Source: Halomonas sp. (GTDB lineage: Bacteria; Pseudomonadota; Gammaproteobacteria; Pseudomonadales; Halomonadaceae). Taken from it: a stretch of 64,000 nt of DNA. The notes under the pieces were generated by a model. That model searched no databases and was not told where the DNA came from. It saw nothing but the letters and a program-made list of their open reading frames with translations. The DNA is taken from the NCBI RefSeq assembly GCF_017983445.1, contig NZ_JAGOBJ010000001.1, positions 1-64,000 of the forward strand. Direction: 5' to 3'. The position numbers and the translations under genes are program-made. Position 1 is the first letter of the stretch. Each line of letters begins with the position of its first letter. Shown piece by piece: positions 1 through 64,000 of this stretch.

Positions 1-103
1 CGAGCGTGAACCACCTGATCCCTTGCCGAACTCAGTAGTGAAACCGCTTAGCGCCGATGGTAGTGTGGGGTCTCCCCATGCGAGAGTAGGTCATCGTCAG
101 GCA
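1..103 (+). rRNA. rrf: 5S ribosomal RNA, 3' part
   Basis: The first ~103 bases match the 3' two thirds of bacterial 5S rRNA: the CGAACTCAGTAGTGAAA segment, the GCGCCGATGGTAGTGTGG loop region and the closing CGAGAGTAGGTCATCG stretch are all recognisable. The gene starts outside the window, so this is the end of an rRNA operon reading into the window. The exact 3' end is estimated from the family and could be off by a few bases. A strong terminator follows directly. Confidence 0.93.
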
Positions 104-111
104 CTTATCCT

Positions 112-148
112 AAAAATCCCCCCGGGCTGACACCTGGGGGGATTTTTT
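112..148 (+). terminator. rRNA operon terminator
   Basis: A 12-bp stem pairs AAAAATCCCCCC with GGGGGGATTTTT around a 12-base loop and ends in a T-run. It lies just after the 5S rRNA end and is the expected intrinsic terminator of the rRNA operon. The A-run on the left side would let it work on the minus strand too. Confidence 0.9.
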
Positions 149-171
149 ATGCTTTAAATCATATTGTACGA

Positions 172-214
172 ACAACAAAAAGCCCCAAAGCATTACTTTG
201 GGGCTTTTTGTTGT
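172..214. terminator. Long bidirectional terminator between rrn and hisC
   Basis: A perfect 19-bp inverted repeat (172-190 paired with 196-214, loop CATTA) has A-runs on the left and T-runs on the right, so it can terminate both strands. It sits between the end of the rRNA operon and the convergent hisC stop codon at 235, and most likely serves hisC on the minus strand and catches read-through from the rRNA operon. Confidence 0.88.
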
Positions 215-234
215 GGGGTATTCCTAGATATGGA

Positions 235-1296
235 TTAGCCGCAGAGCACTTCAAGTGCCTCAATCATGCTATCCATCTCATCATCGGTGCCAATAGTGAT
301 GCGCAAGAAGTTATTAAGCTCCTGCGTATTAAAGTGGCGCACCAGAATTCCGCGCTCGCGCAGGCCGGCGAACAGCTGTGCCCCGGCAATGTTGGAGTGT
401 TGCGCAAGAATGAAGTTAGCACTCGACGGTAGTACTTCAAAACCAAGTGTTTCAAGGCGTTGGCGGGTGCGCTCGCGCGTGGTAATTACTTTCTCGCGGC
501 ACGCATCAAAATGGGCCTGATCTTCAAGCGCGGCTATACCTACTAGGCTTGCCAGGCTATCTACCGGGTAAGAGTTAAAGGAGTCCTTGACCCGCTGCAG
601 GCCATCGATGAGCTCGGCTGAGCCCACGGCATAGCCCAAACGCAAACCAGCCAGGCTACGTGATTTAGAGAAAGTACCGGTGACCAGCAAATTCGGGTAG
701 CGGTCGACTAACGCGATGGCACTCTCAGCGCCAAAGTCGACATACGCTTCATCGACCAGCACAACGCGGTCCGTCACCCGCTTGAGCAATGCTTCTATGC
801 TCTCAAGTGAGTGGGCATGCCCGGTAGGTGCGTTGGGATTGGCAAAGATCACACCACTGCGCTCTGACGCCGCGCCCAACGCTTCTATATCCACTTCCCA
901 CCGAGTATTCAGGGGATGAGTACGCAGCGCCACGTTATAGAGGTTGGCGTACACAGGATAAAAACTATAAGTGATGGAGGGAGTATCAAGCGGAGCGTCA
1001 TGGCAAAAAAACGCTTGAAACGCCAAGGCCAGCACTTCATCTGAGCCATTGCCCACAAACACCTGCTGGCTTTCTAAGCTAAACGTCTTGGCAAGCGAGG
1101 CGCGAAGTGCCGCCGAGGTAGGGTCGGGGTACAGACGTAGATGGTCTGTTGCATAGTCGCGCAGTGCCTGACCGACGCCCGGTGCCGGGGGATAAGGGTT
1201 TTCATTGGTGTTGAGCTTGATAACGCGCTCACGCGGCTGCTCACCGGGTATGTAAGGGGTTAACGCCTTGACAGCGGGACTCCAGTATTGGCTCAT
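235..1296 (-). CDS. hisC: Histidinol-phosphate aminotransferase HisC
   Basis: PLP-dependent class I/II aminotransferase that converts imidazole acetol-phosphate to histidinol phosphate with glutamate as amino donor, in cytoplasmic histidine biosynthesis. The 353-residue length is normal. Visible motifs include the N-terminal LNTNENPYPP substrate loop, the VDEAYVDF strand, and the PLP-lysine segment TGTFSKSRSLAGLRLGY. The GRPRY-like C-terminal arginine region is present as LRITIGT. The start ATG at 1296 has a weak CAGG upstream. It stands alone, about 6 kb from hisBHAF, and is convergent with the rRNA operon. Paralogues acting on aromatic amino acids exist in this family, but HisC is the best call. 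Confidence 0.93.
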   Translation of the reverse strand: MSQYWSPAVKALTPYIPGEQPRERVIKLNTNENPYPPAPGVGQALRDYATDHLRLYPDPTSAALRASLAKTFSLESQQVFVGNGSDEVLALAFQAFFCHDAPLDTPSITYSFYPVYANLYNVALRTHPLNTRWEVDIEALGAASERSGVIFANPNAPTGHAHSLESIEALLKRVTDRVVLVDEAYVDFGAESAIALVDRYPNLLVTGTFSKSRSLAGLRLGYAVGSAELIDGLQRVKDSFNSYPVDSLASLVGIAALEDQAHFDACREKVITTRERTRQRLETLGFEVLPSSANFILAQHSNIAGAQLFAGLRERGILVRHFNTQELNNFLRITIGTDDEMDSMIEALEVLCG

Positions 1297-1359
1297 GCGG
1301 GTAACCTGATTATCCTAGGTATAATAGGCCATGGTCGCTTGATGCTCGCTCAAGCGCAA

Positions 1360-1420
1360 GCATTCAACTATGTTATTCAGCTGTGCATTAAAGTATGCAT
1401 TCAGGTACGCATTCAACGGC
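1360..1420. repeat. Five degenerate 12-13 bp tandem repeats
   Basis: Five adjacent units share the pattern GCATTCArNtAy: 1360-1371, 1372-1384, 1385-1396, 1397-1408 and 1409-1420. They lie between the divergent hisC and the NlpE-like gene. The reading frame of the latter is open through them, but the good ribosome binding site is downstream, so the repeats are treated as non-coding. Function is unknown; a protein-binding array or replication slippage are both possible. Confidence 0.65.
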
Positions 1421-1509
1421 GACTAGGGGTGGGCGTCGCACCTTGTAACGGTTATGCTGTCATAATCGCGCGAAAGAAATGTATGACCAACACGATAAGG
1501 AGACACCCA

Positions 1510-1962
1510 ATGCAATTCAGGAGTTTGCTAGCCGGTTCGGCTATGTTGGCATTGTTGGCAGGCTGTGCAACCGGCGGGCCCTCAGGCCAAGACGCTGATG
1601 CAGGCGTTAGCGCGTCCCAAGAGCAGTACAAGGGAACGCTGCCTTGCCGCAACTGCGAAGGTATTGATTTAGACGTTACCATGGTGGGTCAAGAGATGAG
1701 CCCGGCTGAAGAGCGTACCTTTACACTGGACGCAACTTACCGTAATCATCCTCAAACACCGCCTCCGGAAAACTATGCCGGTAACTGGGAAGTATTAAGC
1801 GGTACTCCGTCTGACCCGGACGCAACTGTTTACGAGCTTACGCCTAATGGCGACGGTCAGGTTTACTACTTCCAGCGTATCAATGAGCGCACGTTGGAGT
1901 TAATCGATCCAGAACGTCGTCGCTTTGAAAATGGCGAAATGTTGCAGCTACAGCGTCAATAA
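1510..1962 (+). CDS. NlpE N-terminal domain-like lipoprotein
   Basis: A 150-residue lipoprotein with a lipobox LALLAGC at residues ~13-20 and a mature domain containing YKGTLPCRNCEGIDLDVTM. That CxxC motif and its context are characteristic of the NlpE N-terminal domain (copper homeostasis / Cpx envelope stress family). It should be lipid-anchored in the envelope. The start at ATG 1510 is chosen over upstream in-frame starts because AAGGAG lies at proper spacing and because a signal peptide begins there. It lacks the C-terminal OB domain of E. coli NlpE, so signalling to Cpx cannot be assumed. A terminator follows. Confidence 0.8.
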   Translation: MQFRSLLAGSAMLALLAGCATGGPSGQDADAGVSASQEQYKGTLPCRNCEGIDLDVTMVGQEMSPAEERTFTLDATYRNHPQTPPPENYAGNWEVLSGTPSDPDATVYELTPNGDGQVYYFQRINERTLELIDPERRRFENGEMLQLQRQ

Positions 1963-1979
1963 GCTAGCAGTAACATCCT

Positions 1980-2004
1980 AAGGCGGCCAATGGCCGCCTT
2001 TTGC
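1980..2004 (+). terminator. Terminator after the NlpE-like gene
   Basis: AAGGCGGCC pairs with GGCCGCCTT around AAT, followed by a short T-run. It separates the lipoprotein gene from radA. Confidence 0.8.
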
Positions 2005-2059
2005 ATTTATGGCCAGACAGCAGTGATCATGATCTAACAGTAACGGGAGTATCAGCGCG

Positions 2060-3433
2060 GTGGCTAAAGCCAAAAGTGCCTTTGTATGTACCGAGTGCGG
2101 CGCGGAGTATCGCAAGTGGCAGGGCCAGTGCTCCAGTTGTAATGAATGGAATACGCTTAGTGAAATTCGTCTAGCCAGTGCGCGCCCCGGCAGCGGCAGT
2201 GCTGGATCAGGCCGAGCTGGCTACGCGGGTGACCTTTCCAAGGATGTGGTCGACCTAAGCAATGTCGATCTGAGTGAAGTACCTCGCCTCAGCTCGACCT
2301 TCAACGAGTTCGATCGCGTATTGGGTGGCGGCTTGGTGCCTGGTTCAGCCGTGCTATTGGGGGGCAATCCAGGGGCGGGTAAGTCAACGTTATTGCTGCA
2401 AACTGCCTGTAAGCTTGCCCAGGAACGGCGCATTATCTACGTCACGGGTGAAGAGTCGTTGTCTCAGGTGGCCATGCGCGCTCACCGCTTGCAGCTGCCT
2501 ACCAGTGGCTTGAAAATGCTCGCAGAAACCAGTGTAGAAACCATTCTTGCCGTGGCTGAGCGTGAGAAGCCTGAAATACTGGTGATTGACTCTATTCAGA
2601 CCATGCACCTTGAAGATATCAGCTCGGCGCCGGGTGGAGTTGCCCAGGTGCGCGAGTCCGCCGCCGCGCTTACCCGTTTTGCCAAGCAAACCAATACGGT
2701 ACTGCTATTGGTTGGCCATGTAACCAAAGATGGCACGCTTGCTGGGCCCAAGGTGCTTGAGCACATGATTGATGCCTCGCTGTTATTGGAAGGTGGTGCG
2801 GATTCGCGGTTCAGGACGTTGCGAGGCCAGAAAAACCGCTTTGGTGCGGTCAATGAGTTAGGCGTTTTTGCAATGCTCGAACAAGGCCTCAAAGAGGTTA
2901 AAAACCCCAGCGCCATTTTTCTCTCGCGTCAGGAAGAGCAGGCCCCGGGCAGTCTGGTGATGGTGGTGTGGGAGGGTACTCGGCCTATTTTGGTGGAAGT
3001 ACAGGCTTTAGTCGATGAGTCTGCCTTGGGTAACCCACGTCGTGTTGCCGTTGGGGTGGATCAAAATCGCCTTGCCATGCTGCTGGCTGTATTGAATCGC
3101 CATGGCGGTCTGTTTACCGGCGACCAGGATGTGTTTCTCAACGTCGTCGGCGGCGTGAAGGTTCTAGAAACCAGCGCAGATCTGGCGGTGCTGCTGGCCG
3201 TGGTTTCCAGCCTGCAAAACAAGGCATTGCCCAAAGAGCTGGTGGTATTTGGCGAAGTGGGGCTTTCCGGTGAAATACGTCCCGTACCGAGCGGGCAGGA
3301 GCGCATCGCGGAAGCGGCCAAACATGGCTTTCTTCGCGCTATCGTACCGCGGGCCAATGCGCCCAAGCAGTCACCCAAGGGCATGGAAGTCATTGCGGTA
3401 GATAAGCTTAGCGACGCGCTAGAGGCGCTTTAA
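2060..3433 (+). CDS. radA: DNA repair ATPase/helicase RadA
   Basis: RadA (Sms), a RecA-like ATPase that drives branch migration in recombinational repair. The 457-residue protein shows all family parts: an N-terminal zinc finger with cysteines 10, 13, 24 and 27, a Walker A loop GGNPGAGKST near residue 97, a Walker B ILVIDSIQT, the RadA signature KNRFG, and a Lon-protease-like C-terminal domain with GEVGLSGEIRP. The start is GTG at 2060, preceded by GGGAG; the downstream zinc finger leaves no room for a later start. It is read alone, between terminators and the selD leader. Confidence 0.96.
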   Translation: MAKAKSAFVCTECGAEYRKWQGQCSSCNEWNTLSEIRLASARPGSGSAGSGRAGYAGDLSKDVVDLSNVDLSEVPRLSSTFNEFDRVLGGGLVPGSAVLLGGNPGAGKSTLLLQTACKLAQERRIIYVTGEESLSQVAMRAHRLQLPTSGLKMLAETSVETILAVAEREKPEILVIDSIQTMHLEDISSAPGGVAQVRESAAALTRFAKQTNTVLLLVGHVTKDGTLAGPKVLEHMIDASLLLEGGADSRFRTLRGQKNRFGAVNELGVFAMLEQGLKEVKNPSAIFLSRQEEQAPGSLVMVVWEGTRPILVEVQALVDESALGNPRRVAVGVDQNRLAMLLAVLNRHGGLFTGDQDVFLNVVGGVKVLETSADLAVLLAVVSSLQNKALPKELVVFGEVGLSGEIRPVPSGQERIAEAAKHGFLRAIVPRANAPKQSPKGMEVIAVDKLSDALEAL

Positions 3434-3488
3434 GTAGGCTACGCTGTAAATATTGTTACAAAAACATTAAGTGCCAAGGAGAGACGCT

Positions 3489-4526
3489 ATGAGTTCGATT
3501 CGCTTAACCCAATACAGCCACGGTGCTGGCTGTGGCTGCAAAATAGCCCCCGATGTACTGGATAGCATTCTTGCCAAGGCGGGGCCTGCGGCAGGGCACA
3601 AGCAGCTTATTGTAGGTAACCAGGGGCGCGAAGATGCCGCCGTTTACGACCTGGGTGATGGACGAGGCATGATTGCCACTACCGACTTTTTTATGCCGAT
3701 TGTCGATGACCCGTTCGATTTTGGGCGCATCGCCGCCACGAATGCTATCAGTGATATTTACGCCATGGGCGGTACGCCCGTTATGGCACTCAGCATTCTC
3801 GGCTGGCCGTTGGATAAGCTAAGCGTCGAGATTGCCGGTGATGTGATTGCCGGTGCCCAGGGCGTTTGCCGTGAACTGGGTGTGGCCTTGGCAGGCGGCC
3901 ATTCGATCGATGCGCCAGAGCCTATTTTTGGCCTCGCGGTTAATGGATTGATCGACCTCGACAAACTCAAGCTTAATAGCCGCGCCAAACCAGGGGACCT
4001 GCTGTTTTTGACCAAGCCACTAGGCGTGGGTCTGCTGACAACGGCTGAAAAGCAGGGACTGCTGGAAGCAGGGCATCACGGCTTAGCTCGGGAAACCATG
4101 CTCAAATCTAACCGTATCGGCGTCAAACTTGCCGGTGTGAAAGGCCTCAATGCCATGACGGATGTCACCGGGTTTGGTTTAGCAGGGCATTTGTCGGAAA
4201 TATGCAGTGCCAGCAACGTCATGGCTCAGGTAGATTTTCGGCGTTTGCCTCGCCTGGCTCAGGCAGAAGCCTATCGTCGTCAAGGGGCCGTTCCTGGCGG
4301 CACACGGCGTAATCGCGATGCGTTGGGTAAAAGCTTGCCGCACATGGATGAAGCTCACTGGCAGTGGCTATGCGATCCGCAGACCTCGGGCGGTCTATTG
4401 CTGAGTGTTGATCCTGCCTGGCAGGATGATATCGAGCGGATTGGCCGCGAGTTCGATCTATCGCTTCAGCCGTTCGGCGTCATGAAAGCCCGCGAGGGCG
4501 AGGCGCTGATTGAGGTCGTGGGATAG
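3489..4526 (+). CDS. selD: Selenide, water dikinase SelD
   Basis: Makes selenophosphate from selenide and ATP, the selenium donor for tRNA 2-selenouridine and, where present, selenocysteine. The 345-residue protein carries the glycine-rich loop HGAGCGCK, where the catalytic position is an ordinary cysteine (residue 15) followed by Lys18, so no in-frame UGA is needed. The metal-binding TTDFFMPIVDDP and C-terminal DPQTSGGLL motifs are intact. ATG 3489 is chosen because AAGGAG sits just upstream; a GTG at 3471 overlaps that site. The stop overlaps the start of mnmH by one base, indicating translational coupling. Confidence 0.95.
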   Translation: MSSIRLTQYSHGAGCGCKIAPDVLDSILAKAGPAAGHKQLIVGNQGREDAAVYDLGDGRGMIATTDFFMPIVDDPFDFGRIAATNAISDIYAMGGTPVMALSILGWPLDKLSVEIAGDVIAGAQGVCRELGVALAGGHSIDAPEPIFGLAVNGLIDLDKLKLNSRAKPGDLLFLTKPLGVGLLTTAEKQGLLEAGHHGLARETMLKSNRIGVKLAGVKGLNAMTDVTGFGLAGHLSEICSASNVMAQVDFRRLPRLAQAEAYRRQGAVPGGTRRNRDALGKSLPHMDEAHWQWLCDPQTSGGLLLSVDPAWQDDIERIGREFDLSLQPFGVMKAREGEALIEVVG

Positions 4527-5623
4527 TGTCTGAAACAGGGCTTGAAATGGTATCCCCATCATTACATTTAATCAGCGAAGCGCGGCCTTTGATAGATGTA
4601 CGCGCCCCGGTAGAGTTTGCCCAAGGCGCACTACCGGGGGCGGTAAATCTCCCTTTAATGGACGATGAAGAGCGCCGACAGGTGGGCATCGCATATAATC
4701 AGCAGGGCCAGAGTGCAGCCCTTACCTTGGGCGAGCAGTTGGTCAGTGGCGATACCAAACAGGCGCGTATCGCCGCCTGGCAGGCATATCTGGCAGAGCA
4801 CCCGGACGCGGTCATTTATTGCTTTCGCGGCGGGTTACGCTCGCAAATTGCCCAACAGTGGTTGAATGATGCGGGAATTAACAGGCCGCGAATTGCCAGT
4901 GGCTGGAAAGCCATGCGTCAGGCACTTTGCCAGCGCATTGATGCCGCCGCTGAGCAGCCCATGCTTGTGGTCGCAGGGTTAACCGGGTGTGCTAAAACCA
5001 CGCTGATTAATCGCCTGGATAATGGCGTTGATCTTGAAGCCTATGCCAATCATAAAGGTTCTGCATTTGGTCGCCAGCCTGAAGCACCTGCCACGCAGAT
5101 AGATTTTGAGCATGCGCTCGCCGCACGGCTGTTAGCTCTGCCGGGTAAGTTGGTAATGGAAGATGAATCCCGCCAAATCGGCAATGCCAACATACCGCTC
5201 ACCTTTTGGCATGCCATGCAGACAGCGCCTCGTGTACGCATAGAAATGCCGCTTGATTGGCGCCTTGACCAGCTCCAGCACGACTATATCATTCAGCTGG
5301 AAAAGGACTATGTCGCGCACTTTGGCCCAGCGCAAGGCTGGGAACTGATGCAGCGACAGTTGGGCAATGCGTTAATTCGTTTGGGTAAACGCCTAGGCAA
5401 TGCACGTCTTCAGCGTTTACAACGCTTACAGGCAATGGCCTTTAAGGCTCATGGGGAAGGCAATCCGCAGGCGCATGAAGCGTGGCTTGCGCCACTGCTC
5501 ACCGAATACTACGACCCGCTTTATCGCTACCACCTTGAAAAGCAGCGTACAACAGCGGCGCCTGATCTTCATATAGGGGATTGGGATAGCTGTCTGGAAG
5601 CCGCTAAGCAGTGGAGCGCCTAG
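4526..5623 (+). CDS. mnmH: tRNA 2-selenouridine synthase MnmH (SelU)
   Basis: Replaces sulfur by selenium (via geranylation) at the wobble 2-thiouridine of tRNAs for Glu, Gln and Lys. The 365-residue protein has an N-terminal rhodanese domain with the catalytic loop YCFRGGLRSQ (Cys99) and a C-terminal P-loop domain. The P-loop reads GLTGCAKT (residues ~151-158), with alanine where Walker A normally has glycine. A GTG at 4526 overlaps the selD stop; ATG 4547 is an alternative, but the rhodanese domain begins soon after either. Selenophosphate supply and use are thus in one operon. No selA or selB is present in this window. Confidence 0.93.
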   Translation: MSETGLEMVSPSLHLISEARPLIDVRAPVEFAQGALPGAVNLPLMDDEERRQVGIAYNQQGQSAALTLGEQLVSGDTKQARIAAWQAYLAEHPDAVIYCFRGGLRSQIAQQWLNDAGINRPRIASGWKAMRQALCQRIDAAAEQPMLVVAGLTGCAKTTLINRLDNGVDLEAYANHKGSAFGRQPEAPATQIDFEHALAARLLALPGKLVMEDESRQIGNANIPLTFWHAMQTAPRVRIEMPLDWRLDQLQHDYIIQLEKDYVAHFGPAQGWELMQRQLGNALIRLGKRLGNARLQRLQRLQAMAFKAHGEGNPQAHEAWLAPLLTEYYDPLYRYHLEKQRTTAAPDLHIGDWDSCLEAAKQWSA

Positions 5624-5641
5624 CGGCGACATTGGGTGCCG

Positions 5642-6337
5642 TTAAAAAGCCTTTAGCCATTGCGTCATGACGCGATCAAGCAGCGGTGCCAATTGGTGAA
5701 AGCGAGCTGTATCGTCAAGAACTTGGCTATCTTCCTGGATAAAGCGTTGGGCCGCAGGTGTTGCGGTAGTGGCCGATGATTCGCCGCTACCCAGCAGCTG
5801 GGTCACACTGGCAAGCGTGACTTCCAAGTGACACAGTAAGCCAATAACACGGCCGCTATCCCAGCTGAAACCCTGAAGCGGCGCCGCTTGGCTGCCACCT
5901 AGCGGCAGAGCGCTTTCGGGCAGGCTAAACACATGGCGATGCCACATGAAGGCCTCAAACTGCTCGGGTAAATCAAACGGGCTTTCCGGGGCCAAAGACA
6001 CGGTATGCCAACCTCTTTCCGGATAGGTGCCTGGAGCCACGACCGCGTCAAGCGCCTGGGCCGTCCAAAGGGCGCCCAAGCCAATGCCCAGCAAAGGTTT
6101 CTGGCCATCCAGGTAGCGGTTAATCAGCTTATTTTCGGCTTTAAACCAAGCGGGCGGTTCGTTAAGAAACGCCTCCGGGCCATCTAATATGATCAGCGCA
6201 TCGCTTTCTGCCGGACGTGGCGTCAGTTCGCCTGCATAAAGATGAAAAACGCTGTAACTATGTCCCATACTGCTCAACCAGTCGGTTAAGCGGGCGGGGT
6301 TATGATCAGCGCTGTGCTGTAGCAGATGTAGATGCAT
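5642..6337 (-). CDS. Class I glutamine amidotransferase-like protein without catalytic Cys
   Basis: A 231-residue protein with the fold of GMP-synthase-type class I amidotransferases: ALIILDGPEAF, the nucleophile-elbow region LLGIGLGALW, the WHRHVFSLP strand and the GLLCHLE segment. In active enzymes the elbow reads GxCxG; here residue 86 is glycine (GGC codon), so the nucleophile is missing, while His170 and Glu172 of the triad remain. It is therefore probably not a glutaminase; a binding or regulatory role is possible. It is convergent with mnmH, 18 bases apart, with no terminator visible between them. ATG 6337 follows GAGGAGATTACC, a good binding site. Confidence 0.8.
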   Translation of the reverse strand: MHLHLLQHSADHNPARLTDWLSSMGHSYSVFHLYAGELTPRPAESDALIILDGPEAFLNEPPAWFKAENKLINRYLDGQKPLLGIGLGALWTAQALDAVVAPGTYPERGWHTVSLAPESPFDLPEQFEAFMWHRHVFSLPESALPLGGSQAAPLQGFSWDSGRVIGLLCHLEVTLASVTQLLGSGESSATTATPAAQRFIQEDSQVLDDTARFHQLAPLLDRVMTQWLKAF

Positions 6338-6450
6338 GGTAATCTCCTCGCCGACCGTCCACAGTAAAGGCTGTCAGTGTTTATAACAGCGCTGTTGCGA
6401 CCATAACGTATTGCCCCCATTTCACCAATATCGCGCGCTAGGAAATCAGT

Positions 6451-7053
6451 ATGGTGTCCAAACCCTTAGGTTTTTATCAGCAGTTACAGGTGCTTCCACT
6501 AGCGGCCCAGCAAGCGTTTATGGCCGCGCTATGTGAGCGCTTGCTGCCTAACTATGCCCTTTATGAACAGACGACTGGCCATGGCGATGGCCACACGCTG
6601 CGTACCGTACTTGACCTGGTGTGGGAACGGTTGAGCGTGCCTAATGCAAGTATTGATTTTGCCCGTCAGGCTGAAAAACTGGCCGAGTGCGAGCCGCCCG
6701 CTGAGGACGAAAGTTTTGGCGCCCGACGTGCGCTGGATGCCGTCGTTTCCATCTCGACGCTGCTGGATACCTTACAGGGTGACTCTCCTGAGGCAGTGCT
6801 GGATGTCAGCCGTACTTCACGCGCCGGGGTACGCGCTTTTATTGAACTCACCGAAGGCGAAGAGGATGCGCAGAAGCTTGCGCTGCTGATCCGTGATCAT
6901 CCCTTAATGGCCGACGAAAACGATTTTCAGGATGCAGTGCTGGAAGCCGTTAGTGAACCGCTCAACAAAGTCGCGCTCAAGGAGATTCGTCAGTTAGGAC
7001 GCAATAACGGCATTAGCAACCTCGGGCTAAGCCTGGACGAAGACGACGAGTAA
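6451..7053 (+). CDS. YjaG family protein (DUF416)
   Basis: A 200-residue soluble protein resembling E. coli YjaG over its full length: an N-terminal helical part with LPLAAQQAFMAALCERLLPNY split by a YxLY segment, a middle DAVVSISTLLDTLQG helix, and a C-terminal ELTEGE region. Its function is unknown in the family. The C-terminus is acidic (LDEDDE), as is common in halophiles. ATG 6451 is the first start after the divergent amidotransferase-like gene; the binding site AGGAAATC is acceptable. It is convergent with the next gene. Confidence 0.75.
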   Translation: MVSKPLGFYQQLQVLPLAAQQAFMAALCERLLPNYALYEQTTGHGDGHTLRTVLDLVWERLSVPNASIDFARQAEKLAECEPPAEDESFGARRALDAVVSISTLLDTLQGDSPEAVLDVSRTSRAGVRAFIELTEGEEDAQKLALLIRDHPLMADENDFQDAVLEAVSEPLNKVALKEIRQLGRNNGISNLGLSLDEDDE

Positions 7054-7063
7054 GGCGGGGCCT

Positions 7064-7570
7064 CTAGAAACGCAGGCCGGCGGTTACCATCATGCCAGCG
7101 GTGCCGAAAATGATTAAGTCAGACTCGAATCGCTGCCATTGCATACCGATACTGGGCAGCAGCACCGGGGCCGTCTCAAAATGGTTGAACGGGATTTTGT
7201 CACGGTACTCGTCTTTATAGCCATGCAGCAGTCCTCCGGTCAGTTTGGCCCTGATGTTAATTTCTTTCGAGAACTGCCACAGATGAAATTCGCGTCCGGC
7301 ATAAGCGTACCAGGTTGGCTGCTCATAGGAATTCTTGAACCGTCCTATGCCCGTCAGCCAGCGGTCGGGGTTATGCAGCTCAATGCTGATTAAATTTTGG
7401 TGGTTGTTATGCTCGGGGTCTGGACTAAAATGGCGGGTATATAAGCTGGTTTGAACAAGCGTATGATCGAGTTCAAGGGTAGGCGGCCAATCGGGTAGGG
7501 AGAAGGCTGAGGCAGAAGCGCTCAGCCAAAAGCCAATTAGCCCTCCCAAGCATGGGATACTACGGGGCAT
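7064..7570 (-). CDS. Putative exported outer-membrane barrel-like protein
   Basis: A 168-residue protein with an N-terminal hydrophobic signal (GGLIGFWLSASASAF) and a mature part rich in alternating aromatic/polar stretches, ending in the C-terminal aromatic strand MMVTAGLRF typical of outer-membrane beta-barrels. Several strands resemble small lipid A deacylase/acylase-type barrels, but no catalytic signature is recognised, so the function stays open. The start at 7570 is preceded by CAGGAG. It lies 41 bases downstream of nothing shared: hisF ends at 7612 upstream of it on the same strand, so read-through from the his operon is possible. Confidence 0.6.
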   Translation of the reverse strand: MPRSIPCLGGLIGFWLSASASAFSLPDWPPTLELDHTLVQTSLYTRHFSPDPEHNNHQNLISIELHNPDRWLTGIGRFKNSYEQPTWYAYAGREFHLWQFSKEINIRAKLTGGLLHGYKDEYRDKIPFNHFETAPVLLPSIGMQWQRFESDLIIFGTAGMMVTAGLRF

Positions 7571-7611
7571 TTAAAACTCCTGAAAAAAGGGCATTGTGGT
7601 TAACGCGGGCG

Positions 7612-8385
7612 TTATAGTCGCATTTCGATGCCGCGTTCCGCCATATACCGCTTTGCTTCAGGAATCGTATACTCACCAAAGTGAAAAATACTGGCTGCAA
7701 GCACCGCATCAGCGCCACCTTTAAGCACGCCATCCACGAGATGGTCCAGATTGCCTACGCCGCCAGAAGCAATCACGGGAACGCTTACTGCTTCTGAAAT
7801 CGCGTGGGTTACGCCAAGGTCAAAGCCGATCTTGGTACCATCGCGATCCATGCTGGTTAACAGCAGCTCGCCGGCACCCAGCTCGACCATTTTCTTGGCC
7901 CACTCCACCGCATCAAGCCCGGTTGGTCGACGCCCGCCATGAGTGAATATCTCCCAGCGTGGCGGTTCGTTCTCGTTAGACACCCGCTTGGCATCAATGG
8001 CGACCACAATGCACTGACTGCCAAAGCGCTCAGCTGCCTCGCGCACAAACTCAGGGTTGGTAACCGCTGCTGTATTGATCGAGACTTTATCGGCGCCCGC
8101 ATTCAACATGGTGCGAATATCGTCACAGGTGCGAATACCGCCGCCTACGGTCAACGGAATAAACACTTCCCCGGCAATACGTTCGACCATTTCTACAGTG
8201 GTGTCACGGCCTTCGTGGCTTGCAGTAATATCCAGAAAGGTGATCTCATCGGCACCTTGCTGGTTATAGCGCTGGGCGATTTCTACAGGGTCGCCTGCAT
8301 CGCGAATGCCGACAAAGTTGACGCCTTTCACCACCCGCCCGGCATCTACATCCAGGCAGGGGATAATACGCTTGGATAAACTCAC
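7612..8385 (-). CDS. hisF: Imidazole glycerol phosphate synthase cyclase subunit HisF
   Basis: The (beta/alpha)8 cyclase half of the HisHF enzyme; it uses ammonia delivered from HisH to form imidazole glycerol phosphate and AICAR. Family motifs are intact: [17 protein letters not shown] at the N-terminus with catalytic Asp12, VAIDAKR with the second catalytic Asp, TVGGGIRT and VIASGGVG phosphate-binding loops. The length of 257 residues is typical. The start is GTG at 8385, overlapping the hisA stop by GTGA and preceded by GGAGG, so the two are translationally coupled. It is the last gene of hisBHAF. Confidence 0.97.
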
Positions 8386-9128
8386 TCGTTGCCTCCTGTC
8401 AGCTGGTCACTCAGACGCTGCGCTTCGGCCACATCCAGGCTGCCCTCATAAATCGCCCGCCCGGTAATCGCTCCTAAAATGCCGCTATCCGCGACATCGC
8501 ACAGCGCTTTAATGTCGTCCAGGTTGGTCACGCCGCCAGAGGCTATTACCGGCAGACCACCTTCGCGCGCCAGTTGGGCCGTGGCTTCAACGTTAACCCC
8601 TTGCATCATGCCGTCGCGGGCAATGTCGGTATACACGATGCTGGAAACGCCGTCATCGGCAAAGCGCTTGGCCAGATCGACCGCCTTGACGCTGGATACT
8701 TCCGCCCAGCCGTCGGTAGCTACAAAGCCGTCTTTAGCATCCAGCCCAACAATCACATGGCCTGGGAAGGCGCGGCACATTTCGCCCACAAACGCGGGCT
8801 CTTTAACCGCTTTGGTGCCGAGAATTACGTAAGACACGCCTGCGTTCAGGTAGTGCTCGATGGTCTCGGCAGTACGGATACCGCCGCCAATTTGAATGGG
8901 CAGGTTGGGGTAGGCACGTGCTATGGCCGTGACGGCATCGCCATTCACCGGCTTGCCTTCAAAGGCGCCGTTCAGGTCGACCAGATGAAGGCGGCGTGCG
9001 CCAGCTTCTACCCAGCGGGCGGCCATCGCAACCGGGTCATCGCCGTAGGAGGTCGCATCGTCCATGCGCCCTTGTTTCAACCGCACACACTGGCCGTCTT
9101 TGAGATCGATCGCAGGAATTACCAACAT
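8382..9128 (-). CDS. hisA: Phosphoribosylformimino-AICAR ribotide isomerase HisA
   Basis: Catalyses the Amadori rearrangement of ProFAR to PRFAR, the substrate of HisHF. This 248-residue (beta/alpha)8 barrel has the N-terminal [17 protein letters not shown] with catalytic Asp8, the GGGIRT phosphate loop, YTDIARDGM with the second catalytic Asp, and VIASGGV. It starts 11 bases after hisH and overlaps hisF. The similarity to HisF reflects the known ancient duplication of these barrels. Confidence 0.97.
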
Positions 9129-9139
9129 GACTAAACCTC

Positions 9140-9781
9140 TTAAGGCGTCCAGGTGACAAAGTTTTCGAGTAAGCGCAGGCCTGCTCGGGAGCTTTTTTCC
9201 GGGTGAAACTGTACGGCAAAGGTGGCATCACGGCCAATCGCCACGTGGGCGCCTACCTTGCCATAGTGTGTAGTGCCAAATACCTGGGCATCGTCAACAG
9301 CATTCACGTAGTAGCTGTGTACGAAGTAGAAGTGCTCGTTATTATCGATACCGGCCCACAGCGGGTGATCATGATGCTGCTCGACCAGGTTCCAACCCAT
9401 GTGGGGTACTTTCAAGCGCTGGTCGTGCTCGTCGCGCATGTCGGTAGGGAATTTATCGACGCTGCCTTGGAAAAAGCCCAGGCAGTCAACGCCGCCATTC
9501 TCTTCGCTACGCTCCAGGAGCATTTGCTGGCCCACACAGATCCCAAGCAGAGGCTTTGCCTGACGGGTCAACACATCATCAACCAGGCCACGCAACTCAG
9601 TGCGTTCAAGTTCGCCCACGCAGTCGCGGATGGCGCCCTGGCCGGGCAGCACCAGGCGCGTGGCGCCTAGAATGCGCCGCGGGTCGCGGGTAATAATGAC
9701 GTTTTCATGGGTAACGTGTTCGAGCGCCTTCGCGACAGAATGTAGATTTCCCATCCCGTAGTCGATCACAGCAATGGTCAT
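9140..9781 (-). CDS. hisH: Imidazole glycerol phosphate synthase glutaminase subunit HisH
   Basis: The class I glutamine amidotransferase half of the HisHF enzyme. The 213-residue protein has YGMGNLHSV at the N-terminus, the intact nucleophile elbow [11 protein letters not shown] with its cysteine, and the C-terminal AVQFHPEKS with catalytic His and Glu. This contrasts with the cysteine-less amidotransferase-like protein at 5642-6337. The start ATG at 9781 has AAGGAG upstream. It is second in hisBHAF, 64 bases after hisB. Confidence 0.97.
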
Positions 9782-9845
9782 GTAGCGCTCCTTAAACGAG
9801 TGAACGAACAGTTGCTTGCACTGTTGCCTATACTACAGCACACCA

Positions 9846-10439
9846 TTATAGGCTCCCTTTGGTGGAAGGCATTTGCCCCGCCATGCGTGGGTCTTCGGCG
9901 ACAGCCATTCGCAGGGCGCGCCCAAAGGCTTTAAAAATCGTTTCGGCTTGGTGGTGAGCATTAAAGCCTTTAACGTTGTCGATATGCAGCGTTACGCGAG
10001 CATGGTTGACGAAGCCTTGGAAGAACTCCCAAAACAGTTGGGTATCCATGCGGCCTATCGTATCGCGAGTGAAGTCGACATTCATATAAAGACCGGGCCG
10101 ACCCGAGAAATCAATTACTACGCGCGATAGCGCTTCATCAAGTGGCACATAGGCATGCCCATAACGATAAATGCCGCGCTTGTCGCCAATCGCTTCGTTA
10201 AAAGCCTGGCCTAATGTAATCCCCAGGTCTTCAACGGTATGGTGGTCATCAATATGCAAGTCGCCCGTCGCCTGGATATCAAGGTCGACCATTCCATGGC
10301 GCGCAACTTGATCAAGCATATGATCCAGAAAAGGAACACCAGTTTCGCAGCGAAGATGGCCTTCGCCATCCAGATTGACGCTGACAGTAATCTGGGTTTC
10401 ATTCGTATCACGGCTAACCGTGGCAATACGCGCTGCCAT
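9846..10439 (-). CDS. hisB: Imidazoleglycerol-phosphate dehydratase HisB
   Basis: Dehydrates imidazole glycerol phosphate to imidazole acetol-phosphate, the substrate of HisC. The protein is the monofunctional 197-residue type, without the phosphatase domain of the E. coli fusion. It shows the manganese-binding histidine motifs DHHTVED and HHQAE, plus [14 protein letters not shown] 10439 is chosen because GCAGGAG precedes it; the frame stays open upstream to 10562 but those residues match nothing in the family. It heads the operon hisB-hisH-hisA-hisF. Confidence 0.96.
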
Positions 10440-10643
10440 GTTGCATCTCCTGCGCACTAGCGCATTCTTAGGGTAAGGCGATGGGCTGCATTGTCTCACC
10501 ACCGTATAATCAGGCCATAAATCTGCGGCAAAGCGCCCATTATAGAGAATCGGCGCACTCATCCGCTACAATGCGCGAAAGGTAGCCGTCGTTTAGGGCA
10601 TTAAAAACTGCAGCCTGTCTGCTTTGGCGAAGAGGAATTCACC

Positions 10644-11126
10644 ATGCCGGTGACACTAGAGCACGTCGACCTGGCTCGTTGGGACACCGATGAGCAAGTG
10701 CGCCTCGACCTGATACGCATTTATGAAGATGCGCCTAAAGAGCGGGTGCCTACCCAAGAAGTCCTGGTGTTTATTGAACAGCACCTGAATGCTAATCATT
10801 TTTTTGCCTGTGCCCACTTCAATGATCATTTATTAGGAGCGGCGGCTATTCAAGAGGCCTCTGACCGGGCCTGGTGGCTCTCTGAACTATGCGTTCGCAA
10901 AATTACCCGCCGCCGGGGCGTCGGCTCGCGGTTGATGGCGCTGCTGGGTGAGCAGGCCAAGCAGGAAGAGCGTAAGCTGCGCATTGAAACCACGCACCTG
11001 CCGCTGGCCGATCAGGTTCTGCTTTCCAAGCTTGGCTACCGTCCTGGCACCAATGCCGAAGGGCCAGCATCAGGTAAGCCGCTAATCAGCAATTTTGTTG
11101 AGCTAGACCCACAAGGGAAAGGGTAA
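10644..11126 (+). CDS. GNAT-family acetyltransferase, PanZ/PanM-like
   Basis: A 160-residue GNAT protein. The acetyl-CoA loop LCVRKITRRRGVGSRLM closely resembles that of E. coli PanZ (PanM), which binds acetyl-CoA and promotes self-cleavage of the aspartate decarboxylase PanD, regulating pantothenate and CoA synthesis. The N-terminal VDLARWDTDEQVRLDLIRIY also resembles PanZ. This protein is longer than the 127-residue E. coli PanZ, so a different GNAT role is possible. AAGAGGA lies upstream of ATG 10644. Its stop overlaps the start of the AsmA gene (TAATG). Confidence 0.7.
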   Translation: MPVTLEHVDLARWDTDEQVRLDLIRIYEDAPKERVPTQEVLVFIEQHLNANHFFACAHFNDHLLGAAAIQEASDRAWWLSELCVRKITRRRGVGSRLMALLGEQAKQEERKLRIETTHLPLADQVLLSKLGYRPGTNAEGPASGKPLISNFVELDPQGKG

Positions 11127-13465
11127 TGAAACAGTTATTACGTATTTTGCTGGCCGCTATCGGAATTCTCGGCATTGTGGCAGTAGCGGCGGTGGTCTAT
11201 GTCACCACCTTTCTGGATCCCGAGGACTTCAAGCCGCGCCTGACATCGGTAGTGGAAGAACACACTGGTCTGCATCTGGCACTTGAAGGGCCGATCACCT
11301 GGTCATTTTACCCGCGTATTGGGGTAAGCGTGGAGCAAGCCCGCGCCTGGCTTCCGGACCAGCCTGAAGAGGACACCTCATTTGCGGCTATCAACCGTGC
11401 TGAAGTCAGCGTTGCCTTTGCGCCGCTGCTGCGTGGGGAGATCGCCATTGATGGCTTGACGCTGGATGGCATGCGCTTGAACCTGGAGCGGGACGCCGAA
11501 GGAGAAGGTAACTGGGAGCCCTTGCTTGAGCGTCTGGCTGAAAGCGGTGACGAAACGGCAGAAACAATGCTGGCTCCGGCTAGCGCCGGGCCGCATGCTG
11601 ATGCGGGCAGCCTGTCGGTGGTGCTGAATATTGCCAGTGTCGAAGTCAGAAATGCCGATATCCGCTTCCGTGATGTCCAGAGCCAAGCGCTGTGGCGCCT
11701 TCAGTCGCTAAATGTTTCAGGCAGTAACGTTAATCCAGTAAGCCCCTTCCCGTTAAAGACCATGTTTACCTTAACCAAGCATAATCGTCTGGATGCCGAA
11801 GCGCTGGAGCGCCCGCCGGAACTCACCAGCGATATTGATCTTGAAACACGCATGCGTCTCCAGCTTGCTGAAGACCGCGTAGTGCTGGAAAACATCCGGC
11901 TAAACACCCAGACGCGTAAGGGCACAGAGGGTGAGCCGCAGCGGCTTAGCTTGAAAGCCGCTGAAATGATTGCCCGCATGGATGAGAAGCAGCTAAGTGT
12001 TAGTGAAGGCGTTTTAGAGGCAGGCCTGCAGAATGCAGAAAAATGGCAGGGTAGCCTGGCGCTGGCGCTAGCCTTTGGCCTGGAAAGCAACTGGCAGGCG
12101 CAAACGGCACAGTTGAAGGATTTTCAATTTACCGGGCCTGACGGGCTGCGCATGAGCGGCCATCTTAACGTCGAACAGATGTTTGATGCACCTCGGTACC
12201 GCGGACAGATTACCGCTGCGCCCTTTACCTTGCGCCCATGGCTGAGCCGTACAGGTGTTGAGCTTAATACCACCAGTGAAGCAGCGCTTAGCGATATCGC
12301 CATGACCAGCCCTATTGAGGGCGATACACAGCAAGTCTCGCTGCCAAGCCTGTCTTTGGTTATCGATGACAGTACCTTTACAGGGCAGGTGTCGGCTGCA
12401 CTGGACGGTTCGCAGGTGGCATTTGATCTGGAAGGTGATCAGCTGGACATCGATCGTTATCTTCCAGGTCCTACAACGTCCCAGCAGGCCAGTGCAGGCT
12501 TGCTACGCAAAGCGTTTGCTCAGAGCATGAATATTTTGCTGCCACAGGCTTGGCTAAGTGAACTGTCGCTTGACGGTGATCTAAGCGTTGAGGCCCTTTT
12601 AATGGGCGGCCTGACCTTTAATAACACCCGCCTGCAGTTGCGTGGTGAAGATGGCCTGCAGGAGCTAACGGCTTTTGAGTCTCAGTTCTATGGTGGAGAG
12701 CTTAATGCCACCGGGAAGCTGGACGCTCGTGAGCGAGTGATGGAATGGGCTATTTCTCCCACTATTAACAACGTGCAAATGGCGTCCCTCATTGAAGCCA
12801 TCAGCAACGACGAGGACCCTTCACCGCTAAGAGGGCGCCTGCATCTGGGGGGTGAACTGACCTCTCGGGGTAATAGCCGTGAAGCGTTAACCAGCAACCT
12901 TAATGGGTTGCTAAATGCCCGCCTCAATGAAGGCGCAATTTTAGATATCAATATTTCTCAGCAGATGTGTGAGCTGGTGGCCCAGCTGGAAGGCGAAGGC
13001 ACGCTGCGTGATTGGCATACCGATACGCGTTTTGAGCGCTTCGACGCGACGTTCCTGGTACGCAATGGCGTGGTGACCAGTGATAATCTGCTGATCAAGC
13101 TTCCGGGAATTGATGTGAACGGAGAGGGCGAACTCGATTTTAACAGCCTGGACTTCGATACCCGTGCTAACGCGCGCTTGGTAGATACCGCTGACGTCGC
13201 ATGCAAGGTGAATCCACGTTTGGAACAGTTACCGCTACCGGTACGCTGCGAAGGCCATCTTGGCGGTGCCACCAATGAGTGGTGCCGCTTCGACCGCTCC
13301 GCCTTTCAAACCGCTGTGGTTGACCTGCTGCGTAATGAAGCCGGTAATCGCGTGGCAGACGAGCTGGAAGAGCGTGTAGAAGGCTCTTTGGACAAAATAG
13401 ATGAGCGCCTTGGCGAAGGTGCCGGTCAGGAACTTCGTGAAGGCATCCGTCGTCTATTTAACTGA
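11126..13465 (+). CDS. asmA: AsmA family envelope protein
   Basis: A 779-residue AsmA-family protein: one N-terminal membrane helix (IGILGIVAVAAVVYV), then a long, mostly beta-strand region typical of the AsmA/TamB bridge-like proteins thought to carry phospholipids across the periplasm. Family stretches visible are the DPEDFKPRL segment after the helix, GPITWSFYPRIGVSVEQ, and the C-terminal AsmA domain ending in a helical VADELEERVEGS tail. Translation is coupled to the PanZ-like gene. A terminator follows at 13486. Confidence 0.9.
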   Translation: MKQLLRILLAAIGILGIVAVAAVVYVTTFLDPEDFKPRLTSVVEEHTGLHLALEGPITWSFYPRIGVSVEQARAWLPDQPEEDTSFAAINRAEVSVAFAPLLRGEIAIDGLTLDGMRLNLERDAEGEGNWEPLLERLAESGDETAETMLAPASAGPHADAGSLSVVLNIASVEVRNADIRFRDVQSQALWRLQSLNVSGSNVNPVSPFPLKTMFTLTKHNRLDAEALERPPELTSDIDLETRMRLQLAEDRVVLENIRLNTQTRKGTEGEPQRLSLKAAEMIARMDEKQLSVSEGVLEAGLQNAEKWQGSLALALAFGLESNWQAQTAQLKDFQFTGPDGLRMSGHLNVEQMFDAPRYRGQITAAPFTLRPWLSRTGVELNTTSEAALSDIAMTSPIEGDTQQVSLPSLSLVIDDSTFTGQVSAALDGSQVAFDLEGDQLDIDRYLPGPTTSQQASAGLLRKAFAQSMNILLPQAWLSELSLDGDLSVEALLMGGLTFNNTRLQLRGEDGLQELTAFESQFYGGELNATGKLDARERVMEWAISPTINNVQMASLIEAISNDEDPSPLRGRLHLGGELTSRGNSREALTSNLNGLLNARLNEGAILDINISQQMCELVAQLEGEGTLRDWHTDTRFERFDATFLVRNGVVTSDNLLIKLPGIDVNGEGELDFNSLDFDTRANARLVDTADVACKVNPRLEQLPLPVRCEGHLGGATNEWCRFDRSAFQTAVVDLLRNEAGNRVADELEERVEGSLDKIDERLGEGAGQELREGIRRLFN

Positions 13466-13485
13466 GCATTCATGCAAGACACTCT

Positions 13486-13514
13486 GCGCCGGCCTCGATG
13501 CCGGCGCTTTTTTA
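13486..13514 (+). terminator. Terminator after asmA
   Basis: GCGCCGG pairs with CCGGCGC around CCTCGATG and is followed by T6. It lies inside the open frame that extends mutY upstream, which supports the later mutY start at 13580. Confidence 0.85.
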
Positions 13515-13579
13515 TTGCCCCCATGATTAATTGGCACGCTGCGCCAAGTATTTACGAACGCTCTATCGAAGGAAACCGC

Positions 13580-14674
13580 ATGGCTGATATGCCCACTCCC
13601 AGGCTCACGGCAGAAGAGTTCTATCGTCGCCTGATCGCCTGGTTCGACGAGTATGGCCGTCATGATCTGCCCTGGCAGTCGCCTCGCAGCGCTTACCGCG
13701 TGTGGGTGTCAGAAATCATGCTCCAGCAAACCCAGGTAACGACGGTTATCCCTTATTTCGAACGCTTTATGGCGCGCTTCCCCACGCTTGAGTCACTAGC
13801 GCTGGCGCCTCAGGACGAAGTGCTGCACTTATGGACAGGGCTTGGCTATTACGCTCGAGCGCGCAATCTGCATAAGGCCGCTCAGCTGGCGCTTGCCGAG
13901 CACAGTGGCGAGCTGCCAACTACAAGTGTTGAAGCGCTTACCGCGTTGCCGGGCATTGGCCGCTCAACCGCGGGCGCGGTCATTGCCCAAAGTACTGGCC
14001 AGCGAGCAGCGATTCTGGACGGCAACGTCAAACGCTCGCTAACGCGGCTGCACGCTATCCCCGGCTGGCCTGGTAAGCCAGAGGTAGAGCGTAAGCTATG
14101 GACGCTTGCCGAGTACTACACGCCGTCTACCCGCCTGGCGGACTTCACCCAGGCAATGATGGATTTTGGCGCCACGCTATGTAAACGTAGCAAGCCCGAC
14201 TGCAAGGTCTGCCCGTTTAATGATGTTTGCCTGGCATATGCCCAGGGCGAGCCGCAGCGCTACCCGGAGTCCAAACCTAAAAAAGCCCTGCCTACCCGCA
14301 GCACTATCATGCTGCTGCTACAGGATAGCCAAGGGCGGGTCTGGCTAGAGCAGCGCCCGCCTAGCGGATTATGGGGCGGCCTGTGGAGCCTGCCGCAATT
14401 TGAAAAACACAGCGAGCTCAATGACTGGCTGGAGATGCATGCCGTATCGCCCAAGCGCCAACCCACCATGCCCAGTTTTCACCATACCTTTAGCCATTTT
14501 CGCCTTGAAATTACCCCTCAGCCGGTTTCCTGCGATAGGCTGAGCGGGGTGCGTGAAAGCGGCGTATGGTATGACGTTGAAAATCCGCGTGAGCTTGGCC
14601 TGGCAGCCCCTGTAAAAGCGCTGCTTAGCCAACTAACGCCCTTTACGCTTAACTTAACGCCAGGGCGTGTATAG
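13580..14674 (+). CDS. mutY: A/G-specific adenine glycosylase MutY
   Basis: Removes adenine mispaired with 8-oxoguanine in base excision repair. The 364-residue protein has the catalytic region VSEIMLQQTQV (Glu), the helix-hairpin-helix ALPGIGRSTAGAV, the catalytic Asp in AILDGNVKR, the iron-sulfur cluster cysteines in the CKRSKPDCKVCPFNDVC stretch, and a C-terminal NUDIX-like domain with LWGGLWSLPQFE that recognises 8-oxoG. ATG 13580 follows AAGGAAACCGC; the longer open frame upstream includes the asmA terminator. It is followed closely by yggX, an order common in gammaproteobacteria. Confidence 0.96.
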   Translation: MADMPTPRLTAEEFYRRLIAWFDEYGRHDLPWQSPRSAYRVWVSEIMLQQTQVTTVIPYFERFMARFPTLESLALAPQDEVLHLWTGLGYYARARNLHKAAQLALAEHSGELPTTSVEALTALPGIGRSTAGAVIAQSTGQRAAILDGNVKRSLTRLHAIPGWPGKPEVERKLWTLAEYYTPSTRLADFTQAMMDFGATLCKRSKPDCKVCPFNDVCLAYAQGEPQRYPESKPKKALPTRSTIMLLLQDSQGRVWLEQRPPSGLWGGLWSLPQFEKHSELNDWLEMHAVSPKRQPTMPSFHHTFSHFRLEITPQPVSCDRLSGVRESGVWYDVENPRELGLAAPVKALLSQLTPFTLNLTPGRV

Positions 14675-14729
14675 GCGCCTGGACCTATAGATCAGCACCA
14701 GATCAGTACCTAGCCAATAAGGAGCATCC

Positions 14730-15005
14730 ATGAGCAACACGGTTTTTTGCCGCAAGTACCAAAAAGAGCTGCCGGCCCTCCCGTTTCCGCCGCTACCCGG
14801 CAAGCAGGGCCAGGAGATTCAAGCGACCGTTTCCAAGCAGGCCTGGGAGGAATGGCAGGCACTGCAGACCCGACTGATCAATGAAAAGCATCTGAATATG
14901 CTCGACCCAGAATCTCGCGCCTACCTGATGGAGCAGATGCAGCGCTTTCTGGATAATGAAGCAACCGATCAGGCCGAAGGTTATGTGCCGCCTACGCAGG
15001 CGTAA
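14730..15005 (+). CDS. yggX: Fe(2+)-trafficking protein YggX
   Basis: A small cytoplasmic protein that protects iron-sulfur proteins from oxidation and may carry ferrous iron. The 91-residue sequence carries the family marks: N-terminal VFCRKYQKELPAL with the conserved cysteine, GQEIQATVSKQAWEEW, and the MLDPESRAYLMEQM segment. ATG 14730 has AAGGAG seven bases upstream. It follows mutY by 55 bases and is probably co-transcribed, fitting shared roles in oxidative damage defence. Confidence 0.95.
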   Translation: MSNTVFCRKYQKELPALPFPPLPGKQGQEIQATVSKQAWEEWQALQTRLINEKHLNMLDPESRAYLMEQMQRFLDNEATDQAEGYVPPTQA

Positions 15006-15116
15006 TGGAATGCTCCGGTCGGCGGCAATCGCAGGAAATACGGGCGTTTCAGCCCTACGCCGTTAGTCGTAGAGTTAGCCTAAGCAACGGTTAGAAAAGA
15101 AAGTTTCACAAAGGTG

Positions 15117-15145
15117 TTGACGAAAAGCTGAGTTTTTAGTTTAAT
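15117..15145 (+). promoter_or_regulatory. Sigma70-type promoter of the tRNA operon
   Basis: TTGACG (15117-15122) and TTTAAT (15140-15145) are spaced by 17 bases, one mismatch each from the consensus. The predicted start lies near 15152, about 10 bases before the first tRNA, after a GC-rich discriminator as expected for stringently controlled stable RNA. Confidence 0.75.
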
Positions 15146-15161
15146 ACGCACCGTTGGCAAG

Positions 15162-15237
15162 GGCCAGATAGCTCAGTTGGTAGAGCAGGGGATTGAAAAT
15201 CCCCGTGTCGGCGGTTCGATTCCGTCTCTGGCCACCA
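15162..15237 (+). tRNA. tRNA-Phe (GAA)
   Basis: A 76-base cloverleaf with acceptor GGCCAGA/TCTGGCC, anticodon stem GGGGA/TCCCC around GAA, a TTCGATT T-loop and encoded CCA. First gene of a three-tRNA operon. Confidence 0.97.
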
Positions 15238-15243
15238 AACAGT

Positions 15244-15318
15244 TGGGGTATCGCCAAGTGGTAAGGCACCGGTTTTTGGTATCGGCATTCCCAGGTTCGA
15301 ATCCTGGTACCCCAGCCA
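15244..15318 (+). tRNA. tRNA-Gln (TTG)
   Basis: A 75-base cloverleaf starting TGGGGTA with matching TACCCCA acceptor, anticodon loop TTTTGGT giving TTG (glutamine), the T-arm CCAGGTTCGAATCCTGG and an encoded CCA. Second of the operon, six bases after tRNA-Phe. Its wobble uridine is a likely substrate for the selD-mnmH selenium pathway found at 3489-5623. Confidence 0.97.
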
Positions 15319-15390
15319 TTGCCAACAAGATTTCTTGTTGACTGACTAGCTTAACTGCAAAGCAGTCATTTTCTCAAGAAAATATGAAGC

Positions 15391-15466
<76 letters not shown>

Positions 15467-15510
15467 TCAAAAAGATGGTTAAAAGCAACATATTAGAGAA
15501 TCCGAAGAGG

Positions 15511-15533
15511 CCGTCCGAAAGGGCGGTTTTTTT
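15511..15533 (+). terminator. tRNA operon terminator
   Basis: CCGTCC pairs with GGGCGG around GAAA, followed by seven Ts. Confidence 0.85.
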
Positions 15534-15934
15534 GTGCGTGTTTGAAAAATTTTCGCAGCCTGTTAAATCGTTTACTTATACTATTCAAAATACGGAGTGG
15601 GCTGCGCCTTGATAATCATCGCTATCTTTGTGCATGCATTAAAAGACAGCGCTATGAATACTGGGTAATAAAATGGCTGGCTGTGTTTGTTAGCCTGGGT
15701 AGGAGTAAAGTGGCCCTCCTTGGCCTATCGCGCTTCCTTGATCCTTTCGCATACTGCTTTCCATCGCCCGTCCTTGGGCTAGCGCGACTCAAGTGGGCTA
15801 CTGCGATCAGTAGCAATTAAAAGTGTAGCTACTCTGATAAAAAAAAATATAGTCGATCGACGACAATTTTTGTAAGCATCTTCTTACATCAAAATGATAA
15901 ATGTATAAATTTCAATTATCTGTGCCGTGCCACA

Positions 15935-16129
15935 TTAAATATTCTTAAGGGATTGTAGGCAGGGCGATGCGATATCGCGATACAGTTTCGATGATTCGAG
16001 CCTATGATAAGCCAATATGTGGCAAACAAGACTGAGATAGAGGACAGATAGTACGGGGATAGAAAACAGCAACGCCCCAATAAAGGGGCGTTTGGTGTAC
16101 TCATGCCTTCCTGGCGTGTGGTCACTCAT
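15935..16129 (-). CDS. Possible small single-helix membrane protein
   Basis: A 64-codon ORF from ATG 16129 with a charged N-terminus (MSDHTPGRHEYTKRPF), one clear membrane helix (IGALLFSIPVLSVLYLSLVC) and a polar tail. The binding site is weak (CAGG close to the ATG). A second overlapping frame at 15916-16125 looks less protein-like. The arrangement of charge and helix is what favours this frame, but with no homologue recognised and an AT-rich setting it may be a chance ORF. Confidence 0.3.
   Translation of the reverse strand: MSDHTPGRHEYTKRPFIGALLFSIPVLSVLYLSLVCHILAYHRLESSKLYRDIASPCLQSLKNI
16071..16092. other. GC-rich hairpin in AT-rich gap
   Basis: AACGCCCC pairs with GGGGCGTT (8 bp, loop AATAAA). 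It has only a three-base T-run, so terminator function is doubtful; it also falls within the possible small ORF on the minus strand. Confidence 0.35.
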
Positions 16130-16565
16130 CCTGAGTGGAAATTCCTTTTCGTTGGTGGCTTCCTGCCGCCGACAACTTCATATTAAACCATGTATAACAT
16201 GTGCACAAGGGTTGAGAGGTAAAATATACCGAAACTTATATTTCACATTTTTCAAGCTTGCATAGGTCTGGTACGGCTAGCCACTGGCCTACTGACGATG
16301 CCGTTCTTGGCTGTTAGAAATAGCATGCTAGTACCTGCTGCCCATTCAAGCATCAAGTAAAGACAAGCAATCATGTACACGGTTAATAAAAGTTATAAAA
16401 AATGTTTTTATCTTTATTGAAATAGATCATCGGCAATTATCGAGCTTGTTCACCTAGGTTAATGAATGTTGATGGTAATAAAGCCTTGTTAATTACAAAT
16501 ATTAAATATTTCTTTAATTAGCTATATCACTTGAAACAGCTTTAGGGTTGGCTACTCTCAATTTA

Positions 16566-16583
16566 CTCGATTGATTAATCGAG
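16566..16583. promoter_or_regulatory. Inverted repeat upstream of the yciG-like gene
   Basis: CTCGATT (16566-16572) and AATCGAG (16577-16583) form a perfect 7-bp inverted repeat around GATT, 48 bases before the start codon. It could be an operator or a leader hairpin; no regulator is identified. Confidence 0.35.
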
Positions 16584-16630
16584 ATCGACGGAATGATTGG
16601 TTTTTATTGAAAGTATCAAGGAGATTAATC

Positions 16631-16792
16631 ATGGCTAATAATCGTAATGATAACGGAAATGGCATGAACCGCGAAGACTCTGGCAAGAAAGGCGGTCAGA
16701 AGAGTGGCGGTAACTTTGCCAATGACCCCAAACGTGCTTCTGAAGCAGGCAAGAAAGGTGGTGAAAATAGCCACGGAGGCCGTAACTCCTGA
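16631..16792 (+). CDS. yciG: KGG-repeat stress protein, YciG-like
   Basis: A 53-residue, very hydrophilic protein with the repeated K-G-G motif (GKKGGQKSGGNF and GKKGGENSHGG) and the central FANDPKRASEAG, typical of the stress-induced KGG family (YciG, Con-10-like). Function is not known; members are induced in stationary phase and acid stress. ATG 16631 is chosen because AAGGAG lies nine bases upstream; the open frame extends to 16571 without a site. It precedes katN and a yciE-like gene, the same content as the enterobacterial yciGFE-katN operon under RpoS. Confidence 0.88.
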   Translation: MANNRNDNGNGMNREDSGKKGGQKSGGNFANDPKRASEAGKKGGENSHGGRNS

Positions 16793-17023
16793 TCATAAAC
16801 AATAGGTTGATGATCAGGTGGTAGATCTATTCTTCAATACTGCCTTTTTAATGAAGTTAAGTCATGATGACGTTATGTCAGACTTTCTTTAAGGCGTTTA
16901 TGTCAATTCATTAACGTCAGTCTTAATTAAAATAGAAATATTTTTTAGTATTTTAATTAAGCAACAAGGAAGGTTATTGTCGGCTATAGGAGCTGGCGCT
17001 AATAGACATAAATATTGAGATTT

Positions 17024-17049
17024 CTGCCAGGAAGTATTCTTCCTGGCAG
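17024..17049 (+). promoter_or_regulatory. Perfect hairpin in the katN leader
   Basis: CTGCCAGGAAG (17024-17034) pairs perfectly with CTTCCTGGCAG (17039-17049) around a TATT loop. It ends six bases before the katN binding site GCAGGAGA. No T-run follows, so it is not a normal terminator; a stabilising or translation-controlling leader structure, or a protein operator, is more likely. Confidence 0.6.
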
Positions 17050-17069
17050 CTTATGCAGGAGATTGCACT

Positions 17070-17906
17070 ATGTTCCATCACTCATCTAAATTGCAATACC
17101 CAGTAAAAGTTGATAAGCCCAACCCTGAATTTGCCATGCTACTCCAACAAGCTATTGGGGGTGTTGAAGGAGAAATCCGGGTAGCGATGCAATACTTTTT
17201 TCAGGCAATGGGAGCGCGTGGTGATGATCGCATTCGCGACCTTTTGATGTCGACCGCGACAGAAGAACTTTCCCATATTGAAATGCTTGGCCATGCAGTT
17301 GCGCTTAATCTGGAAGGGGCGCCTCTCTCTTATCAGGAGGCTACCGCAAAAGATCCGGTCATGAACGCCATTCTTGGCGGTGCTAATCCTCGCCATCTGC
17401 TGTCATCAGGACTTTCTGCCATGCCGGTTAATGCTAACGGTGTGCCGTTTGATATGAGTCATATCTATGCCACCGGTAACGTAGCTGCCGATATGTTGGC
17501 GAACGTGACGGCTGAGGCAAGCGGCCGGGTATTGGCATCGCGGCTTTATAACTGGACTGATGATCACGGCATGAAAGATTTTCTTTCTTTCCTGATTGCT
17601 CGAGATACCTATCATCAGCAGCAGTGGCTGGCAGTGATCGAAGAGCTAGGTGGGCTGGGTGCAAACCTTCCGGTCCCCAACTCAACGCCTGAAGACCACG
17701 AAGCCATGCAGCACTCTTATTATTACCTTAATACGTTGTTGGATAAAGAAGCACCCGAAGGCCGCTGGGGTGAAGGCCCATCCTTTGATGGCCGTAGCCA
17801 GTTCTCTGTTCGCAACCAGCCAACACCTGAAGGGCAGGAAGCTACGTTAGGTATGGCGAAGGAAAAATCAGGTGCTCAGAAAGACCAGATTGATCCGTCT
17901 AAGTGA
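17070..17906 (+). CDS. katN: Manganese catalase
   Basis: Non-haem dimanganese catalase that splits hydrogen peroxide in the cytoplasm. The 278-residue four-helix protein keeps the metal ligands at nearly the positions known from Lactobacillus plantarum: Glu35 (GVEGEIR), Glu66 and His69 (TEELSHIE), Glu149 (VTAEASGR) and His182 (DTYHQQQW). The C-terminal tail is polar. ATG 17070 has GCAGGAG upstream. It lies between yciG-like and yciE-like genes, matching the RpoS-dependent katN locus of Salmonella, so stationary-phase or osmotic control is a reasonable inference, not shown by the sequence. Confidence 0.95.
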   Translation: MFHHSSKLQYPVKVDKPNPEFAMLLQQAIGGVEGEIRVAMQYFFQAMGARGDDRIRDLLMSTATEELSHIEMLGHAVALNLEGAPLSYQEATAKDPVMNAILGGANPRHLLSSGLSAMPVNANGVPFDMSHIYATGNVAADMLANVTAEASGRVLASRLYNWTDDHGMKDFLSFLIARDTYHQQQWLAVIEELGGLGANLPVPNSTPEDHEAMQHSYYYLNTLLDKEAPEGRWGEGPSFDGRSQFSVRNQPTPEGQEATLGMAKEKSGAQKDQIDPSK

Positions 17907-17956
17907 CAGACAAATAATCGCTATGAATTGCTCAGTTTCTTAAAGGAGAAAGCACG

Positions 17957-18460
17957 ATGGAAACCAAGTATTTAGAAAACTGGTTGCGCGATGCACATGC
18001 TATGGAGCAGCAAGCTGAGAAAATGCTGAAATCTCAAGCAGAGCGCTTGGTGGATTATCCAGAGCTTCAAGCGCGCATTGAGCAGCATCTGACTGAAACC
18101 CGCCACCAGTCTGAGCGCTTAGAACAAGCCATGGCCGGAATAAATATTGATACTTCCGCGTTAAAAGATCTGGGCGGTAAGTTGACTGCTTTTGGCCAGG
18201 CGCTGGGTGGCATGATGGCCGGCGACGAAGTCATGAAAGGCAGTATTGCCTGCTACGCCTTTGAGCATTTTGAAATCGCTAACTATAAGGCATTAATCCA
18301 GGCGTCTGAAAGTGCAGGCCAAACGGGAGTAGCCCAGGTATGTAGAGAGATCCTCAAAGAAGAAGAGGCTATGGCTGCTTGGCTTGCCGATCATATTGAA
18401 TCTACCACTACCCAGTTTTTGCATCGTGCAGATGATGACAACTTACGCGCCAAGCGGTAG
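17957..18460 (+). CDS. yciE: YciE/YciF-type ferritin-like protein (DUF892)
   Basis: A 167-residue helical protein of the DUF892 ferritin-like family. It shows the expected pattern: ENWLRDAHAMEQQAEKML at the start, HLTETRHQSERLEQ in the second helix, a glycine-rich link GGKLTAFGQALGG, and FEHFEIANYKALIQ with EEEAMAAWLADH in the later helices, which carry the predicted di-metal Glu/His ligands. Function is unproven; members accompany stress catalases. AAGGAG lies upstream of ATG 17957, 50 bases after katN. A terminator follows. Confidence 0.88.
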   Translation: METKYLENWLRDAHAMEQQAEKMLKSQAERLVDYPELQARIEQHLTETRHQSERLEQAMAGINIDTSALKDLGGKLTAFGQALGGMMAGDEVMKGSIACYAFEHFEIANYKALIQASESAGQTGVAQVCREILKEEEAMAAWLADHIESTTTQFLHRADDDNLRAKR

Positions 18461-18495
18461 TGTTTTCGCCACATACCTTGTTAATTAGCTCTTTT

Positions 18496-18524
18496 CCTCG
18501 GTAATTATTTACTGAGGTTTTTTT
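18496..18524 (+). terminator. Terminator of the katN operon
   Basis: CCTCGGTAA pairs with TTACTGAGG (one G-T pair) around a TTATT-type loop and runs into seven Ts. Confidence 0.85.
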
Positions 18525-18563
18525 CCAGCGATTATGTCTCACAAGTTGCAGCCTATCGCTTTG

Positions 18564-18596
18564 AAAAAAAGCCGCCCACGTTCGTTGGGCGGCTTT
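18564..18596 (-). terminator. Terminator of the CocE/ATP-grasp operon
   Basis: GCCGCCCA and TGGGCGGC form a stem whose A7 on the left gives a T-run on the minus strand, 38 bases after the hydrolase stop codon. Shorter T3 on the plus side allows some bidirectional use. Confidence 0.85.
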
Positions 18597-18634
18597 ACTG
18601 GGTTTAGGGCGGGCTAATCTGTATAGAAACCGCT

Positions 18635-20674
18635 CTATAAAAGATCCCGTGAGATAACGGATTCCCAGTTTTTTGAAAATACCCGGTATTGTCCTTCATA
18701 AGCATCCATCTCGGCATGAATGATAAATTCAGTCTCAGTGCAGGTAAGCACCGTGCGCGTGTAAACCTCAGTATGCCAATCATCGCGTTTAAACGAGCTT
18801 TCTGTCAGGGTTTCCCCGCGTGCAGAGGTAAAGTCGTTATCTATTGTCGTGTAATATTCCCGGGCGCTTCGGTGAATTTCAGTGCCTATATCATTAATGC
18901 GAAAACATCCTTGGTCATTGACTACCTCCAAGGTGGATGCCTTGGTTGCCAAATCCCGGTGCAGCAGCCAGTTATGCTGACTAGGTGCCAGGTGGGTAAC
19001 CTTTAGAGGTGGAGCCGATTGCGGTGCATCGAACACTTCTACACCGTCGTCCTGATGGTTCGCTGCGCGTACAGGCAGTTTTAATACACAGTTATTAAAA
19101 GAAATATCTACCTGAGCAGGTTTCGGGGGCAACCAGGCAAGCGGCCAATATGACGTTGAGACTGAAACCCGTAATTGATGCCCTGCCGGAAATTTCTGCG
19201 CAATACCGTTCATATCGATGGTTACACGATAAGTCCGGTGCGGCTCAAGCGGCGTTGGTTCTGCATTGCTATCGCGGTGGGTAAGGTTGAGTAAACCATA
19301 CGTTACCCGAGTAGCCTTGCCATCAGGCGCTACATCAGAAAGACGCACTGCCAGCATTGCCTGTGGCTGATTGCTTGAAACTTCCAGCTCTAATGAAGGC
19401 GTACCAAAAATATGTAACGGCTCAGTTAAAGCATCGGTACTAAAAATAAGCGAGCCGCCGTCTTCTTCGCGCTGATCACCAGGTAGGTCCGGTGTAGCTG
19501 CATAAGAGCACCACTTACCAGCCGCCAAGCCCACACTTAACGGCGATTGTAGTCCCATGGTTGTAGGCTCAGTGCTGCGTTCAGGTTCGCTAGCTGAAGA
19601 TAGAGGCGTCAATCGATAAGGCGACAATAAATAGCGTTGTTCTTGAATATTATTGGATGGCCATAAAGGCTCTGCGATCCAGTGACCAGGTCTATCGGCG
19701 TAAGAGTTATCTGGAGGAACGCTGTCTTGCTCCCAGGCGCGCAACATGGGTTCATCCATAATGCCGTTGTCTTTGCCTTTTAACCAGTAGTCCCACCAGC
19801 GAAGTGCTTCCTGAAGAAAACCAATGGCAGGCCCGGGAATACCCTGATGAGGATATTTATGGCCCCAAGGGCCAATAAGTCCTTTACGTGGAACCTGCAA
19901 ATGCTCCATTAATCTGAAAACGGTATTGGTAAAGCCATCCGCCCAGCCCCCGATAGCATACACAGGACAGCTTACGGCCTCATAGTATTCGCAAACGGAG
20001 CTTGCTGACCAATACTCGCTGCGCCGCTGATGGCGCAGCCATTTATCGATCCAAAGACCACTTTCTTCCATGCGTTCGTGCCACATATCGCGCCAGCGGT
20101 CGCCGACAATCAGCGGGTCAGGCGGTAAGGCATTGAAGGCGAACATAACGGTCGCTTCGGATAAATTATCCCCGAGCAGGCAGCCACCCATATAGTGCAT
20201 GTTGTCGGCATAAAGGTCATCGCTTGAACATAAGCTTAAGATCGCCTTGAGCGCTGGAGGCTGCTTCGCGGCAACTTGCAGGCTGTTAAAACCACCCCAT
20301 GAAATACCCATCATGCCGACGCTGCCATCGCACCAATACTGATTGGCAATCCACTCAATGGCATCTACCGCGTCCAACTGCTCCTGCTGAGTATACTCAT
20401 CGGTGAGTACGCCATCGGAGTCACCGCTGCCGCGCATATCCACCCGAACGCACACATAGCCATGGCCAGCCAGATAAGGATGATTGGTGGCATCACGACC
20501 ACGTGTGATATCGCGCTTGCGATAAGGGATATACTCCATGATGGCTGGCAGTGGAGTATCCTGCGTAGCCTCTGGCAACCAAATGCGCGCCGCTAATTGT
20601 TTGCCATCGCGCATAGGAATAAAGACGTTTTCTATCTCGCGGATGTTATAAGGAAAGTCGTTGATAACTTCCAT
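18635..20674 (-). CDS. CocE/NonD-family hydrolase (X-Pro dipeptidyl-peptidase-like)
   Basis: A 679-residue serine hydrolase of the S15/CocE group, which contains cocaine esterase, glutaryl-7-ACA acylase and X-Pro dipeptidyl-peptidases. The alpha/beta-hydrolase part carries FIPMRDGKQLAARIWLP, the nucleophile elbow GISWGG (Ser125), and the GPWGHKYPHQG segment with the likely catalytic histidine; the C-terminal jelly-roll (PPKPAQVDISFNNCVL and HQLRVSVSTSYWP) fits. No signal peptide, so cytoplasmic. ATG 20674 follows GAAGGAGG, which overlaps the stop of the ATP-grasp gene. The substrate is unknown; an ester or amide made by the upstream ligase is an obvious hypothesis. Confidence 0.88.
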   Translation of the reverse strand: MEVINDFPYNIREIENVFIPMRDGKQLAARIWLPEATQDTPLPAIMEYIPYRKRDITRGRDATNHPYLAGHGYVCVRVDMRGSGDSDGVLTDEYTQQEQLDAVDAIEWIANQYWCDGSVGMMGISWGGFNSLQVAAKQPPALKAILSLCSSDDLYADNMHYMGGCLLGDNLSEATVMFAFNALPPDPLIVGDRWRDMWHERMEESGLWIDKWLRHQRRSEYWSASSVCEYYEAVSCPVYAIGGWADGFTNTVFRLMEHLQVPRKGLIGPWGHKYPHQGIPGPAIGFLQEALRWWDYWLKGKDNGIMDEPMLRAWEQDSVPPDNSYADRPGHWIAEPLWPSNNIQEQRYLLSPYRLTPLSSASEPERSTEPTTMGLQSPLSVGLAAGKWCSYAATPDLPGDQREEDGGSLIFSTDALTEPLHIFGTPSLELEVSSNQPQAMLAVRLSDVAPDGKATRVTYGLLNLTHRDSNAEPTPLEPHRTYRVTIDMNGIAQKFPAGHQLRVSVSTSYWPLAWLPPKPAQVDISFNNCVLKLPVRAANHQDDGVEVFDAPQSAPPLKVTHLAPSQHNWLLHRDLATKASTLEVVNDQGCFRINDIGTEIHRSAREYYTTIDNDFTSARGETLTESSFKRDDWHTEVYTRTVLTCTETEFIIHAEMDAYEGQYRVFSKNWESVISRDLL

Positions 20675-20684
20675 TCTACCTCCT

Positions 20685-21977
20685 TCAAAGATCCACTTTT
20701 TCGATTTCAAAATCTAGAAAGTCTAAACAGAATTTATAGCGTTCTTCGATCTCCTCGTGGTTATTACCGGTGATATACAGCGTGCCCAATCGGTAGCAAA
20801 AACTATCCTGGTGAAGTAATTCGCTAAGCCGCTGGCCTGGGGCTACATCAAGGCATACGTCGGTATTTGGCAAGCGTTGCTGTAGCGCCTGTATGTTCTC
20901 CTGGCTGGGTACTCGCGTAACGATGCCATCTTCATGGGCGTAGGGAATAAAGCATTTTGCTGCCACAGGTGCCACGCCCTGGCGGCTTAATAGAGAAGGG
21001 CGCTGACCCAGGGCGATGTCGATCGCCACCTCATGGTTGGACATACCGTCGACCAAAACGAATATCTCACTATGCGACTGGGAAATGCGCGTATTGACTT
21101 CTATGAGCCAGAGTTTGTCCGTTGCTTCGTCCCACATGAATTCAGCATTAAAGCAGCCATTGTCGTAGCCAATATGGGTAAGAAATTTTTTAGCGGCTTC
21201 CACCATTTTATGGTGCACATGCTCGGGTAGATTGCTGGGGTATTCCAGGCGATCATAAAGGGTTAATGAGTCATCAGCTCTGGGCTGTGAAATAATTCCA
21301 TGCACATTGAATTCGCCCTGAAAAACCGTCCCCTCAGGAGCCGCCTGTACGCCTTTTATGATTTCTTCAACAATGCACGAATTACCATCCAACTCTTTGA
21401 TCTCTTCCGGGAGGTCGACATACTCAAGTGCTTCATTGAACGGGTCGCCAAGTTGGCGGATACCCTGACGAATTTCCTCAATAGCTCGATCAAATTGTGT
21501 CAGGTTTTCTACCTTGAAGCCCAAATGAGATGAAAATGCTTTTACGGGTTTTATCCAGAAAGGAAAATCAAGTGTAACCTGATCAATCGGGTTCTTTTTA
21601 AAAGGATCTATACCGCAGAAGTCAGGCACGACGTCAGGAATAACCTTCTGCTGCTCAATACGGCTCCAGAGTTTATGCTCGCAAGTTAAAACACTGGTAA
21701 TCGATGGCGAAGGAATACCATACTGTTGACAAAGTAAGGGTGCTAATACACTGGTCGGAAAATCCCACTGAGCAATAATGCCATCAACGCTGCCCGAGAA
21801 GTCATTTAACTGATCGTTTGCTTCTTTGAAAAGCTGATTAAACGATAAGCTCTCAGCCTCAACAGCGGTATTAACACTAAGCAACTCATGAATATCTAGT
21901 GCTTTAGCATCACGTAGTGTCTCCATTGCATGACGCTGTTTATCCTCTAAAGCAATAACAAAGATGTTACGTTTCAT
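20685..21977 (-). CDS. ATP-grasp ligase-like protein
   Basis: A 430-residue ATP-grasp enzyme: N-terminal pre-ATP-grasp part, then FPFWIKPVKAFSSHLGF (ATP-binding lysine region), a NSCIVEEIIKG segment that contacts the adenine, and LWLIEVNTRISQSHSEIF with the Glu and Asn that bind magnesium, and a biotin-carboxylase-like C-terminus. Such proteins join a carboxylate to an amine via an acyl phosphate. No biotin or purine pathway genes are nearby, so the product is unknown. The tandem ATGs at 21980 and 21977 follow AAGGAG; the second has the better spacing. It forms an operon with the CocE hydrolase 10 bases downstream. Confidence 0.85.
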   Translation of the reverse strand: MKRNIFVIALEDKQRHAMETLRDAKALDIHELLSVNTAVEAESLSFNQLFKEANDQLNDFSGSVDGIIAQWDFPTSVLAPLLCQQYGIPSPSITSVLTCEHKLWSRIEQQKVIPDVVPDFCGIDPFKKNPIDQVTLDFPFWIKPVKAFSSHLGFKVENLTQFDRAIEEIRQGIRQLGDPFNEALEYVDLPEEIKELDGNSCIVEEIIKGVQAAPEGTVFQGEFNVHGIISQPRADDSLTLYDRLEYPSNLPEHVHHKMVEAAKKFLTHIGYDNGCFNAEFMWDEATDKLWLIEVNTRISQSHSEIFVLVDGMSNHEVAIDIALGQRPSLLSRQGVAPVAAKCFIPYAHEDGIVTRVPSQENIQALQQRLPNTDVCLDVAPGQRLSELLHQDSFCYRLGTLYITGNNHEEIEERYKFCLDFLDFEIEKVDL

Positions 21978-21980
21978 CAT

Positions 21981-22450
21981 TCTCTCCTTGAGTTTAGAGC
22001 CGGCCATTCCTTCTGTTCAATTTGAGTGTACGATAGCTAGCCTCTAACATCCTTGATATATGTGATTTTTAAAAGTTCCCTATACATTATTAAAAATCTA
22101 AGTCTTAATGATTTTATAATTAAGCGTTATTAAATCTTTTAGAAGTAAAAGGTTTCATCTTGTTGGTAAGTGTAACGCTCATTGTCGGTGATAAAGCTTT
22201 GCTGGAAAGACTGAGGGCCGATTAAAGTGATAATTAAGAATAAATAAGTAGCAAATTTTAATAATTGTTAAATTTATATTGGAAAACAAGCAAGACATGT
22301 TCTCTTATTAGCCTGAACAGGCAAATAGTCCTTGTTTATATTTTCGTCGTTGACTATATTTTTTTCGCCCCTCGTCTCTTTTGGTTGTATTAAGGCTTTA
22401 CCTTATATCTATTGTGTATAGCTTGCGTCTAACTACAAAGGAGTGTAGAA
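21981..22450. other. AT-rich divergent intergenic region
   Basis: About 470 bases separate the ATP-grasp operon (minus) from the Crp/Fnr regulator (plus). No gene is seen. It contains an inverted repeat GCCTGaaCAGGC at 22311-22322 and many A/T tracts. No convincing CRP (TGTGA-N6-TCACA) or FNR (TTGAT-N4-ATCAA) site was found; TTGATATATGTGAT near 22052 is a poor match only. Confidence 0.5.
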
Positions 22451-23254
22451 ATGGATCAGGTAATTGTTGGAAACTATGAGCTTATGGATAAGAAAAGCTT
22501 TAGTAACTGTTTTAATAACTTCGAGGCTAAAAATTTCGATATAACACTAGAAAATGTGTTTGGTTTATATGGAGAGTTAGGTGAGGAGTCATTAAATAGT
22601 TTATACAAAATACCTAAAAAAATGGTTGAATTAAAGAGAAATCAAAAGATGTTCTCTTTATGTGATGGACGTGCCGATGTCTTTGTTGTCAAGGAAGGGT
22701 GGGCCAGCTTATGTCACTCCAATGATAAACGAGGCCAGGATATATGTAACGTGTTTATGCCAGGTGATATTATTGGTGTTAGAGAAAGTTTCTTTAAAAG
22801 CCATGATATTATCATTTTAGCACTTACTAATTGCAAGCTTGAGAGGGTGCCGGTTGAAAGTATCCATGAACTTTTTAAAACAGATATGGATATCAGAAAA
22901 GCCGTCATGTCCTACATTATGGTCAATGACAATATCACCATTGAGCGTCTGAGAAGCTGTACTCATCACCGTTCTGAGGAACGTGTTGCTCATTTCTTAC
23001 TAGAGATTTATACACGATTTTGTTTTAAAGGGTTACTGCAGACCAATATTTATTCATTCCCTGTTACCCAAGATGTTGTAGGTGAGTTATTGGGAATAAC
23101 CAGTGTTCACGTCAGTCGATGTATGACTGCTCTAGAGCAGAAGAAGTTTATCCGTAAAACACGGAGCAGTATTAAACTTCTAAAGCCTGAAGAGATGGCT
23201 AAGTCGACAGGATTTGATAGCGATTTTATTTACGGACATATTCACCTCGATTGA
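22451..23254 (+). CDS. Crp/Fnr-family transcription regulator
   Basis: A 267-residue regulator with a cyclic-nucleotide-binding-type beta roll (ADVFVVKEGWASLCHSND, then VFMPGDIIGVRESFF) and a C-terminal winged helix-turn-helix (PVTQDVVGELLGITSVHVSRCM, residues split around the recognition helix). No FNR-type N-terminal four-cysteine cluster is evident, and the cAMP phosphate-binding RxS motif is not seen, so the signal is unknown. The gene is clearly AT-richer than its neighbours, suggesting transfer. AAGGAG lies upstream of ATG 22451. It diverges from the ATP-grasp/CocE operon and precedes ectD, so either could be a target. Confidence 0.88.
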   Translation: MDQVIVGNYELMDKKSFSNCFNNFEAKNFDITLENVFGLYGELGEESLNSLYKIPKKMVELKRNQKMFSLCDGRADVFVVKEGWASLCHSNDKRGQDICNVFMPGDIIGVRESFFKSHDIIILALTNCKLERVPVESIHELFKTDMDIRKAVMSYIMVNDNITIERLRSCTHHRSEERVAHFLLEIYTRFCFKGLLQTNIYSFPVTQDVVGELLGITSVHVSRCMTALEQKKFIRKTRSSIKLLKPEEMAKSTGFDSDFIYGHIHLD

Positions 23255-23309
23255 TGTTTTCTAAGGGGCTTTATATCGGCTTGTGTTAGATAACAGTTAA
23301 TAGATAAAT

Positions 23310-23337
23310 CATTGGTTTAAATACATTGGTTTAAATA
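23310..23337. repeat. Perfect 14-bp tandem duplication
   Basis: CATTGGTTTAAATA occurs twice in direct succession (23310-23323 and 23324-23337), upstream of ectD and downstream of the Crp/Fnr-type gene. Confidence 0.9.
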
Positions 23338-23512
23338 TAAAATTCAAATGGGTTGTAAATATAGGAATTTTTTACGGACTACTACAACGCATGTGATTTA
23401 TTCAAAATGATCCATGCTTGTTTTTCTAATTAAAATGAGAAACAGGCTTGTTGGAATGCACGTTAGATTTTTTGATACATTTGCCTGACGGGTGAGGATT
23501 TTGCGTGGGCTG

Positions 23513-23540
23513 TATTTATATAGCTCTATTTATATAGCTC
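23513..23540. repeat. Second perfect 14-bp tandem duplication
   Basis: TATTTATATAGCTC occurs twice in direct succession (23513-23526 and 23527-23540). It has the same unit length as the duplication 175 bases upstream but an unrelated sequence. Confidence 0.9.
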
Positions 23541-23942
23541 TTGCTGTTTTGGCTAGCACTATTCAATTCAGCTCATTTCAGATTTTGCATCAAAAAAAGT
23601 TAACCTATGTTTATTTATGATGTCTGGAGGTAGATGCGCTAAAAAGCATAGTTTCTGATGCAACAGAATGTTCTAAAAAATCGAACCAGCATCGATATAT
23701 GTTTATTACTTAAATCTCAAACATTGCCCGGATACTACGAGTAGCTCGACGTAAATGCTTGATGTGGGCATTAAATAAAGCGCGCCTCGTTTAAGGTTGC
23801 CTTTCTGCTGAAAAATGCCTAAAAATGGATCTCATAACTCACGTTATAAAAATCGGATAAAAGGTTGCAGTCATTGTTAGGTTGGCTACCTTGTTATGGC
23901 ATGACATTGATCTGAAATTTAATCATACAAGGAGTGGATTAG

Positions 23943-24926
23943 ATGACAGTCAGCAATCTATCTTTCCATAATGTAATGGCACAAAAGCAGTATAGTGAGT
24001 TAGCGGATGTGCCGTCTTCGCATCACGTAAAAGTTGAGGATGCTTATCTTTCGAGACTGGCCGAACCGCCACAGGAACTCTGGCAGCCTCGTCAGGATGC
24101 AGTAATAAAAGGTAAGCACTTATCCGGCCCGTTAAGTAAGGCGCAGCTGGAAGAATTTGAGCGTAAGGGATTTCTTTTTATCCCTAACCTTATTAGTGGT
24201 GATGAGCTTGATGAGCTGCGTGATGAGATGCAGACATTGATGAGCACTGATGAGTATCGCCATCAGGATTTCAGTATTACCGAACCTGAAAGTAACGAAA
24301 TTCGCTCGCTGTTTGCGGTGCATAAGTTATCAAAGCGTCTGGGCGCTTTGGCAAACGATGAACGTGTGGCCGGTGCGGCACGGCAGATCATCGGTGATGA
24401 TCCGTATGTGCACCAGTCGCGCATAAACTACAAGCCTGGGCTTGCCGGTAAGGGGTTCAATTGGCATTCAGATTTTGAAACCTGGCACGCTGAAGACGGT
24501 ATGCCGCGCATGCATGCCGTGAGCGCCTCGTTAATTCTGACTGACAATCATGAATTCAATGGTCCTCTGATGCTGATACCCGGCTCGCACAACAAGTTTG
24601 TGCCGTGTCTGGGGGAGACGCCTGAGGATAACCATAAGAGCTCGTTAAAAGCGCAGGAGGTGGGTGTACCAAGCCCTGAGGCGTTGACTGAGCTGGTGGC
24701 CGAGCACGGCATTGAAGCGCCCAAGGGAAAGGCTGGCGGACTCTTGCTGTTTGATTGCAATACTCTGCACGCCTCGAACGCCAACTTGTCGCCAGACCCG
24801 CGCAGCAACGTATTCTTCGTATTTAACCGTCCGGATAATCGTTGTCGTGAGCCGTATGCAGCGTCCAAGCATCGCCCGGACTTTCTTGCTCATGCGCCTG
24901 ACAACAGTCAGCCATTAACTAAGTGA
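23943..24926 (+). CDS. ectD: Ectoine hydroxylase EctD
   Basis: An iron(II)/2-oxoglutarate dioxygenase that converts the compatible solute ectoine to 5-hydroxyectoine, giving osmotic and heat protection. The 327-residue protein has the family signature FNWHSDFETWHAEDGMPRM with iron ligands His175 and Asp177, the third ligand His276 in CNTLHASNAN, and SLFAVHKLS and PGSHNKF segments. ATG 23943 has AAGGAG upstream. ectABC is not in this window; a stand-alone ectD is known in Halomonas. It follows the Crp/Fnr-type gene on the same strand, but 690 bases away. Confidence 0.96.
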   Translation: MTVSNLSFHNVMAQKQYSELADVPSSHHVKVEDAYLSRLAEPPQELWQPRQDAVIKGKHLSGPLSKAQLEEFERKGFLFIPNLISGDELDELRDEMQTLMSTDEYRHQDFSITEPESNEIRSLFAVHKLSKRLGALANDERVAGAARQIIGDDPYVHQSRINYKPGLAGKGFNWHSDFETWHAEDGMPRMHAVSASLILTDNHEFNGPLMLIPGSHNKFVPCLGETPEDNHKSSLKAQEVGVPSPEALTELVAEHGIEAPKGKAGGLLLFDCNTLHASNANLSPDPRSNVFFVFNRPDNRCREPYAASKHRPDFLAHAPDNSQPLTK

Positions 24927-25041
24927 TTTTCCGACTACCGACAATCGCGTATTAGGTTGTGGAACATGCACATGGGTAGGGTAGACTGTTGCGTCTGTCG
25001 TTAAGAACGCGGCACGTATAATGAGAAGGAGAGTACCCCCC

Positions 25042-25707
25042 ATGCGTCTTGTTCCACAATTTACCGATGGTCAGACATTTTCCCATGCATTGGGCAAAGT
25101 CGTGTGTGTTGGCCGCAACTACGCTGATCATGCCAAAGAGCTGAATAATCCGGTGCCTAGCGAGCCGCTGATATTTATCAAGCCCGCCACCAGTGTCGTT
25201 GATATTACGCAGCCGCTTAACCCGCCTTTTTCACGTGGTGACGTACATTATGAAGCGGAACTTGCGCTGCTAGTGGGTGAAACCATTACCCATGCAACGC
25301 CTGATGAAGCAGAACGTGCGATTGTAGGGATCGGGCTTGCCCTGGATTTAACCCTGCGTGATGTACAAGCGCAGTTAAAAGAGAAAGGTCATCCATGGGA
25401 AATCGCCAAGGGTTTCGATGGCTCCTGCCCGCTCTCTCAGTTTTTACCGCTTAGCCGCGTGCCTAACTGGAATGCGCTTACCTTTACGCTGGAAATTGAT
25501 GGCGAAGAGCGCCAGCATGGCGAAGGTTCAGATATGATCTTTGCAATTCCGTCGCTTGTCGCAGAAATGAGTCGTCACTTCACCCTGGAACCTGGCGATG
25601 TGATTTTGACCGGTACCCCAGCAGGTGTTGGTGAGCTATCTCGCGGCATATCATTACGCTTGACCCTGACCGGTGGTTTGGAAATCAATACGTCGGTTGT
25701 TGAGTAA
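25042..25707 (+). CDS. Fumarylacetoacetate hydrolase (FAH) family protein
   Basis: A 221-residue FAH-fold enzyme like E. coli YcgM. Typical motifs: KVVCVGRNYADHAKEL, PLIFIKPATSVV, the metal-binding VHYEAELALLVG (Glu residues), FDGSCPLSQF and the ILTGTPAGVG loop. Members act as acylpyruvate hydrolases or oxaloacetate decarboxylases/tautomerases; the precise substrate cannot be told. ATG 25042 is chosen since AGAAGGAGAG lies upstream; ATG 25021 is in frame but precedes that site. A bidirectional terminator separates it from the convergent speA. Confidence 0.88.
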   Translation: MRLVPQFTDGQTFSHALGKVVCVGRNYADHAKELNNPVPSEPLIFIKPATSVVDITQPLNPPFSRGDVHYEAELALLVGETITHATPDEAERAIVGIGLALDLTLRDVQAQLKEKGHPWEIAKGFDGSCPLSQFLPLSRVPNWNALTFTLEIDGEERQHGEGSDMIFAIPSLVAEMSRHFTLEPGDVILTGTPAGVGELSRGISLRLTLTGGLEINTSVVE

Positions 25708-25741
25708 ACCAACCTGTTGAGTAAGCCAACGTTTTGCTATT

Positions 25742-25779
25742 AAAAAAACGCCCCATGGTGATCCCAGGGGCGCTTTTTT
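25742..25779. terminator. Bidirectional terminator between FAH gene and speA
   Basis: CGCCCC pairs with GGGGCG around a 12-base loop, with A7 on the left and T6 on the right, so it fits both convergent genes. Confidence 0.85.
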
Positions 25780-25791
25780 ATACTACAGGCG

Positions 25792-27708
25792 TTACTCTAA
25801 ATAGGTATAGCCTTCCAACCCTTCACTCAGGCTCGCCGCAAAGCTTTCACGCTCCTGTTCGGAAAAGCCGCTCTGAGCTATTTGCTCGTTCAGCTTGCGT
25901 TTCAGCACCTCAGCATCAAAGTTAACGTAAGCCAGTACGTCCGCCACAGTATCACCGGCAAGCGGGTTGGAAAGCACCCATTCGCCGTGTTCGTTCAAGG
26001 CGGCGTCAACCGAGTCGGTATCGCCGAAGAGGTTATGCAGGTCACCAAGAATTTCCTGATAGGCGCCTACCAGGAAAAAGCCTAGCCAGCGCTCATCTTC
26101 TAAAGGCCACTCAGGTAGCGGCAGAGTGCTTTCCACGCCTTGGCCATCCACGTAGCTATCAATCCGCCCGTCAGAATCGCAGGTAATATCCTGAATAACC
26201 GCACGGCGAGTTGGCGGCTGGTTTAATCCGCTCAAGGGGAGCACGGGGAAAATCTGCTCAATGCCCCATACGTCGGGGACTGACTGGAAGAGCGAGAAAT
26301 TCACGAACAGCTTGTCAGCGAGTTTCTCCGCCAGTTCATCCATGATTTCACGGTGAGCACGGTTGCGGGTATCAAGCAGGCTGCGCAGGCGGGCACAGGC
26401 CGCTAGATAAACCCGCTCGCCTTCAGCGCGGGCATTGATATCGCTTAAACCCAGAACGAAACGATCTTGAAGTTCGCTAACCGCCTGTAGCAAATCGTGC
26501 CACGCTTCCACCAGCATGCGCGGCTCCTGAGGCGTGGCAAGCTGGTCAAATACGCGCCAGAGGGCATCGACCTGTATATCGTCCTGAGGCGATTTTTCAG
26601 GCGGCGTATCGTCGATACGCTCTTCACCAATCACATTGGTAATCAACACTGCGTGGTGTGCTGTCAAGGCCCGTCCTGACTCGCTGATGAGATGCGGTTG
26701 AGGCAGGTCGGCTTCTTCGCACAGCTGGGCGAACGCGCTCACCACGTTGCGGGCGTATTCGCGCATGGAGTAGTTGGCCGAACAGTAGCTACGTGAGCGA
26801 GTGCCTTCGTAGTCGATGCCCAGACCGCCGCCCACATCGACCGTATCAATCGGCGCGCCCAGGGTAATCAGGTTCTGATAAAACCGCGCGCACTCGCGTA
26901 GGCCGCGCTGAATATCGCGAATATTGGCGATCTGCGAACCTAGGTGAAAATGGACCAGTTGAAGGCTTGCCAGTGCGTCCTGGGCACGCAGCGTTTCGAC
27001 TACCTCAAGAATCTGGCTGGCGGTCAGGCCGAACTTGGATTTCTCGCCGCCGGTATTCTGCCACTTGCCTTTACCTACTGAGGCAAGGCGGGCGCGCAGG
27101 CCAATGCGGGGCGTAACATCTAGCGCCCGAGCTTCATCCATAATCAGCTCAAGCTCTGAGAGTTTTTCCACTACCAGATAAACGCGATGGCCAAGTTTTT
27201 CGCCCAGCAGGGCAAGGCGTACGTACTCACGATCTTTATAGCCGTTACACACAATCAGCGAGGAGCCGCCGTCCGACAGGGCAAGAACGGCCAATAGCTC
27301 GGGCTTGCTGCCCGCTTCCAGCCCCACTCGGCCATTGCCGCGCTCCGAGGTGGCCAGAATCTCTTCCACCACGCGGCGCTGCTGGTTGACCTTGATCGGA
27401 TAAACCGCGGTATAGCCGGCCTGGTAGTCAATATCGCTCATGGCCGCATCAAAGGCGCCGCAAAGCTGTTCTACCCGGTCATGAAGAATGTCGCTAAAAC
27501 GTACGAGTACCGGCAGACGCAGACCCGCGTCCTGCAGCTGGCATACCAGCTCACGCAAGGGTAGAGCAGGGCCTTCGGCATCGGTGCCCAAGGGGCGTAC
27601 CAGCGCTTGGCCGTGGTCGTCGACATCAAAGTAGCCGCTGCCCCACTGATCGATATTCCATGTGCGGCGGGCACTAAGTGCCGATCCGTTCGTCTGCGTT
27701 GCACTCAT
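25792..27708 (-). CDS. speA: Biosynthetic arginine decarboxylase SpeA
   Basis: PLP enzyme that turns arginine into agmatine for putrescine and spermidine synthesis. The 638-residue protein has the PLP-lysine region TAVYPIKVNQQRRVV, the HFHLGSQI strand, DVGGGLGIDYEG and the C-terminal barrel. Family length (about 630-660) fits. The start ATG overlaps the thrB stop by ATGA, so the two are translationally coupled, an unusual partnership since homoserine kinase belongs to threonine synthesis. Confidence 0.95.
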   Translation of the reverse strand: MSATQTNGSALSARRTWNIDQWGSGYFDVDDHGQALVRPLGTDAEGPALPLRELVCQLQDAGLRLPVLVRFSDILHDRVEQLCGAFDAAMSDIDYQAGYTAVYPIKVNQQRRVVEEILATSERGNGRVGLEAGSKPELLAVLALSDGGSSLIVCNGYKDREYVRLALLGEKLGHRVYLVVEKLSELELIMDEARALDVTPRIGLRARLASVGKGKWQNTGGEKSKFGLTASQILEVVETLRAQDALASLQLVHFHLGSQIANIRDIQRGLRECARFYQNLITLGAPIDTVDVGGGLGIDYEGTRSRSYCSANYSMREYARNVVSAFAQLCEEADLPQPHLISESGRALTAHHAVLITNVIGEERIDDTPPEKSPQDDIQVDALWRVFDQLATPQEPRMLVEAWHDLLQAVSELQDRFVLGLSDINARAEGERVYLAACARLRSLLDTRNRAHREIMDELAEKLADKLFVNFSLFQSVPDVWGIEQIFPVLPLSGLNQPPTRRAVIQDITCDSDGRIDSYVDGQGVESTLPLPEWPLEDERWLGFFLVGAYQEILGDLHNLFGDTDSVDAALNEHGEWVLSNPLAGDTVADVLAYVNFDAEVLKRKLNEQIAQSGFSEQERESFAASLSEGLEGYTYLE

Positions 27709-28664
27709 AAATCAGCCTCAGGCAGTGGTAAGGCGCCATACGCAATGCGCGCGTTTAAAATGGTATGAAAACGCTCAGGGTCGTGGGGCGTCAAGTCATG
27801 AGCGGGCGGGTCGACATAAACCACCAGCAAGCGCGATAGCCAATAGCGTAGTGCGGTCATGCGCAGCATGATCGGCCATACGTCGCGCTCATCCGGTGTT
27901 AGCGGGCGCCGAGCCTGATAGGCGCTCAACACGGCGTTATAGCGCTCGGTATTGAGCGTGCCATCCTCGTTGGATGCCCAGTCATTGATCACAATGGCCA
28001 GGTCAAACAGGAGATCCCCGGTGCAGCCGTTGTAAAAATCGATAATACCGCCCAGGCGATCACCGTCGAACAGGGTGTTATCACGGAACAGGTCGCCGTG
28101 GATCGCGCCCTGGGGCAGCTTGTCGTACTGGCTAAAAGCGCTTTCAAAGTCCTCGACCTCGTTTTTCATCAAGGCCTGGTCATCCGGACTCAAGTAGGCC
28201 AGCACCTTATGGTGCATGACCTGTAGCCAGTGCAAATCGCGGGGGTTCGGGCGGTGGCCGGAAAAGCGTTGCGATACCACGTGCATATGCCCGAGGGCAT
28301 CGCCCAGCGCCTGGCAATGCGCAAGATTAGGAGCTGTCGGATGGCGCCCCGGCATGCGTGGAAACAGCAGGGCCGGTTTACCCGCCAGACTGTGCAGTGC
28401 GATGCCCTCGCGGTCATGAACCGGGCCGGGAACCGGCAAACGATGCTCATCCAGATAATCGAGTAGCTCCACAAAAAACGGAAGCTCCTCGTGTTCACCT
28501 TGCTCAAACAGGGTTAGCACCAGTTCGCGGCGTTCAGTGGTAACAAAAAATGTCGAATTTTCCGTACCGCCCGCCACTCCTTGCAGAGAAACAAAGCGGT
28601 CAACATCGAATTTGTCTAAAAACGCAGCGACCTGTGCGTCGCTAAGCGGAGTAAATACAGCCAT
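27705..28664 (-). CDS. thrB: Homoserine kinase (ThrB, aminoglycoside-phosphotransferase fold)
   Basis: Phosphorylates homoserine in threonine synthesis. The 319-residue protein is of the APH-fold type found in pseudomonads and relatives, not the GHMP-type ThrB of E. coli. It shows GGTENSTFFVTT near the N-terminus, the catalytic loop AIHGDLFRDNTLF and the magnesium loop GIIDFYNGCTGD. ATG 28664 is chosen as MAVFTPLSD begins the family sequence; the open frame continues to 28886 but overlaps the polA leader. It is divergent from polA and overlaps speA. Confidence 0.92.
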   Translation of the reverse strand: MAVFTPLSDAQVAAFLDKFDVDRFVSLQGVAGGTENSTFFVTTERRELVLTLFEQGEHEELPFFVELLDYLDEHRLPVPGPVHDREGIALHSLAGKPALLFPRMPGRHPTAPNLAHCQALGDALGHMHVVSQRFSGHRPNPRDLHWLQVMHHKVLAYLSPDDQALMKNEVEDFESAFSQYDKLPQGAIHGDLFRDNTLFDGDRLGGIIDFYNGCTGDLLFDLAIVINDWASNEDGTLNTERYNAVLSAYQARRPLTPDERDVWPIMLRMTALRYWLSRLLVVYVDPPAHDLTPHDPERFHTILNARIAYGALPLPEADL

Positions 28665-28826
28665 TAAGGTCTCGCCCAGGTTGCTAAGCCCATTATTGTA
28701 GCGGCTTGCTGGCTGAGTTGGCAGCGTTGTTAAACGCTTAAGCTGATTTGTCTGGACGGTTTGTTTCAGCCCGCAGCGCTTAGCGCGTATCATGAGGCTA
28801 TACTTTTTTTGCAATGGATATTGGTT

Positions 28827-31601
28827 ATGGCCCGTGCTCCGATCGTGCTCGTCGATGGTTCCTCGTACTTGTATCGTGCCTTCCACGCGTTGCCGCCGTT
28901 AACAAACACCAAGGGTCAGCCGACAGGGGCTGTGAAGGGCGTGCTCAACATGCTCAAGCGGTTGATCAAGGATTATCCGCAAAGCCCCATGGCCGTGGTG
29001 TTTGACGCCCCAGGCAAAACCTTTCGCGATGAAATTTACGATGACTACAAGGCGCATCGTCCGCCCATGCCTGATGATTTACGCAGCCAGGTAAGCGCGT
29101 TGCACGCGTGTGTAAAAGCCCTGGGGTTGCCGCTTTTATGCATTGAGGGCGTTGAAGCGGACGATGTGATTGGTACGCTGGCCCACCATGCAACGCAAGC
29201 CGGCCGTGATGCGGTAATCTCAACCGGCGATAAAGATATGGCGCAACTGGTTAACGCGCATATTACGCTGGTGAATACCATGAAGGATGAAACGCTTGAC
29301 GAAGCTGGCGTTGAAGGCAAGTTCGGTTTGCCGCCTTCACTGATTATCGATTTCCTCGCCCTGATGGGCGACAAGGTGGATAACATTCCCGGCGTGCCGG
29401 GCGTGGGCGAAAAAACCGCGCTTGGTCTACTGCAAGGCATGGGGGGCGGGCTGGACACCATTTATAGCGATCTCGACCGGGTTAAAACGCTGTCGTTTCG
29501 TGGTGCCAAGACGCTGTCCAAGAAGCTTGAAGAGCATCGTGAACAGGCCTATCTCTCCTATCAGCTAGCCACGATCAAAGTCGACTGTGATTTGCCGGTT
29601 GGTCTCGATGATCTGGACATCGCCCATCCGGATCGTGAGCAACTGGTGGCGCTTTATCAAGAGCTGGAATTCAAGCAGTGGCTGGCCGAACTCTTGGAGG
29701 GTAAAGATGAAGGCGTTGACGACATAAAAGGCGGCGAGCCGGTACCTGCCAACGCCGAGGAAACCAGCGATACTGAGCTCTCCAGCAGCCAGAGCCGCCA
29801 GGATCATGTCATCGTTGAGCAAAGTGAGCTCAACGCCTGGCTTAAGCGGCTAAAAAGCGCCCAACGGTTCTGCTTCGATCTGGAAACTACCAGCCTGAAT
29901 TACATGGAAGCTGAGATCGTGGGGGTTGGCCTGGCGCTTGAGGCCGGTGAGGCGGCCTATATTCCTTTAGCCCACGACTACCTGGATGCGCCCGCTCAGC
30001 TGGATAGAACCAGCGTGCTAGCAGCGCTCAAGCCACTACTTGAAGACCAAAAGATCATCAAGATCGGCCAGAACCTAAAATACGATATTTCCGTACTGGC
30101 CAACTACGACATTATCGTTGCCGGGCCGCTTGCCGACACCATGCTGGCCTCTTATGTTTTGAACTCCACCGCCACGCGCCATGATATGGATTCGCTGGCG
30201 CTTAAATACCTGGGCGAAAAAACCATCTCGTTTGAAGAGATCGCTGGTAAGGGTGCCAAGCAGCTTACCTTTAACCAGATCGCCCTGGAGCAGGCAGTGC
30301 CTTACGCCTGTGAAGACGTGGACATCACCTTGCGCCTGTACGATGTGCTGCGCCCGCTGGTAGAAAGCGAAGGGCGCCTGGCTGAAGTGCTGGATCGCCT
30401 GGAGCTGCCTCTTATCAAGGTGATCTCACGTATCGAACGCAACGGCGTGGCCATCGACGCTGAGCGCCTGCACCAGCAGAGCCAACAGCTCGACAAGCGC
30501 ATTCGCGAGCTCGAGCAGAAGGCCTTCGAGCTTGCCGGGCGTGAGTTCAATCTGGGGTCACCCAAGCAGCTTGGCGAAATTCTGTTCAATGAGCAGAAAA
30601 TTCCGGTGATCAAGAAAACCCCCAAGGGCGCGCCTTCCACAGCGGAAGCGGTACTCGAGGAACTGGCGCTGGATTATCCGCTGCCCAAGGTCATCATGGA
30701 GCATCGCGGACTTTCCAAGCTGAAGTCGACCTACACCGACAAGCTCCCAAAGTTGATCAACAAGCAGAGCAAGCGCGTCCATACCAGCTACCATCAGGCG
30801 GTTACGGCCACCGGGCGGCTATCGTCGTCGGACCCGAACCTGCAGAATATCCCCATCCGCACCGAAGAGGGGCGCAAGATTCGTCAGGCGTTTATTGCCC
30901 GACCCGGCTATAAGATTGTTGCCGCCGACTACTCGCAGATCGAGCTGCGTATCATGGCGCATCTTTCCGAGGATAAAGGGCTTTTGGAAGCGTTTGCCGA
31001 GGGGCGTGATATTCACACGGCGACCGCGGCAGAGGTGTTTGGCACCGCGCTTGATAAAGTGAGCAACGACCAGCGGCGCAGTGCCAAGGCGATCAACTTC
31101 GGGCTGATTTACGGAATGAGCGCCTGGGGTCTGGCGCGCCAGCTGCGTATCGACCGCAGTCAGGCGCAAACCTATATCGACCGTTACTTTGACCGTTACC
31201 CGGGCGTGGCCCGTTATATGGAGCGTATCCGCACGCAGGCAGCGGAAGATGGCTTCGTTGAAACCGTACTGGGGCGGCGCCTATACCTGCCGGAGATTCA
31301 TTCGCAGAACCGAAACCGTCGTCAGGGTGCTGAACGTACCGCGATCAACGCGCCCATGCAGGGTACGGCTGCAGATATCATCAAACAGGCCATGATTGAT
31401 GTGGATGCCTGGCTTGCAGACGGCAAATTTGACGCGTTGATGGTCATGCAGGTGCATGATGAACTGGTGTTCGAGGTTAAAGAGGACCAGGTAGAAGAGT
31501 TCATGCGCGAAGTGCAGGCGCGTATGCAGGCGGCTGCCGCGCTTAAGGTGCCGCTGATTGTCGAAGCGGAAAGCGGTGTTAATTGGGATGAAGCGCACTA
31601 A
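28827..31601 (+). CDS. polA: DNA polymerase I
   Basis: Repair and Okazaki-fragment-processing polymerase, 924 residues. The 5'-3' exonuclease domain (IVLVDGSSYLYRAFHALPP, GDKVDNIPGVPGVGEKTA), 3'-5' proofreading domain (FDLETTSLNYMEAE and EDVDITLRLYD with acidic residues kept) and polymerase motifs A (AADYSQIELRIMAHLS), B (RRSAKAINFGLIYGM) and C (MQVHDELVFEV) are all intact. ATG 28827 is chosen because MARAPIVLVDG is the usual start; the frame upstream to 28761 overlaps the divergent thrB leader. A strong bidirectional terminator follows. Confidence 0.98.
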   Translation: MARAPIVLVDGSSYLYRAFHALPPLTNTKGQPTGAVKGVLNMLKRLIKDYPQSPMAVVFDAPGKTFRDEIYDDYKAHRPPMPDDLRSQVSALHACVKALGLPLLCIEGVEADDVIGTLAHHATQAGRDAVISTGDKDMAQLVNAHITLVNTMKDETLDEAGVEGKFGLPPSLIIDFLALMGDKVDNIPGVPGVGEKTALGLLQGMGGGLDTIYSDLDRVKTLSFRGAKTLSKKLEEHREQAYLSYQLATIKVDCDLPVGLDDLDIAHPDREQLVALYQELEFKQWLAELLEGKDEGVDDIKGGEPVPANAEETSDTELSSSQSRQDHVIVEQSELNAWLKRLKSAQRFCFDLETTSLNYMEAEIVGVGLALEAGEAAYIPLAHDYLDAPAQLDRTSVLAALKPLLEDQKIIKIGQNLKYDISVLANYDIIVAGPLADTMLASYVLNSTATRHDMDSLALKYLGEKTISFEEIAGKGAKQLTFNQIALEQAVPYACEDVDITLRLYDVLRPLVESEGRLAEVLDRLELPLIKVISRIERNGVAIDAERLHQQSQQLDKRIRELEQKAFELAGREFNLGSPKQLGEILFNEQKIPVIKKTPKGAPSTAEAVLEELALDYPLPKVIMEHRGLSKLKSTYTDKLPKLINKQSKRVHTSYHQAVTATGRLSSSDPNLQNIPIRTEEGRKIRQAFIARPGYKIVAADYSQIELRIMAHLSEDKGLLEAFAEGRDIHTATAAEVFGTALDKVSNDQRRSAKAINFGLIYGMSAWGLARQLRIDRSQAQTYIDRYFDRYPGVARYMERIRTQAAEDGFVETVLGRRLYLPEIHSQNRNRRQGAERTAINAPMQGTAADIIKQAMIDVDAWLADGKFDALMVMQVHDELVFEVKEDQVEEFMREVQARMQAAAALKVPLIVEAESGVNWDEAH

Positions 31602-31613
31602 GCAGCGCTTACC

Positions 31614-31643
31614 AAAACGGCCCGCCAAATGGCGGGCCGTTTT
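31614..31643. terminator. Bidirectional terminator between polA and fbpA
   Basis: A perfect 14-bp stem (AAAACGGCCCGCCA with TGGCGGGCCGTTTT, two-base loop) lies between convergent polA and fbpA; A- and T-runs flank it. Confidence 0.93.
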
Positions 31644-31660
31644 GTTTGCAAGAAGAGGGC

Positions 31661-32686
31661 TTAGCGCCAGCCCACGCGGTCAAAAATGCGGATGGCTTCG
31701 GGGTTGTTCTCGCCCAGCACATTGATATTCAAATCATCCTTTTTGAAGTCACCCCACGACTCCAGAACCGGATCTTTCTTGATGCCGTCGACGACCGGAA
31801 ACTCATAGTTACGCTCGGCGAGAATTTCCTGGGCAGCATCAGACGACAGGAACTCCAGGAACTTGATGCCGTTTTCAGGGTTTTGGGCATTGGCGACTAG
31901 ACCCGCGCCGCCAACGTTAACGTGGGTGCCGCGATCATTCTGGTTGGGGAAAATCACGCCTACCTTGCGGGCTGCTTCACGCTCAGATTCGGTATCTGAG
32001 TGGAGCATGCGCACGTAGTAGTAGTGGTTGGAAACGGCCAGGTCACACTCGCCGCTGGCAACGCCGAGGATCTGGTCGGTATCACCACCTTCCGGGTTAC
32101 GCGCTAGGTTGTTGACTACACCCTGGGCCCACTCTTCGGCACCCTCTTCACCGTGATGCTCGATCATTGATGCAAGCAGCGACTGGTTATAGATATTGTT
32201 GGAGGAGCGAATGCACAGTTTGCCTTCAAACTGTGGATCGGCTAAATCTTCGTAGCTTTCGATTTGGCTGGGGTCGAAGTTTTCACGGTTATAAAAAATC
32301 ACCCTTGCGCGCTGGCTAAAGCCAAACCATAAGCCGTCAGGCTGGCGCATGGATTCCGGCAGACGCTCGTTAAGCACCTCAGAGCCCACGCTCTGGAACA
32401 GGCCATCCTGCTCAGCGCGCCATAAACGGCCCGCATCGACGGTCAGCATGACATCCGCGGGGCTTGCAATGCCCTCGCGCTGCATGCGCTCCATCAACTG
32501 GTCGGAGTCGCCTTCCAGAACGTTCACTTCGATGCCCGTCTCATCGGTAAAAGCTTTATACAGAATTTCATCCGAATCGTAGTGGCGGGCAGAGTAAATG
32601 TTAACTGCATCGGCAAGCGCCGTGCTTGAAACCGCAGCACTAGCAAAAATAGCGGCGATCGACGCTGAAAGACGTGTTACTTTCAT
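31661..32686 (-). CDS. fbpA: Iron(III) ABC transporter substrate-binding protein
   Basis: A periplasmic ferric-ion binding protein of 341 residues. It has a Sec signal peptide ending ALADA (~residue 26), then VNIYSARHYDSDEILYKAF, typical of the FbpA/FutA group, with tyrosines of the iron site in the SNHYYYVRM segment near residue 225. It would deliver Fe3+ to the FbpB permease and FbpC ATPase. A possible Fur box lies just upstream. Unlike usual fbpABC operons, fbpC here is divergent and fbpB lies beyond it on the opposite strand. Confidence 0.93.
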   Translation of the reverse strand: MKVTRLSASIAAIFASAAVSSTALADAVNIYSARHYDSDEILYKAFTDETGIEVNVLEGDSDQLMERMQREGIASPADVMLTVDAGRLWRAEQDGLFQSVGSEVLNERLPESMRQPDGLWFGFSQRARVIFYNRENFDPSQIESYEDLADPQFEGKLCIRSSNNIYNQSLLASMIEHHGEEGAEEWAQGVVNNLARNPEGGDTDQILGVASGECDLAVSNHYYYVRMLHSDTESEREAARKVGVIFPNQNDRGTHVNVGGAGLVANAQNPENGIKFLEFLSSDAAQEILAERNYEFPVVDGIKKDPVLESWGDFKKDDLNINVLGENNPEAIRIFDRVGWR

Positions 32687-32700
32687 ATAGTTAGCATCCT

Positions 32701-32719
32701 AAATGATTATGATAATAAG
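32701..32719 (-). promoter_or_regulatory. Possible Fur box upstream of fbpA
   Basis: AAATGATTATGATAATAAG shares most positions with the Fur consensus built from GATAAT hexamers (11 of 12 core bases match in ATGATAATCATT on the minus strand). It lies 15 bases before the fbpA start, where Fur would block transcription or translation start. Iron control is thus a reasonable inference. Confidence 0.5.
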
Positions 32720-32943
32720 TTGCATTAAGGTTGCCGCTATTGAAGCCCTTCACAGCACTTGGGTCAAGAAAAAGTACATGGGTTAAGAAAAAATAAGAAC
32801 AGGGCGTTCGTGATTGCGCAACCCTACGTGCATATCGTGCCAATGAAAAATACAATGGCAGAATATTCAACGTAGCCTGTCGAGCCGCATGCCAAAAGTG
32901 CTGGCTAAGTGAGACGCTGGTTCAACGAGAACATGGTGACATT

Positions 32944-34044
32944 ATGGCGGTAACCGTTTCATCCTCCGATAACACCACGGTAATGGCGCTGTCGCTACAC
33001 GATGTCCACCATACGTATGCGGCAAACCAAGTGGTAAAAGGCATCTCGTTAGAGATTGCCCCAGGAGAAGTTGTTTGTCTGCTGGGGCCATCGGGGTGTG
33101 GTAAAACCACTCTGTTACGTATTGCCGCTGGGCTGGAGGTTCTCCAGAAAGGAACCGTAAGCCTGGAGGGGCAGGCCGTGGCATCGCCCGTTCAGCGCCA
33201 CCTGCCGCCGGAGAAGCGCAATGTAGGGCTGGCGTTTCAGGACTCGGCGCTCTTTCCTCACTTGAGCGTGCTGGAAAACGTTACCTTTGGGCTCAAGCAG
33301 ATGCCCACGCGCCAGCGCCGTGAACGCGCGATTGAGCTGTTGACGCAGTTGGGCATGGCGGACTACGTCGATACCTACCCGCACATGCTGTCTGGCGGTC
33401 AGCAACAACGAGTTGCGTTAGCCCGAGCGCTTGCGCCGACGCCCAAGTTGATGCTGCTCGACGAACCCTTTTCAAGCCTGGATGCACGCCTGCGTGATCG
33501 TATTCGCGACGATACGCTGCACGTGCTGAAGAAGCTTGGGTCAGCCACGTTGCTGGTGACTCATGACCCGGAAGAGGCCATGTTTATGGCCGACCGCATC
33601 GCACTTATGCGCGATGGCCGGATTATTCAGACAGGTACGCCGCGAGAACTCTACTGCACCCCGGTCGACCCGTTTGTAGTGACCTTTTTTGGTGAAGTGA
33701 ATGAACTCAGCGGCACGGTAAAGGATAGCCGCGTGCAGACCCCGGTAGGCGAGATAGATGCTAGCTGGCTGCCCGAAGGCAGTAAGGCGCGGATTATGAT
33801 TCGGCCGGAAGCGCTGCGGCTTCAGGAGCGCGACTTGCCCGCAGACGCTCACCGGCATAGCCATGTCGTCATGGCAAAGCTACTGGGGCGTTCCAGCCTG
33901 ATTCACCTGTGCGCCCATGGGGCTGATGGCCAGGAGGCGCATTTACATGCCCGCGTGCCCGGTGTCTTTCTGCCCCAGGAGGGCCAGCCAATTGATATCG
34001 ACCTGGACCACTCTCAGGTGTTTGTTTTTCAGGATGAAGCTTAG
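32944..34044 (+). CDS. fbpC: Iron(III) ABC transporter ATP-binding protein
   Basis: A 366-residue ABC ATPase of the iron/spermidine-type import family. Walker A GPSGCGKTTL (~residue 50), Q-loop AFQDSALFPHLSVLEN, signature LSGGQQQRVALARAL, Walker B LMLLDEPF and the H-loop VTHDPEEA are intact, followed by a C-terminal TOBE-type domain. ATG 32944 lacks a clear binding site; ATG 32983 is an alternative that keeps all motifs. It is divergent from fbpA and convergent with fbpB, with 19 bases between the latter two and no terminator. Confidence 0.9.
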   Translation: MAVTVSSSDNTTVMALSLHDVHHTYAANQVVKGISLEIAPGEVVCLLGPSGCGKTTLLRIAAGLEVLQKGTVSLEGQAVASPVQRHLPPEKRNVGLAFQDSALFPHLSVLENVTFGLKQMPTRQRRERAIELLTQLGMADYVDTYPHMLSGGQQQRVALARALAPTPKLMLLDEPFSSLDARLRDRIRDDTLHVLKKLGSATLLVTHDPEEAMFMADRIALMRDGRIIQTGTPRELYCTPVDPFVVTFFGEVNELSGTVKDSRVQTPVGEIDASWLPEGSKARIMIRPEALRLQERDLPADAHRHSHVVMAKLLGRSSLIHLCAHGADGQEAHLHARVPGVFLPQEGQPIDIDLDHSQVFVFQDEA

Positions 34045-34063
34045 GTAGAAATGCCTAGTAGAC

Positions 34064-35806
34064 TTACTGAGCACGGCTGCCGGGCCGAGCCCCGCGCATG
34101 GCCAAACTAAGCAGAATCACCGGCAAGATACCGACCACCACAATGGCCAGCGACGCGGTGGAGGCCTCGGCCAGGCGCTCATCAGACGCTAGACTATACG
34201 CGCGTACTGCCAGGGTATCGAAGTTAAATGGCCGCAGAATAATCGTCGCGGGTAGCTCTTTCATCACATCCACAAACACTAAGATACCCGCCGCCAGCAG
34301 GCTGCTGCGCATAAGAGGCGTATGAATGCGGCGCAGTGTACCGCCAGCGGTTTGGCCCAGGGTACGCGAGGCGGCGTCCATATTGGGGGTGACTTTGCCC
34401 AGGCTTGCTTCCACCGCATTGAATGACACGGCCAAAAAGCGCACGACATAGGCGTAGATTAAAATAAACGCTGAGCCGCTAAACACCAGGCCGATAATTT
34501 TCCCGTAATGTGCATGTAGCCACGTATTCAATGTGCTATCCAGCCATGCGAAGGGAATCAAGATACCTACCGCGACTACCGAACCGGGAATGGCATAGCC
34601 CATGGCGGCCACGCGAGTAAATAGCCGGGCGCCGGGCGAATTATGTAGCCTGACGCCATAGCTCAGCAGCACGGCAAGGCCCACGGCAATCAATGCCGCT
34701 ACCATGGCAAGGCTTAGGCTGTTGGTAGCGAAGCGGATAAAGCGCGTACCCAGAAGGGCGTCGCCTTGATGGATGGCAAGGTTCAGTAAGATACCGCTAG
34801 GCAATAAAAAGCCGATGACGATAGGCAGCAAGCAGGCGAGCGTTGCGCCAAGGGCGCGCCAGCCATGCAGGCGGTACTCGGGCAACTGCTGGTAGCGATT
34901 TGTGGTATGAAAATAACGTCTTTTACCGCGCGAGAAGCGCTCCAGCAGTACCAGCACGATCACAAACGTCAGTAAGCAGGCCGCTAGCTGAGCGGCCGCC
35001 ACGGGCTCGCCTAGCCCAAACCAGGTGCGGTAAATGCCAGTGGTAAAGGTATCCACACCAAAAAACTGCACCGCGCCAAACTCATTGAGGGTTTCCATCA
35101 GGACTAGCGAAACACCACCCACCAAGGCGGGACGCGCCAGCGGCAAGGCAACGCTTGTAAACAGATGCCAGGGGCCACGACCCAGCGTGCGCCCTACATC
35201 AAGCACGCATACCGATTGCTCAAGAAAAGACGCGCGGGCGAGCAGATAAACGTAGGGGTACAGCACAAACGTGATTAGCGTTGCAGCGCCGCCTAGCGAG
35301 CGTACGTTAGGGAAGTAGTAGTCGCCGTACTGCCAGTTGAACCACCCGCGAAGTGCACTCTGCAACGGCCCCGCTACCTGCAAAAAATCCGTGTAAGCGT
35401 AGGCAATGACATAGGTCGGCACCGCCAAGGGTAATAAAAGTGCCCATTCAAATATTCGTTTGCCCGGAAAGCGACACATCACCACAAGCCAGGCATTGCC
35501 AGCGCCTATGATTAACGTACCTAGCCCCACCCAAAGCACGAGCCAAAAAGTATTCGATAAATAGCGGCTCAGCACGGTGCTTGCCAAGTGTTGCCAAACG
35601 CCTTCGGTGGGCACGAATATATAGCTCAAGACGACCAGAATCGGCAGCGCTACCGTTAGCGCAATCAAAAAAAGCGCACATGACCATGGCGTGAGTGACA
35701 GCCCAAAGCGGGATAGACAGTCTGGCAGTAGAGCCAATCGTGAACGGCGAGCGGTAATCGACACGTCGTTGTCTCCTGGGACGAGGTTGGCAGGGCTGCT
35801 CGTCAA
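34064..35806 (-). CDS. fbpB: Iron(III) ABC transporter permease
   Basis: A 580-residue inner-membrane permease with two fused BPD-type halves (about 12 helices), as in FbpB/SfuB. The EAA-like loops are visible as LDVGRTLGRGPWHLF near residue 230 and MDAASRTLGQTAGGTL near residue 490, the contact sites for the ATPase. It is read towards fbpC, so its expression is separate from both fbpA and fbpC. A TTG-free ATG at 35806 follows a modest site. Confidence 0.9.
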   Translation of the reverse strand: MTSSPANLVPGDNDVSITARRSRLALLPDCLSRFGLSLTPWSCALFLIALTVALPILVVLSYIFVPTEGVWQHLASTVLSRYLSNTFWLVLWVGLGTLIIGAGNAWLVVMCRFPGKRIFEWALLLPLAVPTYVIAYAYTDFLQVAGPLQSALRGWFNWQYGDYYFPNVRSLGGAATLITFVLYPYVYLLARASFLEQSVCVLDVGRTLGRGPWHLFTSVALPLARPALVGGVSLVLMETLNEFGAVQFFGVDTFTTGIYRTWFGLGEPVAAAQLAACLLTFVIVLVLLERFSRGKRRYFHTTNRYQQLPEYRLHGWRALGATLACLLPIVIGFLLPSGILLNLAIHQGDALLGTRFIRFATNSLSLAMVAALIAVGLAVLLSYGVRLHNSPGARLFTRVAAMGYAIPGSVVAVGILIPFAWLDSTLNTWLHAHYGKIIGLVFSGSAFILIYAYVVRFLAVSFNAVEASLGKVTPNMDAASRTLGQTAGGTLRRIHTPLMRSSLLAAGILVFVDVMKELPATIILRPFNFDTLAVRAYSLASDERLAEASTASLAIVVVGILPVILLSLAMRGARPGSRAQ

Positions 35807-35873
35807 TGCGAAAAAGTAACGGCTGCAAATAGTATCACTTGGACACAGTGGCTGCAGCTAACCCCATACCCTA

Positions 35874-35898
35874 TAAAAAACCCCGCATAAGAGCGGGG
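35874..35898 (-). terminator. Terminator of the TRAP operon
   Basis: CCCCGC pairs with GCGGGG around ATAAGA; the A6 on its left is a T-run on the minus strand, following the dctM stop. Confidence 0.85.
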
Positions 35899-35950
35899 AG
35901 AAAGGGCGGAAAAGGAGCGCTTACGTTATTGAGTGAAAGATGTTGGTACG

Positions 35951-37285
35951 TTAGTAACCAATCATCAGGCTGGGTAAACCCGTAACCAGCCAGGGGAAGA
36001 ATGACATTAGCACACAGGCCAGCAGGATAAGCGCCACAAACGGCACTATGGCTTTATACAGATCGACAATCTCCACGCCGGGCGGAGCCACACCTTTCAG
36101 GTAGAACAGTGCGTAGCCAAACGGTGGGGTAAGAAACGAGGTTTGCAGTACCACGGCCACCATGACCACAAACCAAAGCGGATCGACGCCCATTTGCTGG
36201 ATAATCGGTAGCATGATTGGGAAGCTCAGCAGCACGATGCCGGTCCAGTCGAGGAACATGCCTAGCACAAATACCAACAGTAACATCATGATAAGCGCGC
36301 CGGTCGTGCCACCTGGCATGGCCAGCAGCAGATCCTGAATGACCTGCATGCCACCACCGCGCGAGAAGACACCGGTAAACGCGGTCGCGCCCACCAGCAC
36401 AAGCATTACCATGGTGGTGGTTTTTCCCGCTTCCAGTAGCGTTCTAAAGCAGGTGGAGAGCTTTCTGTCACCAAAAATCATAAACAGGATAAAGGCGATA
36501 AAAACACCAATCGCCGAGGCTTCTGTGGCGGTGGCAATCCCGGTAAACAACGCACCAAGCACCCCAAGGATCAAAGACATGGGCGGCACCACGTACTTGC
36601 CCAGCATGATTAAAAGCTGTTTGGTACTGACCTCGGCGCGCTCTTCTTTAGGCACTGGCGGGCCGTAAGACGGTTTAAAGTGGCAGATCAGCAGCACATA
36701 AAGCGCATACATCACGCCTAGCATTAGCCCGGGCACCATAGCGCCTGCAAACAGTGCGCCCACCGAAACTGGTGAGTAGCTTGCCATCAGAATCAGCATG
36801 ATGCTGGGCGGAATCAAAATGCCCAGGCAGCCGCTGGCCATGATCACCCCGGCGCTAAGCTCCTTGTTATAGCCATACTTGAGCATCGGCACTAACGCAA
36901 TCATGCCCATTACCGCAATGGATGCGCCGACAATACCGGTCGTTGCCGCCAGAAGTACCGATACAATCACCACGGTCAGGGCTAATCCGCCGCGCAGGTT
37001 GGCCAGCAGCAGACGCATGGCGTCAAACATTCGCTCGGTAACGCCAGAGTCGTTTAGAAAGCGCGCCATGAGGATAAAAAGCGGTATCGCCACGAGTACG
37101 TAGTTATCCATGGCATTACCGTAGATATTGTTGATCAGCGTGCCGAGTACTCGCTCCCCTGGTCCAAGAAACGCGCCAATAACCGCTACCCCGCCCAGCA
37201 CGAACGCCAGCGGGTGGCCCATAAACAGCCCCACCAGCAGGCCGCCAAACATGACTAATGCGAGCAATTCGGGACTTAAGTTCAT
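35951..37285 (-). CDS. dctM: TRAP transporter large permease DctM
   Basis: The ion-coupled transport subunit of a TRAP importer, 444 residues with about 12 hydrophobic helices. Family segments include FMGHPLAFVLGG, VAIPLFILMARFL, GCLGILIPPSIMLI and TPPFGYALFYLKG. It uses a sodium gradient, which fits a marine or halophilic cell. Its start overlaps the dctQ stop by ATGA. Confidence 0.94.
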   Translation of the reverse strand: MNLSPELLALVMFGGLLVGLFMGHPLAFVLGGVAVIGAFLGPGERVLGTLINNIYGNAMDNYVLVAIPLFILMARFLNDSGVTERMFDAMRLLLANLRGGLALTVVIVSVLLAATTGIVGASIAVMGMIALVPMLKYGYNKELSAGVIMASGCLGILIPPSIMLILMASYSPVSVGALFAGAMVPGLMLGVMYALYVLLICHFKPSYGPPVPKEERAEVSTKQLLIMLGKYVVPPMSLILGVLGALFTGIATATEASAIGVFIAFILFMIFGDRKLSTCFRTLLEAGKTTTMVMLVLVGATAFTGVFSRGGGMQVIQDLLLAMPGGTTGALIMMLLLVFVLGMFLDWTGIVLLSFPIMLPIIQQMGVDPLWFVVMVAVVLQTSFLTPPFGYALFYLKGVAPPGVEIVDLYKAIVPFVALILLACVLMSFFPWLVTGLPSLMIGY

Positions 37286-37785
37286 ACCGGTGTCTCCTCG
37301 CGCAGCTGCATAATGGCCCGCAGGACAATGGCAATGGCTTGCAGCAGGAGTAGGGCTGCCGCCAGTACAATTACGCCCTTGATGGGGTAGACCGGAATCG
37401 ACATCATGCCGTAGGTGGTTTCGCCACGGCTAAACGCGCGATCGAAAAACAGCCACCCGTACTTGAGCAGCATCCAGATAAACGGCACGAAGAAAACCAC
37501 ATAGCCCACCAGCTCAAGCACTGCCTGTTTTTTGCGCGATAGCAGGCGCTTTAGAACATCCACCTCTACATGGACATGGTGACGTAGCCCATAGGCCGCC
37601 ATCAGCATGAAATGCGCGCCAAACAGCATTTTGGTGATATCAAATGCCCAGTCGCTTGGGCGGCCGAACACAAAACGGGAAATAATATCGAACAGCACTA
37701 TCAGAGTAATAATGGCAATCAGCGGCGCAATCAGGCGTCCAAACGCTTCATTGAGCGCATCAATGGCTTGGGCAACTGCATTCAT
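37282..37785 (-). CDS. dctQ: TRAP transporter small permease DctQ
   Basis: A 167-residue four-helix membrane subunit of the DctQ family; RPSDWAFDITKMLFGAHFML is a typical stretch. It pairs with DctM and receives substrate from DctP. Gene order dctP-dctQ-dctM and the ATGA overlap with dctM show an operon. Confidence 0.9.
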   Translation of the reverse strand: MNAVAQAIDALNEAFGRLIAPLIAIITLIVLFDIISRFVFGRPSDWAFDITKMLFGAHFMLMAAYGLRHHVHVEVDVLKRLLSRKKQAVLELVGYVVFFVPFIWMLLKYGWLFFDRAFSRGETTYGMMSIPVYPIKGVIVLAAALLLLQAIAIVLRAIMQLREETPV

Positions 37786-37811
37786 GGGAGATCTCCGGTC
37801 AGCACAACAAC

Positions 37812-37832
37812 CGCCCCGGCAGTGCCGGGGCG
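37812..37832 (-). promoter_or_regulatory. Intercistronic hairpin between dctP and dctQ
   Basis: CGCCCCGGC pairs perfectly with GCCGGGGCG around AGT. It lies in the short gap between dctP and dctQ with no T-run, as seen in binding-protein operons where such hairpins protect the upstream message and raise binding-protein levels. Confidence 0.7.
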
Positions 37833-37845
37833 AAACATGAGCGCC

Positions 37846-38949
37846 TTACAGGCAAGCTTCGATCTCTTCCAGAGAGGGCAGATTGTTCATGGTGCGGCTC
37901 ATATTGAAAGGCACTGAAACGTCACGCCACGTTGCGTACTCCTGCAGATACGTAATCATGGAGTGATAAACCTTGGCATGATCGGGGTTTTCGCAGGCAC
38001 CTTGCACGATAACCTGATTAGTCACGTCCTGAATGCGCGCCAAATCTTCTTCGGAGAATTGGTTGATCGTCACCCCCGCATCGATAAACTGCTGGGTGGC
38101 GGCGTTGGACTCATGCTCAGACCAGGCCAGCGACCACGCCATGGTGGCATCAGCAGCAATGCGCAGCTTCTCTTGGGTCTCTTCAGAAAGCGCGTTCCAG
38201 GCATCCATATTGATCATGACGCCAAACACGCTGGCGGACTGGTGCCAGCCCGGCGTTGCCCAGTTATCGGCGACTTCGGCGAAGCCTGCCTTGAAATCCA
38301 CGCCCGGGGTCGAGAACTCACCGGCATCAATGACGCCGCGCTCGATCGCCTGATACACCTCACCGCCAGCAAGCGTTACCTGTGAGCCGCCCAACTGCTC
38401 CAGAACACGTCCCTGGTCACGGCCTGAAAGACGCAGGCGCTTGCCTTCAAGATCTGCAATGCTTGCGATCGGCGTACGGCCCATAAAGCCAGACTCGTTG
38501 TTGGTAATGCCGTAGGGCAGGTACATCATGTTGTACTGGCCATAAATCTCTTCATAGAGTTCACGGCCACCCCACTGCTGAATCCAGTTAAGATAGTCGA
38601 CGCCGTTAAACAGACTGGTGGTGGTTGCCAGTGGGGAAAAGGCGGGATTCAAGCCAGCCCAGTAGCCAGGCCAGTCACCGGCGGCTTCGATACTGCCGGT
38701 TTCAGTAGCATCGAATACTTCCGTGCCGGGCATCAGCGTACCGCCGGATCGAAAATTGATCTGTACTTCGTCGCCGGCAAGTTTATTGACCAACTCTACC
38801 CAGTGTTGATCAATCTTGATGAGATCAAGGTTATCCGGCCAGGTAGAGGTCATCGTCCACTGTTCTTGGGCTTGTGCAGTAGTGGTGAGCGCAGCGAACG
38901 TGATGCCTGCCGCAAGCGTAGTAAGGCTGAATCGAGCGAATGTTTTCAT
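37846..38949 (-). CDS. dctP: TRAP transporter substrate-binding protein DctP
   Basis: A 367-residue periplasmic binding protein with a signal peptide ending TTTAQA (~residue 27). The DctP-family pattern continues with WTMTSTWPDNLDLIK, RLSGRDQGRVLEQLGG (the conserved arginine contacting a carboxylate) and ERGVIDAGEFSTPGVDF. The latter resembles the 2-oxo acid/mannitol-type subgroup. Substrate is probably an organic acid but cannot be fixed. It leads the operon, followed by an intercistronic hairpin. Confidence 0.92.
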   Translation of the reverse strand: MKTFARFSLTTLAAGITFAALTTTAQAQEQWTMTSTWPDNLDLIKIDQHWVELVNKLAGDEVQINFRSGGTLMPGTEVFDATETGSIEAAGDWPGYWAGLNPAFSPLATTTSLFNGVDYLNWIQQWGGRELYEEIYGQYNMMYLPYGITNNESGFMGRTPIASIADLEGKRLRLSGRDQGRVLEQLGGSQVTLAGGEVYQAIERGVIDAGEFSTPGVDFKAGFAEVADNWATPGWHQSASVFGVMINMDAWNALSEETQEKLRIAADATMAWSLAWSEHESNAATQQFIDAGVTINQFSEEDLARIQDVTNQVIVQGACENPDHAKVYHSMITYLQEYATWRDVSVPFNMSRTMNNLPSLEEIEACL

Positions 38950-39287
38950 GTTATTTTCCTGGTTGGCTTAAGGCATTATTAGTGTTTGTTACCGCAATGC
39001 AGGAAAGTGCAATAAAGGGAGCTAACGTTTACGTAAAGTAGAGAAAGCTCCAGGCTGCACCGCTAAATTAGCACACTCTCACTGCTGCGGCGCAACCTGA
39101 GAAAGATAAATAAAAATCGTTACTTGTCGGTTTTTTAAAAGGTTAATATTTATTTTAATCAGAGTCTTACGTTTATAATGAGGGTTTTTAATCTGCCCGG
39201 TCAGCGCAGCTAGCGTTGAAAAACGCCTTTTTATTCAACCAAAGTTTTAAAAAAATTTAAAAGAAATAATGGGTCTTAGGAGTCTTG
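38950..39287. other. AT-rich divergent region between dctP and tmcA
   Basis: About 340 bases with no gene. It holds a TATAAT at 39174-39179 that may be the -10 element of the tmcA promoter; the -35 region is poor. Nothing else stands out. Confidence 0.4.
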
Positions 39288-41483
39288 ATGTCAGCGTTGT
39301 CACAGGAAAGGTTGACGAAAACGTTAAGCATGCCCGGTAAATCGCCTTTGTCAGCGTTGATCGCCCATGCCAAACGCTTACACAGGCGCCGGTGGCGGCA
39401 GCTGGTCTGGCTTACGGGAGAGCCCGCTGAGTGTCGTACTCAAGCTCTAAAACTGTGGCAGGGCACTTGTTGGCAAGCGCCTTTATGGGTCGCCCATCAG
39501 GCAGATAATGCGCCGGTTGAGCCTTGGATCACACCGCGCAAGGCGCGTACGCGTTTGGGCGCCGAGCACCAGCTTATTGTCATGGACGCCAGCGGTAGCG
39601 CAGGCTTTGACCCTGAAGCCTTAGGGGTGCTGGCGGGTACGGTGACGGCAGGTGGCTTGCTGGTGCTGATTACGCCGCATCCCTGGGGTGAGCGCCCAGA
39701 CCCTGACTATGCCCGTTTTGCCGATCATCCCTGGCAGTGGGAGCAGTTAACCGGCAACTATCTAACGCGCCTGGCTCGCCTGCTTGATGAGCGTACGGAT
39801 ATCGTCATCTGGCACGCACCCAAGCGGCCGCAGCTACCCCGCTTAACCGTACGCACACCGCATCAAGAAAGCGTTAACGATAGTGCATGCGCTACGGCCG
39901 ATCAGGCAGCCACCGTTGCCCAACTGGTGAACTTGAAACGCCGCCGCCCCTTGGTTGTTACCGCCGACCGTGGACGGGGTAAAAGCGCCGCCCTGGGAAT
40001 TGCCTGCGCGCGGCTTCTAGAAGGCGGCACGTCATCTATCGTTGTGACTGCTCCGCGCTTGAGCGCGGTGGAAAGCCTGTTTATGCGCCTTGAAGCCCTC
40101 TGCCCCGAGGGGACGCGCATCACGCCCAGCCGCTTTAGGCTCGCTAATGAAAGCGAGCTGTGCTTTCTACCTCCCGATGTGCTCACCGAGCAGGTGGCAG
40201 CCAAACAGCTGGGCGGTGACGGCAGCTATTTAATGGTTGATGAGGCGGCGGCGATTCCAGCCTCTCTGCTAGGCCAGTGGCTTGCGGCCTTTCCGCGGAT
40301 TGCGTTTGCAACCACCATCGATGGCTATGAAGGTTCCGGGCGCGGTTTTGCACTGCGCTTTCGCGATGTGCTGACGCGGCTTACCCCGCAATGGAAAGCC
40401 CTGACACTGACTACCCCCATTCGCTGGGCTGCAGGAGATCCGCTTGAGGCAACGATCAATAGGCTGCTTTTACTCAAAGCGCCTTTGCCGGTCGCTGATC
40501 CGCGCGCTCACACGTCGGCCTCCTATACGCTTGAACGTGCTGAACTTGCTCAAGACGAAACCGCTCTTGAGGCGATGTTCGGCCTTCTGGTGCAGTCTCA
40601 CTACCGCACGTCGCCCAGCGATCTGCGCCAGCTTCTGGATGGGCCGGGCACCACGCTGCGGCTGATCGGGCAGAGCAGTATGCCGCAGGCCGTCTTGGTG
40701 GCTCGGGAGGAGGGCGGCTTTACGCCTGAGCTTGCCGAGCAGGTGGCGTTGGGTGTGCGGCGCCCCCAGGGCCACCTGATGGCTCAGTCACTGGCTGCGC
40801 ATATGGGTAGTCGCGCTGCGCTTACCGCTCGCTGGCGGCGTGTGGTGCGGATTGCCACGCACCCTGAACGCCGCCGGGAAGGTCTGGGCCAACAGCTTAT
40901 TGCCGAGGATAGTCGCGAGGCCGAAAGGCAAGGTGTGGCGTTATATGGCGCCACGTTCGGCGCGGAAGCATCTCTGCTGCGCTTCTGGCTTGCTCAAGGG
41001 TTTCAGCCCGTGCGCCTGGGTATTACCCGTGAAACGGCAACCGGCGAGTTTGCCGTAATGGTGGCCAAGGCACTGAGTACTGAAGGCAAGAGCGTACTAA
41101 ATACCCTCACGGCAAGCTTTAGCGCATCGCTACCGAGTTTACTGGCGTTCGAATTAACCACGTTACCGCCTGACGTGGTGGCGTTGCTGCTAAGATCGCT
41201 ACCGTCAACGCCGCTCACCGCGCAAGAGCGCCAAACTATCAACGATGTAGCGCATGGGCACCGTGACCCGGTATTGGCGCGGGCGGCGCTTCAGGCGCTG
41301 GCGCGTGAAACCAGTCGTCTGGAGGATATAAACGCAGCCGCTGCACTCCAGCCGTTAGCGGCCTGGGCGTTTCAAAATCAACCTTTAGCGGCAGCACATG
41401 GCGAGAGCATACGTGGGCTGCGCCAGGCCGTTGAACAGGTAGCCTCACAACACATGCTTTTCCCGCATCGTTCGGAGGAGTAA
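39288..41483 (+). CDS. tmcA: tRNA(Met) cytidine acetyltransferase TmcA
   Basis: Makes N4-acetylcytidine at the wobble base of elongator tRNA-Met using ATP and acetyl-CoA. The 731-residue protein has a helicase-like module with Walker A TADRGRGKSAALG and Walker B LMVDEAAAIP, the FATTIDGYEGSGRGF segment, and a GNAT domain with RIATHPERRREGLGQQL. The ATG 39288 has TAGGAG upstream; a TTG three bases earlier is less likely. It is followed by pepD after 32 bases. Confidence 0.95.
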   Translation: MSALSQERLTKTLSMPGKSPLSALIAHAKRLHRRRWRQLVWLTGEPAECRTQALKLWQGTCWQAPLWVAHQADNAPVEPWITPRKARTRLGAEHQLIVMDASGSAGFDPEALGVLAGTVTAGGLLVLITPHPWGERPDPDYARFADHPWQWEQLTGNYLTRLARLLDERTDIVIWHAPKRPQLPRLTVRTPHQESVNDSACATADQAATVAQLVNLKRRRPLVVTADRGRGKSAALGIACARLLEGGTSSIVVTAPRLSAVESLFMRLEALCPEGTRITPSRFRLANESELCFLPPDVLTEQVAAKQLGGDGSYLMVDEAAAIPASLLGQWLAAFPRIAFATTIDGYEGSGRGFALRFRDVLTRLTPQWKALTLTTPIRWAAGDPLEATINRLLLLKAPLPVADPRAHTSASYTLERAELAQDETALEAMFGLLVQSHYRTSPSDLRQLLDGPGTTLRLIGQSSMPQAVLVAREEGGFTPELAEQVALGVRRPQGHLMAQSLAAHMGSRAALTARWRRVVRIATHPERRREGLGQQLIAEDSREAERQGVALYGATFGAEASLLRFWLAQGFQPVRLGITRETATGEFAVMVAKALSTEGKSVLNTLTASFSASLPSLLAFELTTLPPDVVALLLRSLPSTPLTAQERQTINDVAHGHRDPVLARAALQALARETSRLEDINAAAALQPLAAWAFQNQPLAAAHGESIRGLRQAVEQVASQHMLFPHRSEE

Positions 41484-41515
41484 AGTGGGGCGATTACCGA
41501 TAATGAAGAGTTTTT

Positions 41516-42982
41516 ATGAACGCACATTTAGACGCGTTGACGCCGTCCATCGTTTGGCGTCACTTTCGTACGCTGTGTAATACCCCGCGCCCGTCTGGTC
41601 AGGAAGCCGCGCTGGTCGCGATACTCGAAGCCTGGGCCGAGGCCCAGGGGCTTGCCCATGACCGCGATAGCTTTGGTAATTTACGTATTTGCAAACCGGC
41701 TTCGCCCGGCTGTGAGCAGGCGCCGGGGGTTATCCTGCAGGGCCATCTGGATATGGTGGCCCAGGCCAATGCCGACAGCACCCATGATTTCTCGCGCGAT
41801 CCGATCAGCACCTATGTAGCCGATGGCTGGCTGCACGCCGAGGGCACAACGCTGGGTGCCGATAACGGAATGGGCGTGGCGGCGATTCTTGCCGTGCTTG
41901 AGGATTCAGCGCTTACCCATGGCCCGCTTGAAGCGCTGTTTACCCTTGAAGAAGAAACCTCCATGGGGGGCGCGCTGAACCTGGCCGAAAACTGGCTGAA
42001 AGGCTCACTGCTGCTCAATCTGGATAGTGAAGACCGTGGTGAAGTATATATCGGCTGTGCGGGCGGGGCTGACGTGGTGGTTGACGCCCTGCTGCCGGGT
42101 ACCGCGTTGCGTGACGATGAGCAGCTGATAGACCTTGCCCTGACGGGCCTGAAGGGCGGCCATTCGGGGATCGATATTCATAAGCCGCTGGGTAACGCCA
42201 ACCGCCTGTTAGTGCGTGCGCTGCGTACCCTGGAAGCGTTTGACGCACGCCTGGTAAGCTATCAGGGTGGCACGCTGCGTAACGCGATCCCCCGTGAAGC
42301 GTTTGCTCAGCTTGCACTGCCAGCTGACGAAGTGGACGCCGCTTTTGACGCGCTGAAAGCGCTGGAAAATACCTTGCGTTCCGAGCTAAGCACGGGCGAT
42401 AGCGGTTTGGTGCTGAACGCCACTCGAAGCGCAAGTCGTGAGGCCGTCGAGCCGCTAACCCTGGATGCCAGCACTATGCTGGTGGCGGCGCTGCATGCGG
42501 CACCCTGTGGGGTTGAGCGCATGAGCGCTGATGTGGCAGGCGTCGTGGAAACGTCCAATAATCTAGGCGTATTAAGCCTTAAAGCGGGGCGCCTGCACCT
42601 GTGCGCGTTAGTACGCTCCCTGCACGATACGGCAACCGTCGCCTTGGCCGACCGCTTTCAGGCACTGTTTGGGTTAATTGGCGCGCGCGTCCGTGTAGAA
42701 AACAGCTACCCCGGCTGGGTGCCTCATCCAGGCAGTGCGCTGCTTTCCATCTTTAACCAGCGCCATGCCGCTCTGTTTGAGCAGGAGCCTGCCGTCAAGG
42801 TCATTCACGCGGGGCTTGAGTGCGGTATTATCGGCAGCAAATACCCGCACTTGGATATGATCTCGTTTGGCCCGCTTATTCGCGGCGCCCACTCACCGGA
42901 CGAGCGCGTAGAGCTTGCCTCGGTCGATGAGTTCTGGCGCATGCTGCGGGCGTTGATAGAGGATTTGGCTCAGAAAGGCTAG
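41516..42982 (+). CDS. pepD: Aminoacyl-histidine dipeptidase PepD
   Basis: An M20-family zinc dipeptidase (Xaa-His dipeptidase, carnosinase-like) of 488 residues. Metal ligands are visible in LQGHLDMVAQ, LGADNGMG, TLEEETSMGG and NLDSEDRGEV; the lid domain and HAGLECGIIGSKYP near the end are typical. It cleaves dipeptides in the cytoplasm for amino acid supply. A terminator follows. Confidence 0.94.
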   Translation: MNAHLDALTPSIVWRHFRTLCNTPRPSGQEAALVAILEAWAEAQGLAHDRDSFGNLRICKPASPGCEQAPGVILQGHLDMVAQANADSTHDFSRDPISTYVADGWLHAEGTTLGADNGMGVAAILAVLEDSALTHGPLEALFTLEEETSMGGALNLAENWLKGSLLLNLDSEDRGEVYIGCAGGADVVVDALLPGTALRDDEQLIDLALTGLKGGHSGIDIHKPLGNANRLLVRALRTLEAFDARLVSYQGGTLRNAIPREAFAQLALPADEVDAAFDALKALENTLRSELSTGDSGLVLNATRSASREAVEPLTLDASTMLVAALHAAPCGVERMSADVAGVVETSNNLGVLSLKAGRLHLCALVRSLHDTATVALADRFQALFGLIGARVRVENSYPGWVPHPGSALLSIFNQRHAALFEQEPAVKVIHAGLECGIIGSKYPHLDMISFGPLIRGAHSPDERVELASVDEFWRMLRALIEDLAQKG

Positions 42983-42997
42983 CCAACATCCGCGCAT

Positions 42998-43028
42998 AAA
43001 AAAACGGCACCCCTTGGGTGCCGTTTTT
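42998..43028. terminator. Terminator between pepD and dps
   Basis: AAAACGGCACCC pairs with GGGTGCCGTTTT around CTT; flanking A- and T-runs suit both convergent genes. Confidence 0.9.
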
Positions 43029-43052
43029 GTATCTACATCTGATGCGCACGAA

Positions 43053-43529
43053 TTACTTGCCTAGATAAGCGTTCAACATCCAGATGGTTTTTTCCTGCTC
43101 GCGAATGTAGTCGCTGGCAAGTGATGCAGTACCTTCATCGTCGGCATCCGAGGCGAATGACAGCACTTCACGCTGAAGCTCAATCAATGTCTGGTAGCCC
43201 TTTACCACGCCATTCACGCACGCCTTGCCGTCCTGAACGTCTTTGTCTTCCTGAATGTGGGAAAGCTTGGCGTAATCGCTGTAAGCATGTACCGGCTTAT
43301 GGCCCAGGGTCAGAATACGTTCGGCAACTTCATCAACCTTGGTAAGCAGGTCGGTATAGAATTCTTCGAATTTAACGTGTAGCTCAAAGAAATCGCTACC
43401 CTTGACGTTCCAGTGGTAGCCGCGCACGTTCATGTAAAAAATTTGATAGTTGGCCAGCAGGTGGTTCAGCTTTTCAGCCAGCTGGCTGGCGCTGCTTTCA
43501 TGTAAGCCAATGCTATTGGTATCGGTCAT
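43053..43529 (-). CDS. dps: Dps ferritin-like DNA-protection protein
   Basis: A 158-residue Dps-family protein that stores iron and protects DNA in stress, forming a 12-mer. The ferroxidase residues are in NVRGYHWNVKGSDFFELH and FEEFYTDLLTKVDE (His, Asp, Glu). ATG 43529 has GGAGGTAC upstream. A perfect inverted repeat lies in the leader (listed). Regulation by an OxyR- or Fur-type factor is plausible but no consensus site is seen. Confidence 0.94.
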   Translation of the reverse strand: MTDTNSIGLHESSASQLAEKLNHLLANYQIFYMNVRGYHWNVKGSDFFELHVKFEEFYTDLLTKVDEVAERILTLGHKPVHAYSDYAKLSHIQEDKDVQDGKACVNGVVKGYQTLIELQREVLSFASDADDEGTASLASDYIREQEKTIWMLNAYLGK

Positions 43530-43564
43530 GTCGTACCTCCATGTTGGAGCCGGATGAAACGGCT

Positions 43565-43579
43565 ATCAAATCGTTTGAT
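43565..43579. promoter_or_regulatory. Inverted repeat upstream of dps
   Basis: ATCAAAtcgTTTGAT is a perfect 6-3-6 palindrome 36 bases upstream of the dps start codon. It resembles an operator for a dimeric regulator, but does not match the OxyR consensus. Confidence 0.45.
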
Positions 43580-43706
43580 TAGCATAAAACGTCGCCAGGG
43601 CGCTGCAAACCAGGTTTTGTGTATCGCGCCCATAGCCTTATAACATTGCGTTTACCGCTATAACGTTTGCACTCTTATTGAGTAATGCTGGCGCGGGCGC
43701 TACTTT

Positions 43707-44846
43707 TCAAGGGGCAATCGGGTTTATCCACACCCGAATGATACTTTCACAGCGCGCCGCCAGCAGTTCAGCGGTTCTGGGCAGGGCCTGTTCCAGAGTC
43801 ATGGGGCCATCGGCCAAGGCAAACGCCGCCGTCACGCCTTCATCAAGACAAGCCTGCCAGCCGTCGCCCAGGCTGCCGGCGAGAATGATTACGGGCTTGC
43901 CTAGACGCTGGGCCGCGCGGGCAACGCCAATAGGCGTCTTGCCCGACATGCTTTGCCCATCCAGCCGGCCTTCTCCGGTGATTACAAGGTCTGCGTTTTT
44001 CAGCAGGGCGAATATATCGGCCTGCTGCATAATCATTTCAATACCGGGCATCAGCGTGGCATCAAGAAAGGCGCGCGCGGCAAATCCCATACCGCCGGCA
44101 GCACCGGCACCCGGTAAGTCGCGATAATCCTGGCCCAATACCCGGGCGCTGATATCGGCAAAGCGCCCCAGTGCTTGGTCAAGTTGAGCCACTTCTTCGG
44201 GCGAGGCGCCTTTTTGGGGGCCGAACACCGCGCTTGCCCCACGCTCGCCTAGCAGTGGGTTATCCACATCCACGGCGGCTTGCACGTTAAGTGATGCCAG
44301 GCGCGGGTCAAGTCCTGAAATATCCAGCGTTTCAAGCGTTGCCAGTGCTGCGCCGCCTGGGGCAAGCGGTGCGCCACTGGTCGCGGTGAGTGTGGCGCCC
44401 AGCGCTTGCAGCATACCGGCGCCCCCGTCGTTGGTAGCGCTACCCCCCAGCAGCAGCAAGGCTTTCTCTGCGCCTTGATCCAGCGCTGCCAATAGCATCT
44501 GGCCTACGCCAAAGGTGGAGGTATGCAGCGCGTCACGCTCTTCAGGGGTTAAGTGTTGCAGGCCGCTGGCTTCTGCCAGCTCGATAAACGCGGTACGCTG
44601 TTCACCCAGCCAGCCCCAGGTAGCTTTACGGGGGCGGCCAAGCGCATCTTGAACATCGACAACGCAGCGCTTGGCGCCCGTCGCGGCAATCAGTGCATCA
44701 AGGCTGCCTTCGCCGCCGTCTGCCATCGGGCAGCAGTGCGTTTGCGCTTGGGGCGCGGCATTAAGAACGCCTTCAGCCATTGCCTTGGCCGCCTGTTCCG
44801 CGCTTAAAGCATCTTTAAAACTATCTGGGCAAAGCAGAATATTCAT
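43707..44846 (-). CDS. glxK: Glycerate 2-kinase (GlxK/GarK type)
   Basis: Phosphorylates glycerate in glyoxylate/glucarate catabolism. The 379-residue protein begins NILLCPDSFKDALSAEQAA, and has MADGGEGSLDAL, the LLGGSATNDGGAGM loop, PGAGAAGGMGFAARA and VITGEGRLDGQSMSGK, all typical of the type 1 family. No glyoxylate carboligase or reductase gene is adjacent. Upstream lies a 19-bp tandem pair that may be an operator. Confidence 0.95.
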   Translation of the reverse strand: MNILLCPDSFKDALSAEQAAKAMAEGVLNAAPQAQTHCCPMADGGEGSLDALIAATGAKRCVVDVQDALGRPRKATWGWLGEQRTAFIELAEASGLQHLTPEERDALHTSTFGVGQMLLAALDQGAEKALLLLGGSATNDGGAGMLQALGATLTATSGAPLAPGGAALATLETLDISGLDPRLASLNVQAAVDVDNPLLGERGASAVFGPQKGASPEEVAQLDQALGRFADISARVLGQDYRDLPGAGAAGGMGFAARAFLDATLMPGIEMIMQQADIFALLKNADLVITGEGRLDGQSMSGKTPIGVARAAQRLGKPVIILAGSLGDGWQACLDEGVTAAFALADGPMTLEQALPRTAELLAARCESIIRVWINPIAP

Positions 44847-44869
44847 TGCACGACCTCCACAAATTATTG

Positions 44870-44907
44870 TCTTTTATCTATCGTGATATCTTTCATCTAT
44901 TGTGATA
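44870..44907. repeat. Tandem 19-bp direct repeat upstream of glxK
   Basis: TCTTTTATCTATCGTGATA (44870-44888) is followed directly by a copy with two changes (44889-44907). It starts 24 bases before the glxK start codon and lies in the divergent region with the first small lipoprotein gene. The period of about two helical turns suits two regulator dimers side by side. Confidence 0.85.
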
Positions 44908-44970
44908 GTAGGCGAGCTTAACGCGCCGCTTGGTGACAGACCAGCCGTGATGAACGTTCGAGGATCTAAC

Positions 44971-45531
44971 ATGAAGCCGATACCAATTACGCTGACCTGC
45001 CTGTTGGCACTGGCAGGCTGCCAAGTGACTCCAGACCGCTTGCCTCAGGCTGAGCCTGCGCCTTCCGCGGCGTGTCATTTCCCGAACCACGCGGCTGGCG
45101 GTGAACTGGACGCGCTGCGCCAAAGTGTCGAAGTGCTGACCGAGTGGGGCTTTGAGCTTGATTCCACCGATACGGCATTAGGCCTGGTCAGCGCAAGCCG
45201 ACAAAAAGCCCTGCATGGTTACTACGACCCATACGATCGCGCCTATGGGTATGGTAGCGGAATGCGCCTTTTCGGTGGGTTGGGTATTGGCCGTGGCAGT
45301 GGTATTGGGGTTGGGCTGGGCTTTGGCGGAGGGCTCCAGCAACAGCCTTTAGAGGTCGAGAGGGTGTCACTGCTAATCAGTGATGAGTCGGTGCGTATCT
45401 CGCGGGATATTCGCCGTTTCGATCATCTGGGCGATATGCGCGAATCCTACAGCGCGAGTAACCAGGATTTCTGCCAGCGCTTTGAAAGTGCGCTTGGACA
45501 AAGCAGCCGGCCGATGAGGGGCGTGCAATGA
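44971..45531 (+). CDS. Small lipoprotein with glycine-rich segment
   Basis: A 186-residue protein with a signal peptide and lipobox LLALAGC (Cys17). The mature part has a predicted fold of about 60 residues resembling the next gene product (EVLTEWGFELDSTDTALG), then a glycine-rich stretch around residues 97-125 (GGLGIGRGSGIGVGLGFGG), then SLLISDESVRISRDI. Function is unknown. ATG 44971 has AGGA upstream; ATG 44950 is in frame but gives a poorer signal. Its stop overlaps the start of the next lipoprotein gene (ATGA). Confidence 0.78.
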   Translation: MKPIPITLTCLLALAGCQVTPDRLPQAEPAPSAACHFPNHAAGGELDALRQSVEVLTEWGFELDSTDTALGLVSASRQKALHGYYDPYDRAYGYGSGMRLFGGLGIGRGSGIGVGLGFGGGLQQQPLEVERVSLLISDESVRISRDIRRFDHLGDMRESYSASNQDFCQRFESALGQSSRPMRGVQ

Positions 45532-45905
45532 GGCAACGTTGGCGGGTAATCATGAAATGGGCGAGTGTGAGTGTTTTGCTGGCACTGCTGGCAGGTTGTG
45601 CCACTACATCGCCTTCTGCCCCGCGCGAGCTGGTGTATGCCGCCCCGGTTGACACCACGTTTCGAAGTGCAGTCGAGCTGATGATGGAACAGGGCTACGT
45701 AATACGTCATGCTGATTTAGCCCTAGGTAGGGCGGAGGGGGCGCTCGCCCGCTGGCCTGAGTATCGCCTGCAGCTTCAGGTGAGTGACGCCGGTCATGGT
45801 AGTCAGGTCAGTGTTGCGGCTTGGCGGGGTAGTCAGCCGCTGCCGCCTTATCTTCTGGATCCTTGGCTGGTCAGCTTACAAGCAAAATTGGGATTAGCAC
45901 CGTGA
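45528..45905 (+). CDS. Small lipoprotein, paralogue-like partner
   Basis: A 125-residue lipoprotein with lipobox LALLAGC (Cys24). The mature part FRSAVELMMEQGYVIRHADLALG mirrors the segment in the preceding lipoprotein (VEVLTEWGFELDSTDTALG), so the two genes share a domain. It overlaps the upstream gene by ATGA and the downstream DUF1007 gene by TGATG, showing translational coupling of all three. Function unknown. Confidence 0.75.
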   Translation: MRQRWRVIMKWASVSVLLALLAGCATTSPSAPRELVYAAPVDTTFRSAVELMMEQGYVIRHADLALGRAEGALARWPEYRLQLQVSDAGHGSQVSVAAWRGSQPLPPYLLDPWLVSLQAKLGLAP

Positions 45906-46594
45906 TGCAATGCAGCCATCAGATAGTTGAAAACTCTCGTCATGCCGCTAAGCGTTGGGCGCTGGTGGCGGGCACCATCAGCCTTATGCTTAGCCCGCTT
46001 GCCGCCGCGCACCCCCATGGCTGGATTGATTTCAGTATCCGGGTCATGACCAACGATGAGGGGGTAGTGCGTGGCCTGCATCAAACCTGGCGGATGGACC
46101 CCTTTTACAGTTTGGTGGTGTTTGAAGAGCTAACACGGGTGGACGGCGTGAGCCTGGATGAAGGGCTAGACCAGTTGGGCCTGGAGATACGCAATAACCT
46201 TGTCTCTCAGCACTACTTTACGGAAATCCGTCGAGACGGTGAGCCGCTGGCGCTGGGCGAGGTCAACGAATATACCGCCATGGAAAAAGATGGTCGGCTT
46301 GTCTTTACGTTTATCCTTCCCCTGGAAACACCTCAGCCGTTAGCCGGGCATACTCTCGATTATCAGATATTTGACCCGACGTATTACATTGAAATGGTTC
46401 ATGAAGCGGAGAACAACCAGCCAACAGACAATGCGCTGGTGCTACACGGTCAGCCGGTCTGTGCACTAAGCATTCTAGGCGCTGATCCTGACCCTGAATT
46501 AGTCATGCAGGCGGCACTACTGGATGTAGACGAAGAAGGTGAACCGGGGCTGGGGCGTCACTTTGCCGAAACCGGCCAGATCGACTGCCGCTAA
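45905..46594 (+). CDS. DUF1007 exported protein
   Basis: A 229-residue protein of the DUF1007 family with a signal peptide ending LAAA, and a mature N-terminus HPHGWIDF that could bind a metal ion. DUF1007 genes are commonly found beside NicO-type nickel/cobalt or zinc transporter genes, as here. It is thought to sit in the periplasm or envelope. ATG 45905 overlaps the stop of the lipoprotein gene; the open frame further upstream lies within that gene. Confidence 0.85.
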   Translation: MQCSHQIVENSRHAAKRWALVAGTISLMLSPLAAAHPHGWIDFSIRVMTNDEGVVRGLHQTWRMDPFYSLVVFEELTRVDGVSLDEGLDQLGLEIRNNLVSQHYFTEIRRDGEPLALGEVNEYTAMEKDGRLVFTFILPLETPQPLAGHTLDYQIFDPTYYIEMVHEAENNQPTDNALVLHGQPVCALSILGADPDPELVMQAALLDVDEEGEPGLGRHFAETGQIDCR

Positions 46595-46629
46595 TCGGGT
46601 ACGACCTTCATAAAGCGATAAAGCTTTCA

Positions 46630-47706
46630 ATGATCAAAATAGGGTGTGTCATGCAGTCGCTTGTAATGCGTAGACCTTGGGCTTTGATCGCTCTTTTGGT
46701 GCTTGGTGCGTTGGTGGTGATATGGGGGTTACAAGGCAGTCTGCAGGGGATGAGCTATCAGCTACTCACTTGGCAGCGAGAACTTCACCGCGCGCTTACA
46801 CTGGCGATTACCGAGCTTGCCCGTGAGCCCTCACGTGCCACCTGGTGGGTGTTATTAAGCGTAAGCTTTGGCTACGGCGTTTTTCATGCTGCTGGGCCGG
46901 GCCATGGCAAAGCGGTACTGGCAACGTATTTAGCCTCTCATGGTGGCGCCACCCGGCGGGCACTGGGGCTTTCGTTTGCTGCTTCAATACTGCAAGGCGT
47001 TACCGCCATCGTGATGGTGGCCGTGCTGGTTCATGGTCTGGGGTGGCTTACGCGCCAGGCCATGGGGAGCGTTGTGTGGGTCGAGCAGGCAAGCTTTTTA
47101 CTGGTAACGTTGCTGGGTGTCTGGCTATGTATTCGGGCTTACAAGCAGCTGCGCAACGCCTATCGTCCGGTAAGTCCGATGACGTTTCAGCCTGTCAGCA
47201 AGGATCACGGCCACAGCCGCCATTCTGGCCGCCACGATCATAGACACCTCCAGAGCCACGACCACGAACATCATCACTGTTGCGGTGGCGCGCATCATAT
47301 TGAACCGCAGCAGGCACTCGACTGGCGCACTGCCTTGATGACCGTTTTCGCGATCGGGATGCGTCCCTGTAGCGGCGCGGTGCTCCTGCTTGGTGCAGCT
47401 AGCCTGTTGGGCCAGTTTTATATTGGCGTGCTTTCCGTATTGGCCATGTCGCTGGGTACCGGGATTACCGTATCGGCGCTTGCGCTGGCCAGCGTCTTTG
47501 CACGCCGTTGGGCCACACGGCGTTTAGCCAAGCAGCAGCGCGTATCCCAACACCTTCACAAGGCGGTCGGCTGGGCGGCGCTGGCTGGGGGCTTGCTGAT
47601 TATCCTGCTCGGCGTGACGCTTTCGGTTGCCAGCGTTTCCCAGCCCACCAGTACACCGCTGCTTGGTGAGCCACCGGCCAGGCAGGGTAACCTGTTGATG
47701 CGATGA
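46630..47706 (+). CDS. NicO-family nickel/cobalt transporter
   Basis: A 358-residue membrane protein of the NicO/RcnA family with about six helices. It has FGYGVFHAAGPGHGKAVL, the signature of the group, a cytoplasmic histidine-rich loop around residues 190-225 (HGHSRHSGRHDHRHLQ and DHEHHHCCGGAHH), and AIGMRPCSGAVLLL. Metal export or import cannot be told from the sequence. No binding site is clear at 46630; ATGs at 46651 and 46666 are options. It follows DUF1007 by 35 bases in what looks like one operon. Confidence 0.88.
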   Translation: MIKIGCVMQSLVMRRPWALIALLVLGALVVIWGLQGSLQGMSYQLLTWQRELHRALTLAITELAREPSRATWWVLLSVSFGYGVFHAAGPGHGKAVLATYLASHGGATRRALGLSFAASILQGVTAIVMVAVLVHGLGWLTRQAMGSVVWVEQASFLLVTLLGVWLCIRAYKQLRNAYRPVSPMTFQPVSKDHGHSRHSGRHDHRHLQSHDHEHHHCCGGAHHIEPQQALDWRTALMTVFAIGMRPCSGAVLLLGAASLLGQFYIGVLSVLAMSLGTGITVSALALASVFARRWATRRLAKQQRVSQHLHKAVGWAALAGGLLIILLGVTLSVASVSQPTSTPLLGEPPARQGNLLMR

Positions 47707-47713
47707 GCGCAGG

Positions 47714-48136
47714 TCAATCAACCGCCAGGCGATCAATATGGGCGATCAGCTGATCACGCAGGCTGGCAAGCTGATCTAGCGCATAAGGCTCCGCGCTGCC
47801 GTTACCCCATACCGGCGCGGGCCAGGCCGCATCATCATGTTTTCGCACTACTACATGAATATGCAGCTGCTGAACCACATTCCCAAGCGTTGCGATATTG
47901 AGCTTGTCGCCGTCAAAGAGCGTTTTCATGACACCGCCCAGTTGCGTTGCTTCTCGCCATAGCTGGGCCTGGTCTGTGTCGGATAGCTCGAATACTTCAC
48001 TTACGTTATCCCGACGGGGCACTAAAATTACCCACGGATAGCGCGCATCGTTCATCAACAGCGCCCGGCAAAGCGGCAGGTCGGCAATCGGAAATGTATC
48101 GGCTTCCAAGCGTTGATCAAGGGCAAAAGTGTTCAA
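47714..48136 (-). CDS. HIT-family protein
   Basis: A 140-residue histidine-triad protein, likely a nucleotide hydrolase or transferase. The triad region QLHIHVVVRKHDD carries the HxHxH pattern, and YPWVILVPRRDNVSE is a typical beta-strand. Substrate unknown. Convergent with the NicO gene, with seven bases between the stop codons. Confidence 0.88.
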   Translation of the reverse strand: MNTFALDQRLEADTFPIADLPLCRALLMNDARYPWVILVPRRDNVSEVFELSDTDQAQLWREATQLGGVMKTLFDGDKLNIATLGNVVQQLHIHVVVRKHDDAAWPAPVWGNGSAEPYALDQLASLRDQLIAHIDRLAVD

Positions 48137-48365
48137 TGGGCGCGCTCCGTGGGCGTGTTGAGGTTTTGCGTAGATAAGAACGGGAAATAGGAGGATGAGA
48201 AAGCAGAATATAGTAGGTGAGAAAAGAAAATGAAGACAGTCTCAGAAACTAAACCACGGAAAACAGGCGAAATTGCCAAAACGCTGTTACGCTGGAAGTA
48301 CTCCTCAGAAGGGTAAACAATACCAGAGGAGATTTCTGTTGACTGACACGTTAAGGAGAACATCC

Positions 48366-48497
48366 ATGAAAAAGCTTTTAGCGACGAGTCTTATTCTTTT
48401 GATGGCAGCGGGTACGCTGGCGGGCTGCAACACGATTTCCGGTGCTGGCAAGGACGTCGAACGTGGCGGCCAGGCGGTTCAGGACGCTGCTGACTAA
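48366..48497 (+). CDS. ecnB: Entericidin-like small lipoprotein
   Basis: A 43-residue lipoprotein with the entericidin pattern: short signal, lipobox TLAGC (Cys21), then NTISGAGKDVERGGQAVQDAA. Entericidins are cell-envelope peptides linked to stationary-phase lysis in enterobacteria; the role here is unproven. AAGGAG lies eight bases before ATG 48366. A terminator follows at once. Confidence 0.88.
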   Translation: MKKLLATSLILLMAAGTLAGCNTISGAGKDVERGGQAVQDAAD

Positions 48498-48522
48498 GCG
48501 TAGCGAAACCTTGACGATGTCG

Positions 48523-48553
48523 AGCGGGCTAGGCGAATGCCTAGCCCGCTTTG
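48523..48553 (+). terminator. Terminator after the entericidin-like gene
   Basis: AGCGGGCTAGGC pairs with GCCTAGCCCGCT around GAAT, followed by TTT. Confidence 0.85.
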
Positions 48554-48612
48554 TATCTGGGCAGTCTATTAAATATAAAAACGATCTATTAACGATAAAT
48601 TAGGGCAAGCCT

Positions 48613-48969
48613 ATGAAAAAGTCGCTATATATCGATGCGGTACGCTGCTCGAAAATCTTATTAAGCGGTGGGCTGCTGGCGTTGCTGTCAGCCTGCGCCA
48701 GCGGGTCAGATGCCGCTAAAACGTCGGCTGCCAATGAGGCGCAGGACACACCGTCTACGTCCATGGACATTTGCGATACCGAAGCGGTGAGCTACGCCAT
48801 TGGTGAGGCCTTTGATGAAGCGAACGTACCCCAGCTACAAAGTGAGAGCCAGTCTCGCCAGGTGCGGGTATTGCGACCAGGGGAAGCGGCCACGATGGAC
48901 CATCGCCCCGATCGGTTAAACGTACATTTGAACAGTAGCGATGATATCGAGGCGCTGCGCTGCGGTTAA
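48613..48969 (+). CDS. Lipoprotein with peptidase inhibitor I78 domain
   Basis: A 118-residue lipoprotein (lipobox LLSAC, Cys28) whose C-terminal part reads RVLRPGEAATMDHRPDRLN then VHLNSSDDIEALRCG, the pattern of the I78 (Aspergillus elastase inhibitor-like) family. It could inhibit a serine protease in the periplasm. Its stop codon shares bases with the convergent LysE-family gene stop (TTAA). Confidence 0.82.
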   Translation: MKKSLYIDAVRCSKILLSGGLLALLSACASGSDAAKTSAANEAQDTPSTSMDICDTEAVSYAIGEAFDEANVPQLQSESQSRQVRVLRPGEAATMDHRPDRLNVHLNSSDDIEALRCG

Positions 48970-49571
48970 CGTAAAATCAGAATGACACACGCGGCGGTGA
49001 GTAAACCCATGATGATGTTAAACGCCCGCCAGGCACCGTCGCTTTTGATCCAGCGGCCGATCGCTATGCCAAAACCTGCCCACAATGCCAAGCAGGGCAT
49101 GGCCACCAGTTCTGCAAAGCCTGCAAGTATTAGCGCATTAACAATCGGTGAGCCGTTTTCCGGAATGAACCCAGCCATCAAGGCTAACCCCATCACCCAG
49201 GCTTTAGGGTTGGCAAACTGAAAGACGGCGGCCTGACCGAAGGTAAGCGGTACGCTGTGGGCGGTGGTTTTTAAGTTAGGCGGCGGCGCGCTGGCGATTT
49301 TCCAGGCAAGGTAAAGCAGATAGGCACTGCCCAGCCAGCGCAGCGTTGTCTGTATGGCAGGAAAGCGTTCGAACAATACGCCCAGACCCAGTGCGATACC
49401 CGAAAACAACAAAAAGCAGCCGCCGATAATACCGGCCATGTGTGGCAGTGTTCGTCTAAAGCCAAAGTTGGCCCCTGACGCGGTGAGCATGATGTTATTA
49501 GGCCCAGGCGTTAGGGTCATCGACATCATATAAAGGGCGGCTGGCCCCAGAATAACCCATTGGCTACTCAT
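48966..49571 (-). CDS. LysE/RhtB-family amino acid exporter
   Basis: A 201-residue inner-membrane exporter with six helices. The family opening LTPGPNNIMLTASGANFG is present, as is FQFANPKAWVMGLALMAGF. Substrate (amino acid or derivative) is not determinable. ATG 49571 has GGAAGGA upstream and overlaps the end of the upstream voltage-sensor gene by 8 bases, suggesting coupling; the frame upstream to 49664 is inside that gene. Confidence 0.9.
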   Translation of the reverse strand: MSSQWVILGPAALYMMSMTLTPGPNNIMLTASGANFGFRRTLPHMAGIIGGCFLLFSGIALGLGVLFERFPAIQTTLRWLGSAYLLYLAWKIASAPPPNLKTTAHSVPLTFGQAAVFQFANPKAWVMGLALMAGFIPENGSPIVNALILAGFAELVAMPCLALWAGFGIAIGRWIKSDGAWRAFNIIMGLLTAACVILILR

Positions 49572-50568
49572 AACGATCCTTCCAGCGTTGACGATTAACC
49601 TGCTCTTTGAGCATTTCCAGAATATCGTACAGCACCAATTCGGTGATCCGGTTGCTTCTTTCATCGACCGTTAGCCAGCTGTCAAAGCCGCTTTCCGCGG
49701 TGCGCTCAATCAACTGTCTAAATTCCGGCGAATGAATTCCCAGCGCCAGCTCATCCACCAGCCGCTGGGCAACACCACTGATGGAGGCCTGCATGGCATT
49801 GGCCGCCGTTTGCCCCATAGGCAGGCGGTGCAGGCGCTGAATCTCGGGGCTTTCGCGTAGTGTACGGCTCACCAGTTCATCAATAGCCGTCATCGTAGAG
49901 GCGCGATTAAGCTGATACGCCTCGCCAATGGTGCTTTCCAGGCGCTGGACGATTTCACTGATCAGCTGCGTTTTACGCGGCATAATGACCCGGTCAATCA
50001 CCCGCTCAGTGAGCGAGTCGCTGGACAGAATCTGCTGCTGCACATTGCCCAAAAGCCGTAGAGCAATGCGGTCAGAGAGTTCTTCGAGCAGGATATCGTA
50101 GTACTTGAAGAAAAACTGATAAATGGACCAGTGCTTAACGTTAATGATGCGTAAACGGTGCAAGCGGTGGAGTAACGACACCACGCGCAATACACGCAGT
50201 AAACGAAAGCCGCTTAGCGGAATGCAACCCAGCACGTCATACCAGTGCACAAAGGGGTAAAAAAACCAGCGATGATAGCGGCGCTCAACAATCGCCACGG
50301 TCCAGCCCAGCAGTATGTCGGCAACAAAAAAGCCCACAAAAAATAGATCGATATGGAAAAAACGGCTGTGTACTTCACGCTCGTAAAATGCGTGAAAAGT
50401 GGGCGCTAGATCAGCAATGGCTTGATTGATCGGCGTGATCAGATACAGAGAATCAAATAGCAAAAGTCCCAGGTTGAGCACTACCGCGATAAGAATCAGT
50501 AAATCCCAACCAATATGAGCGTACTCAACAGGCTTGGGGAGTTGTGGGTAGCGCCGCCTGATAGGCAT
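49564..50568 (-). CDS. Voltage-sensor-domain membrane protein without pore
   Basis: A 334-residue protein. Helix 1 (WDLLILIAVVLNLGLLLF), a long loop, helix 2 (IDLFFVGFFVADILLGWTVA), helix 3 (HWYDVLGCIPL) and an S4-like helix with arginine or histidine at every third position (FRLLRVLRVVSLLHRLHRLR) match a voltage-sensor fold. No pore helix or TVGYG filter follows; instead there is a ~200-residue soluble helical region. It may be a voltage-gated proton pathway or a sensor. ATG 50568 has AAGGAGG upstream, better than the open frame up to 50631. Confidence 0.78.
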   Translation of the reverse strand: MPIRRRYPQLPKPVEYAHIGWDLLILIAVVLNLGLLLFDSLYLITPINQAIADLAPTFHAFYEREVHSRFFHIDLFFVGFFVADILLGWTVAIVERRYHRWFFYPFVHWYDVLGCIPLSGFRLLRVLRVVSLLHRLHRLRIINVKHWSIYQFFFKYYDILLEELSDRIALRLLGNVQQQILSSDSLTERVIDRVIMPRKTQLISEIVQRLESTIGEAYQLNRASTMTAIDELVSRTLRESPEIQRLHRLPMGQTAANAMQASISGVAQRLVDELALGIHSPEFRQLIERTAESGFDSWLTVDERSNRITELVLYDILEMLKEQVNRQRWKDRYE

Positions 50569-50661
50569 GCAACCTCCTTGTTGATGGGCGAGAAAACAGC
50601 ACAGCGTACTAGTGCTACACAGTGCCTGCACCTAATTGATCAAAACTATGCATGACCGTAA

Positions 50662-50778
50662 CCAGCGTCTGACAGTTTAAGCCAGCGCCTAACAGTTTAA
50701 GCCTGCGCCTGACAGTTAAGCCTGCGCCTGACAGTTAAGCCTGCGCCTGACAATTTAAGCCTGCGCCTGATAATGCTG
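50662..50778. repeat. Tandem 19-20 bp repeats extending the thioesterase gene end
   Basis: Five complete units and one partial one: 50662-50681, 50682-50701, 50702-50720, 50721-50739, 50740-50759 and 50760 onward. Each reads close to CCTGCGCCTGACAGTTTAAG. The last copy is the end of the thioesterase gene itself, including its stop codon (minus strand Q-A-Q-A-stop). Copies near the gene are more alike than the outer ones. Confidence 0.92.
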
Positions 50779-51270
50779 CTGGGTTATTTTCTCTTCCTGT
50801 TCGGCCTGCTTGCGGTGTTTTTTACGCAGGGCCGCCTTTTCAAAGCGCAGCTTTTGAATCGGGGTCGTCAGTACCAACGGCGGTACGCCGGCAGGCTTGC
50901 CGTCAGCATCGACAGCCACCATGGTTAGATAACAGCTATTGGTATGTCGAATCAGCTTGTTACGGATATCTTCGGCAACCACTTTAATGCCGATCTCCAT
51001 AGAGGAGCGGCCAACATGATTGACGCAGGCTAAAAAGGTGACTAACTCGCCCACGTGAATAGGCTGTTTGAACAGTACTTGGTCCACGGATAGAGTCACT
51101 ACATAGTGTCCGGAATAACGGCTGGCGCAGGCGTAGGCGACTTCATCCAGCTTTTTAAGAATAGCCCCCCCGTGCACTTTTCCGCTGAAGTTGGCCATAT
51201 CGGGTGTCATGAGTACGGTCATCGACAGTTCATGCTGTCCGGGTAAATCCGTTGGCGCTGCATCTGACAT
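50755..51270 (-). CDS. Acyl-CoA thioesterase (hotdog fold, YciA-like)
   Basis: A 171-residue hotdog thioesterase that hydrolyses acyl-CoA. The pattern NFSGKVHGGAILKKLDEVA with the catalytic Asp/Glu region, YVVTLSVDQVLFKQPIHVG and RSSMEIGIKVVAEDI are typical of the YciA/BACH group. A charged tail ends in QHYQAQA; its coding end is copied as tandem repeats downstream. ATG 51270 follows AAGGACAC. It lies 55 bases after atoE and is probably in one unit, linking fatty-acid uptake to CoA ester handling. Confidence 0.9.
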   Translation of the reverse strand: MSDAAPTDLPGQHELSMTVLMTPDMANFSGKVHGGAILKKLDEVAYACASRYSGHYVVTLSVDQVLFKQPIHVGELVTFLACVNHVGRSSMEIGIKVVAEDIRNKLIRHTNSCYLTMVAVDADGKPAGVPPLVLTTPIQKLRFEKAALRKKHRKQAEQEEKITQQHYQAQA

Positions 51271-51325
51271 AACGTGTCCTTGGTTTGACTCTGCCCACCT
51301 GTGGGCGGGCAGAGGGTACAAGGGC

Positions 51326-52636
51326 TTAGAACCAGACTAAGCCCACAGAGATAATAATCCCGGTAATAAATAGCTGAATAAGGCAGAAACCCATAATATC
51401 CTTGGCTTTAAGGCCCGCAATGGCCAGCACCGGCAGTGCCCAGAAGGGCTGCAGCAGGTTGGTCCAGGCATCACCCCAGGCAACGGCCATCGCCACACGA
51501 GAAATATCCGCCCCCAACGCTTGTGCTGCGGGCAGCATGACAGGCGCCTGCACGGCCCACTGGCCGCCACCGGAAGGTACGAACAGGTTAACAATCCCCG
51601 CGCTAATAAACGACCAGAACGGCAGTGAGGTTGCCGTGGCAAACGAAATCAGCCATTCAGACATGCTCTGGGCCAGACCTGATTGCACCATGATCGCCAT
51701 AATGCCCGCATAAAACGGAAACTGGATTACAATCCCGGCGCCGCCTTTAACCGCCTCATTAAGGCTGAGCAGCAAATTACGCGGAGTGCGGTGAAGCACG
51801 ATGGCTAAAAACAGAAACAGGAAGTTAACGATATTAAGGTTTAAGCCACCGTTTCTGAGGATGAAGTGGTCAAGCAAAAACAGAAGCCCAGGTACGCCCA
51901 CCAGTAAGGAGAGCGCCATGCTGTTTTCGAGCCTTTCGGCAGGACGGGTAATCCGGCCCTGCGGTGTCGGCTCGTCTTCCAGCAACTGGCTATCGATATA
52001 AACACTGTCTTTTTCATCGGGCATCATCAAGCGGTTAACTAACGGCACCGCGATAAACAGACACACGACGATCGCTAGATTAAAGAAGGCGAAGATAGTG
52101 GAACTGGTGCTGATAACGCCAATTTGATCAGCTGTGAAGTGGCCTTCGGTCGCGATCGTCAGCGGTATTGATCCGGCTAAACCGCCGTGCCAGACGATAA
52201 AACCAGAATAAGCGCTGGCAACCAACAGCCGATAATCCACCCGCACCAGGCGGGCAAGCTCCTTAGCAAAGAGTGCCCCGACCACCAGACCAAATCCCCA
52301 GTTGATCCAACTAGCGGCAAGAGACACCAGGGTGACTAGAATAATCGCCCCTCCTGCGCTTTTCGCAGTGCCCGCAAGCTTTTGCAGAATGCGTTTTACC
52401 GGCGGCGAGCTTGCCAGCATGAAGCCCGTCACCAGCACCAGCAGCATCTGCATGGAGAAGGTTAATAATCCCCAGAAGCCGTCCCCCCACATACGCATCA
52501 CTGCCAGTGGCGTTTGCCGCTCCACGGCAATGGCGGCAACTGCTGCTACTATGGTCAGGAGTAGCACAAAAATATATGGGTCGGGCAGATAGCGCTCTAC
52601 CAGCTTGACGGCCGGTTTCGATATCATTTTTAGCAT
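51326..52636 (-). CDS. atoE: Short-chain fatty acid transporter AtoE family
   Basis: A 436-residue membrane protein with about 11 helices. The segments LPDPYIFVLLLTIVAA, ASWINWGFGLVVGALFAKE, GFIVWHGGLAGSIPLTIA and IVNLFVPSGGGQWAVQ are those of the AtoE/TIGR00366 family that takes up acetoacetate and short-chain fatty acids. The start ATG 52636 is followed three codons later by another ATG; either is possible. No ato catabolic genes are seen nearby. Confidence 0.9.
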   Translation of the reverse strand: MLKMISKPAVKLVERYLPDPYIFVLLLTIVAAVAAIAVERQTPLAVMRMWGDGFWGLLTFSMQMLLVLVTGFMLASSPPVKRILQKLAGTAKSAGGAIILVTLVSLAASWINWGFGLVVGALFAKELARLVRVDYRLLVASAYSGFIVWHGGLAGSIPLTIATEGHFTADQIGVISTSSTIFAFFNLAIVVCLFIAVPLVNRLMMPDEKDSVYIDSQLLEDEPTPQGRITRPAERLENSMALSLLVGVPGLLFLLDHFILRNGGLNLNIVNFLFLFLAIVLHRTPRNLLLSLNEAVKGGAGIVIQFPFYAGIMAIMVQSGLAQSMSEWLISFATATSLPFWSFISAGIVNLFVPSGGGQWAVQAPVMLPAAQALGADISRVAMAVAWGDAWTNLLQPFWALPVLAIAGLKAKDIMGFCLIQLFITGIIISVGLVWF

Positions 52637-52768
52637 GAGTGGCTCTCTTATTTTTTATAGGAAGTGCGTTGCTAATATACGGCGGTGCGGCACGGCTTTC
52701 ACGTTTAAAAAGTCCGCTTTTGAAACGATAAGCCAATGGATAGCATGGAGGCGGGGTTATTTAAACGC

Positions 52769-54070
52769 TTAACGCCAACGGGTATGCCGATAGCGTTGAT
52801 AGTAACCAATAAGCACCCCGGAACGAACTGTAATAAACAGCGTAAAGGCGAGCCAAAGACCGTGATTGCCAAGGCCTTGGGTAAGCCACCAGGCGGGCAG
52901 GTAGAAAAGGATGGCGATAAAGATGCTGTTGCGCATTTCACGTACTGCGGAGGTGCCGATAAAAATACCGTCCAGTAGATAGCTCCATACGGCAATCAGC
53001 GGCATAGCCACCATCCAGGGAAGATACATTGCAGCGGTTGCCCGCACTTCCTCAAGGCCTGTCAGCAGGGCAACCAGGTGATTGCCGCCGAAGGCAAAGA
53101 GCAGCGAGGCACCGCCTGCCGTCCAGAAAGAAAACAGCGCCACCCGGCGAACGATGGCTGCCAGCTCCTGCCAGTCGCGGCGGCCATAGGCGCGGCCGAC
53201 CAGCGACTCCGCCGCGTGGGCGAAGCCATCGAGCGCATAGCTTGTCAGCATAATGAACTGAAGCAGCACGGCGTTGGCGGCTAGAACCGTGTCGCCCTGA
53301 CGCGCCCCCTGCGCGGTAAAAAAAGCCATGACGAATAATAGCCCGAGCGTGCGTACAAACAGATTGGCGTTGACGTTGAAGAGGGCCGCATAGGCGGAAA
53401 GCGCCAGCAGCCGGGCGCGTGAGAAGTGCCCCTCAAGGGTTCTAAGCTGACGCAGTACCAGATAGCCACCAAACCCCAGCGCGCTGTAGTCGGCAATGAC
53501 GCTTGCCCAGGCAACGCCATTGCTGGTCATGCCCAGGCCCACCACAAACCAGATATCCAGCACGATATTGATGCTGTTGGTCAGCAGTAAAATCATCAAG
53601 GTCACGCGAGAATTCTGCTGACCTAAAAACCATCCCAAAATCGCATAGTTGGCAAGAACCGCAGGTGCCGACCATAGCCTTATCTGGGCATATTCGCGGG
53701 CCAGAGGTGTAGCTGCGTCGCTGCCATCCAATAGCTGCAGGCCCAAGGAAATAAGCGGGGTGGAAAATAAGATCAATAGCACGCCAATCACGCCAGCTAT
53801 GATCAGCGACTGGCCCAGTAAATGGCGTACATCGCTATCGCTTTCCCGGCCCAGTGCCTGGGCCACCAGCCCGGTGGTGCCCATGCGTAAAAAGCCAAAG
53901 CCCCAATACAGAAAGCTGAAGAGAGTAGCGCCTAGCGTTACGGCAGCCAGATAGCGTGAGTCGGGCAGGTGCCCGACCACCGCGGTATCGACCAATCCGA
54001 GAAGCGGAACGGTAATATTGGAAAGGATAATTGGCCAGGCAATGGCCCATATACGCACGCGAGACAACAA
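52769..54070 (-). CDS. dinF: MATE-family efflux transporter, DinF type
   Basis: A 433-residue membrane protein with 12 helices of the MATE family, DinF branch: WPIILSNITVPLLGLVDTAVVGHL at the start and the GTTGLVAQALGRESD segment. It would export drugs or metabolites by sodium or proton antiport. The start is a TTG at 54070 (GTG at 54058 is possible), three bases after the ferredoxin stop with no clear binding site, so it probably depends on translation of the upstream gene. Confidence 0.88.
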   Translation of the reverse strand: MLSRVRIWAIAWPIILSNITVPLLGLVDTAVVGHLPDSRYLAAVTLGATLFSFLYWGFGFLRMGTTGLVAQALGRESDSDVRHLLGQSLIIAGVIGVLLILFSTPLISLGLQLLDGSDAATPLAREYAQIRLWSAPAVLANYAILGWFLGQQNSRVTLMILLLTNSINIVLDIWFVVGLGMTSNGVAWASVIADYSALGFGGYLVLRQLRTLEGHFSRARLLALSAYAALFNVNANLFVRTLGLLFVMAFFTAQGARQGDTVLAANAVLLQFIMLTSYALDGFAHAAESLVGRAYGRRDWQELAAIVRRVALFSFWTAGGASLLFAFGGNHLVALLTGLEEVRATAAMYLPWMVAMPLIAVWSYLLDGIFIGTSAVREMRNSIFIAILFYLPAWWLTQGLGNHGLWLAFTLFITVRSGVLIGYYQRYRHTRWR

Positions 54071-54073
54071 ACG

Positions 54074-54367
<294 letters not shown>

Positions 54368-54402
54368 CTATACCCGAGTGTTTTACTCAACAATGTTGGT
54401 GG

Positions 54403-56804
<2,402 letters not shown>

Positions 56805-56837
56805 GCCGGGTTCCTCGTGGTGCGGTGGTTTTAAATA

Positions 56838-56854
56838 ACAATTATTGTCAATAA
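56838..56854. promoter_or_regulatory. Overlapping palindromes upstream of fabY
   Basis: ACAATTATTGT (56838-56848) and TTATTGTCAATAA (56842-56854) are overlapping perfect inverted repeats, 34 bases before the fabY start. They look like an operator, perhaps for a fatty-acid or envelope regulator, but no known consensus is matched. Confidence 0.4.
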
Positions 56855-56985
56855 CAGGGCAAATCTTACGCTGTCACTGAGCTTAATAAATATCTCGGGC
56901 GTGATCATAGCACCGGGTGACTAACGCCGTCATGCTGCAAGCGCCGGAGACTGATAGAATCGCCTTTTTTCAAGCCGAGGATGGC

Positions 56986-57651
56986 ATGCAGTACACTTCT
57001 CGACCCGTTACCTCCAATCAGCCAGGCCCACATCATGATTTAGCACGTCAGGTAAGCCGGGCGCTGGCTCATCCGCTGCGTAAGCCTATCGCCGATCATA
57101 CTCAGCGGGCGTTTGAGCAGGCTAATCACTGGTACCAAGCTTTTAATGCTCCGCTCATCCTGGATTCAGGCTGTGGCGTTGGGGTTTCGACAAGAAAGCT
57201 TGCGTTGCAGTTCCCCGACCGGGCAGTGATAGGGGTCGATCGCAGTGAGGATCGCCTGGCGCGCGACCATGGCACGCTGCCGGAAAACGCACTGCTGGTG
57301 CGCGCAGATCTGGTCGATTTCTGGAGGTTGGCGAAGCAGGCTGACTGGGCGCCTGAACACCATTATTTGCTGTATCCCAACCCGTATCCCAAGGCGGCAC
57401 ATCTAAAGATGCGCTGGCATGGGCATCCGGTTTTACCCACACTGTTGGCGCTGGGCGGTCACTTGGAGCTGCGCTCCAACTGGCAGCTTTATGTCCAGGA
57501 GTTCGGCCTGGCTGTCTCGCAAGTTACCGGACGACAGGCCGAGGTGGGCGTATGGACGCCTGGTGGTGAGTATTTAACCCCGTTTGAAGCCAAGTATGAT
57601 CAAAGCGGGCAAACGCTCTGGCGGTTGCAGGTTGAGCTGGAGCGGATGTAA
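56986..57651 (+). CDS. SAM-dependent methyltransferase, TrmB-like
   Basis: A 221-residue class I methyltransferase with motif I LILDSGCGVGVSTRKLA, AVIGVDRSEDRL and, later, YLLYPNPYPKAAHLKMRWHG, which resembles the PDPWxKxRHxKRR loop of TrmB (tRNA m7G46 methyltransferase). It is likely a tRNA or small-molecule methyltransferase; assignment to TrmB itself is uncertain because the loop is not fully conserved. ATG 56986 follows CCGAGGATGGC; GTG 56917 and ATG 56932 are alternatives without a site. Confidence 0.68.
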   Translation: MQYTSRPVTSNQPGPHHDLARQVSRALAHPLRKPIADHTQRAFEQANHWYQAFNAPLILDSGCGVGVSTRKLALQFPDRAVIGVDRSEDRLARDHGTLPENALLVRADLVDFWRLAKQADWAPEHHYLLYPNPYPKAAHLKMRWHGHPVLPTLLALGGHLELRSNWQLYVQEFGLAVSQVTGRQAEVGVWTPGGEYLTPFEAKYDQSGQTLWRLQVELERM

Positions 57652-57700
57652 TGATGCTGCACGTGTTTTCCAAAATGAATGAATATTGAGGCAGGTAAAA

Positions 57701-59173
57701 GTGACGTACTTCTTTAAAGCAGCAGCGCGTCAATGGCGCTGCTCGTTAATCGCCAGCGTGACAGCAGCCACGTTCGCTGTCAGCGCTGCGGCATTGGCTG
57801 ATTTTAACCGTTTGGGTCAGCTGCAGGAAAAAGGCTTTTCAATCAGTGCCGAGGCGCGTTTGCTGGATACCAGCGTGCCCGCCTTGTTGGGCAGCATTAA
57901 TCCTGAGCGTCAAATGGCGCCAGCATCGGTCACTAAAGCTTACATGGCCGCGGCGCTATTAAACCGCTTTGGCCCGCAGCACCGATTTACCAGCCAGTTA
58001 GTCAGCAGTGGCACCATCGATAACGGCATTTTGCGTGGGGATCTGGTATTTGACGGCGGCGGTGATCCTGGGCTGACCACGGAAAACCTCTGGCGATTAG
58101 TGCAGCGTTTACAGATGGCGGGGGTCAATGAAGTCGACGGTGCGCTGGTCGTCAGCCAGTGGCGCTTTGGCCCGGTTAACTGCATTACCAATGACCGCTG
58201 TAATGCGCTTTCTCGGGTTACCAATGCCTACAGCGCGCCGCTGACCTCGGCTGGGGTCAATTTTGGTAGCTGGTGTGTCAACGTAGCGCCTTCTTCTGTT
58301 GTTGGGGAGCCTGCCCGTACTGCGCTCTGCGATAGCCAATTGCCGCTTATCGATATCGATAACCAGGTGATTACGCGCCCAGCCAATAGCGGGACTGAAA
58401 TCAGCGCTGAACGTGTGACCGATGAGCGTGGCGATGTAATGCGTTTGACCGGGCAGATTTCGACCAATGCGATGGCCCAGGATGTTTATCGGGGAGCGGG
58501 CGATGCCGCTGAAGAGACCGCGCAGATACTCCTGGGCATGCTCAATCAGGCCGGTATCCACGTAAGAGATCCGTGGCGTGTTACGTCCACGCAGCCTTTG
58601 AGCAGTGCGGCACGTCTGGCAGCGGTGGATAGCCAGCCGTTACAGGAGCTTCTGCTACGCACCATGAACTACTCCAATAACTACATGGCCGATGTGCTGG
58701 CTTTAAACCTGGTGGAAAGTCCGCAGGCCCAGCTGCGCCAGGCAGGTTCAGCCATTGAAGCCTATGCCCAGCAACTGCCGGGGCACGGCCCGTTAACGCT
58801 GTATAGCGGCAGTGGGTTGACTACCGAGAACCGCACCTCGGCTCACGGAGTTAACGTCATGCTGGAAGATATGTATCGGCAAAGTTCGCTATTTCCAAGT
58901 TTTGTGGCCGCGTTTCAGTCACCCGCGAACGGCGTGATGCGGTTTATTCGCCGCGGCTCGCCTACGTTTCAGAATAACGTGATGCTGAAAACCGGTACAT
59001 TGAACCAGCCCTTTGCGGTACGCGCTGCGGCAGGCTACTTTCGTACGGCATCGGGGCGGTGGGGCGTATTTAGCGTATTCGTGAACGGTAATAGTAATAC
59101 ACCTTATATAAGCTGGTCTGAAGTGCTTGATCCGTTATCAGTCGATTTAGACACGATGATTTTGGCTAATTAA
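57701..59173 (+). CDS. dacB: D-alanyl-D-alanine carboxypeptidase/endopeptidase PBP4
   Basis: Periplasmic penicillin-binding protein 4 that trims peptidoglycan stems and cross-links. The 490-residue protein has a signal peptide ending AAALA, the SxxK motif ASVTK (~residue 77), SNN in NYSNNYMAD, and KTG in LKTGTLNQPF. GTG 57701 follows GAGGCAGG; the earlier TTG at 57686 would include that site. It precedes dgkA by 33 bases. Confidence 0.93.
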   Translation: MTYFFKAAARQWRCSLIASVTAATFAVSAAALADFNRLGQLQEKGFSISAEARLLDTSVPALLGSINPERQMAPASVTKAYMAAALLNRFGPQHRFTSQLVSSGTIDNGILRGDLVFDGGGDPGLTTENLWRLVQRLQMAGVNEVDGALVVSQWRFGPVNCITNDRCNALSRVTNAYSAPLTSAGVNFGSWCVNVAPSSVVGEPARTALCDSQLPLIDIDNQVITRPANSGTEISAERVTDERGDVMRLTGQISTNAMAQDVYRGAGDAAEETAQILLGMLNQAGIHVRDPWRVTSTQPLSSAARLAAVDSQPLQELLLRTMNYSNNYMADVLALNLVESPQAQLRQAGSAIEAYAQQLPGHGPLTLYSGSGLTTENRTSAHGVNVMLEDMYRQSSLFPSFVAAFQSPANGVMRFIRRGSPTFQNNVMLKTGTLNQPFAVRAAAGYFRTASGRWGVFSVFVNGNSNTPYISWSEVLDPLSVDLDTMILAN

Positions 59174-59206
59174 TTTCCGCTACGCTTAAAAGGTGAGGCA
59201 ACCTGC

Positions 59207-59578
59207 ATGAAACCAGGGCATACCGGTTTAACCCATTTGGTGCACTCAACGCGTTATTCGTGGAAAGGTTTAAAAGCCGCGTTTCGAAACGAAGCCGCCT
59301 TTCGCCAGGAGGTCGGCATTGCCGCGGTGATGTTACCGTTTGCCTGGTGGATCAGTAATGATCCGGTCAGCTGGCTGTTGCTGGTAGGCAGCCTGTTTTT
59401 CGTACTGATTGTCGAACTTTTGAATAGCGCGATCGAAAATGTTGTCGACCGCATTGGCACCGAACATCACGTGCTTTCCGGGCGTGCAAAGGACATCGGT
59501 TCGGCCGCGGTAATGCTGTCGCTGATTATCGCCGGGCTTACCTGGGGGCTGTTAGGCTGGCAAAAATTCTTCGGCTAA
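59207..59578 (+). CDS. dgkA: Diacylglycerol kinase DgkA
   Basis: A 123-residue, three-helix membrane enzyme that phosphorylates diacylglycerol to phosphatidate, recycling lipid freed by envelope glucan and LPS modification. The active-site segments NEAAFRQEVGIAA and ELLNSAIENVVDRIG are conserved. Adjacent to dacB and glnE on the same strand. Confidence 0.96.
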   Translation: MKPGHTGLTHLVHSTRYSWKGLKAAFRNEAAFRQEVGIAAVMLPFAWWISNDPVSWLLLVGSLFFVLIVELLNSAIENVVDRIGTEHHVLSGRAKDIGSAAVMLSLIIAGLTWGLLGWQKFFG

Positions 59579-59605
59579 CGTTTTTCGCTTGGCAATGAGG
59601 TAATC

Positions 59606-62560
59606 ATGCAATCTAACAATAATTTTTTACACGTAGAAAATCTGCCAGAAACGCTCCATGAAGTAGCGCAAAAGGCAGACCAACGGCTTAGCGATGCGCT
59701 TAGCCAAGCGGATAATGTTGCTTTTATGACCAAGCAGCCATTACCGTCAGTGCCTTGGAAGGAACTGTCTCCACCGCGCCGTCAGGCACTGGCAAAAGTG
59801 CTGAGCGTATCCACGTTTGCGTTGGATACGCTCACGCGTTACCCCCAGTGGTTAAGTGATCTTGAAGCCACCGGCGAGCTTGATGTTACCCCTACACGCA
59901 GTGATCAGCAGCAGTGGCTGCAAAGTGCTCTAAAAAGCGCCGAAGATGAAGCAGCGCTGCAACGTGCGTTGCGCCGTTTTAGGCGCGCACGCATGTTGGG
60001 CATTGTATGGCGCGATTTAAACCGCCCAGATGGTTACACCATGTGGGACACCGCGCAGGCGGTTTCCCAGCTCGCCGAAATTTGTCTGGAGGCGGCACTA
60101 GGCTGGCTTGAAACGTTTTACGCACCTCGCTGGGGGTTGCCCGCTGCGCGTGACGATGGCTCGCCCCAACGGCTGGTCGTGCTGGGCATGGGCAAGCTGG
60201 GGGCGGGGGAACTGAATCTCTCGTCCGATATCGACCTGATTTTTGCCTTTCCGGAAAAGGGCGATACCCAAGGCGGGCGTAAACCGCTGGAGCATCAGGA
60301 GTATTTTACCAAGCTTGGGCAAAAGCTGATTGCGGCGCTGGATGCGATGACGGCCGATGGCTTTGTATTTCGGGTGGATATGCGCTTACGCCCACTCGGC
60401 GATGGCGGCCCGCTGGTGGGCAGCTTTGCCATGCTTTCAAGCTATTATCAGGATCAGGGGCGCGAGTGGGAACGCTATGCCATGCTCAAGGCCCGTCCGG
60501 TAGCCGGTGATATAGACGCAGGCTTTGAGCTATTGGCAAGCCTGCGTCCGTTTGTGTATCGGCGCTACCTTGATTTTGGCGCTATCGAGTCGCTTCGCGA
60601 GCTAAAAGCCATGATTAACCGCGAAGTGAAGCGTAAGGGTATGCAGAGTAATATCAAGCTCGGCCCTGGCGGTATTCGCGAAGTGGAGTTCGTGGTTCAG
60701 GCATTCCAGCTGATCCGTGGCGGCCGTGACACCGAACTGCAGGTGACCTCCTTACAGACGGCCTTAACGCGCTTGCCGGAACTGGGCCTGCTGCCCCAGG
60801 CGGTAGTCGATGAGCTGCTGCCTGACTACGCTTTTCTGCGTGATATCGAGCATGTGATCCAGGCCCTTGAAGATCGCCAGACGCAAATGCTGCCTACCGA
60901 TGAGCCTGACCAGGCCCGCGTCGCCTTTGCCATGGGCTATGCAAGTTGGGCACATCTGATTGAGCAGCTTGATAAGGTGCGCGAGCGCGTGCGCCAGCAT
61001 TTCGATGCAGTGATCGCCGACCCGGAAGAGGAAGCACAGGACGCCAATGACGATAGCCGCCTGGCACCAGCTCAGTGGCGGCTAATCTGGCGCAATGAGC
61101 TAGAGCAGGATGAGGCCGTTGCCTACTTGAGCGACTCGGGGTTTGCCGAGCCGAAGAAAGTTCTTAAACGTCTGCAGAGCCTGTATCAATCGCGTCAGGT
61201 GCAAAGCATGCAGCGGATCGGCTTTGAGCGCCTTGACGCACTTATGCCGCTTCTGCTGGCCGCCGTGGCTGAAAACGATACGCCGGATACCGCGCTTTCC
61301 CGCGTGCAGCCACTGATTGAGTCGGTACTGCGACGTACCGCTTATCTGGCGCTGCTGCGCGAAAACCCCCAGGCGCTTGAGCACTTGATGCACCTGTGTG
61401 CGGCAAGCCCCTGGATTGCCACACAGCTGGCTCGCTATCCCATTCTGCTTGATGAGCTATTAACCCCTGAAACCCTGTATACCCCCGCCGATAAAACGCG
61501 CCTGGCCGATGAGCTTCGCCAAACGCTCAACCGAATTCCAGAGGATGACGACGAAGCCCAGCTAGAGGCGCTGCGTGTGTTCAAACATGCTCAGATGCTT
61601 CATGTTGCCGCCTCGGATGTCGCGGGCACGCGTCATTTAATGAAAGTAAGCGATTACTTGACCTATATCGCAGAAGTAATTCTGGACGCCGTGCTGGTGA
61701 TGGCCTGGAAGCACGTGACCCGTAAACACGGCGTGCCGGAGGGGTTAGATCCTGGCGAGCCAGCCTTTCTGATTATCGGCTACGGCAAGCTGGGCGGAAT
61801 TGAGCTTGGGTATGGCTCTGATCTGGACCTGGTGTTTCTTCATGATAGCGATGGTAAAGGCAGCACCGACGGCCCGCGGTCGATTGAAACGCCGCTTTTT
61901 TTCACCCGGCTGGGCCAGCGAATTATTCATCTGCTAACCGCCGTGACACCGGCGGGCAGCCTGTATGAAGTGGATATGCGCTTACGCCCTTCAGGCAATG
62001 CGGGGTTATTGGTTACCTCGCTTGATGCCTTTGCCGATTACCAGCAGCAGAATGCCTGGACCTGGGAGCATCAGGCGCTGGTTCGTGCCCGGATGGTGGC
62101 CGGTAGCCGCACGCTTGCCAAACGGTTTGATCAGGTGCGGGGCGAGGTATTAAGCCGCAAGCGCGAGATTCCCGCCTTGCGCGATGATGTTGTCAAGATG
62201 CGCCATAAGATGCGCGACCACCTGGGCAGTAAAACCCAGGCCAGCGGCTTTAATCTCAAGCACGACGCGGGCGGCATGGTCGATATTGAGTTTCTCTGTC
62301 AGTACGCGGTGTTAGCACTTGCTAACCAAACGCCTTCGCTTCTGACCTACAGTGATAATATCCGCATTTTAGAAACGTTGGCTGATAGTGGGCACTTACC
62401 TTCACAAGAAGCCGAGCAGCTTAAAGATGCGTATCTGGCCTACCGAAGCCGTACCCATCGCGCGGCACTTACCGGTGAAAAGGCCATTGGCAAGGCCGAC
62501 GATTTTCAAGACCACCGTGCAGCGGTCAATGCGTTATGGCAGCGCTTTCTGGAGGCTTAG
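59606..62560 (+). CDS. glnE: Glutamine synthetase adenylyltransferase/removase GlnE
   Basis: Controls glutamine synthetase by adding and removing AMP in response to PII proteins. The 984-residue protein keeps both nucleotidyltransferase halves: the N-terminal deadenylylase with LSSDIDLIFAFPE and the C-terminal adenylylase with YGSDLDLVFLHDSD. The linking GPGGIREVEFVVQ and C-terminal DAGGMVDIEFLCQ are also present. A good match over full length. It follows dgkA by 27 bases. Confidence 0.97.
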   Translation: MQSNNNFLHVENLPETLHEVAQKADQRLSDALSQADNVAFMTKQPLPSVPWKELSPPRRQALAKVLSVSTFALDTLTRYPQWLSDLEATGELDVTPTRSDQQQWLQSALKSAEDEAALQRALRRFRRARMLGIVWRDLNRPDGYTMWDTAQAVSQLAEICLEAALGWLETFYAPRWGLPAARDDGSPQRLVVLGMGKLGAGELNLSSDIDLIFAFPEKGDTQGGRKPLEHQEYFTKLGQKLIAALDAMTADGFVFRVDMRLRPLGDGGPLVGSFAMLSSYYQDQGREWERYAMLKARPVAGDIDAGFELLASLRPFVYRRYLDFGAIESLRELKAMINREVKRKGMQSNIKLGPGGIREVEFVVQAFQLIRGGRDTELQVTSLQTALTRLPELGLLPQAVVDELLPDYAFLRDIEHVIQALEDRQTQMLPTDEPDQARVAFAMGYASWAHLIEQLDKVRERVRQHFDAVIADPEEEAQDANDDSRLAPAQWRLIWRNELEQDEAVAYLSDSGFAEPKKVLKRLQSLYQSRQVQSMQRIGFERLDALMPLLLAAVAENDTPDTALSRVQPLIESVLRRTAYLALLRENPQALEHLMHLCAASPWIATQLARYPILLDELLTPETLYTPADKTRLADELRQTLNRIPEDDDEAQLEALRVFKHAQMLHVAASDVAGTRHLMKVSDYLTYIAEVILDAVLVMAWKHVTRKHGVPEGLDPGEPAFLIIGYGKLGGIELGYGSDLDLVFLHDSDGKGSTDGPRSIETPLFFTRLGQRIIHLLTAVTPAGSLYEVDMRLRPSGNAGLLVTSLDAFADYQQQNAWTWEHQALVRARMVAGSRTLAKRFDQVRGEVLSRKREIPALRDDVVKMRHKMRDHLGSKTQASGFNLKHDAGGMVDIEFLCQYAVLALANQTPSLLTYSDNIRILETLADSGHLPSQEAEQLKDAYLAYRSRTHRAALTGEKAIGKADDFQDHRAAVNALWQRFLEA

Positions 62561-62568
62561 CGTTATGC

Positions 62569-62673
62569 ATGGGCAGTAACGAGATCAATAACGGCACTGT
62601 TAATAACAGGGTAAGTAATAACAGCATGATCAATAACAACAATGAGGCTGGGCAATGCACAGGCGTGGATTGA
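62569..62673 (+). CDS. Possible 34-residue Asn-rich leader ORF
   Basis: An ORF from ATG 62569 to TGA 62673 encodes a short peptide with eleven asparagines in four x-N-N-x-x pentapeptides. The reading frame comes from a 15-bp tandem array (listed), in which each unit starts AATAAC. GGAGG at 62551-62555, at the end of glnE, is 13 bases upstream, slightly far. The stop codon overlaps the TGAGGTGG binding site of the AEC transporter gene, as in leader peptides. Translation is unproven; chance is possible. Confidence 0.35.
   Translation: MGSNEINNGTVNNRVSNNSMINNNNEAGQCTGVD
62587..62646. repeat. Four tandem 15-bp units starting AATAAC
   Basis: Units 62587-62601, 62602-62616, 62617-62631 and 62632-62646 each begin AATAAC and differ in the other nine bases. 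The first six bases are identical in all four, the rest diverge. Confidence 0.85.
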
Positions 62674-62683
62674 GGTGGGGCGC

Positions 62684-63577
62684 ATGACGGCGCATATTCT
62701 GGCGACACTGCTACCGGTGTTTTTGATTTCAGGCTGTGGGGCAGCTTACGGGCGCTTTCGGACACCCGATATTCGCAGCCTGAATACTCTGAATATGGAG
62801 CTGTTCGTTCCGCTGCTAGTATTCGCGGTATTGGCAGACCGCCAGGCGCCGCTTGCCGATTATGCATGGCTTGCTTTCGCCGCTGCCGCCGTTGTATTGG
62901 GGTCGGGGTTGATACTTTGGCCTTTGGCGGCTTGGCTAAAGCTGGATATAAAAACCTTCTTGCCACCCATGATGTTCAATAACACGGGCAATATGGGAGT
63001 GCCGTTATTGGTGCTGGCCTTTGGTGAGGCGGCTTTACCCGCGGCGGTGGTGATCTTTATCGTGGAAATGGTGCTGCACTTTTCGGTAGGCCTTTACATG
63101 ATAAATCCGCGCACCTCAATGTGGCATATTCTGCGTATGCCGATTGTGGCGGCTAGTCTGGCTGGGCTTTTAATCAATATGAGCGGTGTGCCGCTGCCGG
63201 GGTGGCTCCTGGAAGCCATGCATATGCTGGGCGGGGTAAGCATTCCGTTAATGCTGTTTGCCTTGGGCGTGCGGCTGCTTGAGGTGGACTTCAGCGACTG
63301 GCGAGCGGGTCTGCTGGGGGCAATACTTTGTCCGCTTTCAGGGTTGATCATTGCCCTGCCATTAATGTGGTTACTGCCACTGAATCCTCTACAAGCCGCG
63401 GTGCTGCTGGTCTTTTCTGCGTTACCTCCCGCAGTATTGAATTATCTGGTCGCCGAGCAGTTTAAGCTCGCGCCGCAGAAGGTCGCCTCGCTGGTGCTGA
63501 TCGGTAACTTGGGAAGCCTGATCGTGATGCCGCTCATTTTAGCCGCTGCATTTACATGGGTGTATGCGCCGCTTTAA
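62684..63577 (+). CDS. AEC-family membrane transporter
   Basis: A 297-residue transporter of the AEC (auxin efflux carrier) family, about ten helices. Segments such as LLPVFLISGCGAAYGRF, FNNTGNMGVPLLVLAFGE and FSALPPAVLNYLVAEQF fit the group. Members carry organic acids or amino-acid-like substrates. ATG 62684 follows TGAGGTGG, a strong site; the longer frame from 62642 is less likely. Confidence 0.9.
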   Translation: MTAHILATLLPVFLISGCGAAYGRFRTPDIRSLNTLNMELFVPLLVFAVLADRQAPLADYAWLAFAAAAVVLGSGLILWPLAAWLKLDIKTFLPPMMFNNTGNMGVPLLVLAFGEAALPAAVVIFIVEMVLHFSVGLYMINPRTSMWHILRMPIVAASLAGLLINMSGVPLPGWLLEAMHMLGGVSIPLMLFALGVRLLEVDFSDWRAGLLGAILCPLSGLIIALPLMWLLPLNPLQAAVLLVFSALPPAVLNYLVAEQFKLAPQKVASLVLIGNLGSLIVMPLILAAAFTWVYAPL

Positions 63578-63653
63578 AAGCAGCGCATCAGTAATGTAAG
63601 CAATCGACAGGTAATATAGAAACGGCAGGCTAGAAAACTGAAAATAAATGGCC

Positions 63654-64000
63654 TTAATCGCGAGATGCTTGCTCTTTTACTTCAAAGCTACCTTCTAGAG
63701 CATCCTGCGAGCGTTGGCGTGCTTGAGGTTCGGCATAACCCCCGCCAACATCCTGAGCTTGATCGGCACGCATCTGCTCCATGCGCTTTTTCATCTTATG
63801 GCGTACAAACGGCATCATGGCCCAGCCAATCAAAAGAAAAAACAGGCCAAACACTACGCCAACCACCATCAATACACCAAATGCCAGCCACGTTAAAAGC
63901 AGCTTCAGGCTGCCCATCAACCCGGTAGGTTGTGACTGTGCAGCGCGGGCGCGCCACTGGTGGGCAGCCTGCCAGGCGGCATTGCGTTGGTCGCGGTTCA
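63654..64000 (-). CDS. Partial membrane protein (continues beyond window)
   Basis: An open frame reaches the right edge of the window on the minus strand. The visible residues include a polar stretch (N-R-D-Q-R-N-A-A-W), one or two hydrophobic helices (WLAFGVLMVVGVVFGLFFLL) and a charged tail with KMKKRMEQMRADQAQ. No family is recognised. It may start beyond the window or at ATG 63917 inside it; the latter would give an 87-residue protein. Confidence 0.55.
   Translation of the reverse strand, partial: NRDQRNAAWQAAHQWRARAAQSQPTGLMGSLKLLLTWLAFGVLMVVGVVFGLFFLLIGWAMMPFVRHKMKKRMEQMRADQAQDVGGGYAEPQARQRSQDALEGSFEVKEQASRD

Follow-up and report, generated by a model that had tools for sequence, protein, structure and literature searches.

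The N-acetylglutaminylglutamine amide (NAGGN) osmolyte operon combines a ligase with a hydrolase of the peptidase type, both centered on an amide solute. Other points of comparison for the locus described here are the L-amino acid ligases (BL00235, BacD/YwfE and RizA), among which BacD acts in an antibiotic pathway, and the cocaine esterase (CocE/NonD) hydrolases.

We analyzed a 64,000-nucleotide stretch of a Halomonas sp. contig (hereafter the window) that encodes an ATP-grasp ligase coupled to a CocE-type hydrolase. In outline the pair is like the NAGGN operon and may, by analogy, likewise be a ligase and a hydrolase arranged around an amide solute – but it lacks a conserved adjoining amidotransferase or acetyltransferase-ligase fusion, and its hydrolase belongs to another class. 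No NAGGN model was present among the ligase’s NCBIfam matches at E ≤0.01, a library that may hold no such model. L-amino acid ligases are the top Foldseek matches of the window ligase, and its family profile matches one of them, 3vot (BL00235), across positions 83-322; the window ligase differs in being only ~15% identical to these matches and in having a CocE hydrolase as its partner. After the metal-binding Asn it reads TRISQSH, which is nearer to carbamoyl-phosphate synthase and urea carboxylase than to L-amino acid ligases. The window hydrolase resembles cocaine esterase in family model, fold, and catalytic residues, but is 24% identical to this best fold match (1ju3), has an extra C-terminus, and has the ligase as operon partner.

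A literature search of titles and the starts of abstracts found no description of the ligase–CocE pair. Passages of a 2005 review describe the enzymes for some known solutes, in particular a neutral dipeptide and a derivatized amino acid, as unexplored (PMC1224877), and the cassette offers concrete enzymes to set against the gap named there. The pair is often found in salt-adapted bacteria, where it may build, and later recycle, a protective solute that has yet to be described; if so, salt adaptation gains a build-and-recycle solute system. Paper titles indicate that Halomonas strains are used industrially, and a new protectant pathway could therefore prove useful.

Organization of the locus

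The features of the locus and its surroundings are as follows.

17070-18460, plus strand: Mn-catalase and DUF892 genes (PF05067, PF05974); stress-type context, outside the unit
18635-20674, minus strand: CocE/NonD (S15 family) serine hydrolase, 679 amino acids (TIGR00976, PF02129, PF08530)
20685-21980, minus strand: ATP-grasp ligase (PF13535 match); reading frame open to 22007
21981-22450: AT-rich region common to the pair and the divergent regulator, with stretches kept in close relatives
22257-22272: near-palindrome TTTAATAATTGTTAAA, a candidate operator by sequence pattern
22451-23254, plus strand: Crp/Fnr-type regulator (PF13545, PF00027 above cut-off), a local association
23943-24926, plus strand: ectD, ectoine hydroxylase (TIGR02408); context, outside the unit

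An earlier note on this DNA had placed the ligase, hydrolase, and regulator at these positions, and all three genes were confirmed, with the regulator divergent and 10 nt separating the ligase stop codon from the hydrolase gene on the same (minus) strand. The hydrolase ATG is preceded by AAGGAGGT. The shared region (32.6% GC) and the regulator (36.7%) are poorer in GC than the window (54.0%).

A ligase of the ATP-grasp superfamily

The ligase reading frame extends over 20685-22007 (minus strand). Its start is likely the ATGATG at 21980/21977 behind AAGGAG, because residues 1-9 of the longer frame have pLDDT <50 in the structure model and the aligned sequences of many relatives start there. The ligase scores 41.9 bits against ATP-grasp_4 (PF13535; curated cut-off 27), and K153, E214, E289, E303, N305, and R307, which we take to be the conserved ATP/Mg residues of the ATP-grasp domain, are invariant across 66 aligned sequences. 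Domain score and conserved residues thus assign it, at the level of sequence, to the ATP-grasp superfamily. Its predicted model (pLDDT 92.6) matches L-amino acid (dipeptide) ligases best, with TM-scores by query length of 0.63-0.71; 4dim, biotin carboxylases, and other ATP-grasp enzymes score closely behind.

Curated cut-offs disfavor a biotin, carbamoyl-phosphate, or cell-wall role. The CPSase_L_D2 domain model is passed (35.4 bits, cut-off 19.8), but on curated full-length scores the ligase was rejected as a biotin carboxylase, carbamoyl-phosphate synthase, or D-Ala-D-Ala ligase: it falls far below the cut-off of every equivalog and subfamily model listed (e.g., urea carboxylase, 28 bits vs 1303.85). 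Against Dala_Dala_lig_C it reaches 18.7 (cut-off 24).

A CocE/NonD hydrolase with a conserved triad

The hydrolase scores above cut-off against TIGR00976 CocE/NonD (259.1 bits, cut-off 66.3), Peptidase_S15 (PF02129; 230.4, cut-off 23), and PepX_C (PF08530; 173.8, cut-off 22.5). S125, D246, H272, and Y51 are invariant in 56 aligned sequences, and the catalytic residues align with those of cocaine esterase. Family score and a predicted Ser-Asp-His triad with oxyanion Tyr place it in the CocE/NonD class. Past its last Pfam domain, the protein continues in an all-beta stretch of ~140 residues.

More specific identities were rejected. The scores for X-Pro dipeptidyl-peptidase are far below cut-off (NF003780, 101.1 vs 642; NF003782, 35.6 vs 711). 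Alpha-amino acid ester hydrolases bind the amine through an Asp three residues past the nucleophile; the window hydrolase has Gly128 at this diagnostic position, invariant in the 56 aligned sequences.

The pair is transmitted as one unit

A neighborhood search, proposed in the earlier note as a check on whether the pair is kept elsewhere, bore the pairing out across several phyla. In one scan, CocE lies directly downstream of the ligase at 64 of 80 loci; 10 of the 80 have no CocE in view, 2 of these at a contig end. Within the window’s family, Halomonadaceae, the same arrangement holds at 126 of 139 ligase places, and carriers make up about half of the sampled genomes (106/201). A draw across the class found CocE in the ligase locus of 13 of 18 carrier genomes and not in that of the other 5. 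Carriers include Mycolicibacter and Arthrobacter, which are not classic halophiles. The apparent partner in one relative (L113), a 346-amino acid gene between ligase and CocE, proved to be an IS110-type transposase. Ligase relatives on plasmids comprise 7 records, each at <60% identity; at 3 plasmid ligase loci (Paraburkholderia, sphingomonads) no CocE is annotated alongside in the plasmid gene table, which is incomplete, and these loci gave no contextual lead.

Ligase and CocE distances are strongly correlated across 49 pairs (r=0.92; the highest value in 2000 permutations was 0.23). Both gene trees put the window’s group beside Actinobacteria and apart from other Halomonadaceae copies – a shared displacement from which it follows that the two genes moved together. 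Ligase and CocE are one transmitted unit, and their pairing is far beyond chance.

Association with compatible-solute genes

The earlier note had reported no relevant pathway gene nearby, which overlooked ectD (TIGR02408, 361.6 bits, cut-off 336.5). This ectoine hydroxylase gene is the next one past the regulator in the window and likewise in six relatives (L002-L005, L014, and L023). The pair of one relative sits inside a glycine-betaine synthesis and uptake operon, a case seen once. CocE relatives also adjoin betaine-type carriers. In the class survey, 14 of 18 carrier genomes encode ectoine or betaine synthesis, compared with 58 of 351 non-carriers; the remaining 4 carriers have neither solute marker above cut-off. 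The pair is associated with compatible-solute genes, and this link is new here. Since genes for ectoine and betaine are also a sign of life in a salty habitat, the association among carriers may be ecological only.

Proposed function and alternatives

We tentatively favor, at somewhat below an even chance, a self-contained osmostress cassette in which the ligase makes and CocE breaks an amide-linked protective solute. The ATP-grasp enzyme would use ATP to activate an amino acid or zwitterionic solute at its carboxylate and couple it to an amine, yielding a small, protective conjugate joined by an amide bond; the fold and the conservation of the active site are the grounds for expecting such a product. 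Once the conjugate is unneeded, the CocE-type hydrolase would cleave the amide and return its parts, as gene coupling, co-evolution, and the conserved triad suggest. We infer that the two enzymes share one molecule, a solute, on which they act in opposite directions. The earlier note’s idea of a ligase and hydrolase around one conjugate, possibly an osmolyte, thus gains from co-conservation and solute contexts, while reversal of the ligase’s product by the hydrolase stays at the level of what these features suggest.

The enzymes could instead act in series, with CocE releasing a carboxylate or an amine from some ester or amide, whether imported or cellular, and the ligase joining what is released into a different product. 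In favor, CocE relatives that lack this ligase are found next to importers: the eight plasmid loci read carry ABC importer genes, and L111 and L112 each have a BCCT carrier. The pair itself, however, usually stands alone, with no importer adjoining it in most loci, and we regard this arrangement as rather unlikely. A general stress or damage-control pair, by which a metabolite is modified and cleaned up in stationary phase or oxidative stress with no osmotic role, would suit the Mn-catalase, DUF892, KGG-repeat, LigD, and PLD-family neighbors in Halomonadaceae, where the Mn-catalase and DUF892 genes again adjoin the pair in several loci. In the clustering of neighboring genes, such neighbors are confined to that family’s loci, whereas the solute links reach other lineages, making this explanation improbable. 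The likeness of the ligase to dipeptide ligases including BacD could also point to a minimal secondary-metabolite pathway, the ligase making a dipeptide-like compound that the hydrolase matures or detoxifies; an IucA/IucC-type gene adjoins one ligase fusion (L119). That neighbor was seen once and no exporter or tailoring gene is kept beside the pair, and we think such a pathway quite improbable. Chance proximity of genes with unrelated functions is effectively ruled out by the pair counts, co-conservation across phyla, the distance correlation, and the matching trees.

Ectoine-synthase fusions in relatives

A further link to compatible solutes is that, in one clade, the ligase carries a fused ectoine-synthase domain, a fusion that arose once. 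The fused domain matches PF06339 over its full length (132.9-159.1 bits across four scanned fusions), and that of L053 scores 143.9 bits against NF009806 (cut-off 128). Passages of one study give the iron ligands of EctC as Glu-57, Tyr-84, and His-92, the last in the numbering of P. lautus EctC (PMC6344544). In six aligned fused domains the equivalents of Glu-57 and Tyr-84 are kept but the third ligand is replaced by Tyr, Val, or Ile, and an ectoine synthase with three iron ligands was rejected on this basis. The fused domain, which is absent from the window, is therefore like EctC in its PF06339 match and unlike it in the third ligand and in being joined to a ligase.

An unlikely extension of the osmostress cassette is that its products are zwitterion amide conjugates, together with cyclic analogues of ectoine where the fusion occurs – a solute class so far undescribed. 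In the fused lineage, the ligase would acylate a diamino acid (e.g., diaminobutyrate) at its side-chain amine with a group other than acetyl, the attached domain would close the ring, and CocE would break the amide. If true, ectoine would belong to a broader family of solutes built by ligases.

A locally associated regulator

The regulator matches HTH_Crp_2 (PF13545; 46.4 bits, cut-off 27) and cNMP_binding (PF00027; 31.7, cut-off 27.5); identity as the oxygen sensor Fnr was rejected (NF008365, 49.4 vs 228; FnrL model, 32 vs 300). A related Crp/Fnr gene is clustered in 13 of 81 loci, the window’s copy included, all in Halomonadaceae, and the regulator was accordingly dropped as a conserved part of the unit. 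In three loci (L013, L020, and L072) the Crp/Fnr gene lies beside the Mn-catalase gene or near a PLD-family gene and is not divergent from the pair. The proposal that the regulator controls the pair and senses its product survives in part: it is divergent over the shared AT-rich region in the window, through which it probably controls the pair there, but it falls outside the conserved unit and product sensing drew no support.

Promoter and terminator scans gave no excess over shuffles (7 vs a mean of 9.0; 4 vs 4.6); because such sites are no commoner than in shuffled sequence, nothing was drawn from them. The putative operator is a post hoc candidate, as its pattern was composed after inspecting the relatives’ alignment. 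It is the sole genome-wide site at up to one mismatch, and exact copies occur in L002, L003, L004, and L023.

A ligase and a hydrolase gene form a conserved unit

We found the ligase, the hydrolase and the divergent regulator where the earlier note had placed them, with ectD directly after the regulator:

18635–20674, minus strand, CocE/NonD hydrolase (CocE)
20685–21980, minus strand, ATP-grasp ligase
22451–23254, plus strand, Crp/Fnr-type regulator
23943–24926, plus strand, ectD

The ligase likely starts at 21980/21977, behind AAGGAG, and the hydrolase ATG at 20674, preceded by AAGGAGGT, is spaced 10 nt from the ligase. The host genome (3.9 Mb, 16 contigs) has a single ligase copy.

A genome-collection scan with the ligase as query confirmed 89 loci, ordered by similarity to the query and thus an uneven sample, of which the best 80 were used. 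The pairing of ligase and hydrolase proposed by the earlier note was borne out: CocE lay directly downstream, on the same strand and within 300 nt, in 64 of these best 80 of 89 loci, and at 126 or more of 139 ligase places in the window's family, Halomonadaceae – a lower bound, because it is based on a partial CocE set (among the matches listed). CocE was otherwise arranged in six of the 80 and not in view in ten, two of them (L024 and L077; L numbers denote loci of relatives) at a contig end. Carriers among the best 80 include Halomonadaceae, Marinobacter, Thioalkalivibrio, Kangiella, Nitrosomonas, Microbulbifer, Desulfuromonadales, Balneolaceae, Arthrobacter, Brevibacterium and Mycolicibacter; the closest relatives with a name are Halomonas colorata and Vreelandella species (ligase identity up to 94%).

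Across 201 genomes of the family, 106 had the ligase and 143 had CocE (E ≤1e-150); the downstream arrangement occurred in at least 103/106 genomes, with a median gap of 52.5 nt from matched range to matched range. Six of the 13 ligase places without a listed downstream CocE were examined (L113–L118). An IS110-type gene separates ligase and CocE at L113, the CocE match is split over two frames at L114 and partial at L117, and CocE adjoins the ligase at L116, though not among the matches listed. L115 and L118 have no CocE at the ligase, L118 having instead a gene that matches the L021 PLD-family gene in length and place. Of 369 genomes drawn from across the class, 18 had the ligase, at 23 places; with all 23 loci examined, CocE was in the ligase locus in 13/18 carriers, one of which (genome G324) has a second ligase place without it. 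A phylum-wide draw yielded the ligase in 7/299 genomes, with CocE directly downstream in all four carriers additional to the earlier sets. The ligase and CocE thus form a unit.

Distances between ligases and between CocE proteins correlate at r=0.92 over 49 adjacent pairs (permutation maximum 0.23, n=2000), a value to which host relatedness contributes. Both trees nonetheless agree against host relatedness – the window's Halomonadaceae group adjoins the Actinobacteria group and stands away from the other copies in Halomonadaceae – which suggests that the two genes moved together. CocE is the better conserved of the two, with a mean identity of 63% versus 48% for the ligase.

Several variants were seen. 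At L115 (1573–4254) the position of CocE after the ligase is taken by a gene resembling aspartokinase (TIGR00657, 252.3 bits, cut-off 208.7), and the next ORF resembles an integrase by reading of the sequence. Some Halomonadaceae have second ligase copies, followed by a PLD-family gene rather than CocE at L020 (1199–2137; a Pfam-based call), L021 (9314–10516) and L072 (717–1982). Two ligase genes in tandem precede a single CocE at L043 (6528–9305), L070 (225–2836) and L121 (7215–9826), perhaps for two joining steps.

Solute genes near the pair and in its carriers

The possible osmolyte link raised by the earlier note is supported from several sides: an operon, gene fusions, markers in carriers, and CocE relatives. 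At L128 (genome G252), seen once, betaine-type genes, ligase and CocE run in that order on one strand. The former encode a glycine/sarcosine methyltransferase (NF051855, 505.1 bits, cut-off 350), a sarcosine/dimethylglycine methyltransferase (NF041675, 413.2 bits, under the cut-off of 550), a ProV-type ATPase (376.1 bits, cut-off 326.6), a permease (359.7 bits, just under the cut-off of 363) and an OpuAC binding protein (Pfam, 220.3 bits, cut-off 21.2). The ligase begins 2 nt past the binding-protein gene, with CocE next; both methyltransferases have relatives with solved structures.

In seven loci an ectoine-synthase domain precedes the ligase as an N-terminal fusion (L042, 3670–5367; L053–L056 and L060, 7614–9284; L119, 9053–10807), and all four fusions scanned as whole proteins hold both domains in a single frame. 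Because the six fused ligases included in the tree share one clade (support 99), the simplest reading would be a single fusion event. PMC6344544 gives Glu, Tyr and His as iron ligands of ectoine synthase; of these, Glu and Tyr are retained in the six fused domains that were aligned, and the third, His, is lost.

In the class draw, ectC or a glycine/sarcosine methyltransferase over cut-off occurred in 14/18 carriers versus 58/351 non-carriers (Fisher p=6e-8, too small owing to relatedness of genomes) and in 11/13 carrier families. With the methyltransferase at E ≤1e-40 the counts were 16/18 versus 59/351, and for ectC alone 9/18 versus 44/351. Both genes also mark salty habitat. The host genome also has an ectoine synthase gene at another site, and the two genes upstream of it are read by position as ectB and ectA.

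CocE relatives without this ligase adjoin ABC importer genes in 8/8 plasmid loci examined (of 453 matching records), one importer being of betaine type (L088) and one locus also having an MttB-family methyltransferase (L089). In the window's family, a CocE relative directly follows a BCCT carrier at L111 and L112.

Predicted activities and readings of the pair

The ATP-grasp residues of the ligase do not vary across an alignment of 66 sequences. Among the Foldseek matches of the ligase model (pLDDT 92.6), ranks 1, 3, 4, 5, 9 and 10 went to L-amino acid ligases (TM-score 0.63–0.71 by query length) and rank 2 to 4dim, with biotin carboxylases appearing from rank 6 on. In profile comparison the match to 3vot spans positions 83–322, and those to urea carboxylase and carbamoyl-phosphate synthase begin near 246–250. 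We favour amide formation as the predicted role. In the hydrolase, S125, D246, H272 and Y51, which we take to be the catalytic residues, are invariant across an alignment of 56 sequences and correspond in position to residues of cocaine esterase. Its model (pLDDT 87.6) has as fold neighbours, in order, cocaine esterase, a thaumarchaeal aminopeptidase, a lipase (PaL), an X-prolyl peptidase and alpha-amino acid ester hydrolases. About 140 C-terminal residues past the last Pfam domain (18638–19057) are mostly beta strands in the model.

We tentatively read the pair as a build-and-recycle cassette for an amide solute, at a little under even chances. Such a cassette would resemble the NAGGN osmolyte operon in outline, a likeness from which we assign no membership. 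That the two enzymes instead act in series seems unlikely. A general stress pair is more doubtful. Synthesis of a secondary metabolite is slightly less probable still, and with such recurrent adjacency chance neighbours are barely credible. We found no description of the pair in open-licence papers, to which our literature search was confined, and call it undescribed in that sense and nothing wider.

Neighbouring genes, a candidate regulatory site and a second ATP-grasp

ectD also directly follows the regulator in L002–L005, L014 and L023. Mn-catalase and DUF892 genes are found on the opposite side of the pair, and Pfam scans of single members from related loci gave a KGG-repeat protein (L006), LigD (L009) and a PLD-family protein (L020); such neighbours suggest a stress regulon. 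By clustering, LigD-type DNA ligase genes adjoin the pair in L008, L009 (5221–7800; also by Pfam), L010–L012, L016 and L024. A 16-bp near-palindrome (22257–22272), unique in the whole genome at ≤1 mismatch, has an exact copy in four relatives and is not present in L005 in the alignment of relatives; it is a post hoc candidate site, because the search pattern was derived from that alignment. The 688-base regulator–ectD gap (23255–23942) is AT-rich (34.3% GC), with no ORF of ≥80 aa in the ORF listing.

A CocE clade of 58 rows (support 94) takes in the ligase-linked CocE apart from L081 and a single copy of the two at L057. It also contains one partner from each of the head-to-head CocE pairs at L107 and L108, which are relatives without this ligase. 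These two loci, the ones examined among eight genomes of the window's family in which a pair of this kind was listed, both have a different, Ddl-like ATP-grasp nearby; CocE of this family therefore occurs with two kinds of ATP-grasp. This D-Ala-D-Ala-ligase-like gene recurs near CocE at L107 (4341–9546), L108 (3435–8750), L053–L057, L060 and L123. In L053–L056 and L060 the genes run from a Ddl-like ATP-grasp through ligase, CocE, M20 peptidase and a further CocE to the fused ligase.
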